Source of the DNA: Synechococcus sp. MU1642
GTDB taxonomy: Bacteria; Cyanobacteriota; Cyanobacteriia; PCC-6307; Cyanobiaceae
Direction: 5' to 3'
Assembly (NCBI RefSeq): GCF_020514115.1
Contig: NZ_VTKZ01000008.1
Location: 1 to 64,000, forward strand
DNA length: 64,000 nt
This document shows, in pieces, positions 1-64,000 of the stretch. The position numbers were made by a program, and so were the translations under genes. Numbering within the stretch: position 1 is the stretch's first letter; every line of letters starts with the position of its first letter. The notes beneath the pieces were generated by a model that was not told the origin of the DNA, made no database searches, and was given only the letters and a program-made list of their open reading frames with translations.

Positions 1-106
<106 letters not shown>

Positions 107-776
107 TAGATCATTTCCTCTTAGAAGTTTTCACTCCCTCAAAATGATTTGCGTCACCCATTACTCAGTTAAAACTGAAAACAGTTGAGGCCTCCTTTCG
201 CTGACACAAAAGGGTTCTTAAGAGTGCATCTCTAGATTTCTCTGTCAATGACTTTCCGGGATCTCAGATCCGGTTGTTGCTCCACAATCCGCACACCGAC
301 AACAAGAGAGTTCGTGAAAACTCTCCCGTTGCAGCGAATTGCTTCAGCGCAACGAAATTTTTTGACGGGACCTCACACCTTCATCGCTCTTTCATTCGGC
401 TCTTCACCTCACCTCTCGGTTTGGCTCAGAACCAAACGCGATGAAAGCGTCAGTTCCTAAACTTTTCAATTGTCCAGGTGCGACCAAACTTTTCTTCACT
501 CCCTCTCAGGAGATCGGTTGGTTGGTCATCGCGGCCTCTCGTGACCGCTTGAAGAACTTACAACACCGTGGGATCGCTCCCTCTTGGTCTCGTAAGTCGC
601 CTCAGACACATCAAGGCTTTCGCCTCAAGCGCTTCGGCTTGCGCAACAGCCTCTCGGCTCCCGCGCAAGACAAAACCATAACACCACCACCTTCTGGGGT
701 GCAATAGGCACGACACAAGAAGATCTGAAGGGTTGCTTCCACTGGCGAAATCCATTGCCAGAACTAGGTTTCAGTT
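107..776. other. rRNA operon leader and upstream region, no clear gene
   Basis: This stretch of about 670 bases lies between the 16S 5' end and the invertase ribosome binding site. Only short overlapping reading frames occur and none resembles a known protein. On the minus strand it should hold the promoter and leader of the rRNA operon. The inverted arms GAGAGTTTTCACGAACTCTC near 308 to 327 (both strands) are the clearest structured piece. Confidence 0.6.
216..248 (-). promoter_or_regulatory. possible rRNA operon promoter
   Basis: On the minus strand a perfect TTGACA box (248 to 243) is followed after about 17 to 19 bases by a weak -10-like element around TCTTAA. It lies about 110 bases upstream of the 16S 5' end, where an rrn promoter is expected. 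The -10 match is poor, so this is only a candidate. Confidence 0.35.
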
Positions 777-789
777 GGAGGTCACCGCG

Positions 790-2247
790 ATGCCAACGCG
801 CTTCACCGAACAAAGCCAGCGTTTCCGCCCCAACTCAAATGAAGAGCAGGTGCTGCAAAAAGCACGGGAACACTTCGAAGCCACGCTGATTGGCGTGCAG
901 GGGGAACTCGCCGGCAGCGTTGCCGCGATGGAACATCGCCGCGCTGACGACGCCCTCAACTACGGCGAGATCTTCCTCCGGGACAACGTTCCCGTGATGA
1001 TTTACCTGATGCTGCAAGGACGCTTCGCAATCGTGAAGCAGTTTTTGAGCGTCAGCCTTCAGCTCCAAAGCACCAACGTTCAAACCCGCGGTGTCTTCCC
1101 CACCAGCTTTGTGGAGGAAGAAGGCCAGCTGGTTGCGGACTACGGCCAACGCTCGATTGGTCGCATCACCTCAGTGGATGCAAGCCTCTGGTGGCCGATT
1201 CTCTGCTGGATCTACGTCAAACGCAGTGGGGACACCGACTTCGGTCGAAGTCCTGAAGTGCAACGCGGTTTACAACTGCTGCTCGACCTGGTTCTTCACC
1301 CCAGCTTCGAAGGCACACCGGTGCTTTTCGTTCCCGACTGCGCCTTCATGATTGACCGTCCCATGGACGTATGGGGCGCGCCATTGGAGGTGGAAGTGCT
1401 GCTCTTCGCAGCGCTTCGCAGTTGTGTTGGGCTGATGGAACTCTGCCAACGCCACGAGAACAGCGTTCTTCTGGGAGAACGCCTGCGCCTGAGCCGGCAG
1501 TGGACCCATGACTTACGGCAGTTCTTGCTGAAGCACTACTGGGTGACCAGTAAAACGATGCAAGTGCTTCGGCGACGACCAACGGAGCAATACGGCGAAA
1601 ACCAGCACCACAACGAATTCAATGTTCAACCACAGGTCATCCCTGACTGGTTGCAGGACTGGCTGGAAAACCGTGGCGGTTACATGATCGGGAACATGCG
1701 CACCGGACGGCCGGATTTTCGCTTCTACTCCTTAGGAAATTCCCTGGCATCCCTGTTCGGGTTGCTGACAGCGCCACAACAACGTGCCCTGTTCCGACTG
1801 GTGCTGCACAACCGTGATCACCTCATGGCCCAGATGCCGATGCGGATCTGTCATCCACCGATGGAGGGCGTGGAGTGGGAAAACAAAACGGGCTCCGACC
1901 CCAAAAACTGGCCCTGGAGTTATCACAACGGAGGCCACTGGCCGAGCCTGCTCTGGTTTTTTGGAGCGTCCATCCTTCTGCACGAACGGCTGAATCCCCA
2001 GGCCGACGTGTTGCTGATGGGAGAAATGAAAACGCTGATGGACGAGTGCTATTGGAGCCATCTCAACCAGCTCCCACGTCAGCAATGGGCTGAATATTTC
2101 GACGGCCCCACGGGTACCTGGGTTGGACAGCAGTCACGCACGTATCAAACCTGGACCATCGTTGGTTTTCTACTGATGCACCACTTTCTCCATGTCAACC
2201 CAGACGACGTGCTGATGCTCAACCTCGACGAATCGATGGGTCACTGA
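790..2247 (+). CDS. Alkaline/neutral invertase (GH100)
   Basis: Cytosolic sucrose hydrolase, splitting sucrose into glucose and fructose. The 485-residue product has the (alpha/alpha)6 glycosidase features of plant and cyanobacterial neutral invertases, including the tryptophan-rich segment WENKTGSDPKNWPWSYHNGG near the middle and a DNVPVMIYLML segment near the N terminus. The start at 790 is chosen because GGAGG lies 8 bases upstream (777 to 781); an in-frame upstream ATG at 733 lacks such a site. In marine Synechococcus it would act in turnover of sucrose as compatible solute, which is inferred from the family. Confidence 0.9.
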   Translation: MPTRFTEQSQRFRPNSNEEQVLQKAREHFEATLIGVQGELAGSVAAMEHRRADDALNYGEIFLRDNVPVMIYLMLQGRFAIVKQFLSVSLQLQSTNVQTRGVFPTSFVEEEGQLVADYGQRSIGRITSVDASLWWPILCWIYVKRSGDTDFGRSPEVQRGLQLLLDLVLHPSFEGTPVLFVPDCAFMIDRPMDVWGAPLEVEVLLFAALRSCVGLMELCQRHENSVLLGERLRLSRQWTHDLRQFLLKHYWVTSKTMQVLRRRPTEQYGENQHHNEFNVQPQVIPDWLQDWLENRGGYMIGNMRTGRPDFRFYSLGNSLASLFGLLTAPQQRALFRLVLHNRDHLMAQMPMRICHPPMEGVEWENKTGSDPKNWPWSYHNGGHWPSLLWFFGASILLHERLNPQADVLLMGEMKTLMDECYWSHLNQLPRQQWAEYFDGPTGTWVGQQSRTYQTWTIVGFLLMHHFLHVNPDDVLMLNLDESMGH

Positions 2248-2269
2248 AGAACCACGGGAGCCATCTCAC

Positions 2270-2297
2270 AAAAAAACCCCGGCTCAGAAAGCCGAGG
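2270..2297 (-). terminator. Terminator after petD
   Basis: On the minus strand CCTCGGCT TTCTG AGCCGGGG, with one mismatch, forms a stem followed by seven T. It lies just after the petD stop. Confidence 0.75.
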
Positions 2298-2323
2298 TAC
2301 ATCGACTGAATTCGAGCGAATGA

Positions 2324-2806
2324 TCAGAACAGACCGAGGGTGAGGGACTTGTCGATCGGAAGTGCAGCACCGATGCCGAGATAGATGGTGACCAGGGTTC
2401 CGGTCAGGAACACTGTCATCGCAACGGGACGACGGAAAGGATTCTGGAACTTGTTGAAACTCTCGATGAAAGGAACAAGCATCAGACCCAGGGGAACAAG
2501 GGTTTGCAGAGCAATGCCCAGAAGCTTGTTTGGAACAACCCGCAGGATCTGAAAGACGGGATAGAGGTACCACTCAGGAAGAATTTCCAAAGGGGTTGCG
2601 AAGGGATCAGCCTTGTCGGCGAGCATCGCTGGATCCAGTACGGCCAGACCAACCACACAGGCGATGGTGCCGAGGATCACCACCGGGAAGATGTAGAGGA
2701 GGTCGTTCGGCCAAGCGGGCTCTCCGTAATAGTTGTGACCCATACCATTAGCGAGCTTGGCACGCATCTTGGGATCGGAGAGGTCAGGCTTCTTGAGAAT
2801 GTGCAT
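2324..2806 (-). CDS. petD: Cytochrome b6f complex subunit IV
   Basis: Thylakoid membrane subunit of the cytochrome b6f complex, which passes electrons from plastoquinol to plastocyanin. The 160-residue protein begins [19 protein letters not shown] and has the family's usual length and three membrane segments. The quinol-binding PEWY motif is visible ([11 protein letters not shown]). It lies 38 bases downstream of petB on the minus strand, the usual petBD operon, and ends at a terminator. Confidence 0.97.
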
Positions 2807-2844
2807 CAGTTAGTCCAGATGTGAGGGAACAGTAGGAACGCAGA

Positions 2845-3501
2845 TCACAAGGGGCCAGAAATGCCCTGCTTCCGGATCATCAGGAAGTGCATGAGCATGA
2901 ACACCGCTAGCAACCAGGGCATGACAAAAGTGTGCAGGCTGTAGAAGCGAGTAAGGGTGGCCTGACCAACGCTTTCGCCACCACGAAGCAGTTCGACCAT
3001 GAAGTCACCAACCACAGGGATGGCTGCAGGGACACCGGAAACAATCTTCACGGCCCAATAACCAACCTGGTCCCAGGGCAGGGAATAACCGGTAACACCA
3101 AATGACACCGTGATCACCGCCATAGTCACACCAGTGACCCAAGTGAGTTCACGGGGACGCTTGAAACCGCCGGTGAGGTACACACGGAACACGTGGAGGA
3201 TGAGCATCAGCACCATCATTGACGCACTCCAGCGATGCACGGAGCGAATCAACCAACCAAAGCTGACGTCAGTCATCAAATACTCGACCGACTTGTAAGC
3301 CTCAGCGACGGTGGGCTTGTAATAGAAGGTCATCGCAAACCCAGTCGCGAACTGGATCAGGAAGCACACCAACGTGATGCCCCCCAGGCAATAGAAAATA
3401 TTGACGTGGGGAGGCACGTACTTGGAACCAATGTCGTCAGCGATGTCCTGGATTTCCAGGCGTTCCTGGAACCAGTCGTAAACCGGTGATGAGTTCGCCA
3501 T
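2845..3501 (-). CDS. petB: Cytochrome b6
   Basis: Heme-bearing core subunit of cytochrome b6f in the thylakoid membrane. The product is 218 residues, the standard length, starting [18 protein letters not shown]. Four hydrophobic helices, the [24 protein letters not shown] heme segment (read in parts) and the SLHTFVMPW segment are present. I place the start at 3501, two codons inside the longest frame, because [11 protein letters not shown] is the normal N terminus. It is the first gene of the petBD pair and divergent from the ctp gene. Confidence 0.97.
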
Positions 3502-3568
3502 GCACAAGCGGGCTCGAGTTGCGAAAGTCTACTGAGCACGCTTCTGCCACCGAGGCGAACCCACCGCG

Positions 3569-4846
3569 ATGTATCCAACTGTTAACTATCTTTCAGACTG
3601 GCTGCGGCGCAAGGGGTGTCGAACGATCCGCCGACTGATCGCAGCTGTTCTTTGCTGCTTTTTGGTGCTGGGCACTGCCTGCACAGCCGTTGCACTCAGC
3701 GACACACAACAGCTCGTGGTGGACAGCTGGCGGCTTGTGAACCAGGGTTTTTGGAACACAGAGCATCTCGATGCAGTGCGTTGGAGGCGTCAACGGCAGA
3801 AGGCCATGGAACGCAGCATCGAGAGCAGTGAGGATGCTTACTCAGCCATCGAATCGATGCTGGCTCAGCTGGGCGACCCCTACACCCGGCTGCTTCGTCC
3901 AAAGGACTACATAGCACTGAAGAACAGCACCAACGGCAGCCTCAGTGGTGTGGGCTTGCAACTGGGGCCGGATGAAGGCACCAATGGCGTTGTGGTGATT
4001 TCGGCGCTCGAGGGTTCACCCGCCAGCGAGGCGGAGATCACCAGTGGAACTCAACTGCTCTCTGTTGATGGGCGGGCCGTGATGGATCTAGGACTTGAGG
4101 GAACCGTGGCAGCGCTGCGGGGAGACGTGGGATCGCAGGTTGTGCTGACGCTGGACAACGGCAGCGGAGAGAAAAACGAGCTGACCCTGGAACGCCGCAG
4201 CGTGGATCTCAGACCGGTGCGCACACGGCGCTTGCGCAGCGGCAGTCACACCCTTGGCTATCTGCGGATCACCCAGTTCAGCGAGGGAGTCCCCGAGCAG
4301 GTAAAAGAGGCACTCACAGAACTCCAGAACAAGGACATCGAAGGATTGGTGCTCGACCTTCGCAATAACTCAGGCGGTTTGGTGAGCGCTGGATTAGCGG
4401 TCGCCGACGACTTCCTTTCCGGTGACCCCATCGTTGAAACCCGCAACCGCGAGGGGATCAACGACACCATCCAGGCAAGTCTCCAGACGGTCTACGACGG
4501 ACCGATGGTCACCCTCGTGAATGGAGGGACGGCCAGTGCGAGTGAAATCCTGGCTGGAGCTCTTCAGGACAACGAGCGCGCCACCCTGCTCGGAGGCCAA
4601 ACGTTTGGGAAAGGGCTTATTCAAACGCTGACCAACCTCAGTGACGGCAGCGGCCTCGCCGTGACCGTTGCCGGGTACGTGACACCGAGTGGACGGGACA
4701 TCCAAGGGGAAGGAATCGCACCCGACCGTGGGTTGTCAGATCCGGAACCCCTGAATCCTGGCGGTGATGGTGATCGCTGGCTCTCGGAAGCCGAGCAATG
4801 GATGGAGGCCCTGCTGGAACAATCAGCTGACGACACCGAGGCATGA
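3569..4846 (+). CDS. ctpA: Carboxyl-terminal processing protease (CtpA family, S41)
   Basis: Serine/lysine peptidase of the tail-specific protease family. In cyanobacteria members cut the C-terminal tail of photosystem II protein D1 in the lumen. The 425-residue product has an N-terminal hydrophobic signal segment (about residues 20 to 43), a PDZ domain (about 100 to 185) and the catalytic core with GGTASASEILAGAL (Ser) followed by FGKGLIQT (Lys). Which Ctp paralogue it is (CtpA, B or C) cannot be settled from sequence alone. Its stop overlaps the next start by 4 bases (ATGA). Confidence 0.88.
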   Translation: MYPTVNYLSDWLRRKGCRTIRRLIAAVLCCFLVLGTACTAVALSDTQQLVVDSWRLVNQGFWNTEHLDAVRWRRQRQKAMERSIESSEDAYSAIESMLAQLGDPYTRLLRPKDYIALKNSTNGSLSGVGLQLGPDEGTNGVVVISALEGSPASEAEITSGTQLLSVDGRAVMDLGLEGTVAALRGDVGSQVVLTLDNGSGEKNELTLERRSVDLRPVRTRRLRSGSHTLGYLRITQFSEGVPEQVKEALTELQNKDIEGLVLDLRNNSGGLVSAGLAVADDFLSGDPIVETRNREGINDTIQASLQTVYDGPMVTLVNGGTASASEILAGALQDNERATLLGGQTFGKGLIQTLTNLSDGSGLAVTVAGYVTPSGRDIQGEGIAPDRGLSDPEPLNPGGDGDRWLSEAEQWMEALLEQSADDTEA

Positions 4847-6108
4847 GCCAGCGGACTTATCACGACCCCCTGCACCGAGGTATTGGTCTTGACCGCCAAG
4901 CCCCAGCTGAGGGAATGGTGATGGACTTGGTGGACACGGCGCCGTTCCAACGCCTGCGTCGCATCCGCCAACTGGGCCCGGCCTACCTCACCTTTCACAG
5001 CGCTGAATCCAGTCGATTCACCCACTCGCTGGGTGTCTTTCATCTGGCGCGTCGTGCGTTTGAGCAGATGCTGCCTTTGGCACCAAAGCTAGAGACGTAC
5101 AGAGGGCTGCTCTACGGGGCCGCTCTGCTCCATGACATAGGCCATGGCCCCCTCAGCCATACAGGCGAAGAGATGTTTGGCCTGCGCCATGAAGCGTGGT
5201 CAGCAAGGGTGATTCGGCATCACCCGCAGATCCATGCCTGTCTGGAAAGCCATTCATCCGGCACAGCTGAGGCGGTGGCGGATCTGCTGGAGCATGGACT
5301 CAGCCCTCACCCCCTGATCAAACACCTTGTCAGTAGTCAGCTGGATTGCGACCGACTGGATTACCTCCTGCGCGACAGCTACAGCACCGGAACGCGCTAC
5401 GGGCAGCTGGATCTCGACCGCATCCTGGGAGCACTGACCCTGGCCCCTGACGGGGACATGGCCATTCGTCCCAAGGGTCTGATGGCTGTCGAGCACTACC
5501 TGGTGGTCAGGAACCTCATGTACAGGAGCGTCTACAACCACCGACTGAATGTGGTGTGCAACTGGCTGCTGGAAAAACTGATCCTGACGGCTCGACAACT
5601 GGGCCCTCAGCAGGTTTGGGCTGATGAGGTGATGGCCAGCTGGCTCTGGCAACCGGACCAGATCCAATTGGAGAGCTTCCTCGCCAACGACGACCAACGC
5701 ACCGGGTACCACCTCCAGCGCTGGCAAGCCGAAGCGCCAGCTGCCCTGGCTGAACTGAGTGGGCGTTTTCTAGATCGACGCCTGCTCAAAGCAACGGCCG
5801 TCGAGCATCTTTCTCCGGCTGATCAACTGCAATTGCTCGCGACAGCCAGGCGGTTGGCCGATCGCCATGGCCACGACCCTGAACTCTGCTGCGGATTGCG
5901 TCATCAACAGCTACGCGGATACCACCCCTATCGAGGCGGCTTACGCCTCTGGGACGGGCAGCAGCTCCAAGCCCTGGAGAAAGCCTCTCCTTTGATCGCC
6001 AGTCTCGCGACCCCAGCGGCAACCTCCTGGTTGATTCACCCCCGTGACATCAGTATCGAGCTCAGGCAGGAGATGGAAGTTGAATGGCCCCGAGCAGCAG
6101 CAGCGTGA
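4843..6108 (+). CDS. HD-domain phosphohydrolase
   Basis: Predicted metal-dependent phosphohydrolase of the dGTPase-like HD superfamily. The 421-residue protein starts MSQRTYHDPLHRGIGLD. It carries the H...HD...D metal site (FTHSLGVFHLA, then LLHDIGHGPLSHTGE, and a later CDRLDYLLRDS). Relatives cleave dNTPs or nucleotide signals; the substrate here is unknown. It is translationally coupled to ctpA through an ATGA overlap. Confidence 0.85.
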   Translation: MSQRTYHDPLHRGIGLDRQAPAEGMVMDLVDTAPFQRLRRIRQLGPAYLTFHSAESSRFTHSLGVFHLARRAFEQMLPLAPKLETYRGLLYGAALLHDIGHGPLSHTGEEMFGLRHEAWSARVIRHHPQIHACLESHSSGTAEAVADLLEHGLSPHPLIKHLVSSQLDCDRLDYLLRDSYSTGTRYGQLDLDRILGALTLAPDGDMAIRPKGLMAVEHYLVVRNLMYRSVYNHRLNVVCNWLLEKLILTARQLGPQQVWADEVMASWLWQPDQIQLESFLANDDQRTGYHLQRWQAEAPAALAELSGRFLDRRLLKATAVEHLSPADQLQLLATARRLADRHGHDPELCCGLRHQQLRGYHPYRGGLRLWDGQQLQALEKASPLIASLATPAATSWLIHPRDISIELRQEMEVEWPRAAAA

Positions 6109-6115
6109 AGCAGCC

Positions 6116-6754
6116 ATGACATTGAGGCTTCCCGACCAGCGCCTTGACCACTGGAGGGATCGTTTACCTGATCTGCTGAGCAGGTGTTCCCAACCAATCG
6201 TTGATCTCGATTGCGGGGACTGGACCCTGAACTGCAACGACCTCGCGGATTTGTGCGCCGCCGTCACCGAGGCAGGCCATCAACTCGGACGAATCACCGG
6301 TCGCGTTCCCGAGACCGTCGTAAGTGCTTCAGCCCTGGGACTGGACGCAAGCAGATCCAACACGCCTTCCAACCGTGAACTCCAGCCCAATCCTGTGACG
6401 ACGCCCGCGTCTCACCTGTTATTTCACAACGGCACCCTTCGCTCCGGCGACCATCTCCAAAGCGAGCGCACCATCCTTCTCTACGGCGATGTGAATCCAG
6501 GAGCACGGATCAGTTCAACTGCTGACGTGTTGGTGTGGGGTCGCCTGCGGGGCGTGGCCCACGCCGGATGCGAGGGGTCAACAACCGCGAAAATCGTTGC
6601 TCTGCAGCTGCGGCCACTGCAACTGAGGATTGCTGAAGCTGTAGCCCGAGGCCCCGAGGATCTGCCCCAGGCGGGTTTGGCCGAACAAGCCACACTCAAG
6701 GATGGAGTGATCGCCATTGAACCCGCCGACATCCAGAGCTTTCAAAAACGCTGA
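6116..6754 (+). CDS. minC: Septum site-determining protein MinC
   Basis: Inhibitor of FtsZ assembly that, with MinD, prevents division away from midcell. The 212-residue product has a poorly conserved N-terminal region and the recognisable C-terminal right-handed beta-helix domain (TLRSGDHLQSERTILLYGDV, then ADVLVWGRLRGVAHAG). I use the ATG at 6116 because the longer upstream frame overlaps the preceding gene. It heads a minC-minD-minE operon. Confidence 0.92.
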   Translation: MTLRLPDQRLDHWRDRLPDLLSRCSQPIVDLDCGDWTLNCNDLADLCAAVTEAGHQLGRITGRVPETVVSASALGLDASRSNTPSNRELQPNPVTTPASHLLFHNGTLRSGDHLQSERTILLYGDVNPGARISSTADVLVWGRLRGVAHAGCEGSTTAKIVALQLRPLQLRIAEAVARGPEDLPQAGLAEQATLKDGVIAIEPADIQSFQKR

Positions 6755-6810
6755 CGTCGTTGTCAGAGCTAAAAGCCAGATTATTCTGGCCGCACCCAAG
6801 CAGAACCCTG

Positions 6811-7623
6811 GTGTCGACGACCCGAACCATTCTCATCTGTTCTGGCAAGGGCGGTGTCGGAAAAACAACGACCACAGCAAACCTTGGTATCGCCCTTGCC
6901 CGCCAAGGCGCCAAGACAGTGGTTCTTGACGCGGACTTCGGTCTTAGAAACCTCGATCTGCTGCTGGGCCTGGAGAACCGCATCGTCTACACAGCTCAGG
7001 AGGTGCTTGCGGAGACCTGCCGTCTTGAGCAAGCCCTGGTGAAACACAAGCAGGAGCCCAATCTGGCTTTACTCCCTGCAGGCAATCCTCGGATGCTCGA
7101 GTGGCTCAAGCCCAAGGACATGCAGGCCATCGTTGCTCTGCTGGAACGCCAGTTCGATTACGTGTTGATCGACTGCCCTGCAGGCATCGAAGACGGATTC
7201 AAAAATGCCGCGGCCGCAGCCCGAGAAGCCGTGGTGATCACCACCCCGGAAGTGGCCGCCGTGCGGGACGCTGATCGGGTGATCGGGCTTCTGAACACCC
7301 AGGGCGTGCAACCGGTGCAGCTTGTGCTCAACAGGGTGCGCCCGAAGATGATGTCGAACCAGGAAATGCTTTCGGTGGACGATGTCACCGACATCCTGGC
7401 GTTACCTCTTCTGGGGCTTGTTTTTGAAGACGAACAAGTGATCGTGAGCACCAACCGCGGTGAACCCTTGACCCTGAGTGATTCGTCTTCGCCAGCGGCC
7501 CAGGCCTACGGCAACATCGCTCAACGGCTTCAGGGGGAAGATGTTCCTCTGATGGACCCCTCCCAGGCCCGCCGCGGCCTCCGCGCCAAGATGCGCAAGC
7601 TGATGCAAACCCGGATTTTCTGA
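6811..7623 (+). CDS. minD: Septum site-determining ATPase MinD
   Basis: Membrane-associated ParA-family ATPase that recruits MinC. The deviant Walker A motif is clear ([17 protein letters not shown]), as are [17 protein letters not shown] and the C-terminal amphipathic helix ([17 protein letters not shown]). I choose the GTG at 6811, giving 270 residues and the family-typical start [19 protein letters not shown] at 6760 would add 17 residues with no family counterpart. minE follows after 4 bases. Confidence 0.95.
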
Positions 7624-7627
7624 GGCG

Positions 7628-7936
7628 ATGACAGTCAAGGAATTCATCGACAAACTCCTGCGCCGTCAGCCCGCCAGTGCAGAAACAGCAAAAGAGCGGC
7701 TCCAGTTGGTGCTGGCCCACGATCGCAGCGACCTCAATCCTGAGCTGCTCGAACAAATGCGCCGCGAGATCCTCGAAGTGGTGGCCCGCTACGTGGAAAT
7801 CGACCTCGCAGAAGGTGATGTGAGCCTCGAGACGGAAGACCGCGTCACCGCCCTGGTGGCCAACCTGCCGATCCGGCGCCCGATCGCCCAACCAGCGAAG
7901 GTGGAAACCTCTGAGCAGCAACCTGCTCAAGCTTGA
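7628..7936 (+). CDS. minE: Cell division topological specificity factor MinE
   Basis: MinD-ATPase activator that drives Min oscillation. The 102-residue protein contains the MinD-binding helix region ([20 protein letters not shown]) and the conserved segment [16 protein letters not shown]. It is the third gene of minCDE. Its stop overlaps the TTG start of the next gene (TTGA). Confidence 0.95.
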
Positions 7937-8187
7937 AACCTCGGATCCTGAATCTCCTCACCAACGCTGAACAGCGGGTTGTGCTGTTGTTGCTGGAAGG
8001 CCTCAACAACCGAACCATTGCCCAGCGATTGGTGATCAGTCATCACACCTTTCAGTGTCATATCAGCAGGGCACTCCGTAAGAGCGGTTGTCACAATCGA
8101 CTCGAGCTGGTGCTTGGGCTTATCAAGGATGGAGACCCTGCATTGAATCGCCAGGCAGCCGGTACGATGCAGCCCATGCCGGCTTAG
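7933..8187 (+). CDS. Small LuxR-type helix-turn-helix protein
   Basis: Short 84-residue DNA-binding protein made almost only of a LuxR/GerE HTH ([20 protein letters not shown], then [20 protein letters not shown]). There is no receiver or sensor domain. It starts with TTG overlapping the minE stop, so it is probably translated as the fourth gene of the min operon. Its stop codon lies inside the 5' end of tRNA-Thr. The target is unknown. Confidence 0.7.
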
Positions 8188-8249
8188 CTCAGCGGTAGAG
8201 CAGCGCTTTTGTAAAGCGAAGGCCATCGGTTCAAATCCGTTAGCCGGCT
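8178..8249 (+). tRNA. tRNA-Thr (UGU)
   Basis: Seventy-two bases fold as a tRNA. GCCGGCT pairs with AGCCGGC in the acceptor arm. The anticodon loop TTTGTAA gives anticodon TGT, and the T arm contains GGTTCAAATCC. CCA is not encoded. The upstream HTH gene ends 10 bases inside it. Confidence 0.95.
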
Positions 8250-8258
8250 TGATCTGGA

Positions 8259-8432
8259 TCAGGACGACGGACTGCGGTCTGATTCGCCCGCCAACAACCA
8301 AATGAAGAACAACCCCAACAGCCAGGGGAGAAGATTCAATTGAAGCGTCCAGGTGAAGACAGCTTCCAGGGGCTCCAGCACCCAATGAACCAAGGTCATC
8401 ACCAGCAGGCAGAGCCCAACAAGCGAGATCAC
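8259..8432 (-). CDS. Small membrane protein downstream of tsaC
   Basis: A 57-residue reading frame with a GTG start that overlaps the tsaC/sua5 stop as GTGA. It encodes two hydrophobic segments (ISLVGLCLLVMTLVHWVLEP and LNLLPWLLGLFFIWLLAG) with a short polar tail. Coupling to tsaC and the clear membrane pattern support it. I recognise no family and assign no function. Confidence 0.6.
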   Translation of the reverse strand: MISLVGLCLLVMTLVHWVLEPLEAVFTWTLQLNLLPWLLGLFFIWLLAGESDRSPSS

Positions 8433-9043
8433 TCGAGCACCTCAACCCCTCTAGGAATCACAGCACCACGTCGCACCATGCGCCAGCTTCCGTCCTCGAC
8501 CCAGACCAACACCGTGCTGGCCTGGCCCGAGGGTTGAGGCCAGGGCTGCGGACCCAGCTGAGCGACATCAGGGAAAATCAATGCCGCTTCTGCTGCGGTC
8601 ATGCTGGCGGGTTCTCCGGAACGATTGGCACTGGTCGTGGCCAATGGCCCGCTGATCTGAAGCAGAGCGCGGGTCTGCTCACAGGCCGGAATGCGGCAGC
8701 CCAGCGTTGTGCCACCTGGATTGAGATACCGTCCAGCTCCGCCATCACGGGCAGGCACCACCAGGGTGAGCGCTCCAGGCCAATTGCGCTCAGCCAAGGC
8801 TTCAACCTCCCGATGGCACGGAACCTCAACCTCGTGAAGCAAGTCGTTCACTGAAGCCCCCATCAAAATGAGGGGCTTGTCCGCCGGTCGGCATTTCAGG
8901 CGCCAAAGGGTCTGGGCTTGATCGGGAAGCACCGCCAGTCCCGGCAGGGTGTCGGTGGGAATGATGGCGGCTTCGCCGGCACGAAGCCGCAAAGCCAGAT
9001 CGGTGGCGGCCAAAACCGGCACGGGCATGAATCCTTCCTTCAT
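8429..9043 (-). CDS. L-threonylcarbamoyladenylate synthase (TsaC/Sua5/YrdC family)
   Basis: Makes the threonylcarbamoyl-AMP intermediate used for t6A modification of tRNAs that read ANN codons. The 204-residue YrdC domain shows IIPTDTLPGLAV, KCRPADKPLILM and PLATTSANRSGEPA. The start at 9043 (MKEGFMPVPV) is preferred over a longer frame that runs deep into prmC. It still overlaps the prmC 3' region only slightly or not at all, and the two genes read as one leftward operon. Confidence 0.88.
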   Translation of the reverse strand: MKEGFMPVPVLAATDLALRLRAGEAAIIPTDTLPGLAVLPDQAQTLWRLKCRPADKPLILMGASVNDLLHEVEVPCHREVEALAERNWPGALTLVVPARDGGAGRYLNPGGTTLGCRIPACEQTRALLQISGPLATTSANRSGEPASMTAAEAALIFPDVAQLGPQPWPQPSGQASTVLVWVEDGSWRMVRRGAVIPRGVEVLE

Positions 9044-9056
9044 CGCAAGGGTTGCA

Positions 9057-9962
9057 TCAGCTTGATGCGGCAGGTTTACGAGCAAGCGCAAAGCGAAGGG
9101 TCCCCTCAAGATCAGCGACCGCGCTGACGTCCACCAAGCCGGCATCCCGCAGCAGCCGGGTCACCTGAGCGCTCTGGTCGTGATGGTGTTCGAGCAAAAG
9201 CCAGCCACCCGGCGACAGCCCCGTTGGCGCTCCATTAACCACGGCGCGGATGGCATCCAAGCCATCCGCCCCCCCAAGCAACGCCATATGAGGTTCGTGG
9301 TCACGAACCACAGCCTCAAGGCCGTCAACAACAGCACCGGGGATGTACGGAGGATTGCTAACCACAAGATCCAAGCCCCCCCACCATCGTTTGAGGGGGA
9401 TCCACCACGAACCGAGGAGCAGCGAACAGTTGTGATGCGGGGCGCAACGCTCAAGATTGCGTTCTGCCAAACGCAAGGCATCGGGACTGAGGTCGACGCC
9501 ATACCCCGGTGACGTCGGCCAGGCGCGGGCCAAAGCCACAGCGATGGCCCCAGAGCCGATGCCGAGGTCAGCCCAACGGGCGGGGGGGGTGGAGTTGAAC
9601 TGGCCCAGGGCCAGATCCACCAGCACTTCCGTCTCCTGTCGGGGAATCAATGCGGCAGGCGAAGACTCAAGCAATAAATCCCGCCAGGGACAGAGCCCCA
9701 CCAGGTGCTGCAGGGGAACATTCCCGTGAAGGTGGCGCTCCCACAAGTGAGAAAGCGCCTCAAGGGACTGCTCCAGGGCAACGGTGCGCGTGGGGTCAAG
9801 CAATAGTCGTTGCAGGCTGGTCCAACGAACGCCACCGGCCAGATCAAGCAACCAATCGAGATCAGCCGCGGTGCCACCCCGGGCAAGTTGTTGGCGCCGC
9901 CACTGCAACACATCAGTGCCGGCAAGGGTTTTGGAGTCTGTCAAGGCCGAGGCTTGCGCCAA
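9057..9962 (-). CDS. prmC: Release factor glutamine methyltransferase PrmC
   Basis: SAM-dependent methyltransferase that modifies the GGQ glutamine of peptide chain release factors. The 301-residue protein has the SAM motif DLGIGSGAIAVALA and the diagnostic NPPY motif (LVVSNPPYIPG). The start is a TTG at 9962, which lies within the end of the dprA relic. It sits directly upstream of tsaC on the minus strand. Confidence 0.93.
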   Translation of the reverse strand: MAQASALTDSKTLAGTDVLQWRRQQLARGGTAADLDWLLDLAGGVRWTSLQRLLLDPTRTVALEQSLEALSHLWERHLHGNVPLQHLVGLCPWRDLLLESSPAALIPRQETEVLVDLALGQFNSTPPARWADLGIGSGAIAVALARAWPTSPGYGVDLSPDALRLAERNLERCAPHHNCSLLLGSWWIPLKRWWGGLDLVVSNPPYIPGAVVDGLEAVVRDHEPHMALLGGADGLDAIRAVVNGAPTGLSPGGWLLLEHHHDQSAQVTRLLRDAGLVDVSAVADLEGTLRFALARKPAASS

Positions 9963-10416
9963 TGCAATCCAGACTCACACAGCAGTTCGCCCTGACACTC
10001 AAGGGCCAAAAGCTGGGGGGCCAGCTCAGCGGGGGAGCACTGCAAATGAAGCAACAGCTGATTAAGGTCACCCCCGAGCCGATGGCCTCCATCAACCGTT
10101 GATGCTTGCCGCGTGAACCCCCTGACCTCAAAGGGCAATCACCAAGAGAAGCAAACAACTCCTTGGGGTGAATAAGGCCGTCGCACCATCCCACAGCAGG
10201 GCATTGCTGCCCCGACATGACCAACGGCGGGCATCACCCTGAACCACCCAAACCGGGCACTGCATCCGTCTCGCCCAGCGGGCCCAAATCAGTGCTCGGC
10301 TGCGTTGCGGATACACCACCACAAGCGCTTGGGCAAAAGCCACCAACCAACGATTCCGCGCCAGCCCCGAGCAAATACATGTGCAGCAACACAGCGTCGG
10401 CGACTCAGGGTTTGAT
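9941..10416 (-). pseudogene. dprA: Degraded 3' part of dprA
   Basis: Fragments of the DNA-processing protein DprA/Smf lie in shifted frames. From about 10370 to 10160 the minus strand encodes GLARNRWLVAFAQALVVVYP, then RALIWARWARRM and SNALLWDGATALFTP, which match the Rossmann-domain end of DprA. RLMEAIGSGV (about 10070) and DLNQLLLHLQCSPAELAPQL (from about 10060) match its winged-helix tail in two other frames. Only about 470 bases remain of a gene normally near 1.1 kb, so it is truncated and frameshifted. It sits between prmC and the thioesterase. Confidence 0.7.
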
Positions 10417-10821
10417 TCAGAGCGCTTGGCGCACCAGCTGATCCATTACCTCGTGCAGCTGCGCCGGCACGCGCCGGAGCACGCGCCCCTCACGCAGCAT
10501 CACCAAATTCACCGACGCCTCCGCCACCACCGTGTTTCTGCAGACAAAGCGAGAAACCCATGGCCAGCGCACCCCCTGCTGACCAGGGCATCTGCTTTCA
10601 ACACACACTTCGTCGCCGTGCCGGAGCGGCTGGCGGTAATCCAAGTGAAGGGACACCACCGGCATATCGACACCCATCACGGTCATGGCGGCATAACCCA
10701 GGCCAGCAGCCTGGAGGGCCTCCACTCTGGCTTCCTCCAGCCACTGCACATAGGCCCCGTGCCACATCACCCCGGCGTAATCGGTGTGCTGCGGGAGAAC
10801 ACGCTTAGTCAGGGTGTACAT
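10417..10821 (-). CDS. Hotdog-fold acyl-CoA thioesterase (YbgC/4HBT family)
   Basis: Small 134-residue hotdog thioesterase. The catalytic segment HTDYAGVMWHGAYVQWLEEA has the family's Asp and the HGxY/W pattern. Cyanobacterial relatives include 1,4-dihydroxy-2-naphthoyl-CoA hydrolase of phylloquinone synthesis; whether this gene does that is not shown by the sequence. It lies upstream of the dprA relic and divergent from the Usp gene. Confidence 0.8.
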   Translation of the reverse strand: MYTLTKRVLPQHTDYAGVMWHGAYVQWLEEARVEALQAAGLGYAAMTVMGVDMPVVSLHLDYRQPLRHGDEVCVESRCPGQQGVRWPWVSRFVCRNTVVAEASVNLVMLREGRVLRRVPAQLHEVMDQLVRQAL

Positions 10822-10888
10822 GATCCGCGTAACGCTGTGACATCAGCTTGTCTCCACGGAGGAAACCGCCCATAGGCTTCCGTAGAGG

Positions 10889-11752
10889 ATGCTTCATCTC
10901 CCTGTGTTCAGGAACCTTCTGATTGCCGACTCCGGCAAGGGTCACGTCGAGGAAATGATCCGGATGCTTCAGGACATTCCCAGCCTGAAGGCCGCACAAA
11001 TCAATTTGCTGCATGTGGTCTCGGAACAGAGCAAGTCGCAATCCGACGGCCATCGCGACGAAGCAGAAAACCTCTTGAACAGCGCAATCACGCGCATGGG
11101 ACTCAGTCCATCAAGTGTGAGCACCTTGATTCGTGAGGGTGACACCAAGCAGACCGTTCTCAAGGTTGCCGATGAAGTTCAGGCTGACCTGATCGTGATG
11201 GGATCCCGCGGGCTGGGTCGTCTTCAATCGATTCTGGCCAACAGCACCAGCCAATACGTCTTTCAGCTGTCCACCCGGCCAATGCTGCTGGTGCGGGACG
11301 ACCTCTACGTCAAGCATGTCAACCGCGTGATGGTGACGATCGACGGAACAGGCGTGGGGGACGACGCCCTTCGCACAGCCTGCGAACTAGTGCGTGAAAT
11401 CCCTGGCGGAACCCTCACCGGTGTCCATGTTGTTCGCCAAGAATCAGCACCCTCCCGGGGAGGCCGAACAAAAGCGGACGAGGTTCTCGACGCCGCTGTT
11501 CAGCGAGCCAGAGGCTTCGGCGTTGATATGAAAGCCGTTCACACCGAAGGGAAAGACATCGGTCGCAGTGTTTGCCTGGCCGCATCTGAGTGCAACGCCG
11601 ACCTGTTGGTCATCGCCTCCCAAGACCGACGGCCTCTTGTCGCCAGAGGGCTCGTGGATTTGGACAAGCTACTGGGCGGATCAGTCAGCGACTACATCCG
11701 TGTGCACGCACCAGCGCCTGTGCTGCTGGTGCGTGAGCCTGAACAAGGCTGA
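10889..11752 (+). CDS. Tandem universal stress protein
   Basis: The 287-residue cytosolic protein has two Usp (alpha/beta nucleotide-binding) domains. The first domain ends with LIVMGSRGLGRLQSILANST, the classic G-2x-G-9x-G(S/T) ATP-binding signature. The second ends with the weaker LLVIASQDRRPLV...GSVSDYI. Function is general stress or nucleotide sensing; partners are unknown. A psbM gene on the opposite strand begins its stop 2 bases past this gene. Confidence 0.85.
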   Translation: MLHLPVFRNLLIADSGKGHVEEMIRMLQDIPSLKAAQINLLHVVSEQSKSQSDGHRDEAENLLNSAITRMGLSPSSVSTLIREGDTKQTVLKVADEVQADLIVMGSRGLGRLQSILANSTSQYVFQLSTRPMLLVRDDLYVKHVNRVMVTIDGTGVGDDALRTACELVREIPGGTLTGVHVVRQESAPSRGGRTKADEVLDAAVQRARGFGVDMKAVHTEGKDIGRSVCLAASECNADLLVIASQDRRPLVARGLVDLDKLLGGSVSDYIRVHAPAPVLLVREPEQG

Positions 11753-11753
11753 A

Positions 11754-11858
11754 TCAAGACTCGCTGTTCTGCGTGCCGATGTAGAGCACGATCAGGAAGA
11801 TCGCCGGAACCAGAATGAAAAGGAGGCTGGCGACGAATCCGAGATCGTTGGTTTCCAT
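11754..11858 (-). CDS. psbM: Photosystem II protein M
   Basis: A 34-residue single-helix protein at the photosystem II dimer interface. The product starts METNDLGFVASLLFILV, typical of PsbM, and continues with a hydrophobic helix and a short polar tail. It is too small for routine ORF calls but the match is strong. It is convergent with the Usp gene. Confidence 0.93.
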   Translation of the reverse strand: METNDLGFVASLLFILVPAIFLIVLYIGTQNSES

Positions 11859-11917
11859 GGCCGTTAAAGGGATCCAGGCGAACGTATCACCGACAAGAGG
11901 TCTGAAGAGCGACTCTC

Positions 11918-12394
11918 TTAGGCCTCGTCACCGGCGGTAGCAGCCTTAGCACCCGGGGCATCCCCATCAGCCACATCCTGATCCTCCTCATCAAGCTCAC
12001 CCACGGGGGGGGCTGGCCATGCCGTGGGCCCCGCCGGCAGCGGCGCCTGCCTAGCCGCAGCCAATCTCGAATCAGCATTAGCAAGCCTCACCTGAGGCCG
12101 GGTAAGCACCATCACGGACTTCTCCACCAGGGCCTGACATGCCAAACGCCACTGTTCGGGTCGGCGGCGCAACTTGCTGTCTTCGACAGCGGTGCGTGCC
12201 GTCAGTGCATCGGCGTTGTCTTCATCAACCACGGAAACGAAGCAGGTGATGCATTGGCCACAGCCACCGCAGTTGCCCAGCTGCCCCTTCAAGCCGTAGA
12301 GCTCGATGCCCTCGCGCCGGGCGACCTCACGAAGATTTTCGCCGGGATAACACTCCACATCACGCCCTTCGCGAACAAACCTGATAACGGGCAT
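11918..12394 (-). CDS. 2Fe-2S ferredoxin-like protein
   Basis: Soluble plant-type ferredoxin domain with a C-terminal extension. The 158-residue product has the cluster-binding cysteines in LGNCGGCGQCITCFVSV and a later Cys in RLACQAL. The last 50 residues are Ala/Pro/acid rich. I start at 12394 (MPVIRFVREG), since the longer form adds only six residues. It is divergent from psbB, so a role tied to photosystem II is possible but unproven. Confidence 0.85.
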   Translation of the reverse strand: MPVIRFVREGRDVECYPGENLREVARREGIELYGLKGQLGNCGGCGQCITCFVSVVDEDNADALTARTAVEDSKLRRRPEQWRLACQALVEKSVMVLTRPQVRLANADSRLAAARQAPLPAGPTAWPAPPVGELDEEDQDVADGDAPGAKAATAGDEA

Positions 12395-12576
12395 GAGCTC
12401 ACAAGCAACCAATCCCCATCATGGGCCGAAGCGTTGCGTTTTGTGAACAGCTAAGCCCTGACTTTCTTGTCACTGACCGTTGCGGGCAAGTCACTTTTCC
12501 CCCGCCCTATGGACTGAAGCCCTTACGATCGCCCATGTCTGACTGCTTATGCAGTCTTGTCCTCCGAACCTGACCC

Positions 12577-14136
12577 ATGGGATTGCCCTGGTATCGGGTG
12601 CACACCGTCGTCATTAATGACCCGGGCCGCCTTTTGGCTGTGCACCTCATGCATACAGCCCTCGTAGCCGGCTGGGCCGGCTCCATGGCTCTCTACGAGC
12701 TGGCCATTTTCGATCCGTCCGACCCTGTCCTGAACCCCATGTGGCGTCAGGGCATGTTTGTGATGCCCTTCATGTCCCGCCTTGGCGTAACCGGCAGCTG
12801 GGGTGGATGGAGCATCACCGGCGAAACGGGTGTTGATCCCGGTTTCTGGAGTTTCGAGGGCGTTGCTGCCGCTCACATTGTTTTCTCCGGCCTGATGATG
12901 CTTGCCGCCATCTGGCATTGGACTTATTGGGACCTTGAGATCTGGCAAGACCCACGCACGGGCGAACCAGCCCTCGACCTGCCGAAGATCTTCGGTATCC
13001 ACCTTCTTCTTGCTGGTCTCGGCTGCTTCGGCTTCGGCGCTTTCCATCTAACTGGCGTCTTCGGGCCTGGTATGTGGATCTCTGACCCTTATGCGCTGAC
13101 TGGCCACCTAGAGGCCGTCCAACCGTCTTGGGGACCTGAAGGCTTCAACCCCTTCAACCCTGGCGGCATCGTTGCCCACCACATTGCTGCTGGCATCGTC
13201 GGCATCATTGCCGGCATTTTCCACATCACCACACGTCCACCCGAGCGTCTCTACAAAGCGCTTCGGATGGGCAACATAGAAACGGTTCTTGCAAGCGCGA
13301 TCGCAGCCGTGTTCTTCGCCGCCTTTATCGTGGCCGGAACCATGTGGTACGGCTCTGCAGCAACTCCCGTCGAGCTGTTTGGCCCCACCCGCTATCAATG
13401 GGATCAGAGCTACTTCAAAACTGAAATCAACCGTCGTGTGCAATCCGCGATGGACGATGGAGCCACCCAGGAAGAAGCCTTTGAGGCCATCCCTGAAAAG
13501 CTCGCTTTCTATGACTACGTCGGCAACAGCCCTGCAAAGGGAGGTCTTTTCCGCGTGGGTCCGATGGTGAATGGAGATGGTTTGGCAACATCTTGGGTAG
13601 GCCACATCGCATTTAGCGATAAAGAAGGTCGCAATCTGGAAGTTCGTCGCCTTCCGAACTTCTTCGAAAACTTCCCCGTCGTTCTGCAAGACGATCAAGG
13701 CATTGTTCGTGCCGACATTCCATACCGTCGTGCCGAGGCGAAATTCTCCTTCGAACAACAAGGCGTGACCGCCAAGGTCTTCGGTGGTGCGCTGGACGGC
13801 CAGACCTTTACCGACCCTGCCGATGTGAAGCGTCTCGCACGCAAAGCTCAGCTGGGTGAAGCCTTCGACTTCGACCGTGAGACCTACAACTCTGACGGTA
13901 CGTTCCGCAGCTCACCACGCGGCTGGTTCACCTTTGGCCATGCCACCTTCGCGCTGCTGTTCTTCTTCGGCCACATCTGGCACGGTGCCCGCACCTTGTA
14001 TCGCGACGTGTTCGCTGGTATTGATCCCGACCTCGGAGATCAAGTTGAGTTTGGCCTCTTCGCCAAGCTCGGCGATAAATCCACCCGTCGCCTGCCCGAG
14101 GGCTACGTTCCCCCTGCTGGAACACCCCTCAACTGA
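12577..14136 (+). CDS. psbB: Photosystem II CP47 core antenna protein
   Basis: Chlorophyll-binding inner antenna of photosystem II with six membrane helices and a large lumenal loop. The 519-residue protein starts [20 protein letters not shown] and ends with the usual [12 protein letters not shown] tail. Conserved chlorophyll-ligand histidines lie in helices such as [16 protein letters not shown]. psbT follows after 21 bases. Confidence 0.98.
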
Positions 14137-14157
14137 TCGCCCTATAGGAACTACACG

Positions 14158-14253
14158 ATGGAAAGCTTCGCTTACGTCCTCATCCTTACCCTTGCGATTG
14201 CCACTCTCTTCTTCGCAATTGCCTTCCGCGATCCGCCGAAAATCGGTAAGTGA
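14158..14253 (+). CDS. psbT: Photosystem II protein T
   Basis: A 31-residue single-helix photosystem II subunit: [20 protein letters not shown] followed by the tail RDPPKIGK. It sits 21 bases after psbB, its usual operon partner, and is followed at once by a terminator. Confidence 0.95.
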
Positions 14254-14263
14254 TTTGATCTCC

Positions 14264-14292
14264 CAAACCCCCGCCAAGGCGGGGGTTTTTTA
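14264..14292 (+). terminator. Terminator of psbB-psbT
   Basis: A stem CCCCCGCC AA GGCGGGGG followed by six T lies 10 bases after the psbT stop. Confidence 0.9.
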
Positions 14293-14454
14293 TGGTTTCC
14301 AACATCCACCGTCGCAAGCCAGTCTCGCCCGCACAAGCAGATCACAGCAGTCTCAAGTCAGCAGCAGCCGACGGCGGAATCCTCAAATGAGACTGATGTC
14401 TACGAGGCCCTTCTCAAGTCTCAAATCACTGTCTACAGTTGGTGCAACTTAACG

Positions 14455-14949
14455 ATGCCCTCGGGGATGCAGTGCCCCTCCTGCCAAAACACAGATAGTC
14501 GCGTTCTCGAATCCAGGGCAGCGGACGGTGGACGCAGCGTGAGACGACGGCGTGAATGCCTCAACTGTGAATTCCGCTTCACCACCTACGAGCGGGTGGA
14601 AACCGTTCCGATCACGGTGATTAAACGCAACGGCAACCGAGAAATCTTCAGTCGCAGCAAGTTGCTGCATGGCTTGAATCGAGCCTGCGAAAAAACGGGC
14701 TTAGACACCTCTCAGCTCGAATCCTTCGTGGAAGACCTCGAACTGCAACTTCAGCAACGCACCGGCAAGGAAGTGAGCAGCACTGAGATCGGTGAATACG
14801 TGCTGCGTGATCTCAAGCGGATCAGCGAAGTGGCCTACATCCGATTCGCATCCGTCTACCGCCAGTTCCGTGGCATTGATGACTTCGTGTCGACCCTGGA
14901 AACACTGAACGCCGATCAGGAACAGAACCATTTGGCCACTGTGCGTTGA
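14455..14949 (+). CDS. nrdR: Transcriptional repressor NrdR
   Basis: Zinc-ribbon plus ATP-cone repressor of ribonucleotide reductase genes. The zinc ribbon ([15 protein letters not shown], then [15 protein letters not shown]) and the ATP-cone ([20 protein letters not shown]) are complete in 164 residues. [10 protein letters not shown] leaves an alternative ATG at 14467 that gives the common start MQCPSC. It lies between psbBT and rpsA, facing the same way. Confidence 0.95.
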
Positions 14950-14955
14950 ATCGCT

Positions 14956-15015
14956 GCACTGAATCTGTGAGGTGAATCAGTGCTTTGAACCATTGCGCTG
15001 AATCGCGGAGGTGAA
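14956..15015 (+). repeat. Short imperfect direct repeat between nrdR and rpsA
   Basis: Two 21-base copies (14956 to 14976 and 14995 to 15015) agree at 17 positions and share the core CTGAATC and GAGGTGAA. They are 39 bases apart start to start. A further TTGAATCGCTGC lies just before. The role is unknown; it may be chance or a leader element of rpsA. Confidence 0.4.
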
Positions 15016-15118
15016 GCCGACGGCCTGTCTGTAAAGTTGGTAATTCTCCGTGAAACGTCGGCGGGCGTTCCACGTGATTTTCTCGAACTACCCACCTGAG
15101 GTAGACCGCCAGCCCCCC

Positions 15119-16210
15119 ATGTCTGCGACTCCGACAGAAGAACAGATCCAGGATCAAGTTCAGGACGCGAACGCCACAGAAGCCTCTGCAGAAACCGCCG
15201 CCGCCGAACAGGCGTTTGAGGGTGAGGACCTGAGCATTCCTGAAGACATCCCCACCGCGGATGATCCAAGCAGCCGCGCTGCCAGCCGCAACCTGGACGA
15301 CGCCGGATTCACCGTGGATGAGTTCGCGGCTCTCCTCAGCAAGTACGACTACAACTTCAAGCCTGGCGACATCGTTAACGGCACTGTCTTCGCCCTGGAA
15401 TCGAAGGGCGCCATGATCGACATTGGCGCCAAGACAGCTGCCTTCATGCCTCTGCAAGAGGTGTCGATCAACCGGGTCGAGGGTCTAAGCGACGTACTGG
15501 CCCCCGGCGAGATCCGTGAGTTCTTCATCATGAGTGAGGAGAACGAGGATGGTCAGCTGGCACTGTCGATCCGTCGGATCGAATACCAGCGGGCATGGGA
15601 GCGTGTGCGCCAGCTCCAGAAGGAAGATGCCACCATCTACTCCGAGGTGTTTGCCACCAACCGTGGTGGTGCCCTGGTGCGCGTTGAAGGTCTGCGGGGC
15701 TTCATCCCCGGGTCCCACATCAGCACCCGCAAGCCGAAGGAAGAACTGGTTGCCGACTTCCTGCCTCTGAAATTTCTCGAGGTGGACGAAGAGCGCAACC
15801 GCCTGGTGCTCAGCCACCGCCGCGCCCTGGTGGAGCGGAAGATGAATCGCCTGGAAGTAGGCGAAGTTGTGGTGGGTACCGTCCGCGGCATCAAGCCCTA
15901 CGGCGCCTTCATCGACATCGGTGGTGTCAGCGGTCTGCTGCACATTTCCGAGATCAGCCATGAGCACATCGAGACCCCCCACTCGGTGCTGAACGTGAAT
16001 GATCAGATGAAAGTGATGATCATCGATCTGGATGCCGAGCGCGGCCGGATTTCCCTGTCCACGAAGGCTCTTGAGCCCGAACCCGGCGACATGCTCACCG
16101 ACCCCCAAAAGGTGTTTGAGAAGGCCGAGGAAATGGCAGCTCGCTACAAGCAGATGCTGATGGAGCAGGCCGAAGAGGGCGAGGATCCGATCAACTCCAT
16201 GATGATCTGA
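15119..16210 (+). CDS. rpsA: 30S ribosomal protein S1
   Basis: RNA-binding ribosomal protein that helps mRNA reach the 30S subunit. The 363-residue form with three S1 domains is normal for cyanobacteria. Domains are at about residues 75 to 145 (KPGDIVNGTVFALESKGAMI), 160 to 230, and 245 to 315 (VGEVVVGTVRGIKPYGAFID), after an acidic N-terminal tail. The start at 15119 (MSATPTEEQIQ) is favoured over an upstream frame with no family match. Confidence 0.95.
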   Translation: MSATPTEEQIQDQVQDANATEASAETAAAEQAFEGEDLSIPEDIPTADDPSSRAASRNLDDAGFTVDEFAALLSKYDYNFKPGDIVNGTVFALESKGAMIDIGAKTAAFMPLQEVSINRVEGLSDVLAPGEIREFFIMSEENEDGQLALSIRRIEYQRAWERVRQLQKEDATIYSEVFATNRGGALVRVEGLRGFIPGSHISTRKPKEELVADFLPLKFLEVDEERNRLVLSHRRALVERKMNRLEVGEVVVGTVRGIKPYGAFIDIGGVSGLLHISEISHEHIETPHSVLNVNDQMKVMIIDLDAERGRISLSTKALEPEPGDMLTDPQKVFEKAEEMAARYKQMLMEQAEEGEDPINSMMI

Positions 16211-16215
16211 GCCTG

Positions 16216-16989
16216 ATGGTCCAACTGCTGCTGAAGGGACATCCCATCGGCAATTTTCAAGGGGTGCTGTTCGATAAGGACGGCACCCTTTCCCATAGCG
16301 AGCCGCATCTGCTGGCCTTGGCAGACGCACGCATCAACAAAGCCATTGAGATTGCGCGGGAAAAAGCCCCTGCGCTGCAGGCCTCTGAACTAAGAGAAAC
16401 CCTTTGCAGAGCAACCGGTGTTGATAACGGCATGCTCGATCCCGGCGGAACCCTGGCGGTTGCCTCACGGCAAGACAACATCGCCTCGACCGCAACGGTT
16501 TTGTGTCTGTTGGGCTGCTCATGGCCCCAGGCTCTAGCCCTTGCCCATGCCTGCTTTGACGCAGTTGACCAGGACGGCCTGATCGACACAACTCCAAGCC
16601 CGTTGATCAACGGTTCAGGACAACTGCTGCGGGATCTGCACGAGCAGGGCATGACCGCTGCTGTGATCAGCAACGACACCCGATCCGGTGTCGAAGACTT
16701 CCTAGCTCACCATCAGCTCAGCGCAGGCTTTGCCGGCATCTGGAGTGCTGACGACCATCCGCGCAAACCCGATCCACAAGCCGTCCTGGAGCTGTGCGAC
16801 AGGCTTGGCCTGCCACCCCAACGTTGTGCCTTGGTTGGTGATGCGGAAACCGACCTTCAGATGGCCTTGGAGGCCGGCATCGGCGGCGTGATCGGATTCA
16901 CAGGTGGCTGGAGTCGTCCGCCGGAACTGCCGTCAGCACAGCATCTGCTCCACGGCTGGGACGACCTCGCCCTCAGCACAGCCACGTAA
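16216..16989 (+). CDS. HAD-superfamily phosphatase
   Basis: Predicted phosphoglycolate-phosphatase-like hydrolase of 257 residues. Motif I is [12 protein letters not shown], motif II is VISNDTRSG, and the C-terminal acidic motif is [16 protein letters not shown], with Lys in [10 protein letters not shown]. It follows rpsA by 5 bases and precedes metK. The substrate cannot be told from sequence. Confidence 0.85.
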
Positions 16990-17012
16990 AGTCGCGCCAT
17001 CTGGAGCCCCGA

Positions 17013-18248
17013 ATGAGCCGATACGTCTTTACATCCGAATCCGTCACGGAAGGGCATCCCGACAAGATCTGCGACCAGGTGAGCGACGCCGTTCTCGATG
17101 CTCTGCTTGCCCAGGATCCCGCCAGCCGCGTGGCCTGCGAGACCGTAGTGAACACCGGCCTCTGCATGATCACCGGTGAGGTGACCTCCAAAGCGCAGGT
17201 GGATTTCATCCACTTGGTGCGCAATGTGATCAAGGAGATCGGTTACAGCGGAGCCAGGGCCGGTGGCTTCGATGCCAACAGCTGTGCGGTGCTGGTGGCT
17301 CTCGACCAGCAGTCCCCCGACATCGCCCAGGGCGTTAACGAAGCGGACGACCACGCCGGTGATCCTCTGGATCTGGTGGGTGCCGGCGACCAGGGAATCA
17401 TGTTCGGCTACGCCTGCAACGAGACGCCCGAGCTGATGCCGTTGCCGATCAGCCTGGCCCACCGGCTGTCGCGCCGCCTTGCCGAAGTGCGCCACAACGG
17501 AACCCTGGGCTACCTGCTTCCCGATGGCAAAACCCAGGTGAGCGTCGTCTATGAAAACGACAAGCCCGTCTCGATCGACACAATCCTGATCTCCACCCAG
17601 CACACCGCGGAAGTGGATGGGATGAGTGATGAGCAGGGCATCCGCGAGCGCATCACCGAAGACCTATGGACCCATGTGGTGGAGCCAGCGACTGCCGACC
17701 TGACCCTTAAGCCCTCCCGCGAGGCCACCAAGTATCTGGTGAACCCAACCGGCAAGTTCGTGGTGGGCGGCCCTCAGGGCGATGCCGGCCTCACCGGCCG
17801 CAAGATCATCGTGGACACCTATGGCGGCTATGCCCGCCATGGCGGTGGTGCCTTCTCCGGCAAGGACCCCACCAAAGTGGACCGTTCGGCCGCCTATGCC
17901 GCGCGCTATGTGGCCAAGTGCCTCGTGGCCGCAGGGCTCGCCGAAAGGGCCGAGGTGCAGCTGAGCTACGCCATTGGCGTGGCCAAGCCCGTGTCGATCC
18001 TGGTGGAATCCTTCAGCACGAGTGCACTGGCCAACGATGCCCTCACCGCCCTGGTGCAGGAGCACTTCGATCTGCGCCCCGGCGCCATCATCGAAACCTT
18101 CGGTCTGCGCAACCTTCCCCAGCAACGGGGCGGCCGCTTCTATCAGGACACTGCCGCTTACGGCCATTTCGGACGCAACGACCTCAACGCCCCCTGGGAA
18201 AACGTGACAGCAAAAAGCCAGGAGTTGAAGCAGGTCGCCGCGGCCTGA
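17013..18248 (+). CDS. metK: S-adenosylmethionine synthase
   Basis: Makes S-adenosylmethionine from methionine and ATP. The 411-residue protein has the signatures [19 protein letters not shown] near the N terminus and [19 protein letters not shown] near residue 275. Length and spacing are normal. The sugar kinase gene starts 4 bases after its stop. Confidence 0.97.
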
Positions 18249-18252
18249 TGCC

Positions 18253-19491
18253 ATGACGGATTCGCTACTGGTGCTCGGAATCGACCTGGGCACCAGCGGA
18301 ATCCGCACAGCCGTTGTGGCCGACAATGGCGTGCTGCTCGACAGCAGATCCCAGGCCTATGCCGGAGACTTCTCCAACCCCAACAGCTGGCGCGAAGGCT
18401 GTGGGGATCTGATCAGGGCAATCCCAGCACAACTGCGATCCCAGCTGAGGGCGCTCGCCGTGGATGGCACATCCGGCACGCTACTGGCCTGTGATCGCGA
18501 TGGTCGCCCACTGGGGGAGGCACTTCCCTACTCCCAGAGCTGCCCTGAGCTGCAGTCAGCATTGCAGCCGCTGGTCGATCGAGGCAGCCCTGCCGCCAGC
18601 TGCAGCGGCAGCCTGGCCCGGGCCTTGCGGCTTCTCAGCTGCCATGGAGAGGCGATCCTGCTGCGGCATCAGGCCGACTGGATCAGCGGGTGGCTGCTGA
18701 ACGATTGGCGCTGGGGGGAAGAAGGCAACAACCTGCGACTGGGCTGGGATCTGATCAGCAACAGCTGGCCAGACCGCTTTGCCGAACAGACATGGCGGCA
18801 GGCTTTACCCGAAATCCGTCGGAGCGGCAGCATTCTCGGGACGATCGCACCGGATCAGGCCAAGGCCTTGGGCCTGGCGGACGATCTGATGATCGTGGCG
18901 GGAACCACCGATTCCAATGCCGCCGTGCTCGCCGCCAATCCCGGACCTGGAGATGGGATCACCGTGCTGGGGACCACGCTAGTGATGAAGTGCTTCACCA
19001 AAACGCCCCTGCACGCCCCGGGGGTGACCAGCCATCGCGTTGGTGGACGCTGGCTCTGTGGAGGCGCCTCCAATGCAGGGGCCGGGGTGCTGCGGCGTTT
19101 CTACAGCGATGAGCAGCTCAGCGAACTGAGCCGCCAGATCAACCCCGACACCGACAGCGGACTCCGCCTGCGGCCGCTCCCCTGCCCAGGGGAACGGTTC
19201 CCTGTAGATGATCCAGAGCTGCTACCGGTACTTGAACCACGGCCGGTGAGTGATGCCCTCTTCCTGCATGGACTGCTCGAAGGTCTTGCCGAAATCGAAG
19301 CGCAGGGTTGGCAACGCCTGAACGAACTTGGTGCTTCCGTACCTCTGCGGATCATCAGCATCGGCGGTGGAGCGCGCAATCCCCAATGGAGACGGCTGCG
19401 AGAACGGCGTCTTGGCTGCGCTGTAACGAGTTGCCAAACACCCCCTGCTGCAGGGGTGGCGCGACTGGCCCAAAAGGCCCTGGTCGGGTAA
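18253..19491 (+). CDS. FGGY-family carbohydrate kinase
   Basis: ASKHA-fold sugar kinase. The phosphate-1 loop is LGIDLGTSGIRTAVV, and later motifs are AGTTDSNAAVLAANPG and SIGGGARNPQWRRL. At 412 residues it is shorter than xylulokinases of about 480 to 500, which fits the cyanobacterial/plant D-ribulose kinase-like branch. The assignment to ribulose is an inference. It follows metK closely. Confidence 0.82.
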   Translation: MTDSLLVLGIDLGTSGIRTAVVADNGVLLDSRSQAYAGDFSNPNSWREGCGDLIRAIPAQLRSQLRALAVDGTSGTLLACDRDGRPLGEALPYSQSCPELQSALQPLVDRGSPAASCSGSLARALRLLSCHGEAILLRHQADWISGWLLNDWRWGEEGNNLRLGWDLISNSWPDRFAEQTWRQALPEIRRSGSILGTIAPDQAKALGLADDLMIVAGTTDSNAAVLAANPGPGDGITVLGTTLVMKCFTKTPLHAPGVTSHRVGGRWLCGGASNAGAGVLRRFYSDEQLSELSRQINPDTDSGLRLRPLPCPGERFPVDDPELLPVLEPRPVSDALFLHGLLEGLAEIEAQGWQRLNELGASVPLRIISIGGGARNPQWRRLRERRLGCAVTSCQTPPAAGVARLAQKALVG

Positions 19492-19517
19492 GAATTCCGG
19501 CATCACGCCCAGCCCCC

Positions 19518-19631
19518 ATGCCCACCAATCTCCGCGAAGTTCTGGCTATCGGCCTCTTCGTCGTGCTGGCCGGGTATGTGGGCTTCAGTGGCATCCGCCT
19601 CGGCCTTTTGTTGATCGAGCGCTTCGCTTGA
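19518..19631 (+). CDS. Small single-helix membrane protein
   Basis: A 37-residue product starting MPTNLREVLAIGLFVVLAGY with one hydrophobic helix and a second apolar stretch (GIRLGLLLIERFA). Small proteins of this kind are common among photosystem and NDH subunits, but I do not recognise this one. Start at 19518 chosen because the longer frame overlaps the kinase. Confidence 0.6.
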   Translation: MPTNLREVLAIGLFVVLAGYVGFSGIRLGLLLIERFA

Positions 19632-19671
19632 GCCGATCACTGCAAAGATTGCATTAACCCGTTTGATCCCG

Positions 19672-19947
19672 ATGCCTGCAGACCCCCTCACTGATGCCGT
19701 CAGCACACGGATCTGCAAACACATGAACGACGACCATGCCGAGGCGGTGCTCGCCTACGCCAAGCACTACGGCGGCGTCAGCAATCCCGCTGCAGCTCGC
19801 ATGGTGTCTGTGAAAGCGGAAACCATGGAACTGGAGGTGGATGGCGCGAGCGTCAGCATCGCCTTCGATCACACCCTCACCGACAGCGAAGACGCCCACC
19901 GCACCTTGGTGGCGATGCTGCGGGCGATGCCCAAAGAAGGCGCCTGA
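19672..19947 (+). CDS. DUF2470 / heme-utilisation-like protein
   Basis: A 91-residue protein with the pattern ICKHMNDDHAEAVLAYAKHYGG, typical of the C-terminal DUF2470 domain also seen in heme-iron utilisation and glutamyl-tRNA reductase-binding proteins. MPADPL at 19672 or an ATG three codons earlier could be the start. The precise role in cyanobacteria is not known to me. Confidence 0.75.
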   Translation: MPADPLTDAVSTRICKHMNDDHAEAVLAYAKHYGGVSNPAAARMVSVKAETMELEVDGASVSIAFDHTLTDSEDAHRTLVAMLRAMPKEGA

Positions 19948-20001
19948 TCTCGGACCGATTCGGCCCAGCAGTGGAACCCTCGTCGCAACGATCGATCTGC
20001 T

Positions 20002-20646
20002 GTGCATCGCGCGCTCCTGGCCTTTGCCCAAACACTGCTGATCGAGCCCCGCTGCCCGATCTGTGATGGACCCTGGGACAGCCCAATGCGGCCGGCGGCT
20101 CTCTGCAGCACGTGCCTCGACGCATTGACTCTCCCTCTGAAAGGGCTCAAGGGCTTGCTCCGATTGCCTAGGTGCGCCCTCGGGCCTTATGCAGGCACTC
20201 TGCGTCAACTGCTGCTCCAGGTGCGTCAGCCGCGCCAAGGGATAGCACTTGTTGCCTTGGTTCAGCTGCTATCGGACCGTTTGCCACTGCCCGCAACAGC
20301 AGTGCTGGTACCGATTCCAAGCTGGAAAAGGCAACGATCCAACCCCTTGCCGCAGCAGATCGCCCTGGGCTTGGGCCGACCGACGGCAGCCCTGCTGCAC
20401 CGCACCCATGCAGGGCTAAGCCAACACCATCTGAACAAAACCCAACGCCAGAACAACCTGATCGGGGCTTTCCAGGCCATCCCCTTGGACAAACAAGGAA
20501 GCCTCGGCTCGGTCTGGCTCGTGGACGACATCCTCACAACCGGATCCACCGCCTTAGCTGCCCATGAGGCCCTTGAAAATGCTGGCCACCACGTGGCTGG
20601 ATTGATCTGCCTGGGACGAAACCCCGCAAAAGAGCGCAGGCGGTGA
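20002..20646 (+). CDS. comF: ComF-family phosphoribosyltransferase-like protein
   Basis: ComF relatives are needed for DNA uptake in natural competence. The 214-residue product has an N-terminal cysteine pair region (PRCPICDGPW...CSTCLDAL, a zinc-finger pattern), and a PRTase fold with the PRPP loop WLVDDILTTGSTALAAHEAL. It begins with GTG. It is intact, unlike dprA at 9941 to 10416. Confidence 0.85.
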   Translation: MHRALLAFAQTLLIEPRCPICDGPWDSPMRPAALCSTCLDALTLPLKGLKGLLRLPRCALGPYAGTLRQLLLQVRQPRQGIALVALVQLLSDRLPLPATAVLVPIPSWKRQRSNPLPQQIALGLGRPTAALLHRTHAGLSQHHLNKTQRQNNLIGAFQAIPLDKQGSLGSVWLVDDILTTGSTALAAHEALENAGHHVAGLICLGRNPAKERRR

Positions 20647-20676
20647 TTTAAGATTCACGAGTCGCTTCGGCGGCGC

Positions 20677-20749
20677 GCCGGGATAGCTCAGTTGGTAGAG
20701 CAGGCGACTGAAAATCGCCGTGTCCCCAGTTCAAATCTGGGTCCTGGCA
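20677..20749 (+). tRNA. tRNA-Phe (GAA)
   Basis: Seventy-three bases with acceptor GCCGGGA against TCCTGGC, anticodon loop CTGAAAA (anticodon GAA) and T arm GTTCAAATC. The last 26 bases are the left copy of the island's attachment repeat, so the tRNA stays whole after insertion. Confidence 0.97.
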
Positions 20750-20750
20750 T
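20724..20750 (+). repeat. Left attachment site (tRNA side)
   Basis: The left 27-base copy spans the T arm and acceptor 3' end of tRNA-Phe. The identity stops at CCCCAG on the left (preceded by T here and C at the right copy) and at GGCAT on the right. Confidence 0.9.
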
Positions 20751-20766
20751 TTCCCGAATCGCCTCA

Positions 20767-20811
20767 AAAGGCACGTGAAAGCACCACATCTGGTGTAATT
20801 ACGTGCTTTTT
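20767..20811 (+). terminator. Hairpin just inside the left island end
   Basis: Arms GCACGT (20771 to 20776) and ACGTGC (20801 to 20806) enclose a second stem CACCA/TGGTG and are followed by TTTTTA. It can end transcripts coming from tRNA-Phe, and it belongs to the island, not the original locus. Confidence 0.6.
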
Positions 20812-20851
20812 AGCGTCCCAAGCGCCTTGTCGACTTTCGTCAAAACGGTAG

Positions 20852-20869
20852 GGGAGCAGCAGGGGAGCA
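20852..20869 (+). repeat. Left GGGAGC pair, possible integrase arm site
   Basis: GGGAGCA occurs at 20852 and again at 20863, 11 bases apart start to start. The same motif pair with the same spacing occurs inside the right end (28512 to 28529). Confidence 0.5.
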
Positions 20870-20923
20870 CGCCCTTTCGGTCAGGCGGAACAAGATCCCC
20901 AGATTTCCCATACCCAAGGACAG

Positions 20924-20957
20924 AAAAAGACCCCTGAGGCGCCCACACCTCAGGGGT
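20924..20957 (-). terminator. Leftward terminator 1
   Basis: Minus strand ACCCCTGAGG, loop, CCTCAGGGGT (perfect 10-base stem), then five T interrupted by one C. Confidence 0.75.
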
Positions 20958-21074
20958 CCCGTCCCTCTCGTTCTTGACCCCATCAACCTCCTTCAAGTGA
21001 TCTCCCGTGAGGAGTAGGAGAACCGTCAAAACAGGTAGTGACGACCGTTCCTGGTTCGGTCGCCCGTAAGCAAT

Positions 21075-21099
21075 AAAAAAGGCGGCAGGGAATGCCGCC
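21075..21099 (-). terminator. Leftward terminator 2
   Basis: Minus strand GGCGGCA TTCCC TGCCGCC followed by six T. Confidence 0.8.
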
Positions 21100-21202
21100 A
21101 GCAAAAAAGGGAGGGACGAACGCGTCGAAATCGCTGGGGTCACCAGCAGGACCACTCTCTTCAGACATCCAAGGATGCCGTGGGTGCCGTTTACGAACTC
21201 AC

Positions 21203-21229
21203 AAAAAAAGGAGCGGTCCCACCCGCTCC
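21203..21229 (-). terminator. Leftward terminator 3
   Basis: Minus strand GGAGCGG GTGGGA CCGCTCC followed by seven T. The GTGGGA loop is shared with terminators 4 and 5. Confidence 0.85.
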
Positions 21230-21341
21230 CAGTTCGACGCATCACCCCCTCACCAAAAGGGAGCAACCACAAGGTGACGGAAGAAATACCTACCAGTCGT
21301 CGCCATTACGACCAAACGACTACCGGGGTCAGCAATCCAAG

Positions 21342-21366
21342 AAAAAGCAGAGGTCCCACCCTCTGC
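21342..21366 (-). terminator. Leftward terminator 4
   Basis: Minus strand GCAGAGG GTGGGA CCTCTGC followed by five T. Stem bases differ from terminators 3 and 5 but pairing is kept. Confidence 0.85.
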
Positions 21367-21602
21367 TCTGTTCGACGCATTCATCTCTTACGGATGATGC
21401 TCTTTTATGTTCTCTCCGTTACAAACCCGTCCGCCATCGGTAGAACCGCTCATTAAGAAGGGGGGTGAGCAGACACCCCCCTGAAGGTCGTTGAGACCTG
21501 GTTTGTCGTCCTAATCGGTCTCTGACCTCATCCCAGTTCTAAGGCGGGTCAGAGCACAAAGGCATGAGCGGAACTACCGGTTCCTGTATCGCAAGGGCAC
21601 AT

Positions 21603-21626
21603 AAAAAAGAGCGGTCCCACCCGCTC
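21603..21626 (-). terminator. Leftward terminator 5
   Basis: Minus strand GAGCGG GTGGGA CCGCTC followed by six T. Confidence 0.85.
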
Positions 21627-21735
21627 TCCTGAAGACACATTCCCACCCCCCTTACAAGGGGATGTCCTGATGCTCGCGAGACAAACTGATATCGCCATCC
21701 GTAAAAGCGCCCATTTGCTTGTATCGCTTCGGCAC

Positions 21736-21766
21736 AAAAAAAGGAGCGGTATCCCTATCACTCCTT
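21736..21766 (-). terminator. Leftward terminator 6
   Basis: Minus strand AAGGAG...CTCCTT stem with one internal mismatch and a GGGA loop, followed by a run of T. Confidence 0.6.
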
Positions 21767-21986
21767 CGGGGACTGAAAGTGCCGCTAGGCGGGACGACGC
21801 CAAGCGACCACCACCATCACCCATGAGGTGGGACTGCTGTGGGTGCCGTGAGCGTTTTCCAAGAAAAGACCCAGGAGTGTTTGACCTCCTGAGTTCCTCG
21901 CTCTCATGCGATGCAACCGGTTTAACACCGCTTGGCAAGCATTTGTGCTTACGGAATACCGAACTTTGTATCAATACAGAGCAAAG

Positions 21987-22157
21987 TCATTCGCCCAGAG
22001 CAGGATCCCTGGAGAACTCTGAATAGAGCGCCGATGCTTCATCGGGCATCCCGCCATCCCAAAGCGTTTGCGTCCTCTCCAGCAACCAAGTCCCCGCTTC
22101 ACTCCAAAGTTCCCGCTGGAAGGTGGATTTGAGGTGGTTGGCGTCTCTGTAAGACAT
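21987..22157 (-). CDS. Small island protein, paralogue of the one at 24903
   Basis: A 56-residue product from the ATG at 22157 (MSYRDANHLKSTFQRELWSE). The segment TWLLERTQTLWDGGMPDEAS resembles IWWNHKVQELRDAERFDDAY in the gene at 24903, with an aromatic pair, a charged helix and an A-x-L-x-x-E-F ending. Function unknown. The longer frame from 22190 adds 11 codons. Confidence 0.55.
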   Translation of the reverse strand: MSYRDANHLKSTFQRELWSEAGTWLLERTQTLWDGGMPDEASALYSEFSRDPALGE

Positions 22158-22259
22158 GGAGGGGCAACACCTTTTTGAGGTTGTAGGCACCCGCCATATG
22201 GGTAGCGGCAGCGATTTTTACCGGATTGGTATTTGGGGTGCGTCCGTGACCACTACCCA

Positions 22260-22296
22260 CAAAAAGACACCCCGCAGGGGCATGACCTTGCGGGGT
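22260..22296 (-). terminator. Leftward terminator 7
   Basis: Minus strand ACCCCGCA, loop, TGCGGGGT, then a short spacer and five T. Confidence 0.7.
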
Positions 22297-22394
22297 ACTG
22301 ATAACTCGTTCAGAAGGAATTAAACAATCTCTAAGTATTCCTACTTACGAGACTCCTGGCTTTGCAGCATAGGGACACAAACAAAAAGGACCGT

Positions 22395-22639
22395 TCAGGG
22401 TTCAGCAGTCAAACCCCATAGAGGTCTTGTCTTCTTCCACCCCTGGGGCTGAAGCGACTTCCACATCTGCTCTGCGGCGTCTTTCCTCAGAGATCGAAGC
22501 TCCTTGAGCAGTGGCGGACCAACAGGCATCTGTCGCCCTCGGCCAATGAAGACCTTGGGGTCTCGGACCCACGCTGAGTTGTCCTTATGGAAACGCCACT
22601 CCAATGGTCATTGACGTCTATCAACCATCCCTCTTGCAT
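22395..22639 (-). pseudogene. DUF1651-like small gene with a frameshift
   Basis: The minus strand starts with an ATG at 22639 that overlaps the stop of the preceding gene and encodes MQEGWLIDVNDHW. One base later, in the neighbouring frame, it continues WRFHKDNSAWVRDPKVFIGR to PLWGLTAEP, ending at 22395. The joined protein fits the marine picocyanobacterial DUF1651 pattern (GWL-D, RFH-D--W--DP-VF, PPLLK, W--L--QGW). Either it is a pseudogene or a TTG at 22604 starts a shorter 69-residue product. Confidence 0.6.
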
Positions 22640-22871
22640 CACGCCACCTCCGGGCACCAAACCATTTCCGCTTCCCTGCGGACCATCCAGTTGCGGCACC
22701 TCTTCGTCAGGTGCTCGCCATGCGGAACCTGGCGACGCTGGAGACCACAAGTAAGCAACGTGTGGCAGTGCTGGTCGCAGACATAGGAGAAAAGTGCTGG
22801 CACGTCATACAGACGCGAGAGGATCTGGTCTGCCTCAGACCATCCACAAAGTCCCATTCCTCTTCCGACAT
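22639..22871 (-). pseudogene. Cysteine-rich small gene with a frameshift
   Basis: From an ATG at 22871 the minus strand encodes MSEEEWDFVDGLRQTRSSRV then CMTCQHFS. In the neighbouring frame it continues YVCDQHCHTLLTCGLQRRQV, then PHGEHLTKRCRNWM, to a stop at 22639. A single frameshift joins the two into a protein of about 77 residues with regularly spaced Cys/His, suggesting a metal-binding fold. Its stop overlaps the next start (TGATG), so the two broken genes formed an operon. It is antisense to and abuts the recombinase remnant. Confidence 0.5.
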
Positions 22872-22874
22872 GGA

Positions 22875-23321
22875 GATCGCCCTGAACTGAGCAAGTGCCT
22901 GGATGGTCTCCGTGATGGCGACACCCTTGTGATCCACGAACTGGATCGTCTTGGGCGCTCAATGGTCGAAATGCTTGTTCAGGTCAATGGTCTGATCGAA
23001 CGCGGGGTGGCGATCAAAACCCTGGATGAGCGACTGGGCACTGCCTCGATGCCTGAGGAGTTGGTGAAGTTGGTGGTGGGCGTGATGGGTTACGCCGCCG
23101 AGATGGAACTGAAGGGCATCAAGAAGCGCACTGCTGAGGGCAGAGAGGTCGCGAAGAACAGAGGGGTGAAGTTCGGCAGGAAGAAGAACTACACGCCCCA
23201 GCAGGCAGCAGCAGTGCTGGAGATGCGGCAGCGGGGCGATGGATACAGGACCATCGCGTCAGCAATGGGGATGACGGCATCAATGGTTCGCCGGATCCTT
23301 CAGCAGCAAGAGGTGGCGTGA
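22875..23321 (+). pseudogene. Serine recombinase lacking its catalytic N terminus
   Basis: The frame matches resolvase/invertase family proteins from DRPELSKCLDGLRDGDTLVI through ELDRLGRSM, the E helix (MGYAAEMELKGIKKRTAEG) and a C-terminal HTH (YRTIASAMGMTASMVRRIL). The first 60 or so residues that normally hold the catalytic serine (Y-R-V-S) are missing. The open frame does extend up to 22794 but that part is unrelated and antisense to another gene. It is most likely inactive. Confidence 0.75.
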
Positions 23322-23499
23322 TGCTGAAGATCCATGCGGGAGTGGTCCTGGGTATTTGCTCTTCACCAGTCCAGGAGCACGTCAGACCACAGCAGACGTT
23401 CTTCGGTTCGCTGCTGATGCTCGTGCTCCAGCGGTCGAGGACGAAGACTCGAAAACGCTTCAGAATCGGATCAACGAAGTGCTCAAAGGCGACCAGTGA
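23321..23499 (+). pseudogene. Frameshifted copy A of the small membrane gene
   Basis: Begins MLKIHAGVVLG with an ATG overlapping the recombinase stop, then shifts frame to YLLFTSPGARQTTADVLRFA and ends LQNRINEVLKGDQ. The second part aligns with the intact copy B at 25218 (YANPEARQITADLLRATGDA...RINEVLVGD). It ends in the GTG start of the next gene. Confidence 0.65.
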
Positions 23500-24179
23500 T
23501 CGCTGTTGTCTTCTGGATTCTGTGCGGAGTCTTCGCTTCCACCATTGCCGGAGGCAAAGGGCACGGCGGGTGTAGTTGGTTCTTGGGCGGGATCCTGTTT
23601 GGTCCCCTTGCACTGATCGCCACCCTTGGGTTGAGAGACCGAAAGCGGGACTGGGACACCCAAAAGCTGATCAACACCCAGGAGGAAATGCTGGATGAGA
23701 TCCAGCGGAAGCACGCCTGGGATAGGCAGCAATGGGAACAGGAGAAAGAACGTCAGTACCTAGAAGCGGAGTCCAGGCGAGACGACGACTACCGCTTGCC
23801 TCCAGAGCAAGAGGAGGAGGAGTGGGATGAGGAACCTGGGGAGGGTGAGGTCATCGATGTGAGCACCTCAGAAGAGGACTCACTCGACGACTACCTCCAC
23901 ACCCTTGAGTACGACGAAGACGTGCCTGGTCTTCTGGAGAAACTCAGTGTCCTGGGGATGGAGACGAAGGCAGAGTTCCTCTATCGCCTCAAGTGGAACG
24001 TCGAGGTGCCTGAAAACCAAGTAGCGGAGCAACTCTTCGCTGAGCACATCTGGAAGGAGGTGCTCAACAAGTCAGACGACACCGACTACCAGGAGTTCTG
24101 GGAGAAGGAGTTAGCGCAATCATTCCTAGTGGTCAGAACACAGGACAACGCCTACTTCCTGAAGCGAGTCCACGGATGA
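23496..24179 (+). CDS. Membrane protein with long acidic coiled-coil tail
   Basis: A 227-residue protein with GTG start overlapping the previous stop. Residues 1 to 45 hold two hydrophobic segments (IAVVFWILCGVFASTIAGG and FLGGILFGPLALIATLGL). A charged helix follows (RQQWEQEKERQYLEAESRRD), then a very acidic stretch around residues 105 to 150 and a helical end. I recognise no family. It is the longest intact cargo gene besides the integrase. Confidence 0.7.
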   Translation: MIAVVFWILCGVFASTIAGGKGHGGCSWFLGGILFGPLALIATLGLRDRKRDWDTQKLINTQEEMLDEIQRKHAWDRQQWEQEKERQYLEAESRRDDDYRLPPEQEEEEWDEEPGEGEVIDVSTSEEDSLDDYLHTLEYDEDVPGLLEKLSVLGMETKAEFLYRLKWNVEVPENQVAEQLFAEHIWKEVLNKSDDTDYQEFWEKELAQSFLVVRTQDNAYFLKRVHG

Positions 24180-24379
24180 TGAAGGCGCTGCTACTCGCAC
24201 TACTACTGATCGGAGGACCAGCAATGTCATGCACTTGAAAATGGGAAATCACTCTCTACTCAGGCGGTAAGACCTGGAAGGAGGAAATCGTTACCAGCAA
24301 CCGCCAAGATGCTGAAAGAGCAGCGATGGCAAGGAACCCTCACACCAAGATCATTGGTCGGAATCCTGTTTGCCGTTAG
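24179..24379 (+). pseudogene. Small secreted protein gene with an in-frame TGA
   Basis: MKALLLALLLIGGPAMSCT looks like a signal peptide, then TGA at 24236 to 24238, and the frame continues KWEITLYSGGKTWKEEIVTS to a TAG at 24377. Without the TGA it would be a 65-residue secreted protein of a type common in these genomes. The first ATG overlaps the preceding stop. Confidence 0.55.
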
Positions 24380-24395
24380 TCCTTAGGTGGAGAAA

Positions 24396-24575
24396 TCACT
24401 CTCCCTCATCAAGGATTCCTTGTAGAGCAAACAACTTGTCCTGCTCCTCCTCCCCAACAATCACATGGACTGCTGTGCCATCCGGAAGGGAGTATTCCTC
24501 AGTAACAACAGCATCAGGATGGACTCCCAAAGAGACCTTCTGACCTTCCAAAAGCATGTAGCAGTAATTGGTCAC
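24396..24575 (-). CDS. Small island protein on the minus strand
   Basis: A 59-residue frame from a GTG at 24575, encoding VTNYCYMLLEGQKVSLGVHP and an acidic end (VIVGEEEQDKLFALQGILDE). Codon use and composition look protein-like. No clear ribosome binding site is seen and I recognise no family. Confidence 0.45.
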   Translation of the reverse strand: MTNYCYMLLEGQKVSLGVHPDAVVTEEYSLPDGTAVHVIVGEEEQDKLFALQGILDEGE

Positions 24576-24902
24576 GCCTGGGAGGGAAGTTGCTCCACAT
24601 GCTTGAGGGGAGAGGGGGAAGGAGCACTAAAAGCACAAACAACTTTACAGATTTTGGTTCAACTCGGCACACACAATCGCCTGTAGTCAAAATTGCAGAG
24701 CGGATATTTTTTCAGAAAGTGGATCGGAATATCACTATTGCCAAGCACTTCCTCTGCAGTTTTAAAGGGCCTAACGATTAAGTACGAACGACTTATCATA
24801 TCTATCTCAAGGATCAGATCCATAGGCAAAACTTCCTTTATCCTGATTTACTTGCGTTCCTGTTCTCAGCAGATACTCTTCCCTGAAATCAGAAAGGCGC
24901 TT
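24576..24902. other. AT-rich spacer without a supported gene
   Basis: About 330 bases with only weak overlapping frames. Nothing was recognised; it may hold promoters for the flanking divergent genes. Confidence 0.5.
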
Positions 24903-25082
24903 ATGTCTGGAGGATCAGGGTTCAACCCCTCACCTGAACAACTCCAAGCAATTATCGACACTGGAATCTGGTGGAATCACAAGGTCCAAGAACTCAGAGA
25001 TGCTGAGCGGTTCGATGATGCGTACGCTCTACTTCAAGAGTTTGATGTAATTACATCTCGATCACTGGAAGGCGGTCATTAA
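24903..25082 (+). CDS. Small island protein, paralogue of the one at 21987
   Basis: A 59-residue product (MSGGSGFNPSPEQLQAIIDT, then GIWWNHKVQELRDAERFDDA). The core resembles the minus-strand gene at 21987 to 22157. Its stop is at the first base pairs of the recombinase remnant B. Confidence 0.55.
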   Translation: MSGGSGFNPSPEQLQAIIDTGIWWNHKVQELRDAERFDDAYALLQEFDVITSRSLEGGH

Positions 25083-25200
25083 AAAGGCACCACCGGGAAG
25101 GGAAGTAGCAGTTATGGAGATTAGCCAGAGAGGAGGTGGATACGGAAAAATCGCATCAGCGATGGGGATGACAACATCGATGGTTCGTCGGATCATTTAG
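25081..25200 (+). pseudogene. Serine recombinase C-terminal remnant B
   Basis: Only the C-terminal HTH remains: VMEISQRGGGYGKIASAMGM then TTSMVRRII and a stop. It matches the end of the remnant at 22875 to 23321 (VLEMRQRGDGYRTIASAMGM). As in that copy, the small membrane gene follows. Confidence 0.7.
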
Positions 25201-25217
25201 TAACAGGTGAAGGTGTC

Positions 25218-25385
25218 GTGCTGAGAGTTCTGCTGGGTATTGCCATTGGCGTCTTCATCTACGCCAACCCAGAGGCAAGACAGATCACTGCTGATCTACT
25301 CAGAGCAACAGGAGACGCGCTTGCCCCCGCCTTGGAGGAGAAGACGCTCGAAGATCGGATCAACGAAGTCTTGGTAGGCGACTAA
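25218..25385 (+). CDS. Small membrane protein, intact copy B
   Basis: A 55-residue product with GTG start: MLRVLLGIAIGVFIYANPEA, then RQITADLLRATGDALAPALE and RINEVLVGD. One N-terminal membrane helix and an amphipathic acidic tail. It follows a recombinase remnant exactly as copy A does. Function unknown. Confidence 0.6.
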   Translation: MLRVLLGIAIGVFIYANPEARQITADLLRATGDALAPALEEKTLEDRINEVLVGD

Positions 25386-25389
25386 GGGG

Positions 25390-25569
25390 ATGGCAGGGAA
25401 TCAGTTCCAAATCCAAGAACTGAACCCCTTTTTGGAATGGCACCTCCACGCGAGAGCAGCGTCATTAGGGGTCGCCTGTGAACAAGCAAAGAGGATCGCC
25501 AAGATGATCGGCAGGAAAACCCGAGTGCTGAGCGAAGACGGAGAAGTCCTAACTGAGGTGAATCCATGA
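25390..25569 (+). CDS. Small cytosolic island protein
   Basis: A 59-residue frame with AAGGGG just before the ATG: MAGNQFQIQELNPFLEWHLH, with a later basic helix (EQAKRIAKMIGRKTRVL). It starts 4 bases after copy B and could be co-transcribed. Not recognised. Confidence 0.5.
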   Translation: MAGNQFQIQELNPFLEWHLHARAASLGVACEQAKRIAKMIGRKTRVLSEDGEVLTEVNP

Positions 25570-25594
25570 GAATGCCGGGTTTGATGAGGGACGA

Positions 25595-26059
25595 ATGAGG
25601 GCATTACTCCTTCTGCTTCTGTCAGCAATGCCTGCGAGTGCAGTCCCACTGCCCTTGGTCTGCGAAGTAACCAGTGAAGAGGTCCCCACCATTTCCATTC
25701 GCTTGGAAGAGCGAACTCCTACGGCACTTCGAGGGGTTCTAATCCAGGACGACAAACGACTTGGAATATTTATGTCCAGTAAACCCAAGCAGTACCGCCA
25801 AACCACTTGGTCCTTCTTCACCCAGGACGCCGCTAACTCAGGAACTGCTCTGCTATTTGAGAACGACCTTGTATGGAACCCGCACAAGCGAGTCCCCAAA
25901 CCCCAGGACGTCAATCGAGTGATTTTTGTTGGGTTGGACAATGCGCTCCTTTTTTGGCGAACAGAGGAATTCGCTCCAAATCGAGAACTCCTGAAAGCAG
26001 CGGCGGGGTTCTGGACCATCTCTGCGCAATGCCTGGGTGGTCGGATTGTGCGTGGTTAA
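25595..26059 (+). CDS. Secreted or periplasmic protein of unknown function
   Basis: A 154-residue product with a clear signal peptide (MRALLLLLLSAMPASAVPLP). Two cysteines (CEV near residue 23 and QCLGG near residue 147) could form a disulfide. The rest is mixed beta/alpha-like with no motif I recognise. It lies near the middle of the island. Confidence 0.65.
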   Translation: MRALLLLLLSAMPASAVPLPLVCEVTSEEVPTISIRLEERTPTALRGVLIQDDKRLGIFMSSKPKQYRQTTWSFFTQDAANSGTALLFENDLVWNPHKRVPKPQDVNRVIFVGLDNALLFWRTEEFAPNRELLKAAAGFWTISAQCLGGRIVRG

Positions 26060-26188
26060 AACCACTCCCAACCAGTTCGGTATCGCGAAGGCACTCAATT
26101 CAGCATTTCTTCCATGAATCTTCGGGGAGCATTGCCGCAACAGTGATCTCAACGTCCGTAGGTTCCGCAGATACATCCCTTACCCCTC

Positions 26189-26368
26189 ATGTGCCCGCCT
26201 GACCTTTCCAGTCTCAAGTGGGGCGATGACGGTGATTTGTCCCCTCACGACACCCTGAACCTGGTGGAGAGATTGACCAGAGCAGAACAGGAATCAAAAG
26301 GGTCAGACGAAACGACTCTGAACTCCAGTCCCCTGCCGCAGGATTCAGACTCCGCGGATATTCCCTGA
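26189..26368 (+). CDS. Possible small acidic protein
   Basis: A 59-codon frame (MCPPDLSSLKWGDDGDLSPH) with acid-rich composition. A further 24-codon frame (26383 to 26457, MDAAQTEETIRSLLTKLKKD) follows. Both are unsupported beyond being open and protein-like. Confidence 0.3.
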   Translation: MCPPDLSSLKWGDDGDLSPHDTLNLVERLTRAEQESKGSDETTLNSSPLPQDSDSADIP

Positions 26369-26457
26369 CACCAGAGGGACCAATGGACGCAGCGCAAACC
26401 GAAGAAACCATCCGCTCTCTCCTAACCAAATTGAAGAAGGACAAGGTGGATTGCTGA

Positions 26458-27017
26458 CGGCGGTTCCAGAACTCCTTGATTGCTGTCTTGTGGAGTTCAG
26501 AGCGATCCAGTCCCAGTTCAGAACAAAGTTTATGCTCAATGGGAACCAATATTGGCGCTTCTCTCTTGGTATAGGTCGTGTTAAATCTTTGACTATTTAG
26601 TTTCCTCAACATGCTTGATGGGGGTGGTTACAGGGGGGGGTTTGCTTGGCAGTTGATTTATTGGGACTCCCTTGTGTTATTCTTGTTTTTTCGTTCTCTA
26701 ACGGTCTTAAATAGAGAACAAAACTATATTTATTCGGACATTTAATTCATTCCCCTTCGGGGAATACTCGCTTCGCTCGTGGCCTCTAGCGTGCTTTCAT
26801 CCCTTTGGAGCAAATTTAGACACACCCTTGAGGCCAAAGGTCACAAACCTAATCATGTATTCCAGGAGCATGACTAACGCCTTTCGCGACAATTGCGACG
26901 CAAAGGGATACAAGGATCCAGAGATTTCTCATCAACCTCCACAAAGTTAATCCTACAGGCTAATCAACATCTAGTCAAATTTTAATTAGTATCAGAGTGC
27001 AATCAAATCCATTGCTC
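26458..27017. other. Gene-free region ahead of the integrase 3' end
   Basis: About 560 bases, AT rich, no supported gene. It contains a perfect inverted repeat GTTCTCTA...TAGAGAAC (26693 to 26719) and a perfect hairpin ATTCCCC TTC GGGGAAT (26749 to 26765). Confidence 0.6.
26693..26719. repeat. 8-base inverted repeat, possible operator
   Basis: GTTCTCTA (26693 to 26700) and TAGAGAAC (26712 to 26719) are perfect arms 11 bases apart. There is no T run after it on either strand, so a protein-binding site is more likely than a terminator. Confidence 0.45.
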
Positions 27018-28445
27018 TTAATTCTTCGTTCTGCTTATTAGTGACAACTGCCCTGGAGTGATTGCTGCCCGCACCTTTGCTGCTGTCTTCTCACGCTGGA
27101 TAAAGCGCAAATAACGCTCCTCCAGCATCTTTGGCGACATATGACCGTTGTCCGCAAAATCCCGGATGTATTGCGTGGTACCGAGTTCTGGGTAGTCCTC
27201 CAAGGTCAAGCGGAACGCGGTATGGCGACAGGAGGTCCAATCAATCCCTTTGGTTGAAATACCTGCCTTCTCACACGCCTTCTTGAGAAGGAAGTTGATC
27301 GTCTCTCCAACGTTACTCTCGTTTTCGTTGCCTTCCGTTCTCTTGATGTGGGGAAAGTTCAACCACCCCAGTGGTTTCCTCTGGAGAATGCGGCGGACGT
27401 TCTCCAACGCATCTGGTCGGTAGGCATAAGTGTCGTACTTGCCCCTGTCGCCCTTCGTTTTCTCAAGGAAGCAGATAACCAGAGCTTCTCCCGCATCGGT
27501 CAGTTGCTCGCTGAACCACTCACTTCTCAACCGAGGAGCATCCTCACTTCGGAGGTAATAAAACCACCCCAAGTAGAGCGCGTCATACAAATCAACCCAG
27601 TTGCGTGAGTTCTGACGGTTCGTCTGGGTCCAAGGCAGTTCCCGATATTCCTCCGCCGTCAGAGACCGGCGAGCAGCACCACCAGACAGTTCGGCGACAA
27701 CGCGAACCAATTGCTCCCACTCCTGATGTGTGAAATGCCTCTTCTGACGCACGCTCTTCTTAATCGCAGGAAACTCAGGGCAGGACAGAGCGGGGAAATC
27801 TGCCTTCGCCTCTTTGAAGAGGTTGCGGATAAGGGTCTTGTATTGCCTTCTGGTCTCTTCTCCTGAGTTGCCCTTCGCTTCACAGTTCTCCCTTATGAGA
27901 CGGAAGAACTCCAAAAAGTCGTTGCTCGTGATCGCCTGAATGCTTTTGACAGTCGCCCAGGGTTGAACGCCTATGCCTGTGGTTCCGTTCCAAAGGTTCC
28001 GCTTGTCGCTCAACCAACGACTTCGGTTGTTCCTTGGTTCCAGTTTCGCCTTGGCACACCAACGCTCCCAATAGACCGACAGAGCGTGTTGCTTCTCCAC
28101 TTCCCACACTTGGGACTGTGAGAGGAGGTCCTGCCACTTCTTTTGAGAGGCAGCGACCGCGACCTTTGCTGCTTCCCAGGGGTCGGTGGTCCCGCAAGTT
28201 CCCTCTATATAGATGCGCTTGCCCCGCCCCCGATTGGTTTTGCCAGCAAACGGACGAGGGTCATCTACTTTCTCCGGCAGGAAGCGCCACTGGAGGTTCT
28301 TGGTCTTTCTGCTGTTCGCGCTGGGTTTTTGACGAACGACCGATAGAGAGGTGTGGGGGATATTCCCTTTGCCCCCCAGGTCGCGCACCACATTGAGGGT
28401 GTGAAGGGTGCCGTCTATCCATTCCTGTGGCAGCGACCGTCCCAT
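27018..28445 (-). CDS. Tyrosine-recombinase integrase of the island
   Basis: A 475-residue phage-type integrase, the likely enzyme for insertion at tRNA-Phe. The catalytic domain shows the first Arg region (YYLRSEDAPRLRSEWF), the RHT box (TSCRHTAFRLTLEDY), the GH box (DFADNGHMSPKMLEERY) and the nucleophile Tyr in EERYLRF. In box II the usual first His of HxxR is replaced (TSCR), as in some integrases. It lies about 170 bases inside attR and reads away from it. Confidence 0.9.
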   Translation of the reverse strand: MGRSLPQEWIDGTLHTLNVVRDLGGKGNIPHTSLSVVRQKPSANSRKTKNLQWRFLPEKVDDPRPFAGKTNRGRGKRIYIEGTCGTTDPWEAAKVAVAASQKKWQDLLSQSQVWEVEKQHALSVYWERWCAKAKLEPRNNRSRWLSDKRNLWNGTTGIGVQPWATVKSIQAITSNDFLEFFRLIRENCEAKGNSGEETRRQYKTLIRNLFKEAKADFPALSCPEFPAIKKSVRQKRHFTHQEWEQLVRVVAELSGGAARRSLTAEEYRELPWTQTNRQNSRNWVDLYDALYLGWFYYLRSEDAPRLRSEWFSEQLTDAGEALVICFLEKTKGDRGKYDTYAYRPDALENVRRILQRKPLGWLNFPHIKRTEGNENESNVGETINFLLKKACEKAGISTKGIDWTSCRHTAFRLTLEDYPELGTTQYIRDFADNGHMSPKMLEERYLRFIQREKTAAKVRAAITPGQLSLISRTKN

Positions 28446-28511
28446 AGAGTTCCACTACCGAAACACCTTCCAGGAGTGGTTCGGACCTACCGCAAATCAA
28501 CCCGATGGTAT

Positions 28512-28529
28512 GGGAGCGGTATGGGAGCA
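28512..28529 (+). repeat. Right GGGAGC pair, possible integrase arm site
   Basis: GGGAGCG at 28512 and GGGAGCA at 28523 repeat with 11-base spacing, as at the left end. The pair is about 84 bases from attR. Confidence 0.5.
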
Positions 28530-28541
28530 GCAAGCAAAAAC

Positions 28542-28562
28542 GCCCAAAAAGGGCATTTTTTG
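28542..28562 (+). terminator. Short rightward terminator near attR
   Basis: GCCC AAAAA GGGC followed by ATTTTTT. It stands between the integrase start and the right attachment site. Confidence 0.55.
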
Positions 28563-28612
28563 TATCGTTGCTATACAGTTTGAGCGCTTAAAGGGGCAAA
28601 TTGTCGCAATGC

Positions 28613-28639
28613 CCCCAGTTCAAATCTGGGTCCTGGCAT
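28613..28639 (+). repeat. Right attachment site
   Basis: Exact 27-base copy of the tRNA-Phe 3' end, without the rest of the tRNA. It marks the right end of the island. Confidence 0.9.
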
Positions 28640-28660
28640 CACATCGATGCCAAAACTGCC

Positions 28661-28900
28661 GTGTCATTCATCTCTCCAGATGCAGGCACCGATCGTGTTT
28701 TCGACAACGCCGACAGTTTTGCCATGGTGTTCGACCGCACCTGGAAGCGTCTGAGGGGCAGCAACAAACCTGAGCTCAGCCAGGAGGAGCATCTCGAAGC
28801 CGTGCTCGAGGCGATGGCCGATCACCCCTTTCTGATCAGTTCCCCCGACATGGCACGCCAGGTGGCGGCCTTCCGGATTCGACTGCTGGAGCTGGCTTGA
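28661..28900 (+). CDS. Hypothetical protein downstream of the island
   Basis: A GTG at 28661 gives a 79-residue product (VSFISPDAGTDRVFDNADSF...FRIRLLELA). An ATG at 28601 would add 20 residues but lies on the island side and reads through attR, so the extra part cannot be ancestral. I recognise no family. In the empty locus this gene would directly follow tRNA-Phe. Confidence 0.6.
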   Translation: MSFISPDAGTDRVFDNADSFAMVFDRTWKRLRGSNKPELSQEEHLEAVLEAMADHPFLISSPDMARQVAAFRIRLLELA

Positions 28901-29383
28901 TCAGGCGGAGAGCAGATCGATCTGAGGATCATCCACATATTCCGTGTCATCGCTGAGGGCCTCGTCACTGAAGGTCTCGTCCTCGACACGGTCGATGTCC
29001 ATCTCCATCTCAGGGGTTTCTGAGATCTCCTGATCGTCCGCTTGTGAAGCCCCCTCGTCATGGGAATCAGCATGTAGCGCTACGACCTCGCCTGGGGTCA
29101 GACGATCCCGAAGCATCCGCACCTTCTCTTCGCTGGCCAGGAGCAGTTCACCGGCGTCATCACTGACCGCCGCGATCTCCGCATCCACCAGCTGCTGGCC
29201 CTCAATGTTGGCCAACCGCGTTTCCAGTTCCATCAAACGATCCGCCAGGGTTTCCACCACCTCACTGAGGCTGAGCAGGTGGGTGCACAGCTGTTGCTCG
29301 AACGCGGTGCGCGGGGAGGTGATGATCACCGGGCTGGCCTCGTGTTGAGAAATTTCGCTGATGGTATCGATGCTGAGCTTCAT
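28901..29383 (-). CDS. Hypothetical acidic coiled-coil protein
   Basis: A 160-residue product from MKLSIDTISEISQHEASP. The centre (TAFEQQLCTHLLSLSEVVET, then LADRLMELETRLANIEGQQL) is a likely coiled coil and the C-terminal third is very acidic. Start at 29383 chosen over 29425 because the extra residues are unlike the rest. Function unknown. Confidence 0.65.
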   Translation of the reverse strand: MKLSIDTISEISQHEASPVIITSPRTAFEQQLCTHLLSLSEVVETLADRLMELETRLANIEGQQLVDAEIAAVSDDAGELLLASEEKVRMLRDRLTPGEVVALHADSHDEGASQADDQEISETPEMEMDIDRVEDETFSDEALSDDTEYVDDPQIDLLSA

Positions 29384-29448
29384 GTCCACGGCCCTGGGAA
29401 AAGCCACGACTGGCCTACATTCCACAGGGCTTTCGAGCGATTGAAGAG

Positions 29449-30105
29449 ATGTCCAGGCTGAAGACAGGGCTGAAGGTCAGCGCCTGGGTCGCCATCTTCA
29501 TTGTTGCCGTCGTTTCTTTGCAGCGATACGGCATTGCTCCGCTGCAAAGCGCCGTGAACGACATGGGCATCTTGGCCCCACTCGGCCTATTCCTGCTGCG
29601 AGGGGTCAGCATCATCCTGCCGGCGCTGCCGAGTTCGGTGTATTCCCTGCTGGCCGGCTCGCTGCTGGGCTTCAAGGCGGGCTATCTCACGATCATCCTG
29701 TCGGACCTGGTGTTCTGCAGTGCGGCCTTCTTCATCGCCCGCCGCTGGGGACGCAGACCGGTGAGCCGTCTGGTGGGTGCCAGCGCAATGAAACGCATCG
29801 ATGGCTTCAGCAAGAACCAGCTGGAAGGCAACTTCTTTTTGATGACCGGCCTGCTGATGACCGGATTGTTTGATTTTCTCAGCTATGCCATCGGGATCAG
29901 CCGCACCCACTGGCGTCTCTTTGCCCCAGCCCTGCTGATCAGCGTGCTGATCAGCGATTCGATCCTCGTTGCTGTCGGCGCAGGTGCCGCTCAAGGCGCC
30001 AGCCTCACCCTGGGATTGGCACTGCTTGCCATGTTTGCTCTCGCCACCATCACAGGTCTGCTGAAAAAGAAATCCTTAGAGGTGTCCTCCGACAAGCACC
30101 TCTGA
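29449..30105 (+). CDS. DedA/TVP38-family membrane protein
   Basis: A 218-residue membrane protein with several hydrophobic helices. LPSSVYSLLAGSLLGFKAGY and IARRWGRRPVSRLVG fit the VTT domain (SNARE-associated, DedA/TMEM64). Members are lipid scramblases or transporters in other organisms. It precedes the phycobilisome cluster and is likely unrelated to it. Confidence 0.8.
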   Translation: MSRLKTGLKVSAWVAIFIVAVVSLQRYGIAPLQSAVNDMGILAPLGLFLLRGVSIILPALPSSVYSLLAGSLLGFKAGYLTIILSDLVFCSAAFFIARRWGRRPVSRLVGASAMKRIDGFSKNQLEGNFFLMTGLLMTGLFDFLSYAIGISRTHWRLFAPALLISVLISDSILVAVGAGAAQGASLTLGLALLAMFALATITGLLKKKSLEVSSDKHL

Positions 30106-30215
30106 CAGGGTCCTTCGGAGGATGACATCCGATCCATGTCGATTCCCACGAACCGCTGACGGGGTCGAGGAAATTCCTGGACACTGGTTACATTCGAGTT
30201 GATCGGCGTTTCTTG

Positions 30216-30641
30216 ATGAGCGCACTGGCAGATCCGAGAATTTCTGTCCTGCAGAACCAGGCCGGTAGCAGCGGTGAGCTGGATCTACCGGTGGGAGAGG
30301 GCTGTTTTCGGATCAACCTCCGTGATGAAAACATCGCGCTCTGGCAGGAAACATTGGACCAACACACCACGGCGGACAACCTTCTGCTGGCTTGCGAAGA
30401 AAGCAATGGGGATCTCAAGGACACCCGCCTGACCTGGGTGGTGGGATCTGCCATCCGTACAGCGACGGCCTCAAGCCCAGACGCCGTTGGCTGGCTTTTG
30501 TCGCAGTTGGGGGTACCAACAGACCTCACTGAAGCAGCCATCACACGTTGCCCTGGGTTGGGGGACGACCTGGTGTGGGCCTTCTACCTGGAACGCCACG
30601 GCTGGCTGATCGCCACACCGGTGGCCAGCGTCAACCCTTGA
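30216..30641 (+). CDS. Hypothetical protein at the edge of the phycobilisome cluster
   Basis: A 141-residue soluble product (MSALADPRISVLQNQAGSSG). No domain recognised. Its stop overlaps the TTG start of the phycobiliprotein-like gene (TTGA), so the two are probably co-translated and may act together. An upstream TTG at 30213 is an alternative start. Confidence 0.65.
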   Translation: MSALADPRISVLQNQAGSSGELDLPVGEGCFRINLRDENIALWQETLDQHTTADNLLLACEESNGDLKDTRLTWVVGSAIRTATASSPDAVGWLLSQLGVPTDLTEAAITRCPGLGDDLVWAFYLERHGWLIATPVASVNP

Positions 30642-31213
30642 ACTTCCACAACATCGACTTCAAGACCTTGGTGCAGACCGCACAGGTTCAAGGACTGAGC
30701 ATCAACCAAGATTTGCCGCAGGCGACGCGCAACATTCTTGAGCGTGCGGATCAAGCCCAATGCCAACTAACGGCCGATGACCTTGTCACGATCTGCCAGC
30801 TCTCCGGCATGGATGACTCGCTCCCCGGCAGCCTGATCCATCGGTCGGATCAACTAGTGAACCAGGCACGGGGACATCTGCTTGAAACCCAGCCGCATCT
30901 GGTGCAACCGGGCGGGGCTCTCTACCCGCAGGACAGAGCAGATGCCTGCTGGCGCGACTGTTGGAATTTTCTACGCGTGATCATCTACGCGGTGGCCTGC
31001 AACCAGAGCTGCTTTACACATCCGAGCGGCATGGCCGCCCTTAGAGAGCTATACAGACGAATGAACGTGCCCATCGAGGGGATGAACATAGCCCTCGGTC
31101 AGCTCAAAGAGAAGGCCCTAGAAGGGGTCTCGCGATCAAACGACCGTCAGTTGATCCACGACTGCTTCCAGCACTTACACGCCGAGCTCAACAAATCTGC
31201 AGTTAAGAGCTGA
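30638..31213 (+). CDS. Phycobiliprotein-like protein of unknown role
   Basis: A 191-residue product from a TTG coupled to the previous gene. It aligns with phycobiliprotein beta chains: HLLETQPHLVQPGGALYPQD matches the [20 protein letters not shown] region of the phycocyanin beta chain, and ADACWRDCWNFLRVIIYAVA matches the [20 protein letters not shown] segment that carries the bilin cysteine (Cys-82). RELYRRMNVPIEG follows the same helix order. The bilin Cys and Arg-Asp are kept, but identity is low. It may bind bilin or act as an assembly factor. Confidence 0.7.
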   Translation: MNFHNIDFKTLVQTAQVQGLSINQDLPQATRNILERADQAQCQLTADDLVTICQLSGMDDSLPGSLIHRSDQLVNQARGHLLETQPHLVQPGGALYPQDRADACWRDCWNFLRVIIYAVACNQSCFTHPSGMAALRELYRRMNVPIEGMNIALGQLKEKALEGVSRSNDRQLIHDCFQHLHAELNKSAVKS

Positions 31214-31284
31214 TAAGCACCACCACCAAATTTTTTTGATCAAGAGAGGATTACTCCCAAGTATTTCTACTCACGGAGCACCCC

Positions 31285-32043
31285 ATGGCCATCCCGCTTC
31301 TTGGGTACCCGCTCAACACCCAAAACGGTCGCGTTAGCAACCTGGCCGGCGACAACAGCACCATCAATCCCCCAACGTATGCCTCCTCTGCAGCGGGCGA
31401 TGACAGCGCCAGAACAGACATAGACAGCTTGATTGAACAGGCCTATCGCCAAGTCTTCTTCCATGCGATGCGCAGTGATCGCGAACCGTTCCTGGAATCA
31501 CAGCTCCGGAGCGGCAACATCACGGTTCGGGATTTCATCCGAGGTCTTCTGCTTTCGGAACGCTTCCAGCAGGGCTACTACCAGTGCAACTCGAACTACC
31601 GGATGGTGGATCAGGTGGTGGGACGCGTGCTCGGGCGCCCGACCCATGGCGACGCCGAACGCCGGGCCTGGTCGATCGTGATCGGAGAGAGGGGCTTTAC
31701 CGCCTTCGTCGACGCCCTGCTCGACGGCCCGGAATACATGAACTGCTTCGGGTACGACCTGGTTCCTCAGCAACGTTCACGCGTTCTGCCCGGGCGGCCC
31801 CTTGGGGAAATCCCGATCTACCAACAATTCCCGCGCTACGGAACCGACTGGCGCGACGCCCTTCAAGATCGGGCGCCTATCCATCAGGGTGCGCAGTCAG
31901 AGCGACTGGAGGTTGCTGCCACTTGGTTGAACGAGGAACCCCCTGCTTTCGCTCTCAAGCTCTGGCTCGGCCTGTTTGCCGTCGGTGGATTCGAAATCGT
32001 GCGGGTGCTCTCTACCATCGTTGTCGCGATGCTGCGCAACTGA
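31285..32043 (+). CDS. cpcG2: Rod-core linker CpcG2 with hydrophobic C terminus
   Basis: Phycobilisome linker of 252 residues. The Pfam PBS-linker domain spans about residues 45 to 180 (IEQAYRQVFFHAMRSDREPF, RDFIRGLLLSERFQ, YRMVDQVVGRVLGRPT). The last 30 residues form a membrane-like helix (LKLWLGLFAVGGFEIVRVLS then TIVVAML), as in CpcL-type linkers that anchor rods in the thylakoid. It opens the rod linker group. The motif AAGTATTTCTACTCACG ends 9 bases before its start. Confidence 0.88.
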   Translation: MAIPLLGYPLNTQNGRVSNLAGDNSTINPPTYASSAAGDDSARTDIDSLIEQAYRQVFFHAMRSDREPFLESQLRSGNITVRDFIRGLLLSERFQQGYYQCNSNYRMVDQVVGRVLGRPTHGDAERRAWSIVIGERGFTAFVDALLDGPEYMNCFGYDLVPQQRSRVLPGRPLGEIPIYQQFPRYGTDWRDALQDRAPIHQGAQSERLEVAATWLNEEPPAFALKLWLGLFAVGGFEIVRVLSTIVVAMLRN

Positions 32044-32044
32044 G

Positions 32045-32764
32045 ATGGTGATGCCCAAATCTGGGGCTCTAAATCTGCGTGAGTGGACGGCACCCGAAAC
32101 GTGCGGAACAACAAGCGCAGCCACAAATCCAGTCGATGCTCGAGGGGCTGACTGGAGCGGTCAGGACTTGGGAGACCTCGACCTAAGAAACGCCAAGCTC
32201 TGTCGCTCTGATCTGCGCGGCACAAACCTCAGCCAGTGCCAACTCGAAGGCGCTGATCTACGTCTGGCCCGTTACGACCAGGCCACCCTGGTGCCTGAGG
32301 GCTTCGCACTGAACACAAGCGGTGCCGTGGGCCCCGGCGCGAAGCTTAATGGGGCTTTTCTCAACAGCACAGATCTGCGCGGGATGGACCTCAGGGGAAG
32401 CGTGTTGATGGGCGCCTATCTGAGTGGTTCAGATCTGAGTGGAGCTTTGCTCGATGGCGTTTCTTTAGCAGGCGCTGACCTGCGATCAGCCACGTTTCGC
32501 GGAGCCATGTGCCGGGGGACCCGCTTCGGAACCTGCGAGATGGACATGGCCGATCTTCGCGGGGCCAACCTGGAGGGGGCAGCTCTTGAAACGGTGACGT
32601 CGATTCGGGGGGCAGACTTTTCGCTCTGCACCGGACTTGAGGATCAAATTGGTGCTCTGCTCGGTCGATCCGTCCAAGAACTCGACTGCTGGAATCCGAT
32701 GACACGCTCCACGACAAGGGCGAGCCTTGAGTCCCTGATCAAGGAGCAAGGGCAGGACGCCTAA
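32045..32764 (+). CDS. Pentapeptide-repeat protein
   Basis: A 239-residue product with repeated A(D/N)LRG units (DLGDLDLRNAKLCRSDLRGT, DLRGMDLRGSVLMGAYLSGS and more) that form a right-handed beta helix. It starts 2 bases after cpcG2 and sits among linker genes in other marine Synechococcus too. Function unknown. Two ATGs (32045 and 32051) are possible. Confidence 0.8.
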   Translation: MVMPKSGALNLREWTAPETCGTTSAATNPVDARGADWSGQDLGDLDLRNAKLCRSDLRGTNLSQCQLEGADLRLARYDQATLVPEGFALNTSGAVGPGAKLNGAFLNSTDLRGMDLRGSVLMGAYLSGSDLSGALLDGVSLAGADLRSATFRGAMCRGTRFGTCEMDMADLRGANLEGAALETVTSIRGADFSLCTGLEDQIGALLGRSVQELDCWNPMTRSTTRASLESLIKEQGQDA

Positions 32765-32936
32765 AGCGAGCCATTTGCATCCAAACTTTTCCTACAGAAC
32801 CCGCCGAGATCGCCGTCACGGCGTAGGAATCAGCCCGTGACGCAACAGTCGGACACAATTGATTGAGGTTTATAAAGAATGCTCTTCGGGCGTGAGCTTC
32901 TGAAGGACTATTAGTCGAACCAATGCGTGTGAATTC

Positions 32937-33821
32937 ATGCCTTTCGGTCCAGCCTCGCTTCTAGGGGTCGAACGCTTCTCTGAAGAGAGTGAAGCCCCTC
33001 TCGAGCTGATCCCAGGCGATGAGGACGCCAGGAAAGAACAGATCATCCGGGCCGTTTACAAGCAAGTGCTTGGCAACGCTTATGTGATGGACAGCGAGCG
33101 GCAGATCGTCGAAGAGTCGCAGTTCAAGCTCGGTGAAATCAGCGTCCGTGAGCTGGTGGGTCGCATTGCCAAAAGCGAGCTGTACCGCAGCCGCTTCTTT
33201 GATAACTGCGCGCGATACCGCTACATCGAGCTGGCCTTCCGCCATCTTCTCGGTCGCGCACCTGCTGACTACTCGGAAATGCGTGAGCACGCCGATCGCC
33301 TAGACAGCCAAGGGTATGAGGCTGATATCGACAGCTTCCTGAACAGCTCGGAATACCAAAACACCTTCGGCGAATGGACGGTCCCCTATCAGCGGGGCTG
33401 GAAGACCGAAAGCTGTGCCACCTTGCAGGAATTCACCTGGAGCTTCCAGTTGCTGCGAGGCAACAGCAGCAGCAGCCTCAAGGGTGATCTGGCAGGCAAC
33501 AGGAGCAAGCTGGGCGGTTCGGCTTATCTGAACCGAGCCATTGCAGTGGTTCCCCCATCCTCCAAAGAGACCGCTGGATGGAGTTTCCGTCCCTCGACCA
33601 ACCTTCAGGACGCACCCACACGTCTTGGGGTTGGCGCAGGCGATCAAGGCATCACGTATCGGGTCGAAGTCACGGCTTACAAAGCCAACAATGTGAGGCG
33701 GATTTCCCGCTACACCCGAAGCAACCGCATCTTCTACGTGCCGTTCGACAAGCTCTCAGAGCAGTTCAAACGCATCCATAACGAAGGCGGCAAAATCGCC
33801 AGCATTACGCCGGTGACTTAA
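32937..33821 (+). CDS. cpeC: Phycoerythrin-I rod linker CpeC
   Basis: A 294-residue linker with one PBS-linker domain (about residues 30 to 155: QIIRAVYKQVLGNAYVMDSE, YRYIELAFRHLLGRAP, SEYQNTFGEWTVPYQRG). A CpcD domain follows at the end (ITYRVEVTAYKANNVRRISR...IHNEGGKIASITPV). It lies first in a cpeC-mpeD-cpeE-cpeS-cpeT-cpeR series like the freshwater cpeCDESTR operon. CpeC rather than MpeC-like because the N-terminal cysteine extension is absent. Confidence 0.88.
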   Translation: MPFGPASLLGVERFSEESEAPLELIPGDEDARKEQIIRAVYKQVLGNAYVMDSERQIVEESQFKLGEISVRELVGRIAKSELYRSRFFDNCARYRYIELAFRHLLGRAPADYSEMREHADRLDSQGYEADIDSFLNSSEYQNTFGEWTVPYQRGWKTESCATLQEFTWSFQLLRGNSSSSLKGDLAGNRSKLGGSAYLNRAIAVVPPSSKETAGWSFRPSTNLQDAPTRLGVGAGDQGITYRVEVTAYKANNVRRISRYTRSNRIFYVPFDKLSEQFKRIHNEGGKIASITPVT

Positions 33822-33875
33822 GCCACATCCGAATTCCTCTCGACGCTCACGACCATCTCTCCCCTCACCAAAACA

Positions 33876-35522
33876 ATGGCCAGCACGCAATCTTCCCTTG
33901 GTTTCGGCGCAACAAGCAAGTGGAATGATCCCGTTCGCTTCCAGCGCAAGGGAGTAGACCAAACCGCTGCTCTCACCATTGGTGAGTTCCTGAAGCAATC
34001 GTGTGATCAGATGGCGATTGGGGTTGGTCCCCGGAGTCACGCTGACTGCCCCCATCGCGTCACAAGCGAGTGCTACAGCCCAGAAGATGTGGCGTCACTG
34101 GAAACGGTGATCAGTGCTTCATATCGACAGGTTTTTGGCAACGCCCATGTGATGGATTTCGAGCGTTGCTCGGAATTGGAAGCTCAGCTTCGAGACGGTC
34201 GTTTGACCGTGCGTGAATTCGTTCGTGGTCTGGCCAAGTCCAGCTTCTACAAGGACCGTTTCTTCAGAAGCGTTGCCCCACAGCGGGGTGTCGAGCTGAC
34301 GTTCAAGCATCTGTTGGGCCGAGCACCTGAAACACAGGCCGAGATCTCAGCGAAAATCGCCCTGCAGGCAGAGCACGGTCACGACGGTCTGGTCGACAGC
34401 ATTGTCGACTCTGCGGAGTACCTCGAGGTCTTCGGAAGCGACGTGGTGCCCTATGCCCGTTCATGGTCTTCACCCGCTGACCTATCGACAGCTGCCTTCC
34501 CGATGCTGGCCGCTCTTCAAAAGAGTTTTGCTGGCAGTGATAGTGCCCGCGGTGCAGGTCCGGCGCTAACCCGCAGCCTTGCCAATGGCGTGGCTCCGCG
34601 GATTAGCCTGCCTAGTCAGCCGGTTGGCTTGCGTCCATCGTCTGGAAGTTACACCTCCACGCAATTCAGCTCCAAGACACCTGGAATCACTTCAGGAAAA
34701 GACTCTGGACCCATGCGTGGGGATGTGTATGTCACCTTCGGTCTTGGCCAGCGGGAGCAAGAGACCTACCAACGTTGTCCTGGTGATGGCCCCGATCAAC
34801 TCGCAGCACTGATTCGTTCCACTTACAAGCAAGTGATGGGCAACCCCCATCTGATGGAGTTCGAACGGGTGGGTTCCGCGGAGAGCAAATTCATCGACGG
34901 CTACCTGAGCACACGTGAATTCGTTCGTGCCGTTGGCCTGTCAGCCGAATACAAGCGCCGCTTCTTCGAAACGAGTGCGCCCTATCGATTTATCGAGCTG
35001 AACTTTAAACATTTCCTGGGAAGAGCTCCACAGTCCCAAGCCGAAATCAGCGAGCACACAAAGATCCTCGCCGAAGGTGGCTACGAGGCTGAAATCTCCA
35101 GCTATGTCGATAGCGCGGAATACCAGAACACATTTGGTGAAGACACAGTTCCATACGCACGAATCCTCACCGAAAGCGGTCGTTCTCAGGTTGACTTCAA
35201 TCGTCAACTGAGCCTCGCAGAAGGATTTGCGGCGAGCGATACGGTACTCGGCAGCTCCGCTTTGGTGAGTTCGGTGGCCACAGGTCTGGCTCCAAGCGGC
35301 TGGAGCAAAACCACCAGCCGGGCAAACCGCACCGGCACCCAATCAGGCGCACCCGATCCGACCAAGAAGCGTTTCCGCATTGTTGTTGCTTCTCAGGCAG
35401 CTCGTTCACGTCAACGCACAGCTGGTAACAGCTACGTCGTGTCCGGAAAGGACATGAGCAGCCAAATGAAGTACATCCATGCACGCGGAGGCAAGATCGT
35501 TTCCATCACTGAGGTGATGTAA
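33876..35522 (+). CDS. mpeD: Fused PE-II/PE-I rod linker MpeD
   Basis: The 548-residue protein has two PBS-linker domains and a C-terminal CpcD domain (RFRIVVASQAARSRQRTAGN, then IHARGGKIVSITEVM). Its N-terminal half resembles MpeC (SCDQMAIGVGPRSHADCPHR, a cysteine-bearing extension that in MpeC-type linkers carries phycourobilin), while the second half resembles CpeD. The length equals that reported for MpeD of strain WH8102, described as such a fusion. It lies between cpeC and cpeE. Confidence 0.92.
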   Translation: MASTQSSLGFGATSKWNDPVRFQRKGVDQTAALTIGEFLKQSCDQMAIGVGPRSHADCPHRVTSECYSPEDVASLETVISASYRQVFGNAHVMDFERCSELEAQLRDGRLTVREFVRGLAKSSFYKDRFFRSVAPQRGVELTFKHLLGRAPETQAEISAKIALQAEHGHDGLVDSIVDSAEYLEVFGSDVVPYARSWSSPADLSTAAFPMLAALQKSFAGSDSARGAGPALTRSLANGVAPRISLPSQPVGLRPSSGSYTSTQFSSKTPGITSGKDSGPMRGDVYVTFGLGQREQETYQRCPGDGPDQLAALIRSTYKQVMGNPHLMEFERVGSAESKFIDGYLSTREFVRAVGLSAEYKRRFFETSAPYRFIELNFKHFLGRAPQSQAEISEHTKILAEGGYEAEISSYVDSAEYQNTFGEDTVPYARILTESGRSQVDFNRQLSLAEGFAASDTVLGSSALVSSVATGLAPSGWSKTTSRANRTGTQSGAPDPTKKRFRIVVASQAARSRQRTAGNSYVVSGKDMSSQMKYIHARGGKIVSITEVM

Positions 35523-35598
35523 AAGCATTCCATTGCTGCAACTGAGAGCTACTTCGTAAAGAAACAGCTCTCTCACATCACCTTTTAATCAGATCCCC

Positions 35599-36342
35599 AT
35601 GACTGAGCCAACAACTCTTTCCTCAGCTGCCAATGTCGACACAGCACATGCGGCAGATGTGATTCGCCAAGCCTACCGCCAGGTTTTTGGAAATCGACAC
35701 CTGATGGAACTCGATGTGAACCCCTCCATTGAGGCGTTGTTCATCAATGGGGATCTGACAGTTCAAGGATTGGTAACGGCTCTCGCACAATCGGAAACCT
35801 ATAAAAAGCTTTTTCTAGAAAGCAATAGCCCCTACCGGTTTGTTGAACTGAACTTCAAACATCTTTTAGGCCGTCCTCCCCGTGACCAAGCTGAATTGAT
35901 GAGCCATGTTCGGCTTTTGCAGGAAGAAGGGTATGAAACAGAAATCGCGAGTTACACCTACAGCGATGAATACCTATCTGCTTTTGGCATCGACCAAGTG
36001 CCATACAATCGTTCCACTCAGACAGTAGTTGGAGGAAGCACGCTCTTCTTCACACGGGCAAAAGCTTTGGATGCCGGTCATGCCGGATACGACAACGCAG
36101 AAACAGATTCAAAACTCTTGAATAGTCTGTGTACCAACAGTTCACCAGAGGCACAAGATCGTAGAGGTGTTGGTAATGCCCGCTCCCTGACCATCAACTG
36201 GACTTCCCGCCGCCAAGTGGGCGCCAATCGCCGCGCTGTGCAGAAATCGGTGGTGACCCAAACATCCATGTCGGCCACGATCAAATCAATTCTTGCGCAG
36301 GGAGGTCAGATCCTTTCTATTGCGAAGGCTAACTCCTTTTGA
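35599..36342 (+). CDS. cpeE: Phycoerythrin-I rod linker CpeE
   Basis: A 247-residue linker with one PBS-linker domain (VIRQAYRQVFGNRHLMELDV, VELNFKHLLGRPPRDQAEL) and a degenerate CpcD domain at the end (SMSATIKSILAQGGQILSIA). It follows mpeD by 77 bases. The assignment CpeE rests on order and length. Confidence 0.85.
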   Translation: MTEPTTLSSAANVDTAHAADVIRQAYRQVFGNRHLMELDVNPSIEALFINGDLTVQGLVTALAQSETYKKLFLESNSPYRFVELNFKHLLGRPPRDQAELMSHVRLLQEEGYETEIASYTYSDEYLSAFGIDQVPYNRSTQTVVGGSTLFFTRAKALDAGHAGYDNAETDSKLLNSLCTNSSPEAQDRRGVGNARSLTINWTSRRQVGANRRAVQKSVVTQTSMSATIKSILAQGGQILSIAKANSF

Positions 36343-36450
36343 TCATCCCGAAATTATCTATGCCTCATCAGTGATGATGGTTGGGTAATCGAAATCCCAG
36401 TCATGGTGGCCATTCGGCTACCAAAGGCACGTCAAACAAACTCTCTAAAC

Positions 36451-36636
36451 ATGCCTATCCTGCGCCCACCCTCAAGCGAGGACCCAAACAGCAACACCAC
36501 ATTCCTCCAGTCAGTTGCGTCAACACCCATGGCAATGTCCATGATGGTCGACTCGATGGTTAACATGATGCAGATCAACCGTCCTTCACTGGATGAGCTC
36601 AACGCAGGAAACAGCACAAGTTCGCATGACGATTGA
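36451..36636 (+). CDS. Methionine-rich small protein before cpeS
   Basis: A 61-residue frame ending inside the start of cpeS (11-base overlap). The segment TPMAMSMMVDSMVNMMQINR is unusually Met rich. Its place between cpeE and cpeS and the overlap suggest a real gene. I recognise no family. Confidence 0.5.
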   Translation: MPILRPPSSEDPNSNTTFLQSVASTPMAMSMMVDSMVNMMQINRPSLDELNAGNSTSSHDD

Positions 36637-37168
36637 GCAATTTGTTGCTCAAAGTTCAGGCAAATGGCGCTCAATGAGATCGGGGCATTCTCTAGCCTTC
36701 CAGCAGTTTGAAGAAGTTCTAAGCGAAGTTGTCATTGAAAAACTCAGCAAAGAAGATCCAGGAGTTAAACAACTGCTTGAATCATCTTTAGCGAAGGAAC
36801 AAGATAAATGCTCAATTTCATCACCCTTCAAAATGGAATGGTGCGCTGAAAGTGACTGGGAACCCGACGACCCTTCAGAAGTATCATCAGGATCTTGCAT
36901 TATTGTTCCACTAACCAAAGATAAATCTTCGGGAACATTGATCAGAAGCGTTGGATATGCAGAATCTGAGTCCGCAATCTCTGAATACAGTTTTTTAGAC
37001 GATGGTACATTTACCCTCACGACGCAGTATGAGCAATCGATTGCGGAAGAAAGAATTTGGTTTGTGTCGGAAAACGTCCGCTGTAGGTCATCAGTCTTGA
37101 GAACATCAGCAGGATCAGGCATACTTCAAACTTCATTTGCCTCAGAAGTCCGGCGCATTAATGCATAG
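36626..37168 (+). CDS. cpeS: Bilin lyase CpeS
   Basis: CpcS/CpeS-family (lipocalin-like) lyase that attaches phycoerythrobilin to Cys-82 of phycoerythrin beta chains. The 180-residue protein has MTIEQFVAQSSGKWRSMRSG, then YSFLDDGTFTLTTQYEQSIA and EERIWFVSENVRCRSSVLRT, matching the family order. I start at 36626 because MTIEQF is the typical beginning. cpeT follows after 9 bases. Confidence 0.85.
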   Translation: MTIEQFVAQSSGKWRSMRSGHSLAFQQFEEVLSEVVIEKLSKEDPGVKQLLESSLAKEQDKCSISSPFKMEWCAESDWEPDDPSEVSSGSCIIVPLTKDKSSGTLIRSVGYAESESAISEYSFLDDGTFTLTTQYEQSIAEERIWFVSENVRCRSSVLRTSAGSGILQTSFASEVRRINA

Positions 37169-37177
37169 ATCAAAAAG

Positions 37178-37792
37178 ATGAGCAAGAATTCAGCCTTTGC
37201 CGAGTTCGCCAAAACTCTCGCAGGCGTGTACGACAACATCGAACAGTCGCAAGAAAATCCCAAGGATTTTGCACGCATCAATATCTTCTTTCGACCATTG
37301 CCTTGGCATATTTTCAAAGGGCCTGGATTTTATTCTGAACAATGCTACGACTATGCCCCCTGGGATCCCTATCGACAGGGAATTCATCGTTTAACAGCAA
37401 ATAGCGATACATTTATAGTAGAGAACTATGGCTTCACAAACCCCAGAAGAATAGCGGGAGCTGGTCGGGATCCAGAAATCATGAATGCAATCGATACTAC
37501 AAGCCTAAAAGAACGGTGTGGATGTGCGATGCACTTTCAAAGTAAAGGAAAAGGACAGTACATTGGCAAAGTTGAACCAGGGAAAAAATGTTTGGTTCCA
37601 AGAGATGGGAAGATCACATATCTTGTCAGCGAAGTTGAAGTGGATCAAGACAATTGGATTAGTCGGGATCGTGGGTATGACCCGAAAACAGACGAACAGA
37701 TTTGGGGGTCAGAACATGGACTCCTAAAATTCAAGAGGATCAAGAGCTTCTCCGAAGAAATTAATGATGAGTGGCTAAATTCGAAAGCTTGA
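37178..37792 (+). CDS. cpeT: Bilin lyase CpeT
   Basis: CpcT/CpeT-family lyase for the C-terminal cysteine (about Cys-165) of phycoerythrin beta. The 204-residue protein has LAGVYDNIEQSQENPKDFAR, GPGFYSEQCYDYAPWDPYRQ and DRGYDPKTDEQIWGSEHG. cpeR follows after one base. Confidence 0.9.
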   Translation: MSKNSAFAEFAKTLAGVYDNIEQSQENPKDFARINIFFRPLPWHIFKGPGFYSEQCYDYAPWDPYRQGIHRLTANSDTFIVENYGFTNPRRIAGAGRDPEIMNAIDTTSLKERCGCAMHFQSKGKGQYIGKVEPGKKCLVPRDGKITYLVSEVEVDQDNWISRDRGYDPKTDEQIWGSEHGLLKFKRIKSFSEEINDEWLNSKA

Positions 37793-37793
37793 A

Positions 37794-38099
37794 ATGGAAG
37801 ATATCAAAAAACAAATGAAATCCTGGATACGCTCACAGCATCTAATATGTGTTGGCACAGACTTTATCTTCGAAACAGTTGATCAAACTCAACTTGACAA
37901 GTTTGAAGCCTCTATACAAGCAATTGGGGGAAGAATTAGAACAGTCAAAGCAATTGGGAATTGGCCGATGGGACCAAGACGATCGTTCAAAATACTGCAA
38001 GCAACAGCAAGCGTGCCCAGACCAGGAGGAGAAGATCTTGTCACTTATTGGGCAAAGAAAGGCAGTAAAACAACAAGATACTCAGAAATCAATTCCTGA
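37794..38099 (+). CDS. cpeR: Phycoerythrin gene activator CpeR
   Basis: Small activator of phycoerythrin operons in freshwater strains. The 101-residue protein (MEDIKKQMKSWIRSQHLICV, then FIFETVDQTQLDKFEASIQA) ends with the family-typical TYWAKKGS. Standing last in cpeS-cpeT-cpeR, it matches the known order. It is convergent with the Nif11-like genes. Confidence 0.88.
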   Translation: MEDIKKQMKSWIRSQHLICVGTDFIFETVDQTQLDKFEASIQAIGGRIRTVKAIGNWPMGPRRSFKILQATASVPRPGGEDLVTYWAKKGSKTTRYSEINS

Positions 38100-38107
38100 A
38101 TAGAAAT

Positions 38108-38341
38108 TTATTCTTCAAACCAGCCCATCCAGGTGTCTTGACTAAAATCAGTATGTTTACTCCATTTTCTCAAAATAGCAGAGGAATCAATATCAAAACC
38201 ATTGGCAGCAGCGATCTCAATGACTTGATCTTGATTAAGGGCAGCTTTAATTTGAGCTTTTAGATCTGGATTGTGACGAACTAAAGCAATAAAAGCCTCT
38301 AGGACTTGATCTTGATTTGCACTAAGAGCAGAACCGGTCAT
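38108..38341 (-). CDS. Nif11-like small protein 1
   Basis: A 77-residue product (MTGSALSANQDQVLEAFIAL...AQIKAALNQDQVIEIAAANG). The helix pattern with Q-V-I-E-I-A-A-A-N-G-F fits Nif11-like leader domains, though no glycine-glycine leader cut site is obvious. It is the first of three leftward genes of similar type ahead of mpeY. Confidence 0.7.
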   Translation of the reverse strand: MTGSALSANQDQVLEAFIALVRHNPDLKAQIKAALNQDQVIEIAAANGFDIDSSAILRKWSKHTDFSQDTWMGWFEE

Positions 38342-38402
38342 TAAAGGCCTTCAAAGTCACAAGAATAATTCTAAACGAAACTTCCATCAGCAGACCGTAA
38401 AA

Positions 38403-38684
38403 CTAGGCACCATCCATCAACATGGCTCTCCATGGGGCGATTTTACGAAATGCCCATGACCAGTGATCGTTTGCGGTGGCTTGGATCGCCAAGGCTTCAG
38501 ATTCAGATAAACCAGCTGAATCTGATTCAACATACTGAAGCCAAGCTGTGATTGAAAAAACATAATCACAGGAAGACGCAAAATCGACAATATCTTGATC
38601 TGTCTTGCAGGACTTCAATCCAGTTGCAACAGAATGATCATAGATAACCATCTGCACAAAATCATTAATAACAGAAACAGACAT
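38403..38684 (-). CDS. Nif11-like small protein 2
   Basis: A 93-residue product (MSVSVINDFVQMVIYDHSVA then LKSCKTDQDIVDFASSCDYV). It keeps the Nif11-like layout with two helices and the D-I-V-D-F-A signature. Function unknown. Confidence 0.65.
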   Translation of the reverse strand: MSVSVINDFVQMVIYDHSVATGLKSCKTDQDIVDFASSCDYVFSITAWLQYVESDSAGLSESEALAIQATANDHWSWAFRKIAPWRAMLMDGA

Positions 38685-38686
38685 CG

Positions 38687-39007
38687 TCAGCAGCTTTCAA
38701 TCCAAAGTGCAAAATTCACCTTCGCACAAATCATCTGCAGCACCAAAGGCCCACCAGGACACCGTAATAACCGCCATGGAATATTTTGTTCTAAAGTACC
38801 TGAATCAATAGTAATTTTCGGGGGGCTCGTCGCCTGTTCATAAGGAATCAGTGCCGATCCAGTCAATAAAGGCTCAACACGATTTACAATTACTTTTAAT
38901 TGGTCCAAATCAACAACAAGGTTCAATTGATCTTGGACATCTGCTGACTTCTGGACAGCTTCAACAAATCTAGGAAGAGCCTGTTCGAGCTCGGGAGAGA
39001 CTGGCAT
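38687..39007 (-). CDS. Nif11-like small protein 3
   Basis: A 106-residue product (MPVSPELEQALPRFVEAVQK then NLVVDLDQLKVIVNRVEPLL). The N-terminal helix pair fits a Nif11-like domain; the C-terminal 40 residues are more hydrophobic and cysteine bearing. It starts the leftward trio. Confidence 0.6.
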   Translation of the reverse strand: MPVSPELEQALPRFVEAVQKSADVQDQLNLVVDLDQLKVIVNRVEPLLTGSALIPYEQATSPPKITIDSGTLEQNIPWRLLRCPGGPLVLQMICAKVNFALWIESC

Positions 39008-39124
39008 GATACAAAATTCCCTCTACTTACGATAACAGATGATGAGAACGTGTTCATAAAAGGGCAGGCAAATTAAAGAAGACAATCAACCAGTCATAAA
39101 TCATCACTGATATTAAGACGTTGA

Positions 39125-40453
<1,329 letters not shown>

Positions 40454-40496
40454 AAAGACGAGCAGTAAATAAGATGAACTGTCGGACATTGGTTGA

Positions 40497-41171
<675 letters not shown>

Positions 41172-41199
41172 GCCAGGTATCGATTTTCTGCACACCTGA

Positions 41200-41715
<516 letters not shown>

Positions 41716-41750
41716 TAATCAGTCAAGCTGAGTGATTTTTTGATCTAAGC

Positions 41751-41782
41751 AAGGGGTGGGCCAAAAGCCCACCCCTTTTTGT
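41751..41782 (+). terminator. Terminator of mpeBA
   Basis: Stem AAGGGGTGGGC, loop CAAAA, GCCCACCCCTT followed by TTT. Perfect 11-base arms. Confidence 0.9.
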
Positions 41783-42043
41783 TTTCAAAATCAAAAAACA
41801 CAAGTTCTTGACATTCGAGAGTAAACAATTCTGGAATAACCCAGGAATATTGTGGCCAGCCAACAAAGGATTTAGCCACAATTACAGACGCAATGTTTAC
41901 TCAAGGTGACATTGAGTGAAATATGAGAGCCAAATTAATGCTCACATTTCACTAAAACCTCTATAAAGCCTACGAGCAACAAAATCTGTTGCTTTAAGCA
42001 TGTAGGGAATAGTCACCGCAATTCACCTCCCCTCACTAACCCC

Positions 42044-42913
42044 ATGCTCAGTACACAAACCAGCCCGGCTGGAATGGCTGCTGCTAGCCGCACCAAACCA
42101 GCGTCATACGCCATGCCAAGCAAAGCTGGCAAAAACACAGTCCATCGGACTGTTGCTGGTGCCATCGCTGAATTCAAGCGGAACACTTGTTCCCAGATGG
42201 GACTTGGTATCGGCCCAAGGCTTCACAGCGAATGTCCCTTTGCGGTGACTTTCGACGAGTATCACCCTGACAGCAGTGAAGCACTCGAGCGCACGATCAT
42301 TGCCGCCTACAGGCAGGTCTACGGAAACCTGCCTCCCACTGAAAACGAGCGTTGCACCTCCCTTGAGGTGCGCTTGATGAACGGAGAAATTACAGTCCGG
42401 GACTTTGTTAACGGGCTGGCAAAATCTCCTTTCTACAAGGAAAATTATTTCCATAGTGTCGCCCCCCAACGTGGGATTGAACTTAACTTCAAACACCTGC
42501 TTGGACGGGCACCCCTCACTCAAGAGGAAGTTCAAAACAGCATCAAACTTCAAGCAGAAGAGGGATTTGATGCTCTGATCGACAGCCTCACAGATTGCGC
42601 AGAATATGCCGAGGTGTTTGGATCAGACATCGTTCCTTACATGCGAGCAGGCGATTCCTACGCAGGAATGATGACCAGCTCCTTCAACATGATGCGCGAG
42701 CTAGCAGGCACAAAAGTTGCCGTTAGTGACAACGCACAAGGACGTCGGAGTCGCACCACGACGCAACTGGCTGCGGCAGCGATCAGCATGATGAAACCGA
42801 TCTTTAAGGGCGCACCAACGCTGCCCCAACAAAAGTACGGCGGACATCAGCCTCCCAGGAGAACCGGCGCTGCTCCCTTCCGTCCTTTCGGCGTTAAGCC
42901 ATTGCCATTTTGA
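42044..42913 (+). CDS. mpeC: Phycoerythrin-II linker MpeC
   Basis: A 289-residue linker with a cysteine-bearing N-terminal extension (RNTCSQMGLGIGPRLHSECP) known in MpeC to hold phycourobilin, and a PBS-linker domain (TIIAAYRQVYGNLPPTENER, ELNFKHLLGRAPLTQEEV). There is no CpcD domain. A terminator follows, then mpeU. Confidence 0.9.
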   Translation: MLSTQTSPAGMAAASRTKPASYAMPSKAGKNTVHRTVAGAIAEFKRNTCSQMGLGIGPRLHSECPFAVTFDEYHPDSSEALERTIIAAYRQVYGNLPPTENERCTSLEVRLMNGEITVRDFVNGLAKSPFYKENYFHSVAPQRGIELNFKHLLGRAPLTQEEVQNSIKLQAEEGFDALIDSLTDCAEYAEVFGSDIVPYMRAGDSYAGMMTSSFNMMRELAGTKVAVSDNAQGRRSRTTTQLAAAAISMMKPIFKGAPTLPQQKYGGHQPPRRTGAAPFRPFGVKPLPF

Positions 42914-42948
42914 TGAAGATGAATTAGGCACCGAAATGCCATCACTTC

Positions 42949-42977
42949 TGCCCCCATTCCTGTATGGGGGCATTTTT
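42949..42977 (+). terminator. Terminator of mpeC
   Basis: Stem TGCCCCCAT, loop, ATGGGGGCA, followed by five T. Confidence 0.85.
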
Positions 42978-43069
42978 ATGTCCGACGGCGACACTGCAAA
43001 GCCCCACAAGCTGGTAGGTGCCTGATGAGAGTCGCTTAGATTGCGACTCAACGCAGTTGGACGTCCACC

Positions 43070-43975
43070 GTGCTCCAGGATTTCACCGATATCTCATCAA
43101 TCAGCGAAAGCCAACTCACGGAAGAAGAAGCTCTCCAACTCGCTGATGAGCTCAGTGCAAAATTGAGCGAAGGTGAGCTCCCAAGATCAGATGCAGAATC
43201 ACTCGAGCGTATGGTCGCCGGACTCGGAGATGCGAGGGGAGCTTTAAGACTCACCTTTGCAAAAAGTCTTGGCGCAGTAGGTGACGAAGCGCTACCCATT
43301 CTTTGTAAAGCACTTCGCCAGCACCAAAATGTGATCGTAAGACGAGCATCAGCCAAAACACTCAATTTGATTGGCAACAAGGACGCGTTGCCATATCTGC
43401 TTGAAGCCTTTTTAGAAGATGATGACCCAGTTGTTCTCGGTTCATCTGCTGGAGCGATGGCAACCATTGGACCGGATGCCATGGATTCACTGCTTGGAAT
43501 CCTTAAAAATCCGGACTGCACACCATTTCAGGTTGGCTTGATCAACCTTGCGCTAAGTTTCATCGGTGCCAAAGCACCAGAGGCATTGCTCGAGGCTGCG
43601 GATTCAGACGTGGCTGAAGTTCGTGTTGCTGCAATTTCAGCATTGGGAGATCAAATACAGAAGAGTGATGATCTGCGGGCACAAAACAGAGTATTTCGAG
43701 CACTCGATGACAGCTCAGCAGAGGTCAGAGCTGAAGCAGTAACCCTTATCGGAAAATCATGTGATGCCGAAGATGTTGAAAATATGCTAAGCAGAAAGCT
43801 GGTCGATCAAGACACTCAGGTACGCAAAAATACAGCAATGGCATTAATGAAACTCGAAGCATTTAATGCCATAGAAAGCATAGAAGCAGCAAAGTCAACA
43901 GAAAGAGATGAGTCGGTTAAAGCAGTATTAAATGTTGCCATCAACATACTAAGTAGAGATTTGCAGGAGAAATAG
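43070..43975 (+). CDS. mpeU: Bilin lyase MpeU
   Basis: A 301-residue HEAT-repeat lyase of the MpeU/CpeF/MpeV type (RRASAKTLNLIGNKDALPYL, VRVAAISALGDQIQKSDDL). It begins with GTG. MpeU is reported to be needed for phycourobilin on phycoerythrins. No cpeF or mpeV gene is seen elsewhere in the window. The AT-rich CA4 segment starts after it. Confidence 0.8.
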   Translation: MLQDFTDISSISESQLTEEEALQLADELSAKLSEGELPRSDAESLERMVAGLGDARGALRLTFAKSLGAVGDEALPILCKALRQHQNVIVRRASAKTLNLIGNKDALPYLLEAFLEDDDPVVLGSSAGAMATIGPDAMDSLLGILKNPDCTPFQVGLINLALSFIGAKAPEALLEAADSDVAEVRVAAISALGDQIQKSDDLRAQNRVFRALDDSSAEVRAEAVTLIGKSCDAEDVENMLSRKLVDQDTQVRKNTAMALMKLEAFNAIESIEAAKSTERDESVKAVLNVAINILSRDLQEK

Positions 43976-44074
43976 CAAAGCGAATAGAGCAATTAGAGAA
44001 ACAGCTTTAGAAGAATGCTCAGCGAGGCAAATCATGCCTTCGCGCTAACACAAAGAAGAGAAAAGGGAGGCAAT

Positions 44075-44087
44075 TTGATAGGAAGTG
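44075..44087 (+). promoter_or_regulatory. Shared motif upstream of fciA
   Basis: TTGATAGGAAGTG lies about 100 bases before the fciA start. It is one base different from the copy upstream of mpeZ (TTGATAAGAAGTG). A looser variant, GATAAAAAGCAATAA, follows at 44099 to 44113. Confidence 0.55.
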
Positions 44088-44185
44088 GACACCAAAAAGA
44101 TAAAAAGCAATAACTCAGAAAAACATTAAGCTTCTTACACGCAATCAAGGAACATCAATAGAGTATGTAGATACGCAGAAAAAAT

Positions 44186-45217
44186 TTGCGAAAAAAACGA
44201 TCGCGCAATTATATTTTTTCCGACACGCTCGAGATGGAAGAGTTCTGCAAAGCACATTTTGAAGAATATCACTCAAAATCCAACTTCTCATGCAATGTAA
44301 CTCAGTTAAGCACCGGCCTTCTCGAAACGAAGACCACTTGCTCACCAATTCAAGATGTGCATCTTGAAATTTTTAAATCGAACCAAACTCTTCTCTACGA
44401 GGAAGAAGCCAATACAAAATCAGTATCATTCTGCTGGCTAGACACATCACCGACAAACGAAACGGAGACACAGACAATCATTAGCGGCCACCAAATGACA
44501 AAAAATAGCATTGCTGGCTTCAATCGGATAAACAAAACAGGAGGAAATATCTGGGACATTGTGGGAGCAAACGAAGAGCTTTGCTGCATGAGCCTAAAAT
44601 GGAATAAATTACAAGAAAGAATCAACAAATTAAATGCATTTAATGCCTATGCGAGGCTTGAGGAATGCATTGGAATTGACTCGCATGATCATGCAAGTGC
44701 TCAGCTCAAGAAATTATTTAATGGACATTTTAATGGCCAGCCATCAACGAAACCAAATGCATTCTACGATCTAGCAATCATATTCCTAGACAACGACAAT
44801 AATGAATCAACCTATGATGCACATCGATGCGATTCAACGGACCTAATAGAAGACATGGTCAAACTAATTCACGAAGATAGGGCTGGCATGCCACCAATAA
44901 CACTTGACGAAATTACGGAATACTTGAATTCAAAAACAGAGTCTCTCAATACTATATGCCAAGAAATCTTTAATATGGATGTAATTGAGCTTGTTAGAAG
45001 AGTACGCCTGGAACAGACCCGCAAGGCTTTTTTAACTCCATATTCCTCAACAGGCCTCAAAGAGTTTACAAAGAAGAGGACCGCACTTTACTATGGTTTT
45101 AAGAACTGGAAAAAATTTGAAGCCTCCTACTCCACATATTTTGGAGAATCACCCAGCCAAACAATAGATCGTTCCAATAAGAATTTATATTCGTTTAGTG
45201 CATGGCAGGGAGAGTAA
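44186..45217 (+). CDS. fciA: AraC-family CA4 regulator FciA
   Basis: A 343-residue regulator with a C-terminal AraC-type HTH pair (EITEYLNSKTESLNTICQEI, YYGFKNWKKFEASYSTYFGE). In CA4 strains FciA and FciB control the blue/green switch with opposite effects. The TTG at 44186 is chosen because FciB aligns from YRDPLELSEEL to FciA FSDTLEMEEF; the ATG at 44234 would drop that part. It is AT rich and followed by fciB after 3 bases. Confidence 0.85.
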   Translation: MRKKRSRNYIFSDTLEMEEFCKAHFEEYHSKSNFSCNVTQLSTGLLETKTTCSPIQDVHLEIFKSNQTLLYEEEANTKSVSFCWLDTSPTNETETQTIISGHQMTKNSIAGFNRINKTGGNIWDIVGANEELCCMSLKWNKLQERINKLNAFNAYARLEECIGIDSHDHASAQLKKLFNGHFNGQPSTKPNAFYDLAIIFLDNDNNESTYDAHRCDSTDLIEDMVKLIHEDRAGMPPITLDEITEYLNSKTESLNTICQEIFNMDVIELVRRVRLEQTRKAFLTPYSSTGLKEFTKKRTALYYGFKNWKKFEASYSTYFGESPSQTIDRSNKNLYSFSAWQGE

Positions 45218-45220
45218 TAC

Positions 45221-46186
45221 ATGAAAACATCTATTGAATATCGTGATCCACTGGAGCTCTCTGAAGAGCTTGCAAAACTCGGCCAGCTCACAAAAATAAC
45301 GCAACTGGAAGGTGGCAGTGGTTTCTACACTATGCAAACAGCAAATACTAATAAAGTCGCACTTGCAGAAATATCTGCCAACAAAACATTATTGTACGAG
45401 GGGTGGGGTAATGGTATAACTATTGATTTTAATTGGATTACGCCAAAAGCGAATACTCAAGGAGCCTTTGGCTATTGCGATGGATTTAAGATGACAAAAA
45501 ATAGCCTGGCTGGATTCGGCACGATTAATTCGGTACCAGGAAATGCATGGGGAAAATATAACAACGAATGCTCTAGTACTGGTTGCATGCTCGAAAAGCA
45601 GCACCTATTTGAATTACTCGAAAATTGTAAAGCATATGATGGACTTGAACGACTCACGGGTGATCAGGGGATTTATTGCAATAATAAAGCTCTAAACCAA
45701 CTTAAGAGATTAGCTGCTAGAGAAGTATCTGCTGGAATTCAGAACCCAGAAAAATATTTTGATCTTGTAATCGCATGTCTAGAAGAACCAATGACTGAGC
45801 AAAATAGTCAAAATCCAAAACATGTCGATCAATTAAGAGAAATCATTAATCTTGCACATAGTGAGAAGACCATGGAATCCCCTCTGTCATTGCTCGAAGT
45901 ATGCAAGCATATAAATACAAGCCAAGCATCATTATATCGTATATGTCAGGAGTACTTTGGAATGGGAATCATAGAATTGATGACACAAATTAGACTTGAG
46001 GAATCCAGGAGAATTATGCTTAACCAAAATGCTCGTCGGAAATTAAATCTATATTCAATTCGAGATATTGCAATTAAATATGGGTTTAAACATCAAGGGA
46101 GATATGCACGGCGCTATTACACTGCATTCGGAGAACTTCCAAGTCAGACCATAGAAAAGTCGAGAAGATATAAATTACCCATATAA
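45221..46186 (+). CDS. fciB: AraC-family CA4 regulator FciB
   Basis: A 321-residue AraC-type protein, paralogous to FciA (ISANKTLLYEGWGNGITIDF against FKSNQTLLYEEEANTKSVSF). The HTH region is LSLLEVCKHINTSQASLYRI and YSIRDIAIKYGFKHQGRYAR. The N-terminal sensor-like domain lacks a known ligand motif. It ends 29 bases from the convergent mpeZ. Confidence 0.85.
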   Translation: MKTSIEYRDPLELSEELAKLGQLTKITQLEGGSGFYTMQTANTNKVALAEISANKTLLYEGWGNGITIDFNWITPKANTQGAFGYCDGFKMTKNSLAGFGTINSVPGNAWGKYNNECSSTGCMLEKQHLFELLENCKAYDGLERLTGDQGIYCNNKALNQLKRLAAREVSAGIQNPEKYFDLVIACLEEPMTEQNSQNPKHVDQLREIINLAHSEKTMESPLSLLEVCKHINTSQASLYRICQEYFGMGIIELMTQIRLEESRRIMLNQNARRKLNLYSIRDIAIKYGFKHQGRYARRYYTAFGELPSQTIEKSRRYKLPI

Positions 46187-46214
46187 ATAAATGAATGGCA
46201 AAGAGGAATGGTCT

Positions 46215-47408
46215 CTACATCTTACGTAAAACCTCTGCACAAGTCCATCGAAGTGGCTCCCAAGTAGATGTCATTAATAAATTCTCAATTTCAGCACGAC
46301 ATTCCAACAAACCCAATTTCAAACATCCCCAAGTCGCTGCAATTTTTGATTTTGCATACTGCGGAGCTGGCTCCAACAATGATTCCTTCGTTATGAATGA
46401 TAATTCTTTTAAATCAAGCTGAGATACCAAACAATTTACTTGATAGTGAACACCATAATCGGAGCCATGATTCTCCCAGATAGATTTAATAGAATCTGCA
46501 AGCGTGGATCCTGGCCAACTAAATAAAGATTTTGCAGCAAAATACTGATGCTCTTCATCTCTATGTCTCAGCAGGTCACAAACTTCTTGCAGATCACTTG
46601 GTGCATTGAAATCCTGGGTAAGAAATAAATTACGAGAATCATCCTGCAACATTTGATTAATCAAAATTCTCTGCGATTCTGTTTTAGTTTTAGGTATAAT
46701 CTTAAATGCACTTTTAGCTCTTAATGGCATTGAAACTGCTACTTTTGAAATGATCGGCAAAAGAGACGGATCACCAGCATCACCAATATCAATAACCGAC
46801 GAACGTCGATAAATAACGTTGGTATCTTTGAGCTGATTTGCAAGGAGATGCAATTTACTCTTGTCACCTTCAACTCTTATTGAATAAGCTATTGATGCTC
46901 CTTTAACCAATAGGTTTTGATTGTTCTGTTGCTGGTGAATGATGCCATAAGAGTCGTCCATCTCCAAGCGTGTAAAGCATTGAATTGCAACACGCTTAAG
47001 TATATCTGAGCCATCTTCAATAATCTTAAAAAGAGTAGATTTAAACTGAGTATCAAGTGGTATGCCAAAATTAATTAGCGTGTCAACAGCATTAACAATA
47101 GTCTGCTCATCACGACTACGCATGGCATCATAAATAGTTGGCAGAGTGCTAAGATCTCGGCGACGTCCTAGTGCTTCAATAGATTTACGGCGTGTAATAG
47201 CATCAAAGATATTGTCTCTATCCCCAGTAGCCGCTACGACTAAGGCATCCAGAGAATCTCGCGAAGAACAGGCTCCCAACCTTGTCGCCGCAATATACTT
47301 AATCCCAGGATTATCAAGAGTCCTAATATTTTTAGAAAGCAATTCAATTGCCTGCTGTTCACCCATCCACGAGAATAGATTATCAAATCTCTGAGAACTC
47401 GGCACCAT
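46215..47408 (-). CDS. mpeZ: Phycobilin lyase-isomerase MpeZ
   Basis: A 397-residue HEAT-repeat lyase paralogous to MpeY at 39257. MpeZ attaches phycoerythrobilin to MpeA Cys-83 and isomerises it to phycourobilin. Identity as MpeZ, not MpeW, is inferred from the island's location inside the phycobilisome cluster and from the presence of a MpeY-type gene. It is AT rich like fciAB and transcribed toward them. Confidence 0.82.
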   Translation of the reverse strand: MVPSSQRFDNLFSWMGEQQAIELLSKNIRTLDNPGIKYIAATRLGACSSRDSLDALVVAATGDRDNIFDAITRRKSIEALGRRRDLSTLPTIYDAMRSRDEQTIVNAVDTLINFGIPLDTQFKSTLFKIIEDGSDILKRVAIQCFTRLEMDDSYGIIHQQQNNQNLLVKGASIAYSIRVEGDKSKLHLLANQLKDTNVIYRRSSVIDIGDAGDPSLLPIISKVAVSMPLRAKSAFKIIPKTKTESQRILINQMLQDDSRNLFLTQDFNAPSDLQEVCDLLRHRDEEHQYFAAKSLFSWPGSTLADSIKSIWENHGSDYGVHYQVNCLVSQLDLKELSFITKESLLEPAPQYAKSKIAATWGCLKLGLLECRAEIENLLMTSTWEPLRWTCAEVLRKM

Positions 47409-47761
47409 GCAACATGCGTATATTCATTTTTAACAGAAGAATTGATTGATCTACCTAGCTTGATAAGAAGTGACCTATCTAACGCAAAAATTGATAATTG
47501 GTGGATATCTATTTTAAGAAGAATAAACCACTACAATTAATCAAATATAGACAAGTAGTCGTTGATTGAATTCAAACCAATGACGATTTATCCAATCATC
47601 GAATCGCGCCCGGTTCAATTCGTTGTCCACATAGGATCAGCACAAGAAAAGTGCAGTGCCATACAAAGTTATTGTTGGCGTGGTGAACCCTAAATAAGTC
47701 AAACAACTCTGATAAGAAGCGGATAATTGCTGATAAAATATGGATATGATGCTGATTCTTC
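47409..47761. promoter_or_regulatory. Divergent promoter region of mpeZ and the Nif11-like gene
   Basis: This 353-base AT-rich gap has two copies of TGATAAGAAG (47461 to 47470 and 47711 to 47720), each followed by GATAATTG (47493 to 47500 and 47723 to 47730). One pair is about 50 to 90 bases from the mpeZ start, the other 30 to 50 bases from the Nif11-like gene start. No protein is supported here. Confidence 0.6.
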
Positions 47762-48106
47762 ATGTCACGTGCTGAATTCATACGCTTTCTTCAAGTTCTA
47801 GAAGAAGACTTAACATTTAGAGCGCTTTTCCAGGAAGCGGAGCCCGAGCAAATCCTCAGGCTTGCAAATGAACATGGATTTATCTTTTCGGATGAAATAA
47901 AGGGTCGTTTCCTGAATCGGTGGGCAGGAGTTTACTTCTGCCCATTTGCTAATGATGTCGGGAGACTATGCCCCAAGATGGTGCCAGAAGGATTCAGCAC
48001 ACTGCTTCATTATTCACAGACGACTTGCACTAAAGAGGACAAGGTAGAGCGTTTTGATTTCCGTGCTGGAGGCTATTACGAAGGGGTAAAAACAGTAAAT
48101 CGATAG
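47762..48106 (+). CDS. Nif11-like CA4-island protein
   Basis: A 114-residue product with a Nif11-like N terminus (MSRAEFIRFLQVLEEDLTFR, then EQILRLANEHGFIFSDEI). The second half holds three cysteines (YFCPF, RLCPKM, TTCTKED). Its place opposite mpeZ fits the small unknown gene of CA4-A islands; I do not assign it to fciC. Function unknown. Confidence 0.65.
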   Translation: MSRAEFIRFLQVLEEDLTFRALFQEAEPEQILRLANEHGFIFSDEIKGRFLNRWAGVYFCPFANDVGRLCPKMVPEGFSTLLHYSQTTCTKEDKVERFDFRAGGYYEGVKTVNR

Positions 48107-48116
48107 AGAAAATAGG

Positions 48117-48755
48117 CTAACTCTTTGTGTTTAATAAAGTCTGAAGTCGTGCCAACGCAGATTGAGCTGCTTCCTGAATCAAAGGATCCGTATTATTGGT
48201 CTGCAGTGAACGTAAAGCATCTTCTGCTAAAGGATTGGGAATATCGGCAAGAGCCTGAGATGCACTAAAAATTAAAGCAACATTTTGACTGCTAAGAGAA
48301 CTTACTAGAATCTTTATTGCCTCTTCAGACTTAAATTGTTGCTTACCGATCTGACCAAGACACATCAGTGCACCCTGCACGACAACCATATCGGAATCAT
48401 CTATCCCTTGTTCCAGCATTTCCATGACTGAATCAGGAAACGGCTGATCTGGGAAGTTTTTGAACACCTGCACAAAGGCCTTAGGGCAGCAACGCCTTGC
48501 AGTTTGATTCTCTGTTGTTGCATAGAGTTCGATCAAGGGATCAAACGCAGAGCTCCCAAAAAAACCAACACCTTTAACAGCCGCTCTATAGACTTTAGGA
48601 TCATGATGACAGAAGAGATCCAATAATCTTGGTAACGCCTCTTCCCGATAGTTCTCAGAAAGAATCAAACAAGCTTCTTCTTGAATCCTAGGGTTGGGAT
48701 GCATTAGATCCTCAAACAATGCATCAACTGAAGGAATGTTTGAATCGCCGCTCAT
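48117..48755 (-). CDS. cpeZ: Bilin lyase subunit CpeZ
   Basis: A 212-residue HEAT-repeat protein that works with CpeY on phycoerythrin-I. Repeats include NPRIQEEACLILSENYREEA and DPKVYRAAVKGVGFFGSSAF. It follows cpeY on the minus strand by 73 bases. Confidence 0.85.
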   Translation of the reverse strand: MSGDSNIPSVDALFEDLMHPNPRIQEEACLILSENYREEALPRLLDLFCHHDPKVYRAAVKGVGFFGSSAFDPLIELYATTENQTARRCCPKAFVQVFKNFPDQPFPDSVMEMLEQGIDDSDMVVVQGALMCLGQIGKQQFKSEEAIKILVSSLSSQNVALIFSASQALADIPNPLAEDALRSLQTNNTDPLIQEAAQSALARLQTLLNTKS

Positions 48756-48828
48756 TTAAAAGCCTAAATCATTATTGTTCAATATTAGCATTTCAAGTCA
48801 TGGGGCATGAAGAATTGCCACTTAGTTC

Positions 48829-50154
48829 TCAACCACGATCCTGAATGCTCTGTGCTTTTAGTTGCAGCAAGCTGTCGCCATCAGATTCGACAAGATGTTG
48901 TAGTTGACATTGATATCGAAGTTGAAGATGCTCGGTCTGATCAGATTGGATCAGGAGGAGGCCTGCATAACGCATATCCCAACTAAGGTTATTCTCTAAA
49001 GACAAACAATTATCCAGAAAACAATTGTATTGGCCAGGAAATAGCTTAGCGAATGACAGCAAAGCAGCTGGGGGTGATTTTCTAAATTGAGGCCGCTTAT
49101 CTGTAATAGCATCTGAGAGAATTTTGCGAATATGACTCAATGCCTCGTCTGTCCAACCTTCAACAAGGCCAAATAATCTCATCAAAAAATAATGTGCACC
49201 ATAGTCATTGTGAGCTTTATCTTTCCAGCAATTCTCAATAGCATTCCAAATCTCTTGGGCATCACATTTCATTAGTGCCTGCATGGCAAGATAGCAACGA
49301 CTAAAATCGGGATGGAACAAGCCGTCAATCAGTAGCTCCGTAGACAAAGGATCGCCGTAATGATGGAGGACAGTGATCATACGAGGATCGTCAACCAAAA
49401 TTTGATCCACCGCTGATAGTGCATCATTATCGGAGAGTTTGTTTGACGGGTTAATCAAAAAAGATCTCACAGCTCGCATGCGAAATGCAGGCGATATTGG
49501 TGCTTCCATCAAATCAGACAAAAGCTCAACAGCATTCGCATCGATCACATCCTGCACAGCCGACTGGCGATCCATTTGATTGGAGCCATACAAATGATCT
49601 GAAAGATCAGCCAGATGGGATTGATCTCCAGATAGATGAATCATGGCAGCGATGGCGGCACCGCGGACCGAAGTCTTCTCATGGGCTGTGTGAACAGAAA
49701 TAGTCGAAATTGCTGATTTAACAGAAAGCTTTGAAAGACTTTGAATTAAGACTCTTTGATTCTGGCTAGCATCATTCAACAAATTAATCATATGTTGGTG
49801 CACTTCAGGATCTTGACAATTCAAACGAGACAATGCCCAAGCAGCATTCTCGACCATATACACATCAGAGCTGCCTAAAAAACTAGCAATTTTGGGCGTA
49901 GCCTCTGCAACCCCTAATCGCGCAAGAACTTCTACAGCTTTTCTTTGGGCAAGACCTACTGGTACATCTTCAGAGCACTTATCAAGAAAAGCTAATAACG
50001 CTTTGCTTGTTATCGGGCCAGGAAAATTAATCAAATGAGAAACAGCCATATAATAATCACTCTCATTCTCAAGAACATCAACTTCTTTAGACAAGATATC
50101 AACAGCTCCCTGTTGATGCAAACCAGCATGAATATTATCGAAAAGACCAGTCAT
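48829..50154 (-). CDS. cpeY: Bilin lyase CpeY
   Basis: A 441-residue HEAT-repeat lyase that attaches phycoerythrobilin to Cys-82 of CpeA with CpeZ as partner. Repeats such as QRKAVEVLARLGVAEATPKI and VYMVENAAWALSRLNCQDPE are visible. It forms a cpeY-cpeZ operon. Confidence 0.88.
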   Translation of the reverse strand: MTGLFDNIHAGLHQQGAVDILSKEVDVLENESDYYMAVSHLINFPGPITSKALLAFLDKCSEDVPVGLAQRKAVEVLARLGVAEATPKIASFLGSSDVYMVENAAWALSRLNCQDPEVHQHMINLLNDASQNQRVLIQSLSKLSVKSAISTISVHTAHEKTSVRGAAIAAMIHLSGDQSHLADLSDHLYGSNQMDRQSAVQDVIDANAVELLSDLMEAPISPAFRMRAVRSFLINPSNKLSDNDALSAVDQILVDDPRMITVLHHYGDPLSTELLIDGLFHPDFSRCYLAMQALMKCDAQEIWNAIENCWKDKAHNDYGAHYFLMRLFGLVEGWTDEALSHIRKILSDAITDKRPQFRKSPPAALLSFAKLFPGQYNCFLDNCLSLENNLSWDMRYAGLLLIQSDQTEHLQLRYQCQLQHLVESDGDSLLQLKAQSIQDRG

Positions 50155-50236
50155 CAGTAATGGTCAACATTCGAAGGATTCTACTTGAGGTGCGTAATTC
50201 AATGGGGCCTGTCTGGATAAGAAAGTAATAGCAAGC

Positions 50237-50644
50237 TTGCCATCAGACGACACCGGAGGCAAAATTCTTCTAAGCCACTACGAAAAAATGGGACCTTTCC
50301 CAGGACGATTGATCCATGTTTCCACTGGTGTGATGGACGGATGCAGGCCCTCAACTTCCCACACAATTTCCATTGACACCCGGTTCATGGCTCAATGGAT
50401 GAAATCTTTTAGAAGTTGCAATACACCGATAACATCTGTTGGCTGGAGCGCAGCGGATCAGCCTTCGATACCAGCACCTAAAAAGCAACCTCATACATCC
50501 AAGGTTCGGAAACTAGTAGAGAAATTAACACCCCAAAAAGACAACACTCCTAACAAGAAAGAAAAAGCTGATTCCGAAAAGCCAGAGGCAAACAAGCATA
50601 AAAGCGCCTCTAGCCGACGTAGGAATCGCCGGAAACAAGCCTGA
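50237..50644 (+). CDS. Unknown protein with basic tail
   Basis: A 135-residue product. The first 75 residues are mixed; the last 60 are rich in Lys, Arg and Ser (KKEKADSEKPEANKHKSASS, then RRRNRRKQA). It is convergent with the next gene, their ends being 7 bases apart. No family recognised. Confidence 0.6.
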   Translation: MPSDDTGGKILLSHYEKMGPFPGRLIHVSTGVMDGCRPSTSHTISIDTRFMAQWMKSFRSCNTPITSVGWSAADQPSIPAPKKQPHTSKVRKLVEKLTPQKDNTPNKKEKADSEKPEANKHKSASSRRRNRRKQA

Positions 50645-50651
50645 TAAAAAT

Positions 50652-51086
50652 CTATGAGGCTCTCGAGGAGACTTCAAAAATCGCATCTTCGGATCGCCCA
50701 GCTTTAAGAGCCTCCCAGTTGATCGCTTGAAGAAACACGGTTTTATCAGACGTTTCAACCAAATCAACACCCCAATATCCCTCCTGGAGTGGAGCTCCAG
50801 GAGAAGCTTGGGAGTCTTTCCTTCCACCCAATGCCAGGACAAAGTGGTTCATTTCGTGTCCGAGTTGACGACGGTACTCAGACCAAGTTTGCACTAAATC
50901 AGCAGCCATATCTTGCGGCGATAAATCAGATGTTATTAAAAGTTTCCAATGAGGGTGATTAAGAACTGCTGTTGAAGAAATATTTTTTGAAAGAGATTTG
51001 AGTTCTTGAGCAAGCAGTTCAAAATCCAATGCAGGCACGAGATCTGATTGAACCTGTAAGTTATGAGATAGAACAAACGTCGTCAT
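50652..51086 (-). CDS. Unknown protein between cpeY and cpeA
   Basis: A 144-residue soluble product (MTTFVLSHNLQVQSDLVPAL...RRQLGHEMNHFVLALGGRKD). It lies in the phycobilisome cluster behind the cpeBA terminator. Function unknown; no motif recognised. Confidence 0.6.
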   Translation of the reverse strand: MTTFVLSHNLQVQSDLVPALDFELLAQELKSLSKNISSTAVLNHPHWKLLITSDLSPQDMAADLVQTWSEYRRQLGHEMNHFVLALGGRKDSQASPGAPLQEGYWGVDLVETSDKTVFLQAINWEALKAGRSEDAIFEVSSRAS

Positions 51087-51170
51087 AGAAAAATTCCACC
51101 TTTAAAGAATCTAATGGAATTTCAGCTCATCTGTGATGGGTGAGCATTGGTCTTCCATCTGGGCGACATA

Positions 51171-51207
51171 AAAAAGGGGGGGAGCAATTGCTCCCCCCCC
51201 TTTTTTT
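51171..51207. terminator. Bidirectional terminator after cpeA
   Basis: A run AAAAA G7 AGCAATTGCT C8 T7 is an almost perfect palindrome with A and T tails, so it can stop transcripts from both sides. Confidence 0.9.
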
Positions 51208-51225
51208 CCTAAAATCTTGAAGTGA

Positions 51226-51729
<504 letters not shown>

Positions 51730-51781
51730 TTAGGTAAAAGGTGCTGAGAAGGTGAGGAGAGAAGACTTGATCGTCCGCAGA

Positions 51782-52645
<864 letters not shown>

Positions 52646-52879
52646 ATGGACAACGCAGCGTCCGATTTACCTAGCCTCGAGGAGTTGCAAGAGTCCATCG
52701 ATGAATTAGCTGCCTACAGGGAAAGACTGTTTCAAGATGTAGTTGGTTTAGGCAAAAAACTGCGCTTATCCCAGAAGAAGATTGACGCAACTGTTGCAGC
52801 ACATCCAGAGCTTCAAAGACTCGACGAAGTGATGTCACAGCTTGTTGCACAGAGGAATGCACAGCAGATTCAGCCTTGA
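52646..52879 (+). CDS. Small coiled-coil protein
   Basis: A 77-residue, largely helical product (LPSLEELQESIDELAAYRER, then LGKKLRLSQKKIDATVAAHP). It precedes cpeU by 63 bases. No function known to me. Confidence 0.65.
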   Translation: MDNAASDLPSLEELQESIDELAAYRERLFQDVVGLGKKLRLSQKKIDATVAAHPELQRLDEVMSQLVAQRNAQQIQP

Positions 52880-52942
52880 AGTGCCAAAATAATACTTTAC
52901 CGGTTCGCCTGTATTAATTAACTTTCTTCAAAGCGCAAACCA

Positions 52943-55079
<2,137 letters not shown>

Positions 55080-55215
55080 GCATTATGAACAGCTTTCGGG
55101 TGGCTCCCGAGCTGTTGGCCAGAATCGCGGGCGACGGGATGAAGGCAATAGCCTTCGACCATCCCTTTCAAGTCTGAGATTCCCGCTCCAGACGTAGTTC
55201 ACAGGAACAACAACC

Positions 55216-55734
55216 ATGTTCGACGCCTTCACCAAGGTTGTCGCCCAGGCCGATGCCCGGGGACAATTCATCAGCACCAGCGAGATCGACGCCCTCGCTG
55301 CCATGGTTTCCGACAGCAACAAGCGTCTGGATGCCGTTAACCGCATCTCCAGCAACGCCTCCAGCATCGTTGCTTCGGCCGCTCGTCAGCTGTTCGCCCA
55401 ACAGCCTTCACTGATTTCCCCTGGCGGTAACGCTTACACCTCCCGTCGTATGGCTGCTTGCCTGCGCGACATGGAGATCATCTTGCGTTACGTCACCTAC
55501 TCCGCTTTCACAGGTGATTCTTCCGTGATGGAAGACCGCTGCCTGAATGGCCTGCGCGAGACTTACCTGGCCCTAGGCACTCCCGGTGCTTCGGTTGCAG
55601 CAGGAGTCAACCTGATGAAGGAAGCCGCTCTGGCACTCGTCAACGACAAAGCTGGCATCTCAGCTGGTGACTGCGCCTCCCTGAGCAGCGAAATCGGCAC
55701 CTACTTCGACAAAGCCGCAGCTTCCGTCGCCTGA
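55216..55734 (+). CDS. rpcB: Phycocyanin beta chain
   Basis: The 172-residue beta subunit of (R-type) phycocyanin. Bilin cysteines are at 82 ([15 protein letters not shown]) and 153 (SAGDCASL). With rpcE and rpcF as separate genes, the type is likely R-phycocyanin II; this is inferred, not read directly. Confidence 0.95.
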
Positions 55735-55772
55735 TCGACGCGTTGATTCGACGTCTTAATTTCTCCTAACCA

Positions 55773-56261
55773 ATGAAAACCCCTCTCACCGAAGCTGTTG
55801 CAGCAGCTGACTCTCAGGGACGTTTCCTGAGCAACACCGAGGTTCAAGCTGCCTCCGGTCGTTTCAATCGCGCCAAGGCCAGCCTCGAAGCTGCCAAAGC
55901 TCTGACCAGCAAAGCTGATTCCCTGGTGAACGGAGCGGCTCAAGCCGTTTACACCAAGTTCCCCTACACCACCCAGATGGCTGGGCCGAACTACTCAGCC
56001 ACCCCCGAAGGCAAAGCCAAGTGCTCCCGTGACGTGGGCTACTACCTGCGCATGATCACTTACTGCCTGGTCGCTGGTGGCACCGGCCCCATGGACGACT
56101 ACCTGATCGCTGGTCTTGACGAGATCAACCGCACTTTCGAGCTCTCCCCCTCCTGGTATGTGGAAGCTCTGAAGCACATCAAGGCCAACCACGGCCTCAG
56201 CGGCGACGCTGCTACCGAAGCCAACAGCTATATCGACTACGCCATCAACGCCCTGATCTGA
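55773..56261 (+). CDS. rpcA: Phycocyanin alpha chain
   Basis: The 162-residue alpha subunit with its single bilin cysteine at 84 ([14 protein letters not shown]). It follows rpcB by 38 bases and ends at a strong terminator. Confidence 0.95.
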
Positions 56262-56280
56262 TCAGTTGACGTTGCGTTCC

Positions 56281-56307
56281 AAGCCCCCCTCGGGGGGCTT
56301 TTTTTAT
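56281..56307 (+). terminator. Terminator of rpcBA
   Basis: Stem AAGCCCCCC TC GGGGGGCTT followed by five more T. Confidence 0.9.
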
Positions 56308-56335
56308 TGTTCTTTTTCGGCCCCATCAGAGCGCT

Positions 56336-56929
56336 GTGATCACCCCCAACGTTCGGCGTTTTCTCAACCTGCTCTGCGGCGAATACAGCAACCAGCAGCA
56401 AGCCTTCGACAACCCTCCCCTTTATGCCCACATCTTTCTGAGGTATCGCCCGCTCATACAGCTACGTCCGGGGTCAATCCTGCTCGAACAGACCTATGCC
56501 GTTGATCCGAAGCATCCTTACCGGTTGCGCATGATCCGCGCTGAAGAGCAGGCCTCCGGCGCCATCAAGCTTTGGAATCACGTCCTCCGAGACCCGGAAC
56601 GCTTCGCCGGAGCCATGTTTGATCCGCAACTCCGCCTTGCCATTCAGGACAGTGACCTGATCAGCGTGGATCAGTGCCACTACCAAGTGCTCGAACAGCC
56701 AGACGGCTACCACGGCACCATGGAACCCGGCTGCAAGTGCATCGTGCAACGGAATGGCCAAGACACAGTGCTGGTGAGCAGCTTTCACTTGGAGGGAGAC
56801 TCCCTCTCGACCCTTGATCGCGGCCATGACCCGGAAACGAATGAGCGCCGCTGGGGCTCGGTGGCAGGACCGTTCCGGTTCAGGCGAACCCAAAGCTGGA
56901 CGGCCGACATGGCATCAGCCTGGGTGTGA
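56336..56929 (+). CDS. rpcT: CpcT-family bilin lyase RpcT
   Basis: A 197-residue CpcT/CpeT-type lyase, expected to act on Cys-153 of RpcB. Motifs include FLNLLCGEYSNQQQAFDNPP, MEPGCKCIVQRNGQ and DRGHDPETNERRWGSVAG. Its stop overlaps the rpcE start. Confidence 0.87.
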   Translation: MITPNVRRFLNLLCGEYSNQQQAFDNPPLYAHIFLRYRPLIQLRPGSILLEQTYAVDPKHPYRLRMIRAEEQASGAIKLWNHVLRDPERFAGAMFDPQLRLAIQDSDLISVDQCHYQVLEQPDGYHGTMEPGCKCIVQRNGQDTVLVSSFHLEGDSLSTLDRGHDPETNERRWGSVAGPFRFRRTQSWTADMASAWV

Positions 56930-57702
56930 TGGAACCGCTGAGTGAAACGCAGGTGATCAAGGACCTCCGCCAGACGGAGGACCCTTCGGCGCAGTACTAC
57001 GCCGCCTGGTGGCTGGGGAAGATGCGCAGCCAGCACCCTGATACCATCCCTCTTCTGCTCAGAGCTCTTGCGGCACTTGACGCCGCGCCGATTGATCCAG
57101 AGCAACGCGGTGTCGCTCTCAACGCGATCCGTGCTTTAGGTCTGCTGAGGGATAAGAGAGCAGAAAAAGCTCTTCTGGCGCTGTTGCACTGCAACGATTA
57201 CACCGTGCGGGAGGAGGTGGTCCGCACGCTTGGTGCCATGGGCAGCTGTGGGGCTGTTGAAGGCATCCGTGCATTGCTGGCCAGTGGATTGGAGGGAGCA
57301 GGAGCTGAGCAACCCTCAACCCCCTTGCTCAACGAACCCTGTGAAGCGCTGCTGGAAGCCCTCGGTGACATTGGTGATGGCAGCAACAGCAATCTCGCCG
57401 TGATTCAGCCGTTCACGGAGCACCCTCGGCCATTGATCAGATCAGCGGCCTGCCGAGCGCTGCTGCAGCTGACTGGTCTTGATCAGTGGGGTATGGAACT
57501 GAAAAAGCTGCTTAACCATCCAGAACCCCTGGTGCGCCGTGGCGCGCTGCTCGATCTAGGCGCCACCGGCTGGCTCGCCGCCGTGCCATCGATCCGCTCG
57601 GCTGCCGTGGAACCCAGCCTCAAGCTGGTTGCACTCCGGGCATTGGCAGAACGTAACGACAACCCCAATGACGTCCTCGATGCAATGGACGAACTGCTCT
57701 GA
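56926..57702 (+). CDS. rpcE: Phycocyanin alpha lyase subunit RpcE
   Basis: A 258-residue HEAT-repeat lyase (AQYYAAWWLGKMRSQHPDTI, TVREEVVRTLGAMGSCGAVE) of the CpcE family. With RpcF it attaches a bilin to RpcA Cys-84. Separate rpcE and rpcF, not a fused rpcG, suggest phycoerythrobilin at that site. Confidence 0.9.
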   Translation: MMEPLSETQVIKDLRQTEDPSAQYYAAWWLGKMRSQHPDTIPLLLRALAALDAAPIDPEQRGVALNAIRALGLLRDKRAEKALLALLHCNDYTVREEVVRTLGAMGSCGAVEGIRALLASGLEGAGAEQPSTPLLNEPCEALLEALGDIGDGSNSNLAVIQPFTEHPRPLIRSAACRALLQLTGLDQWGMELKKLLNHPEPLVRRGALLDLGATGWLAAVPSIRSAAVEPSLKLVALRALAERNDNPNDVLDAMDELL

Positions 57703-58334
57703 TGACCACCTCAGCATTGGACCAGGCGCTTCAGAAGCTCGAGCGGGCCACCAGCACCCCTGAGTTGGTGAAAGCAACGCAAGCCCTTTGTGCGCTGAAC
57801 GACCTTGAGGCCGCCAAACCGCTCGTGAAGGTGCTGGGGTTCAACAATCCGGCGGTGGCAGCCGTGGCAACACAGGGGCTGATTCAACTGGGACCGGACA
57901 TCGTTCCAACGCTGTTGGTGAGCCTGGATGCCCGCAATTACGGCGCACGGGCCTGGGTGGTGAAGGTGATTGCCGCCTTGCGGGATCCACGGGGTCTTGA
58001 CCTCCTGGAGCATGCCCTTCAAGCAGACATCGCTCCGAGCGTGCGGCGCTCCGCAACCCGTGGCCTGGCGGACTTGGAGCTCAGTGAAGACGCAGAGCAC
58101 GATCAGCTTGAGCGCTGTTTCGAGGGACTGCTCAAAGCCGTACGAGACGACGAGTGGGTGGTGCGTTACGCAGCGGTCTACGGACTCGAGCAACGTTTGT
58201 ACAGCGCAGCTGTGTCAACACACCTGGCCGAACAGGGCCGGGCCGCACTGAACCAGCTCGCGTCCGATGCGGAGGGTGTCAGGGTGGTGCAGCTGCGGGC
58301 TCTGAAAGCCCTCCAACGCCTTAACGCCGGATGA
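57702..58334 (+). CDS. rpcF: Phycocyanin alpha lyase subunit RpcF
   Basis: A 210-residue CpcF-type partner of RpcE (FNNPAVAAVATQGLIQLGPD, APSVRRSATRGLADLELSED). The start overlaps the rpcE stop by one base and its own stop overlaps the phosphatase start. Confidence 0.9.
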   Translation: MTTSALDQALQKLERATSTPELVKATQALCALNDLEAAKPLVKVLGFNNPAVAAVATQGLIQLGPDIVPTLLVSLDARNYGARAWVVKVIAALRDPRGLDLLEHALQADIAPSVRRSATRGLADLELSEDAEHDQLERCFEGLLKAVRDDEWVVRYAAVYGLEQRLYSAAVSTHLAEQGRAALNQLASDAEGVRVVQLRALKALQRLNAG

Positions 58335-58810
58335 CCCAGAAACTGTTGTTCGTCTGCCTCGGCAACATCTGCCGCTCACCAGCGGCCGAAGGCGTCTTCC
58401 TGCATCTGCTTGAAGAGCGTGGCCTCAGTGATCAGTTCGTGGTGGATTCCGCCGGAACGGGCGGATGGCATGTGGGCAATCCGGCGGACCGACGCATGCA
58501 GGATGCAGCCAACCGTCGCGGCATTCAGCTGCCCAGCCGCGCACGACAGATCAGCCTCAACGATTTCTCGAGTTTCGATCTGGTGCTGACCATGGACGAC
58601 GACAATCTCACGGCCGTCCAAGGACTGGCTCGAGAAGCCGGTCCTCGAGCAACGGCCAGCATCAAGCCAATGCTCAGCTACGCCCGGGGATTCTCCGAAA
58701 CCGAGGTGCCTGATCCCTATTACGGGGGCGAGGCGGGCTTCGAGCATGTGCTCGATCTGCTCGAGGACGCCTGCACCAACCTGCTCGACGAACTCAGCCC
58801 GCCGGCGTAG
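58331..58810 (+). CDS. Low-molecular-weight protein tyrosine phosphatase
   Basis: A 159-residue phosphatase with the P-loop LFVCLGNICRSPAAEG (C-x5-R) and the aspartate general acid in EVPDPYYGGEAGFEHVLDLL. A gene of this kind closes the phycobilisome cluster in other marine Synechococcus. Its substrate is unknown. Its end overlaps the end of the convergent panC-cmk gene by 17 bases. Confidence 0.92.
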   Translation: MTQKLLFVCLGNICRSPAAEGVFLHLLEERGLSDQFVVDSAGTGGWHVGNPADRRMQDAANRRGIQLPSRARQISLNDFSSFDLVLTMDDDNLTAVQGLAREAGPRATASIKPMLSYARGFSETEVPDPYYGGEAGFEHVLDLLEDACTNLLDELSPPA

Positions 58811-60311
58811 GCCAGGCCTCTTCGGCCACCCGAGAGCGGAACTGCCCCACCAGGGCATCGATCACAGCCTCAATGCTCATGCCATCGGTCACGAGCTCCA
58901 CCGCGTCCCCCGCCTGCACCAGAGGAGCCTCCTCACGCGAGCTGTCGAGGTGATCCCGTTCGGCGATCTGTGCTTCGAGCTCAGATCGCTCAGGCACCGG
59001 GAAGCCCCGCTGCTCCAGATCAAGAGCCCGGCGCCGGGCCCGCTCACCAACCGTCGCCGTGAGGAACACCTTCAGATCAGCATCCGGGAAAACAGCGGTG
59101 CCGATGTCGCGGCCCTCTGCCACCAAACCACCCTTTGCACCCATCGCTTTCTGTTGAGCGGTCAGCGCTTGCCTGACGCAACGGTGCGCGGCCACAGCCG
59201 AAACCGATGCTGTGACGTCCGGCGAGCGAATCGCGTCGCTCACGTCCTGCCCGTTCACCAACACCTGCTGGCCTCCACCAGGCAGCGACCGCAGCTGAAG
59301 GTCGAGATCGTTCAACAGCGGTGCAATGGACGCAGCATCCTGGGGGTCCACGCTGTTCTGTTGCACCAACCAGGTCACCGATCGGTACATCGCGCCCGTG
59401 TCGAGGTAGACCAGCCCCATCTGCTCAGCAAAGGCCCGGGTGACGGTGCTTTTGCCAGCACCGGCAGGACCATCAATGGCAACAAGAGGCTGGCGGGTCA
59501 TCAGAAAGACGTGATCGATCAATCGGGTCGTCCCGCAACGCACCGCCGCTGCCAACAGTGAGATGGCCGTTTCAGAGCCACAGGGCTGAAGTGTGTAGGG
59601 GTCGACCCTCTTTACATACTCCACCTCAAGGCCTGCTTCACCGAGGCTCAGGCGCACTGAGGTTTCGGGATCGGTGGGATCGGCACAGCGCAACGCCGAC
59701 GGCAGAGCAGCGGCTTGAGCCCTATCAGCAGAGGTGAGGTACTTGTTGCGGGAGCTCAAGGCAAGACCATCAAGTTCACGAACGGTGGGAACGGCCCGGA
59801 CTGCTACGTCCACATCGAGATCGGCCACTAGCCGGCGCAGGATCACCAGCTGCTGCCAGTCCTTTTCACCCAGCCAGAGGCAAGACGGCTCCACCAGCTG
59901 AAGTAGCCGGGCCACGACCGTGACCACACCATCGAAGTGACCTGGACGGGAGGCTCCACAAAGCTGGGTCTGCAGATCTGCCGGTGCTGAGCGCGATACC
60001 GCTGACTGGATCCCACTTGGATAGATGGCATCGACACTCGGTTCCCAGAGGGCATGGGCGCCAGAGCGTTCGGCTAAAACCCGATCCGCTTCAAGCGTTC
60101 GCGGGTAGCGATCAAAGTCTTCAGCTAGCCCGAATTGGAGTGGGTTGACGAACACACTCACCAGTACAGGCCCCTGTGCAGCAGCGAGGCGAATTAGTTC
60201 ACCGTGGCCCTGATGAAGCCCCCCCATGGTGGGCACAAATTGCAGGGGTCCACTGAGGTTGACCCGGAAGCTCTCCAGCTCGGGCTGGGTGGACAGAACA
60301 ACGCAGCTCAG
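58794..60311 (-). CDS. panC/cmk: Bifunctional pantothenate synthetase / cytidylate kinase
   Basis: A 505-residue fusion typical of cyanobacteria. The PanC half joins pantoate and beta-alanine (FVPTMGGLHQGHGELIRLAA); the Cmk half phosphorylates CMP (VAIDGPAGAGKSTVTRAFAE, GLVAEGRDIGTAVFPDADLK). No ATG, GTG or TTG lies early enough to give a full PanC N terminus. I propose a CTG at 60311 that overlaps the rlpA stop (CTGA), giving MSCVVLSTQPELESF. Starting at the ATG at 60236 would cut into the conserved FVPTMGG region. Confidence 0.9.
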   Translation of the reverse strand: MSCVVLSTQPELESFRVNLSGPLQFVPTMGGLHQGHGELIRLAAAQGPVLVSVFVNPLQFGLAEDFDRYPRTLEADRVLAERSGAHALWEPSVDAIYPSGIQSAVSRSAPADLQTQLCGASRPGHFDGVVTVVARLLQLVEPSCLWLGEKDWQQLVILRRLVADLDVDVAVRAVPTVRELDGLALSSRNKYLTSADRAQAAALPSALRCADPTDPETSVRLSLGEAGLEVEYVKRVDPYTLQPCGSETAISLLAAAVRCGTTRLIDHVFLMTRQPLVAIDGPAGAGKSTVTRAFAEQMGLVYLDTGAMYRSVTWLVQQNSVDPQDAASIAPLLNDLDLQLRSLPGGGQQVLVNGQDVSDAIRSPDVTASVSAVAAHRCVRQALTAQQKAMGAKGGLVAEGRDIGTAVFPDADLKVFLTATVGERARRRALDLEQRGFPVPERSELEAQIAERDHLDSSREEAPLVQAGDAVELVTDGMSIEAVIDALVGQFRSRVAEEAWPTPAG

Positions 60312-60886
60312 CGCAGCACCTCAAGCTTGACCTGGGCGATTCCAGAGGCAATCAAACCAAGATCAGAGGCAGCGCCATGGCCAAGGTCGATCACTCGGTG
60401 ATCAATGAAAGGTCCGCGGTCGTTGATGCGAATCACGGCTGTACGCCCATTCCAGAGGTTGGTCACGCGCACTTTCGTTCCAAAAGGAAGCGTGCGGTGA
60501 GCCGCCGTCATCGTGCCGGGCTTGTAGACCTCACCATTGGCAGTGCGGTTGCCATAAAAACCGGGGCCATACCAACTGGCCTCCCCAGTGATGACCTTCA
60601 CAACTTCAGGTAAGACCTTCAACTTCGGTTTGGGAAGTTCGGCAACTGGAGGCGCAACGACCGGTTTGACCTCCGCAGGGAAGAGCATTGCCTGGAGCTC
60701 GGAAGCCTGTGGCTCAGCGACCAGATCAAGGACGTCAATGGGTTGTGTTCCGTTGACCGAGAGGAAATCACTGGCCACCTCCGGTAGGAGTGCCGAACTC
60801 CCTGTAATTGCTCCGGAGAGCGTGGCCATCGTCATAAGGACTCGCATACAGAGCGGAGTGACCAAGACATGGAGAAGAACTCGCAA
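60308..60886 (-). CDS. RlpA-like double-psi beta-barrel protein
   Basis: A 192-residue envelope protein with an N-terminal signal-like helix, a proline-rich spacer (KPVVAPPVAELPKPKLKV) and the RlpA domain (EASWYGPGFYGNRTANGEVY, INDRGPFIDHRVIDLGHGAA). RlpA family members bind or cut peptidoglycan. It is upstream of panC-cmk. Confidence 0.87.
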   Translation of the reverse strand: MRVLLHVLVTPLCMRVLMTMATLSGAITGSSALLPEVASDFLSVNGTQPIDVLDLVAEPQASELQAMLFPAEVKPVVAPPVAELPKPKLKVLPEVVKVITGEASWYGPGFYGNRTANGEVYKPGTMTAAHRTLPFGTKVRVTNLWNGRTAVIRINDRGPFIDHRVIDLGHGAASDLGLIASGIAQVKLEVLR

Positions 60887-61164
60887 CTCCGGAGACGAGG
60901 CGTGTTCTCTTAAAAATTGTTTGTGACTCTAAAAAAACCGCTATCGAAAGAAAACTGGCCTTCATTGACCTTACCGGCACAGCCACCCAAGCCCGCCGCT
61001 AGGCGCAATCCCCGTACCGACTGGCAGATCAACGCCAGAACCCAAGCCCCCGCACATAAGCCACAAGCAAAAAGTGGATAAGCACAGCCAATCAGATGCT
61101 GTGACGACAAACAAAGCAGCACAGGCTCCGCGGCATTGCAGGATCGGTGCATCGGATTCGTTCC
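60887..61164. other. Spacer between rlpA and purM
   Basis: No gene is supported. It should hold the divergent promoters of the rlpA-like gene and purM. Confidence 0.5.
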
Positions 61165-62202
61165 ATGGATTACAAGAGCGCTGGAGTTGATGTCGAAGCC
61201 GGGCGCGCGTTCGTGCAGCGCATCAAGGCGTCTGTGGAAGCCACCCACCGTCCGGAGGTCATCGGTGGCCTCGGCGGTTTTGGCGGACTGATGCGTCTTC
61301 CACCCGGATTGCGCAAGCCCTTGCTGGTGTCGGGCACCGATGGCGTCGGGACCAAACTGGAACTAGCCCAGGAACATGGCAGCCATCACGGTGTGGGCAT
61401 CGACCTGGTGGCAATGTGCGTCAACGACGTGATCACGTCGGGAGCCGCGCCGCTCTTTTTTCTGGATTACATGGCCACCGGCGCCATAGCACCATCGGCA
61501 ATGGCCGAAGTTGTTGAAGGAATCGCCGATGGCTGCAGGCAAAGCGGCTGCGCCCTGCTTGGCGGCGAAACGGCCGAGATGCCAGGGTTTTACCCCCAGG
61601 GGCGTTACGATCTCGCAGGTTTTTGCGTGGCCGTCGTCGAAGAAGACGAGCTCATTGACGGCCAACGCATTCAGCCTGGCGACAGCGTGATCGGTGTGGC
61701 CAGCAGCGGCGTGCATAGCAACGGCTTCAGCCTGGTGCGCAAGGTGCTGGAACAGGCCAACGCAAATGCGAACACTGTGTATGGCGCCGACCAGCGCCCC
61801 CTGATCGGCGACTTGCTGGCGCCAACAACCCTGTATGCCGACCTGGTGCAGCACCTGCTGCATAGCGGATGCGAGCTCCACGGCATGGCCCACATCACCG
61901 GCGGGGGGCTACCGGAAAATCTTCCGCGCTGCCTGCCGGAGGGCTGCTCTGCGCGCATCGATGCCTCTAGCTGGACGAGGCCACCCCTCTTCCATTGGCT
62001 GCAGGAGGCCGGGGACATTCCCGAACGGGACCTTTGGCACACGTTCAACCTCGGCATCGGCTTCTGCCTCGTGGTGCCGGCGGGGAGCGAAGCCGCTGTG
62101 ATCGAGCACTGCCGAAGCAAGAACCATCAGCCCTGGGTGATTGGCAACGTGACCTCCAACACCCCAGGCAGCGCCGCTGTTCTCGAAGGTGTGCCCGCCT
62201 GA
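61165..62202 (+). CDS. purM: Phosphoribosylformylglycinamidine cyclo-ligase
   Basis: AIR synthetase of purine biosynthesis. The 345-residue protein has [40 protein letters not shown] and the later [13 protein letters not shown]. The ATG at 61165 ([13 protein letters not shown]) is the family start; six residues of upstream frame are not used. Confidence 0.95.
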
Positions 62203-62320
62203 TTGCGTCAGTTTCAGACGGGTTTACCGCAGCAGAGCACCGGCCCAGAAGGGATCGAATAAGCTTCGTCTATGCACATCGGAACTTTTTCCGATAGCGA
62301 CGCCAATACATCTTTTTTCA

Positions 62321-62953
62321 ATGCCTTTTGATAAGCCCCAGCGCATTACGCGCCGTCGATCGTCTGCAGGGCCAGTTCCTCCCAGACGCCCTTTGCCTTC
62401 AGGCCAGGACAGGCAACAGGGCTACAGGCAGGGCGCACGACCAACATTTCTCACCCTCCGTGATCACGGCAAGGTCTTCGTGGCCGACATGCCCCACCTG
62501 TCGGATGGGCAACTAGCTCACATTTGCAAGGAAGCCCAGGAGGTTTTGGAAAGTCTCGAACGGCGAATTCAAGACATGGAGCAGGAGCTCAGTCATGGTC
62601 CTCAGGAGCGCGACACTCTGATCAAGGCGTCCACCAAACGTGACGTCACACGCCGGTTCATCCGCGCCATTCAGGACGAGCAGGATCATCGCCAGAACAA
62701 CCCTGCTCTGAGGAGCGCTGCAGGCGAATCGCTTCCGCGCACCTTTTTGGAAGTCGCCCGGCATCGACTGCCCGGGGCAACGTTTGATTCCTTGCTGCAG
62801 GAAGCCCTCGCCGCCTGCGCCCAGCAACAGGACACTCCCCCTGCCCCCACACGCTTGGAACCCTCACAGGACAAGGTCATTCCGATTCGCAATGACGGGG
62901 ACAGCCTCCCGGTGGTGGTGAGCCCAGCACCTGAATCCGCCTCGGAGGCCTGA
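62321..62953 (+). CDS. Hypothetical protein with basic N terminus
   Basis: A 210-residue product from MPFDKPQRITRRRSSAGP. A basic, proline-rich start is followed by a helical middle (HICKEAQEVLESLERRIQDM) and an acidic end. I know no function. It is convergent with the aldo/keto reductase. Confidence 0.6.
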   Translation: MPFDKPQRITRRRSSAGPVPPRRPLPSGQDRQQGYRQGARPTFLTLRDHGKVFVADMPHLSDGQLAHICKEAQEVLESLERRIQDMEQELSHGPQERDTLIKASTKRDVTRRFIRAIQDEQDHRQNNPALRSAAGESLPRTFLEVARHRLPGATFDSLLQEALAACAQQQDTPPAPTRLEPSQDKVIPIRNDGDSLPVVVSPAPESASEA

Positions 62954-62962
62954 GCACAACAC

Positions 62963-63994
62963 TCAGCGACTCTGAAAGGGATTGGCGGGCATACGCTCGC
63001 TGCAACGGATCCGGGCTTCATCCAACCGCTGACGCTCCTCAGGTGACATCGACCATTGCAGTGCAGCGGCAACATCCCTGGCCTGGTCTGGAGTTCGCAG
63101 CCCCGGGATCGGTGTTGTACCAAGAGCTCTGCACCAGTTCAAAGCAACTTGAACCATCGATGCCCCGCGTTCGATCGCGATGGCCTGGATCTCACTGCGC
63201 AACTCAAGACTGACCGGAAGCAGGCGCCGAAACAAACGGGCCCTCAACCAGGTGTCAGGGCCCCTCTCCTCAGCCCCGGGCGCACAACCCAGCACGCCGA
63301 AAGCCAGAGGGCTGTAGGCCAATACCTCCACATCAAGGTCCCTGCTGACAGCGATCAACTCGCGCAGCTGATCATCCGCAGGCGCCAAAAGCGAACACTG
63401 CACCTGAACGCTGCGGAGGGAAACGCCGCGTGCCAACAGACGGCGATGGATCAACACCAGGCGTTGAGGGCCCAGGTTGGACAGCCCCAACTCGTCCACC
63501 CGGCCAGCCAGAACGAGCTCAGCCAAACCATCGAGAAGGCCTTTCTCCTGCCAGGGGGCGTAACGCGCCGTACTCCAGTGCAATTGCACGCGCCGCAGCT
63601 GCCCCTTGAGCCGCGATCGACTGGCCTCGAAGGCAGCATCAAAGCCCCGACGCCCCCATCGCCAGGGGAATGGGGCCAACTTCGTGGCCACCGTCAACTG
63701 GGATCGGCGCAGGGCTGGCAACTCGGCCATGAAGTCGCCAAGCAGCGCTTCACTGCGTCCACTCAGGCTCCCCGTTCCATAAGAATCCGCGGTGTCGACC
63801 AAGTTGAGCCCAGAGCTGAGGGCCTGTCGAAACGTGGCACGAAGTCGAGTGTCGTCCCGCTGGGGGTCGTATCCCCAAACTGCCTTGTTACCCCAGGCCC
63901 AGGTGCCGAAACCGATGCCGTTCAACGGGGCAATGCTGCTTCCAGCCATGATCGCTGTCGACCTGCCCCGCTGCATGATGAGCGCATCCCCCAC
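62963..63994 (-). CDS. Aldo/keto reductase
   Basis: NAD(P)H-dependent TIM-barrel oxidoreductase of 343 residues. The catalytic residues are in VDTADSYGTGSLSGRSE (Asp, Tyr), VATKLAPFPWRWG (Lys) and VQLHWSTARY (His). LSNLGPQRLVLIHRR and the tail AGLRTPDQARDVAAAL fit the family (GLRTPDQARDV read directly). The start could also be 63949 (MAGSSIAPLNG). Substrate unknown. Confidence 0.87.
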   Translation of the reverse strand: MGDALIMQRGRSTAIMAGSSIAPLNGIGFGTWAWGNKAVWGYDPQRDDTRLRATFRQALSSGLNLVDTADSYGTGSLSGRSEALLGDFMAELPALRRSQLTVATKLAPFPWRWGRRGFDAAFEASRSRLKGQLRRVQLHWSTARYAPWQEKGLLDGLAELVLAGRVDELGLSNLGPQRLVLIHRRLLARGVSLRSVQVQCSLLAPADDQLRELIAVSRDLDVEVLAYSPLAFGVLGCAPGAEERGPDTWLRARLFRRLLPVSLELRSEIQAIAIERGASMVQVALNWCRALGTTPIPGLRTPDQARDVAAALQWSMSPEERQRLDEARIRCSERMPANPFQSR

Positions 63995-64000
63995 ACAGGA

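Follow-up and report, generated by a model that had tools for sequence, protein, structure and literature searches.

What does a divergent phycobiliprotein-like protein do in a picocyanobacterium, and does the small gene in front of it encode its partner? The question is raised by two overlapping forward genes at positions 30216-31213 of the window, a 64,000-nucleotide stretch on contig 5 of the 2.1 Mb genome of Synechococcus sp. MU1642. The preliminary description had reported a 191-residue product whose TTG start overlaps a 141-residue gene in the letters TTGA and which carries Cys-Trp-Arg-Asp at the bilin site; both frames were confirmed, and the motif is present from Cys104 onward (Table 1). 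The TTG start of aplA is credible, since the open frame of the relative G131 is only 192 aa long and the 4-base overlap with a TTG start recurs in several same-genus relatives. The gene order unk4-aplA-cpcG2-unk5 in the window is the one published for marine Synechococcus, where the rod region runs unk3, unk4, aplA, cpcG2, unk5 (Six et al. 2007, PMC2246261). According to the same study, aplA is preceded by unk4 in phycoerythrin strains and is itself located upstream of cpcGII in all phycoerythrin-II strains, and unk3 is a six-helix membrane protein without a direct tie to phycobilisome structure (PMC2246261). The unk4-aplA pair is already known, and because AplA was named in this same arrangement in marine Synechococcus in 2007 (PMC2246261), the suggestion that the 191-residue product is far from any known subunit does not stand as a claim of novelty. 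About 2 kb 5′ of the rod region, the window also contains a 475-aa frame (27018-28445, minus strand) whose C-terminal end resembles a tyrosine recombinase.

Table 1. Features of the unk4-aplA locus, with positions in the window.
Feature	Position	Strand	Evidence
unk3-like membrane protein, VTT domain, 5′ of unk4	29449..30105	+	PF09335, E 6.1e-10
unk4, 141 aa, ATG 30216 to TGA 30641, picocyanobacteria only, phycoerythrin-linked	30216..30641	+	
TTGA shared by unk4 (stop TGA) and aplA (start TTG)	30638..30641	+	read from sequence
aplA, 191 aa, TTG 30638 to TGA 31213, allophycocyanin-like (Apl family)	30638..31213	+	
AplA N-terminal extension relative to allophycocyanin, ~26 residues	30638..30715	+	profile start positions, alignment
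Cys104-Trp105-Arg106-Asp107, predicted site of bilin attachment, Apl signature	30947..30958	+	conservation
Rod-core-type linker in the cpcG2 position, 71 bases 3′ of aplA	31285..32043	+	PF00427, E 5e-38
unk5, pentapeptide-repeat protein (start codon within frame not fixed)	31976..32764	+	PF00805, E 3.7e-21 on 32207-32764

The 191-aa product is almost certainly AplA of the allophycocyanin-like (Apl) family, a phycobiliprotein paralogue that has a globin fold and an additional segment at the N-terminus. It matches the Pfam Phycobilisome family (PF00502, E = 4.7e-28), its best sequence matches among solved structures are allophycocyanins (E ~3e-12), and the best of the curated subunit models is ApcA (1.6e-14), followed by ApcB (3e-13). 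All of these models score far below their curated cut-offs (bits against cut-off: ApcA 54.2/270, ApcB 50/228, CpcB 41/279, CpeB 36/275). Since the nearest relatives are the allophycocyanins ApcA and ApcB, the likeness is not specific to beta chains; the phycobiliprotein fold that the preliminary description had read from a beta-chain-like helix order stands, whereas the beta-specific resemblance does not. ApcA, ApcB and ApcD are the closest canonical relatives both by sequence (~20-28 % identity) and by fold, but they carry Leu, Ala or Tyr after the bilin cysteine where AplA has Trp, and they are set apart from it by the ~26 extra N-terminal residues, by the loss of canonical invariant residues in AplA and by their position in the tree.

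We sorted Apl proteins from canonical subunits by a profile search of 291 class genomes together with a scan of the retrieved loci. The scores leave a gap, with Apl proteins at 142 bits or more and canonical subunits at 99 bits or less, and one branch with a support of 100/100 separates the two groups in a maximum-likelihood tree built from 94 Apl and 65 canonical rows. The window protein falls outside the canonical subunits in this tree, in the same Apl clade as the loci of RCC307 and WH7803, two strains of the 2007 study, and its gene lies between unk4 and cpcG2, as expected of an Apl orthologue. These findings support the earlier proposal of a role outside the standard alpha and beta subunits.

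The Apl family was reportedly first described in Fremyella diplosiphon in 2004. The AplA of Fremyella and of phycoerythrin-II marine Synechococcus have in common with the window protein the allophycocyanin-like fold, the N-terminal extension, the bilin-site residues and a solitary gene, and the position between unk4 and cpcG2 is shared with the published Synechococcus genomes; nothing was found that would exclude the window protein from the family, Fremyella AplA being compared by description. The Fremyella work, as it is cited in PMC2246261, presents AplA as a photoreceptor derived from phycobiliproteins and without connection to the phycobilisome. In the literature searched, no subsequent study of the function of AplA or of other Apl proteins was found.

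The residues of the bilin site are strongly conserved, and the cysteine in particular, whose conservation in orthologues had been named as a test, is invariant. Both Cys104 and Trp105 are invariant among 54/54 non-identical picocyanobacterial orthologues, while for Arg106 and for Asp107 there is one sequence each in which the residue is absent or unread; across the class, the Apl rows carry Cys in 94/94, Trp in 94/94, Arg in 93/94 and Asp in 94/94. The tryptophan sets the family apart, because canonical subunits have Leu, Ala, Tyr, Ile, Ser or Val after the bilin cysteine, with Leu, Ala, Tyr or Ser at this position in the 65 canonical alignment rows. The Cys, Arg and Asp of the bilin site are common to Apl and canonical subunits, as are Arg113 and Tyr117 (AplA numbering), whereas other residues that are invariant or nearly so in canonical subunits are lost in Apl, including two glycines and a C-terminal Tyr and Asp; at one of these sites Gly is found in 65/65 canonical rows and in 25/94 Apl rows. 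The Asp equivalent to the subunit-contact Asp13 is kept in 82/94 Apl rows. Cys104 would most likely carry one covalently bound bilin.

The N-terminal segment is a further family character. Canonical proteins mostly begin to match the Apl profile at position 25 or later and Apl proteins at positions 2-8, and a conserved Ala-Asp of ApcA, which we take to be its residues 11-12, aligns with Ala37-Asp38 of AplA. The resulting extension of ~26 residues agrees with the original description of the family, which is said to have given ~28 residues relative to allophycocyanin.

An AlphaFold2 model of AplA, built with 38 natural sequences (pLDDT 93.3, pTM 0.90), has a phycobiliprotein-like fold; neither of the two results that would have refuted the preliminary description, a fold that is not globin-like or a cysteine not conserved in orthologues, was obtained. 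Foldseek returned allophycocyanin B first (E 5e-6), and a second structure comparison gave Z ~14 for both smURFP and allophycocyanins. Over the globin core (residues ~55-185) the fit to canonical folds is 2.2-2.5 Å, but it loosens to ~3.5 Å or worse when the whole chain with its N-terminal helices is compared. This is suggestive of a dimer-forming N-terminal hairpin that sits differently in AplA, as predicted for the monomer and read without a canonical-subunit control. No structure fits the core better than smURFP, an engineered, allophycocyanin-derived, self-labelling fluorescent protein (Z 14.4, rmsd 2.2 Å over 131 residues); smURFP is an engineered biliverdin binder without the N-terminal hairpin, whereas AplA is natural and keeps it.

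The distribution of AplA was compared with that of phycoerythrin, with CpeB matches above the curated cut-off as its marker, in 201 genomes of the family to which the window belongs and in 255 genomes outside it. Within the family, AplA was found in 56 genomes, unk4 in 67 and CpeB in 123. CpeB accompanies AplA in 53/56 cases and unk4 in 64/67; the three CpeB-less exceptions are the same genomes for both genes, and at least one of them (G096) is only 85 % complete. Outside the family, 55 genomes have both AplA and CpeB, seven AplA only, seven CpeB only and 186 neither (Fisher p 6e-40), and the Mantel-Haenszel odds ratio for AplA and CpeB within families having both states is ~112 among the genomes listed. 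The seven AplA-only and seven phycoerythrin-only cases remained after the discordant genomes were re-examined. The data thus show a strong link between AplA and phycoerythrin, which is not absolute because seven genomes are discordant in each direction outside the family. Phycoerythrin without AplA is found in Synechococcus WH7805 (PMC2246261) and, in our survey, in most Prochlorococcus-type genomes, and AplA is therefore not needed for phycoerythrin as such. This co-distribution was not found in the literature searched, the original 2004 description of AplA lying outside that search, and outside the picocyanobacterial family it is a new result here, without a claim that it was never noted before.

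The near-perfect co-occurrence across cyanobacteria argues that AplA serves the phycoerythrin pathway, and we consider it probable that the protein is a phycoerythrin accessory rather than an antenna subunit. AplA retains the bilin-binding Cys-x-Arg-Asp but lacks a number of the residues that never vary in antenna subunits; it would hold one covalent bilin on Cys104, build no rods and act in phycoerythrin biogenesis, most likely either by holding bilin or chaperoning in soluble form or as a bilin- or light-dependent switch.

The neighbourhoods of aplA in distant cyanobacteria were also inspected. Many of the 35 distant loci have phycoerythrin-type linkers, unk5-like pentapeptide proteins and CpeS-type lyases close by. 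In Rippkaea orientalis PCC 8801, aplA is annotated as 'phycobilisome protein' and lies on plasmid pP880102 (L225, 7854-16414), where it comes after cpeA, cpeB and the two PEB-synthesis reductases and before a pentapeptide protein and a lyase. The cluster on this plasmid is located between transposases and has the form of a compact phycoerythrin cassette. In ~10/35 distant loci, pentapeptide proteins with 42-55 % identity to unk5 are encoded close to aplA, indicating that the linkage of aplA and unk5 is older than the picocyanobacteria. In most lineages outside the family, aplA adjoins a gene for a HEAT-repeat protein of ~219 aa, which is related to NblB and scores below the NblB cut-off (L185:2056-2715; similar in L120-L133 and L178-L195). 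The best whole-genome homologue of this protein was the aplA neighbour in 13/14 genomes tested; in the window genome it is matched only weakly and away from aplA (35 %). Outside the picocyanobacteria, AplA has in this NblB-like HEAT protein a candidate lyase or partner.

Unk4 has a different distribution. It was found in 67/201 genomes of the family and in 0/255 genomes outside it, and it lies directly 5′ of aplA in all 41 named loci retrieved. Nevertheless, unk4 occurs without AplA in 21/67 unk4-positive family genomes and AplA occurs without unk4 in 10/56, so that unk4 tracks phycoerythrin better than AplA. The AplA-less unk4 genomes are mostly of the Prochlorococcus type, that is, small genomes with a single cpeB, in which unk4 lies 6-8 kb from cpeB. 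In three of them (L092, L093 and L088) the order is a PUCC-family transporter, unk4, a phycobilisome linker, CpeS, CpeT and CpeY, without aplA or cpcG2. These counts speak against the initial idea that the upstream protein is the specific partner of AplA: Unk4 is a picocyanobacterial phycoerythrin-cluster gene, separate from AplA, and not its dedicated partner. It matches the unk4 of the marine Synechococcus rod region by its place, its length class and its occurrence across phycoerythrin strains (PMC2246261), and our analysis extends that description to the phycoerythrin cluster of AplA-less Prochlorococcus-type genomes and adds a confident model (pLDDT 91.5, pTM 0.88). The Unk4 sequence gave no usable match in Pfam, NCBIfam or the PDB; the model gave none among PDB folds (Foldseek best E 1.8; Z 2.6 in the second comparison) or among viral models (best E 0.45), and neither unk4 nor aplA was found in phage records. 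The modelled Unk4 thus appears to be without a relative among solved or viral structures, although the lack of a match does not by itself establish a new fold. From their positions, unk4 and aplA would be co-transcribed and translationally coupled, and Unk4 probably assists phycoerythrin itself rather than AplA.

Several other explanations of the locus have to be weighed against this reading. A dedicated two-protein complex of Unk4 and AplA, as first proposed, is suggested by the constant position of unk4 in the named loci and by the 4-base overlap kept within the genus, but each gene occurs without the other in the family and Apl proteins occur across the class without unk4, and we regard such a complex as decidedly unlikely. 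One metagenome-assembled genome has unk4 and aplA in a single 405-aa open frame (L146:2371-3585, contig CAMAVE010000008.1; same sequence in L023), which could be taken in favour of a complex; the frame arises from a one-base deletion plus a substitution, through which the unk4 stop TGATCCC reads TGGCCC, and close relatives keep two genes. We set this fusion aside as a recent change or consensus error in a single assembly. It is barely conceivable that AplA is a functionless, decaying duplicate of an allophycocyanin subunit: its divergence from canonical subunits is high and a few copies look decayed (e.g. L081), but dN/dS is ~0.17-0.29 for aplA and 0.11-0.18 for unk4, placing both under purifying selection, aplA is present in all 11 same-genus genomes, the bilin-site motif is invariant, and Apl forms a single ancient clade across the class.

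As regards the choice between a sensor, a chaperone and a minor subunit, the shared distribution of AplA and phycoerythrin speaks for an accessory of phycoerythrin. A role as a minor structural component of the rods or of the rod-core junction, together with the linker encoded by cpcG2, would fit the phycobiliprotein fold, the location of aplA 71 bases 5′ of that gene and the retained equivalent of Asp13. We nonetheless hold it to be improbable: there is no partner subunit gene, invariant residues of canonical subunits such as the glycine above are lost, the N-terminal hairpin fits worse than the globin core, and outside the family the neighbour of aplA is often not cpcG; Fremyella AplA, moreover, was published as separate from phycobilisomes, by the account given in PMC2246261. 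The main rival to the accessory role is a sensor of the phycoerythrin regulon, namely a soluble photosensor in which absorption by the bilin would alter conformation or partner binding and tune the expression of phycoerythrin or rod genes. A green-light sensor controlling phycoerythrin would also fit the co-occurrence, the residues around the bilin are kept (Cys104, Arg106, Asp107, Arg113 and Tyr117), and a signalling partner is not required if AplA works by protein contact. However, AplA is without an output domain, no adjoining regulator was recognised in the loci examined, and the genes around it encode phycoerythrin linkers, lyases and NblB-like HEAT proteins. We also count against a sensor that canonical phycobiliproteins are not known to be photoreversible, and we consider this alternative unlikely.

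We tentatively propose that AplA may be a dedicated and ancient cofactor of phycoerythrin biogenesis throughout the cyanobacteria, not a general photosensor, that it may act with an NblB-like HEAT protein in most lineages, and that Unk4 may be a factor specific to phycoerythrin whose fold differs from all solved structures and which would have been added to the cluster in picocyanobacteria and retained when Prochlorococcus lost both AplA and phycobilisomes. In Unk4, abundant marine cyanobacteria have a confidently modelled protein for which no structural relative is known. For AplA, until now a 'photosensor of unknown function', the class-wide match with phycoerythrin yields a proposal that is specific and testable.
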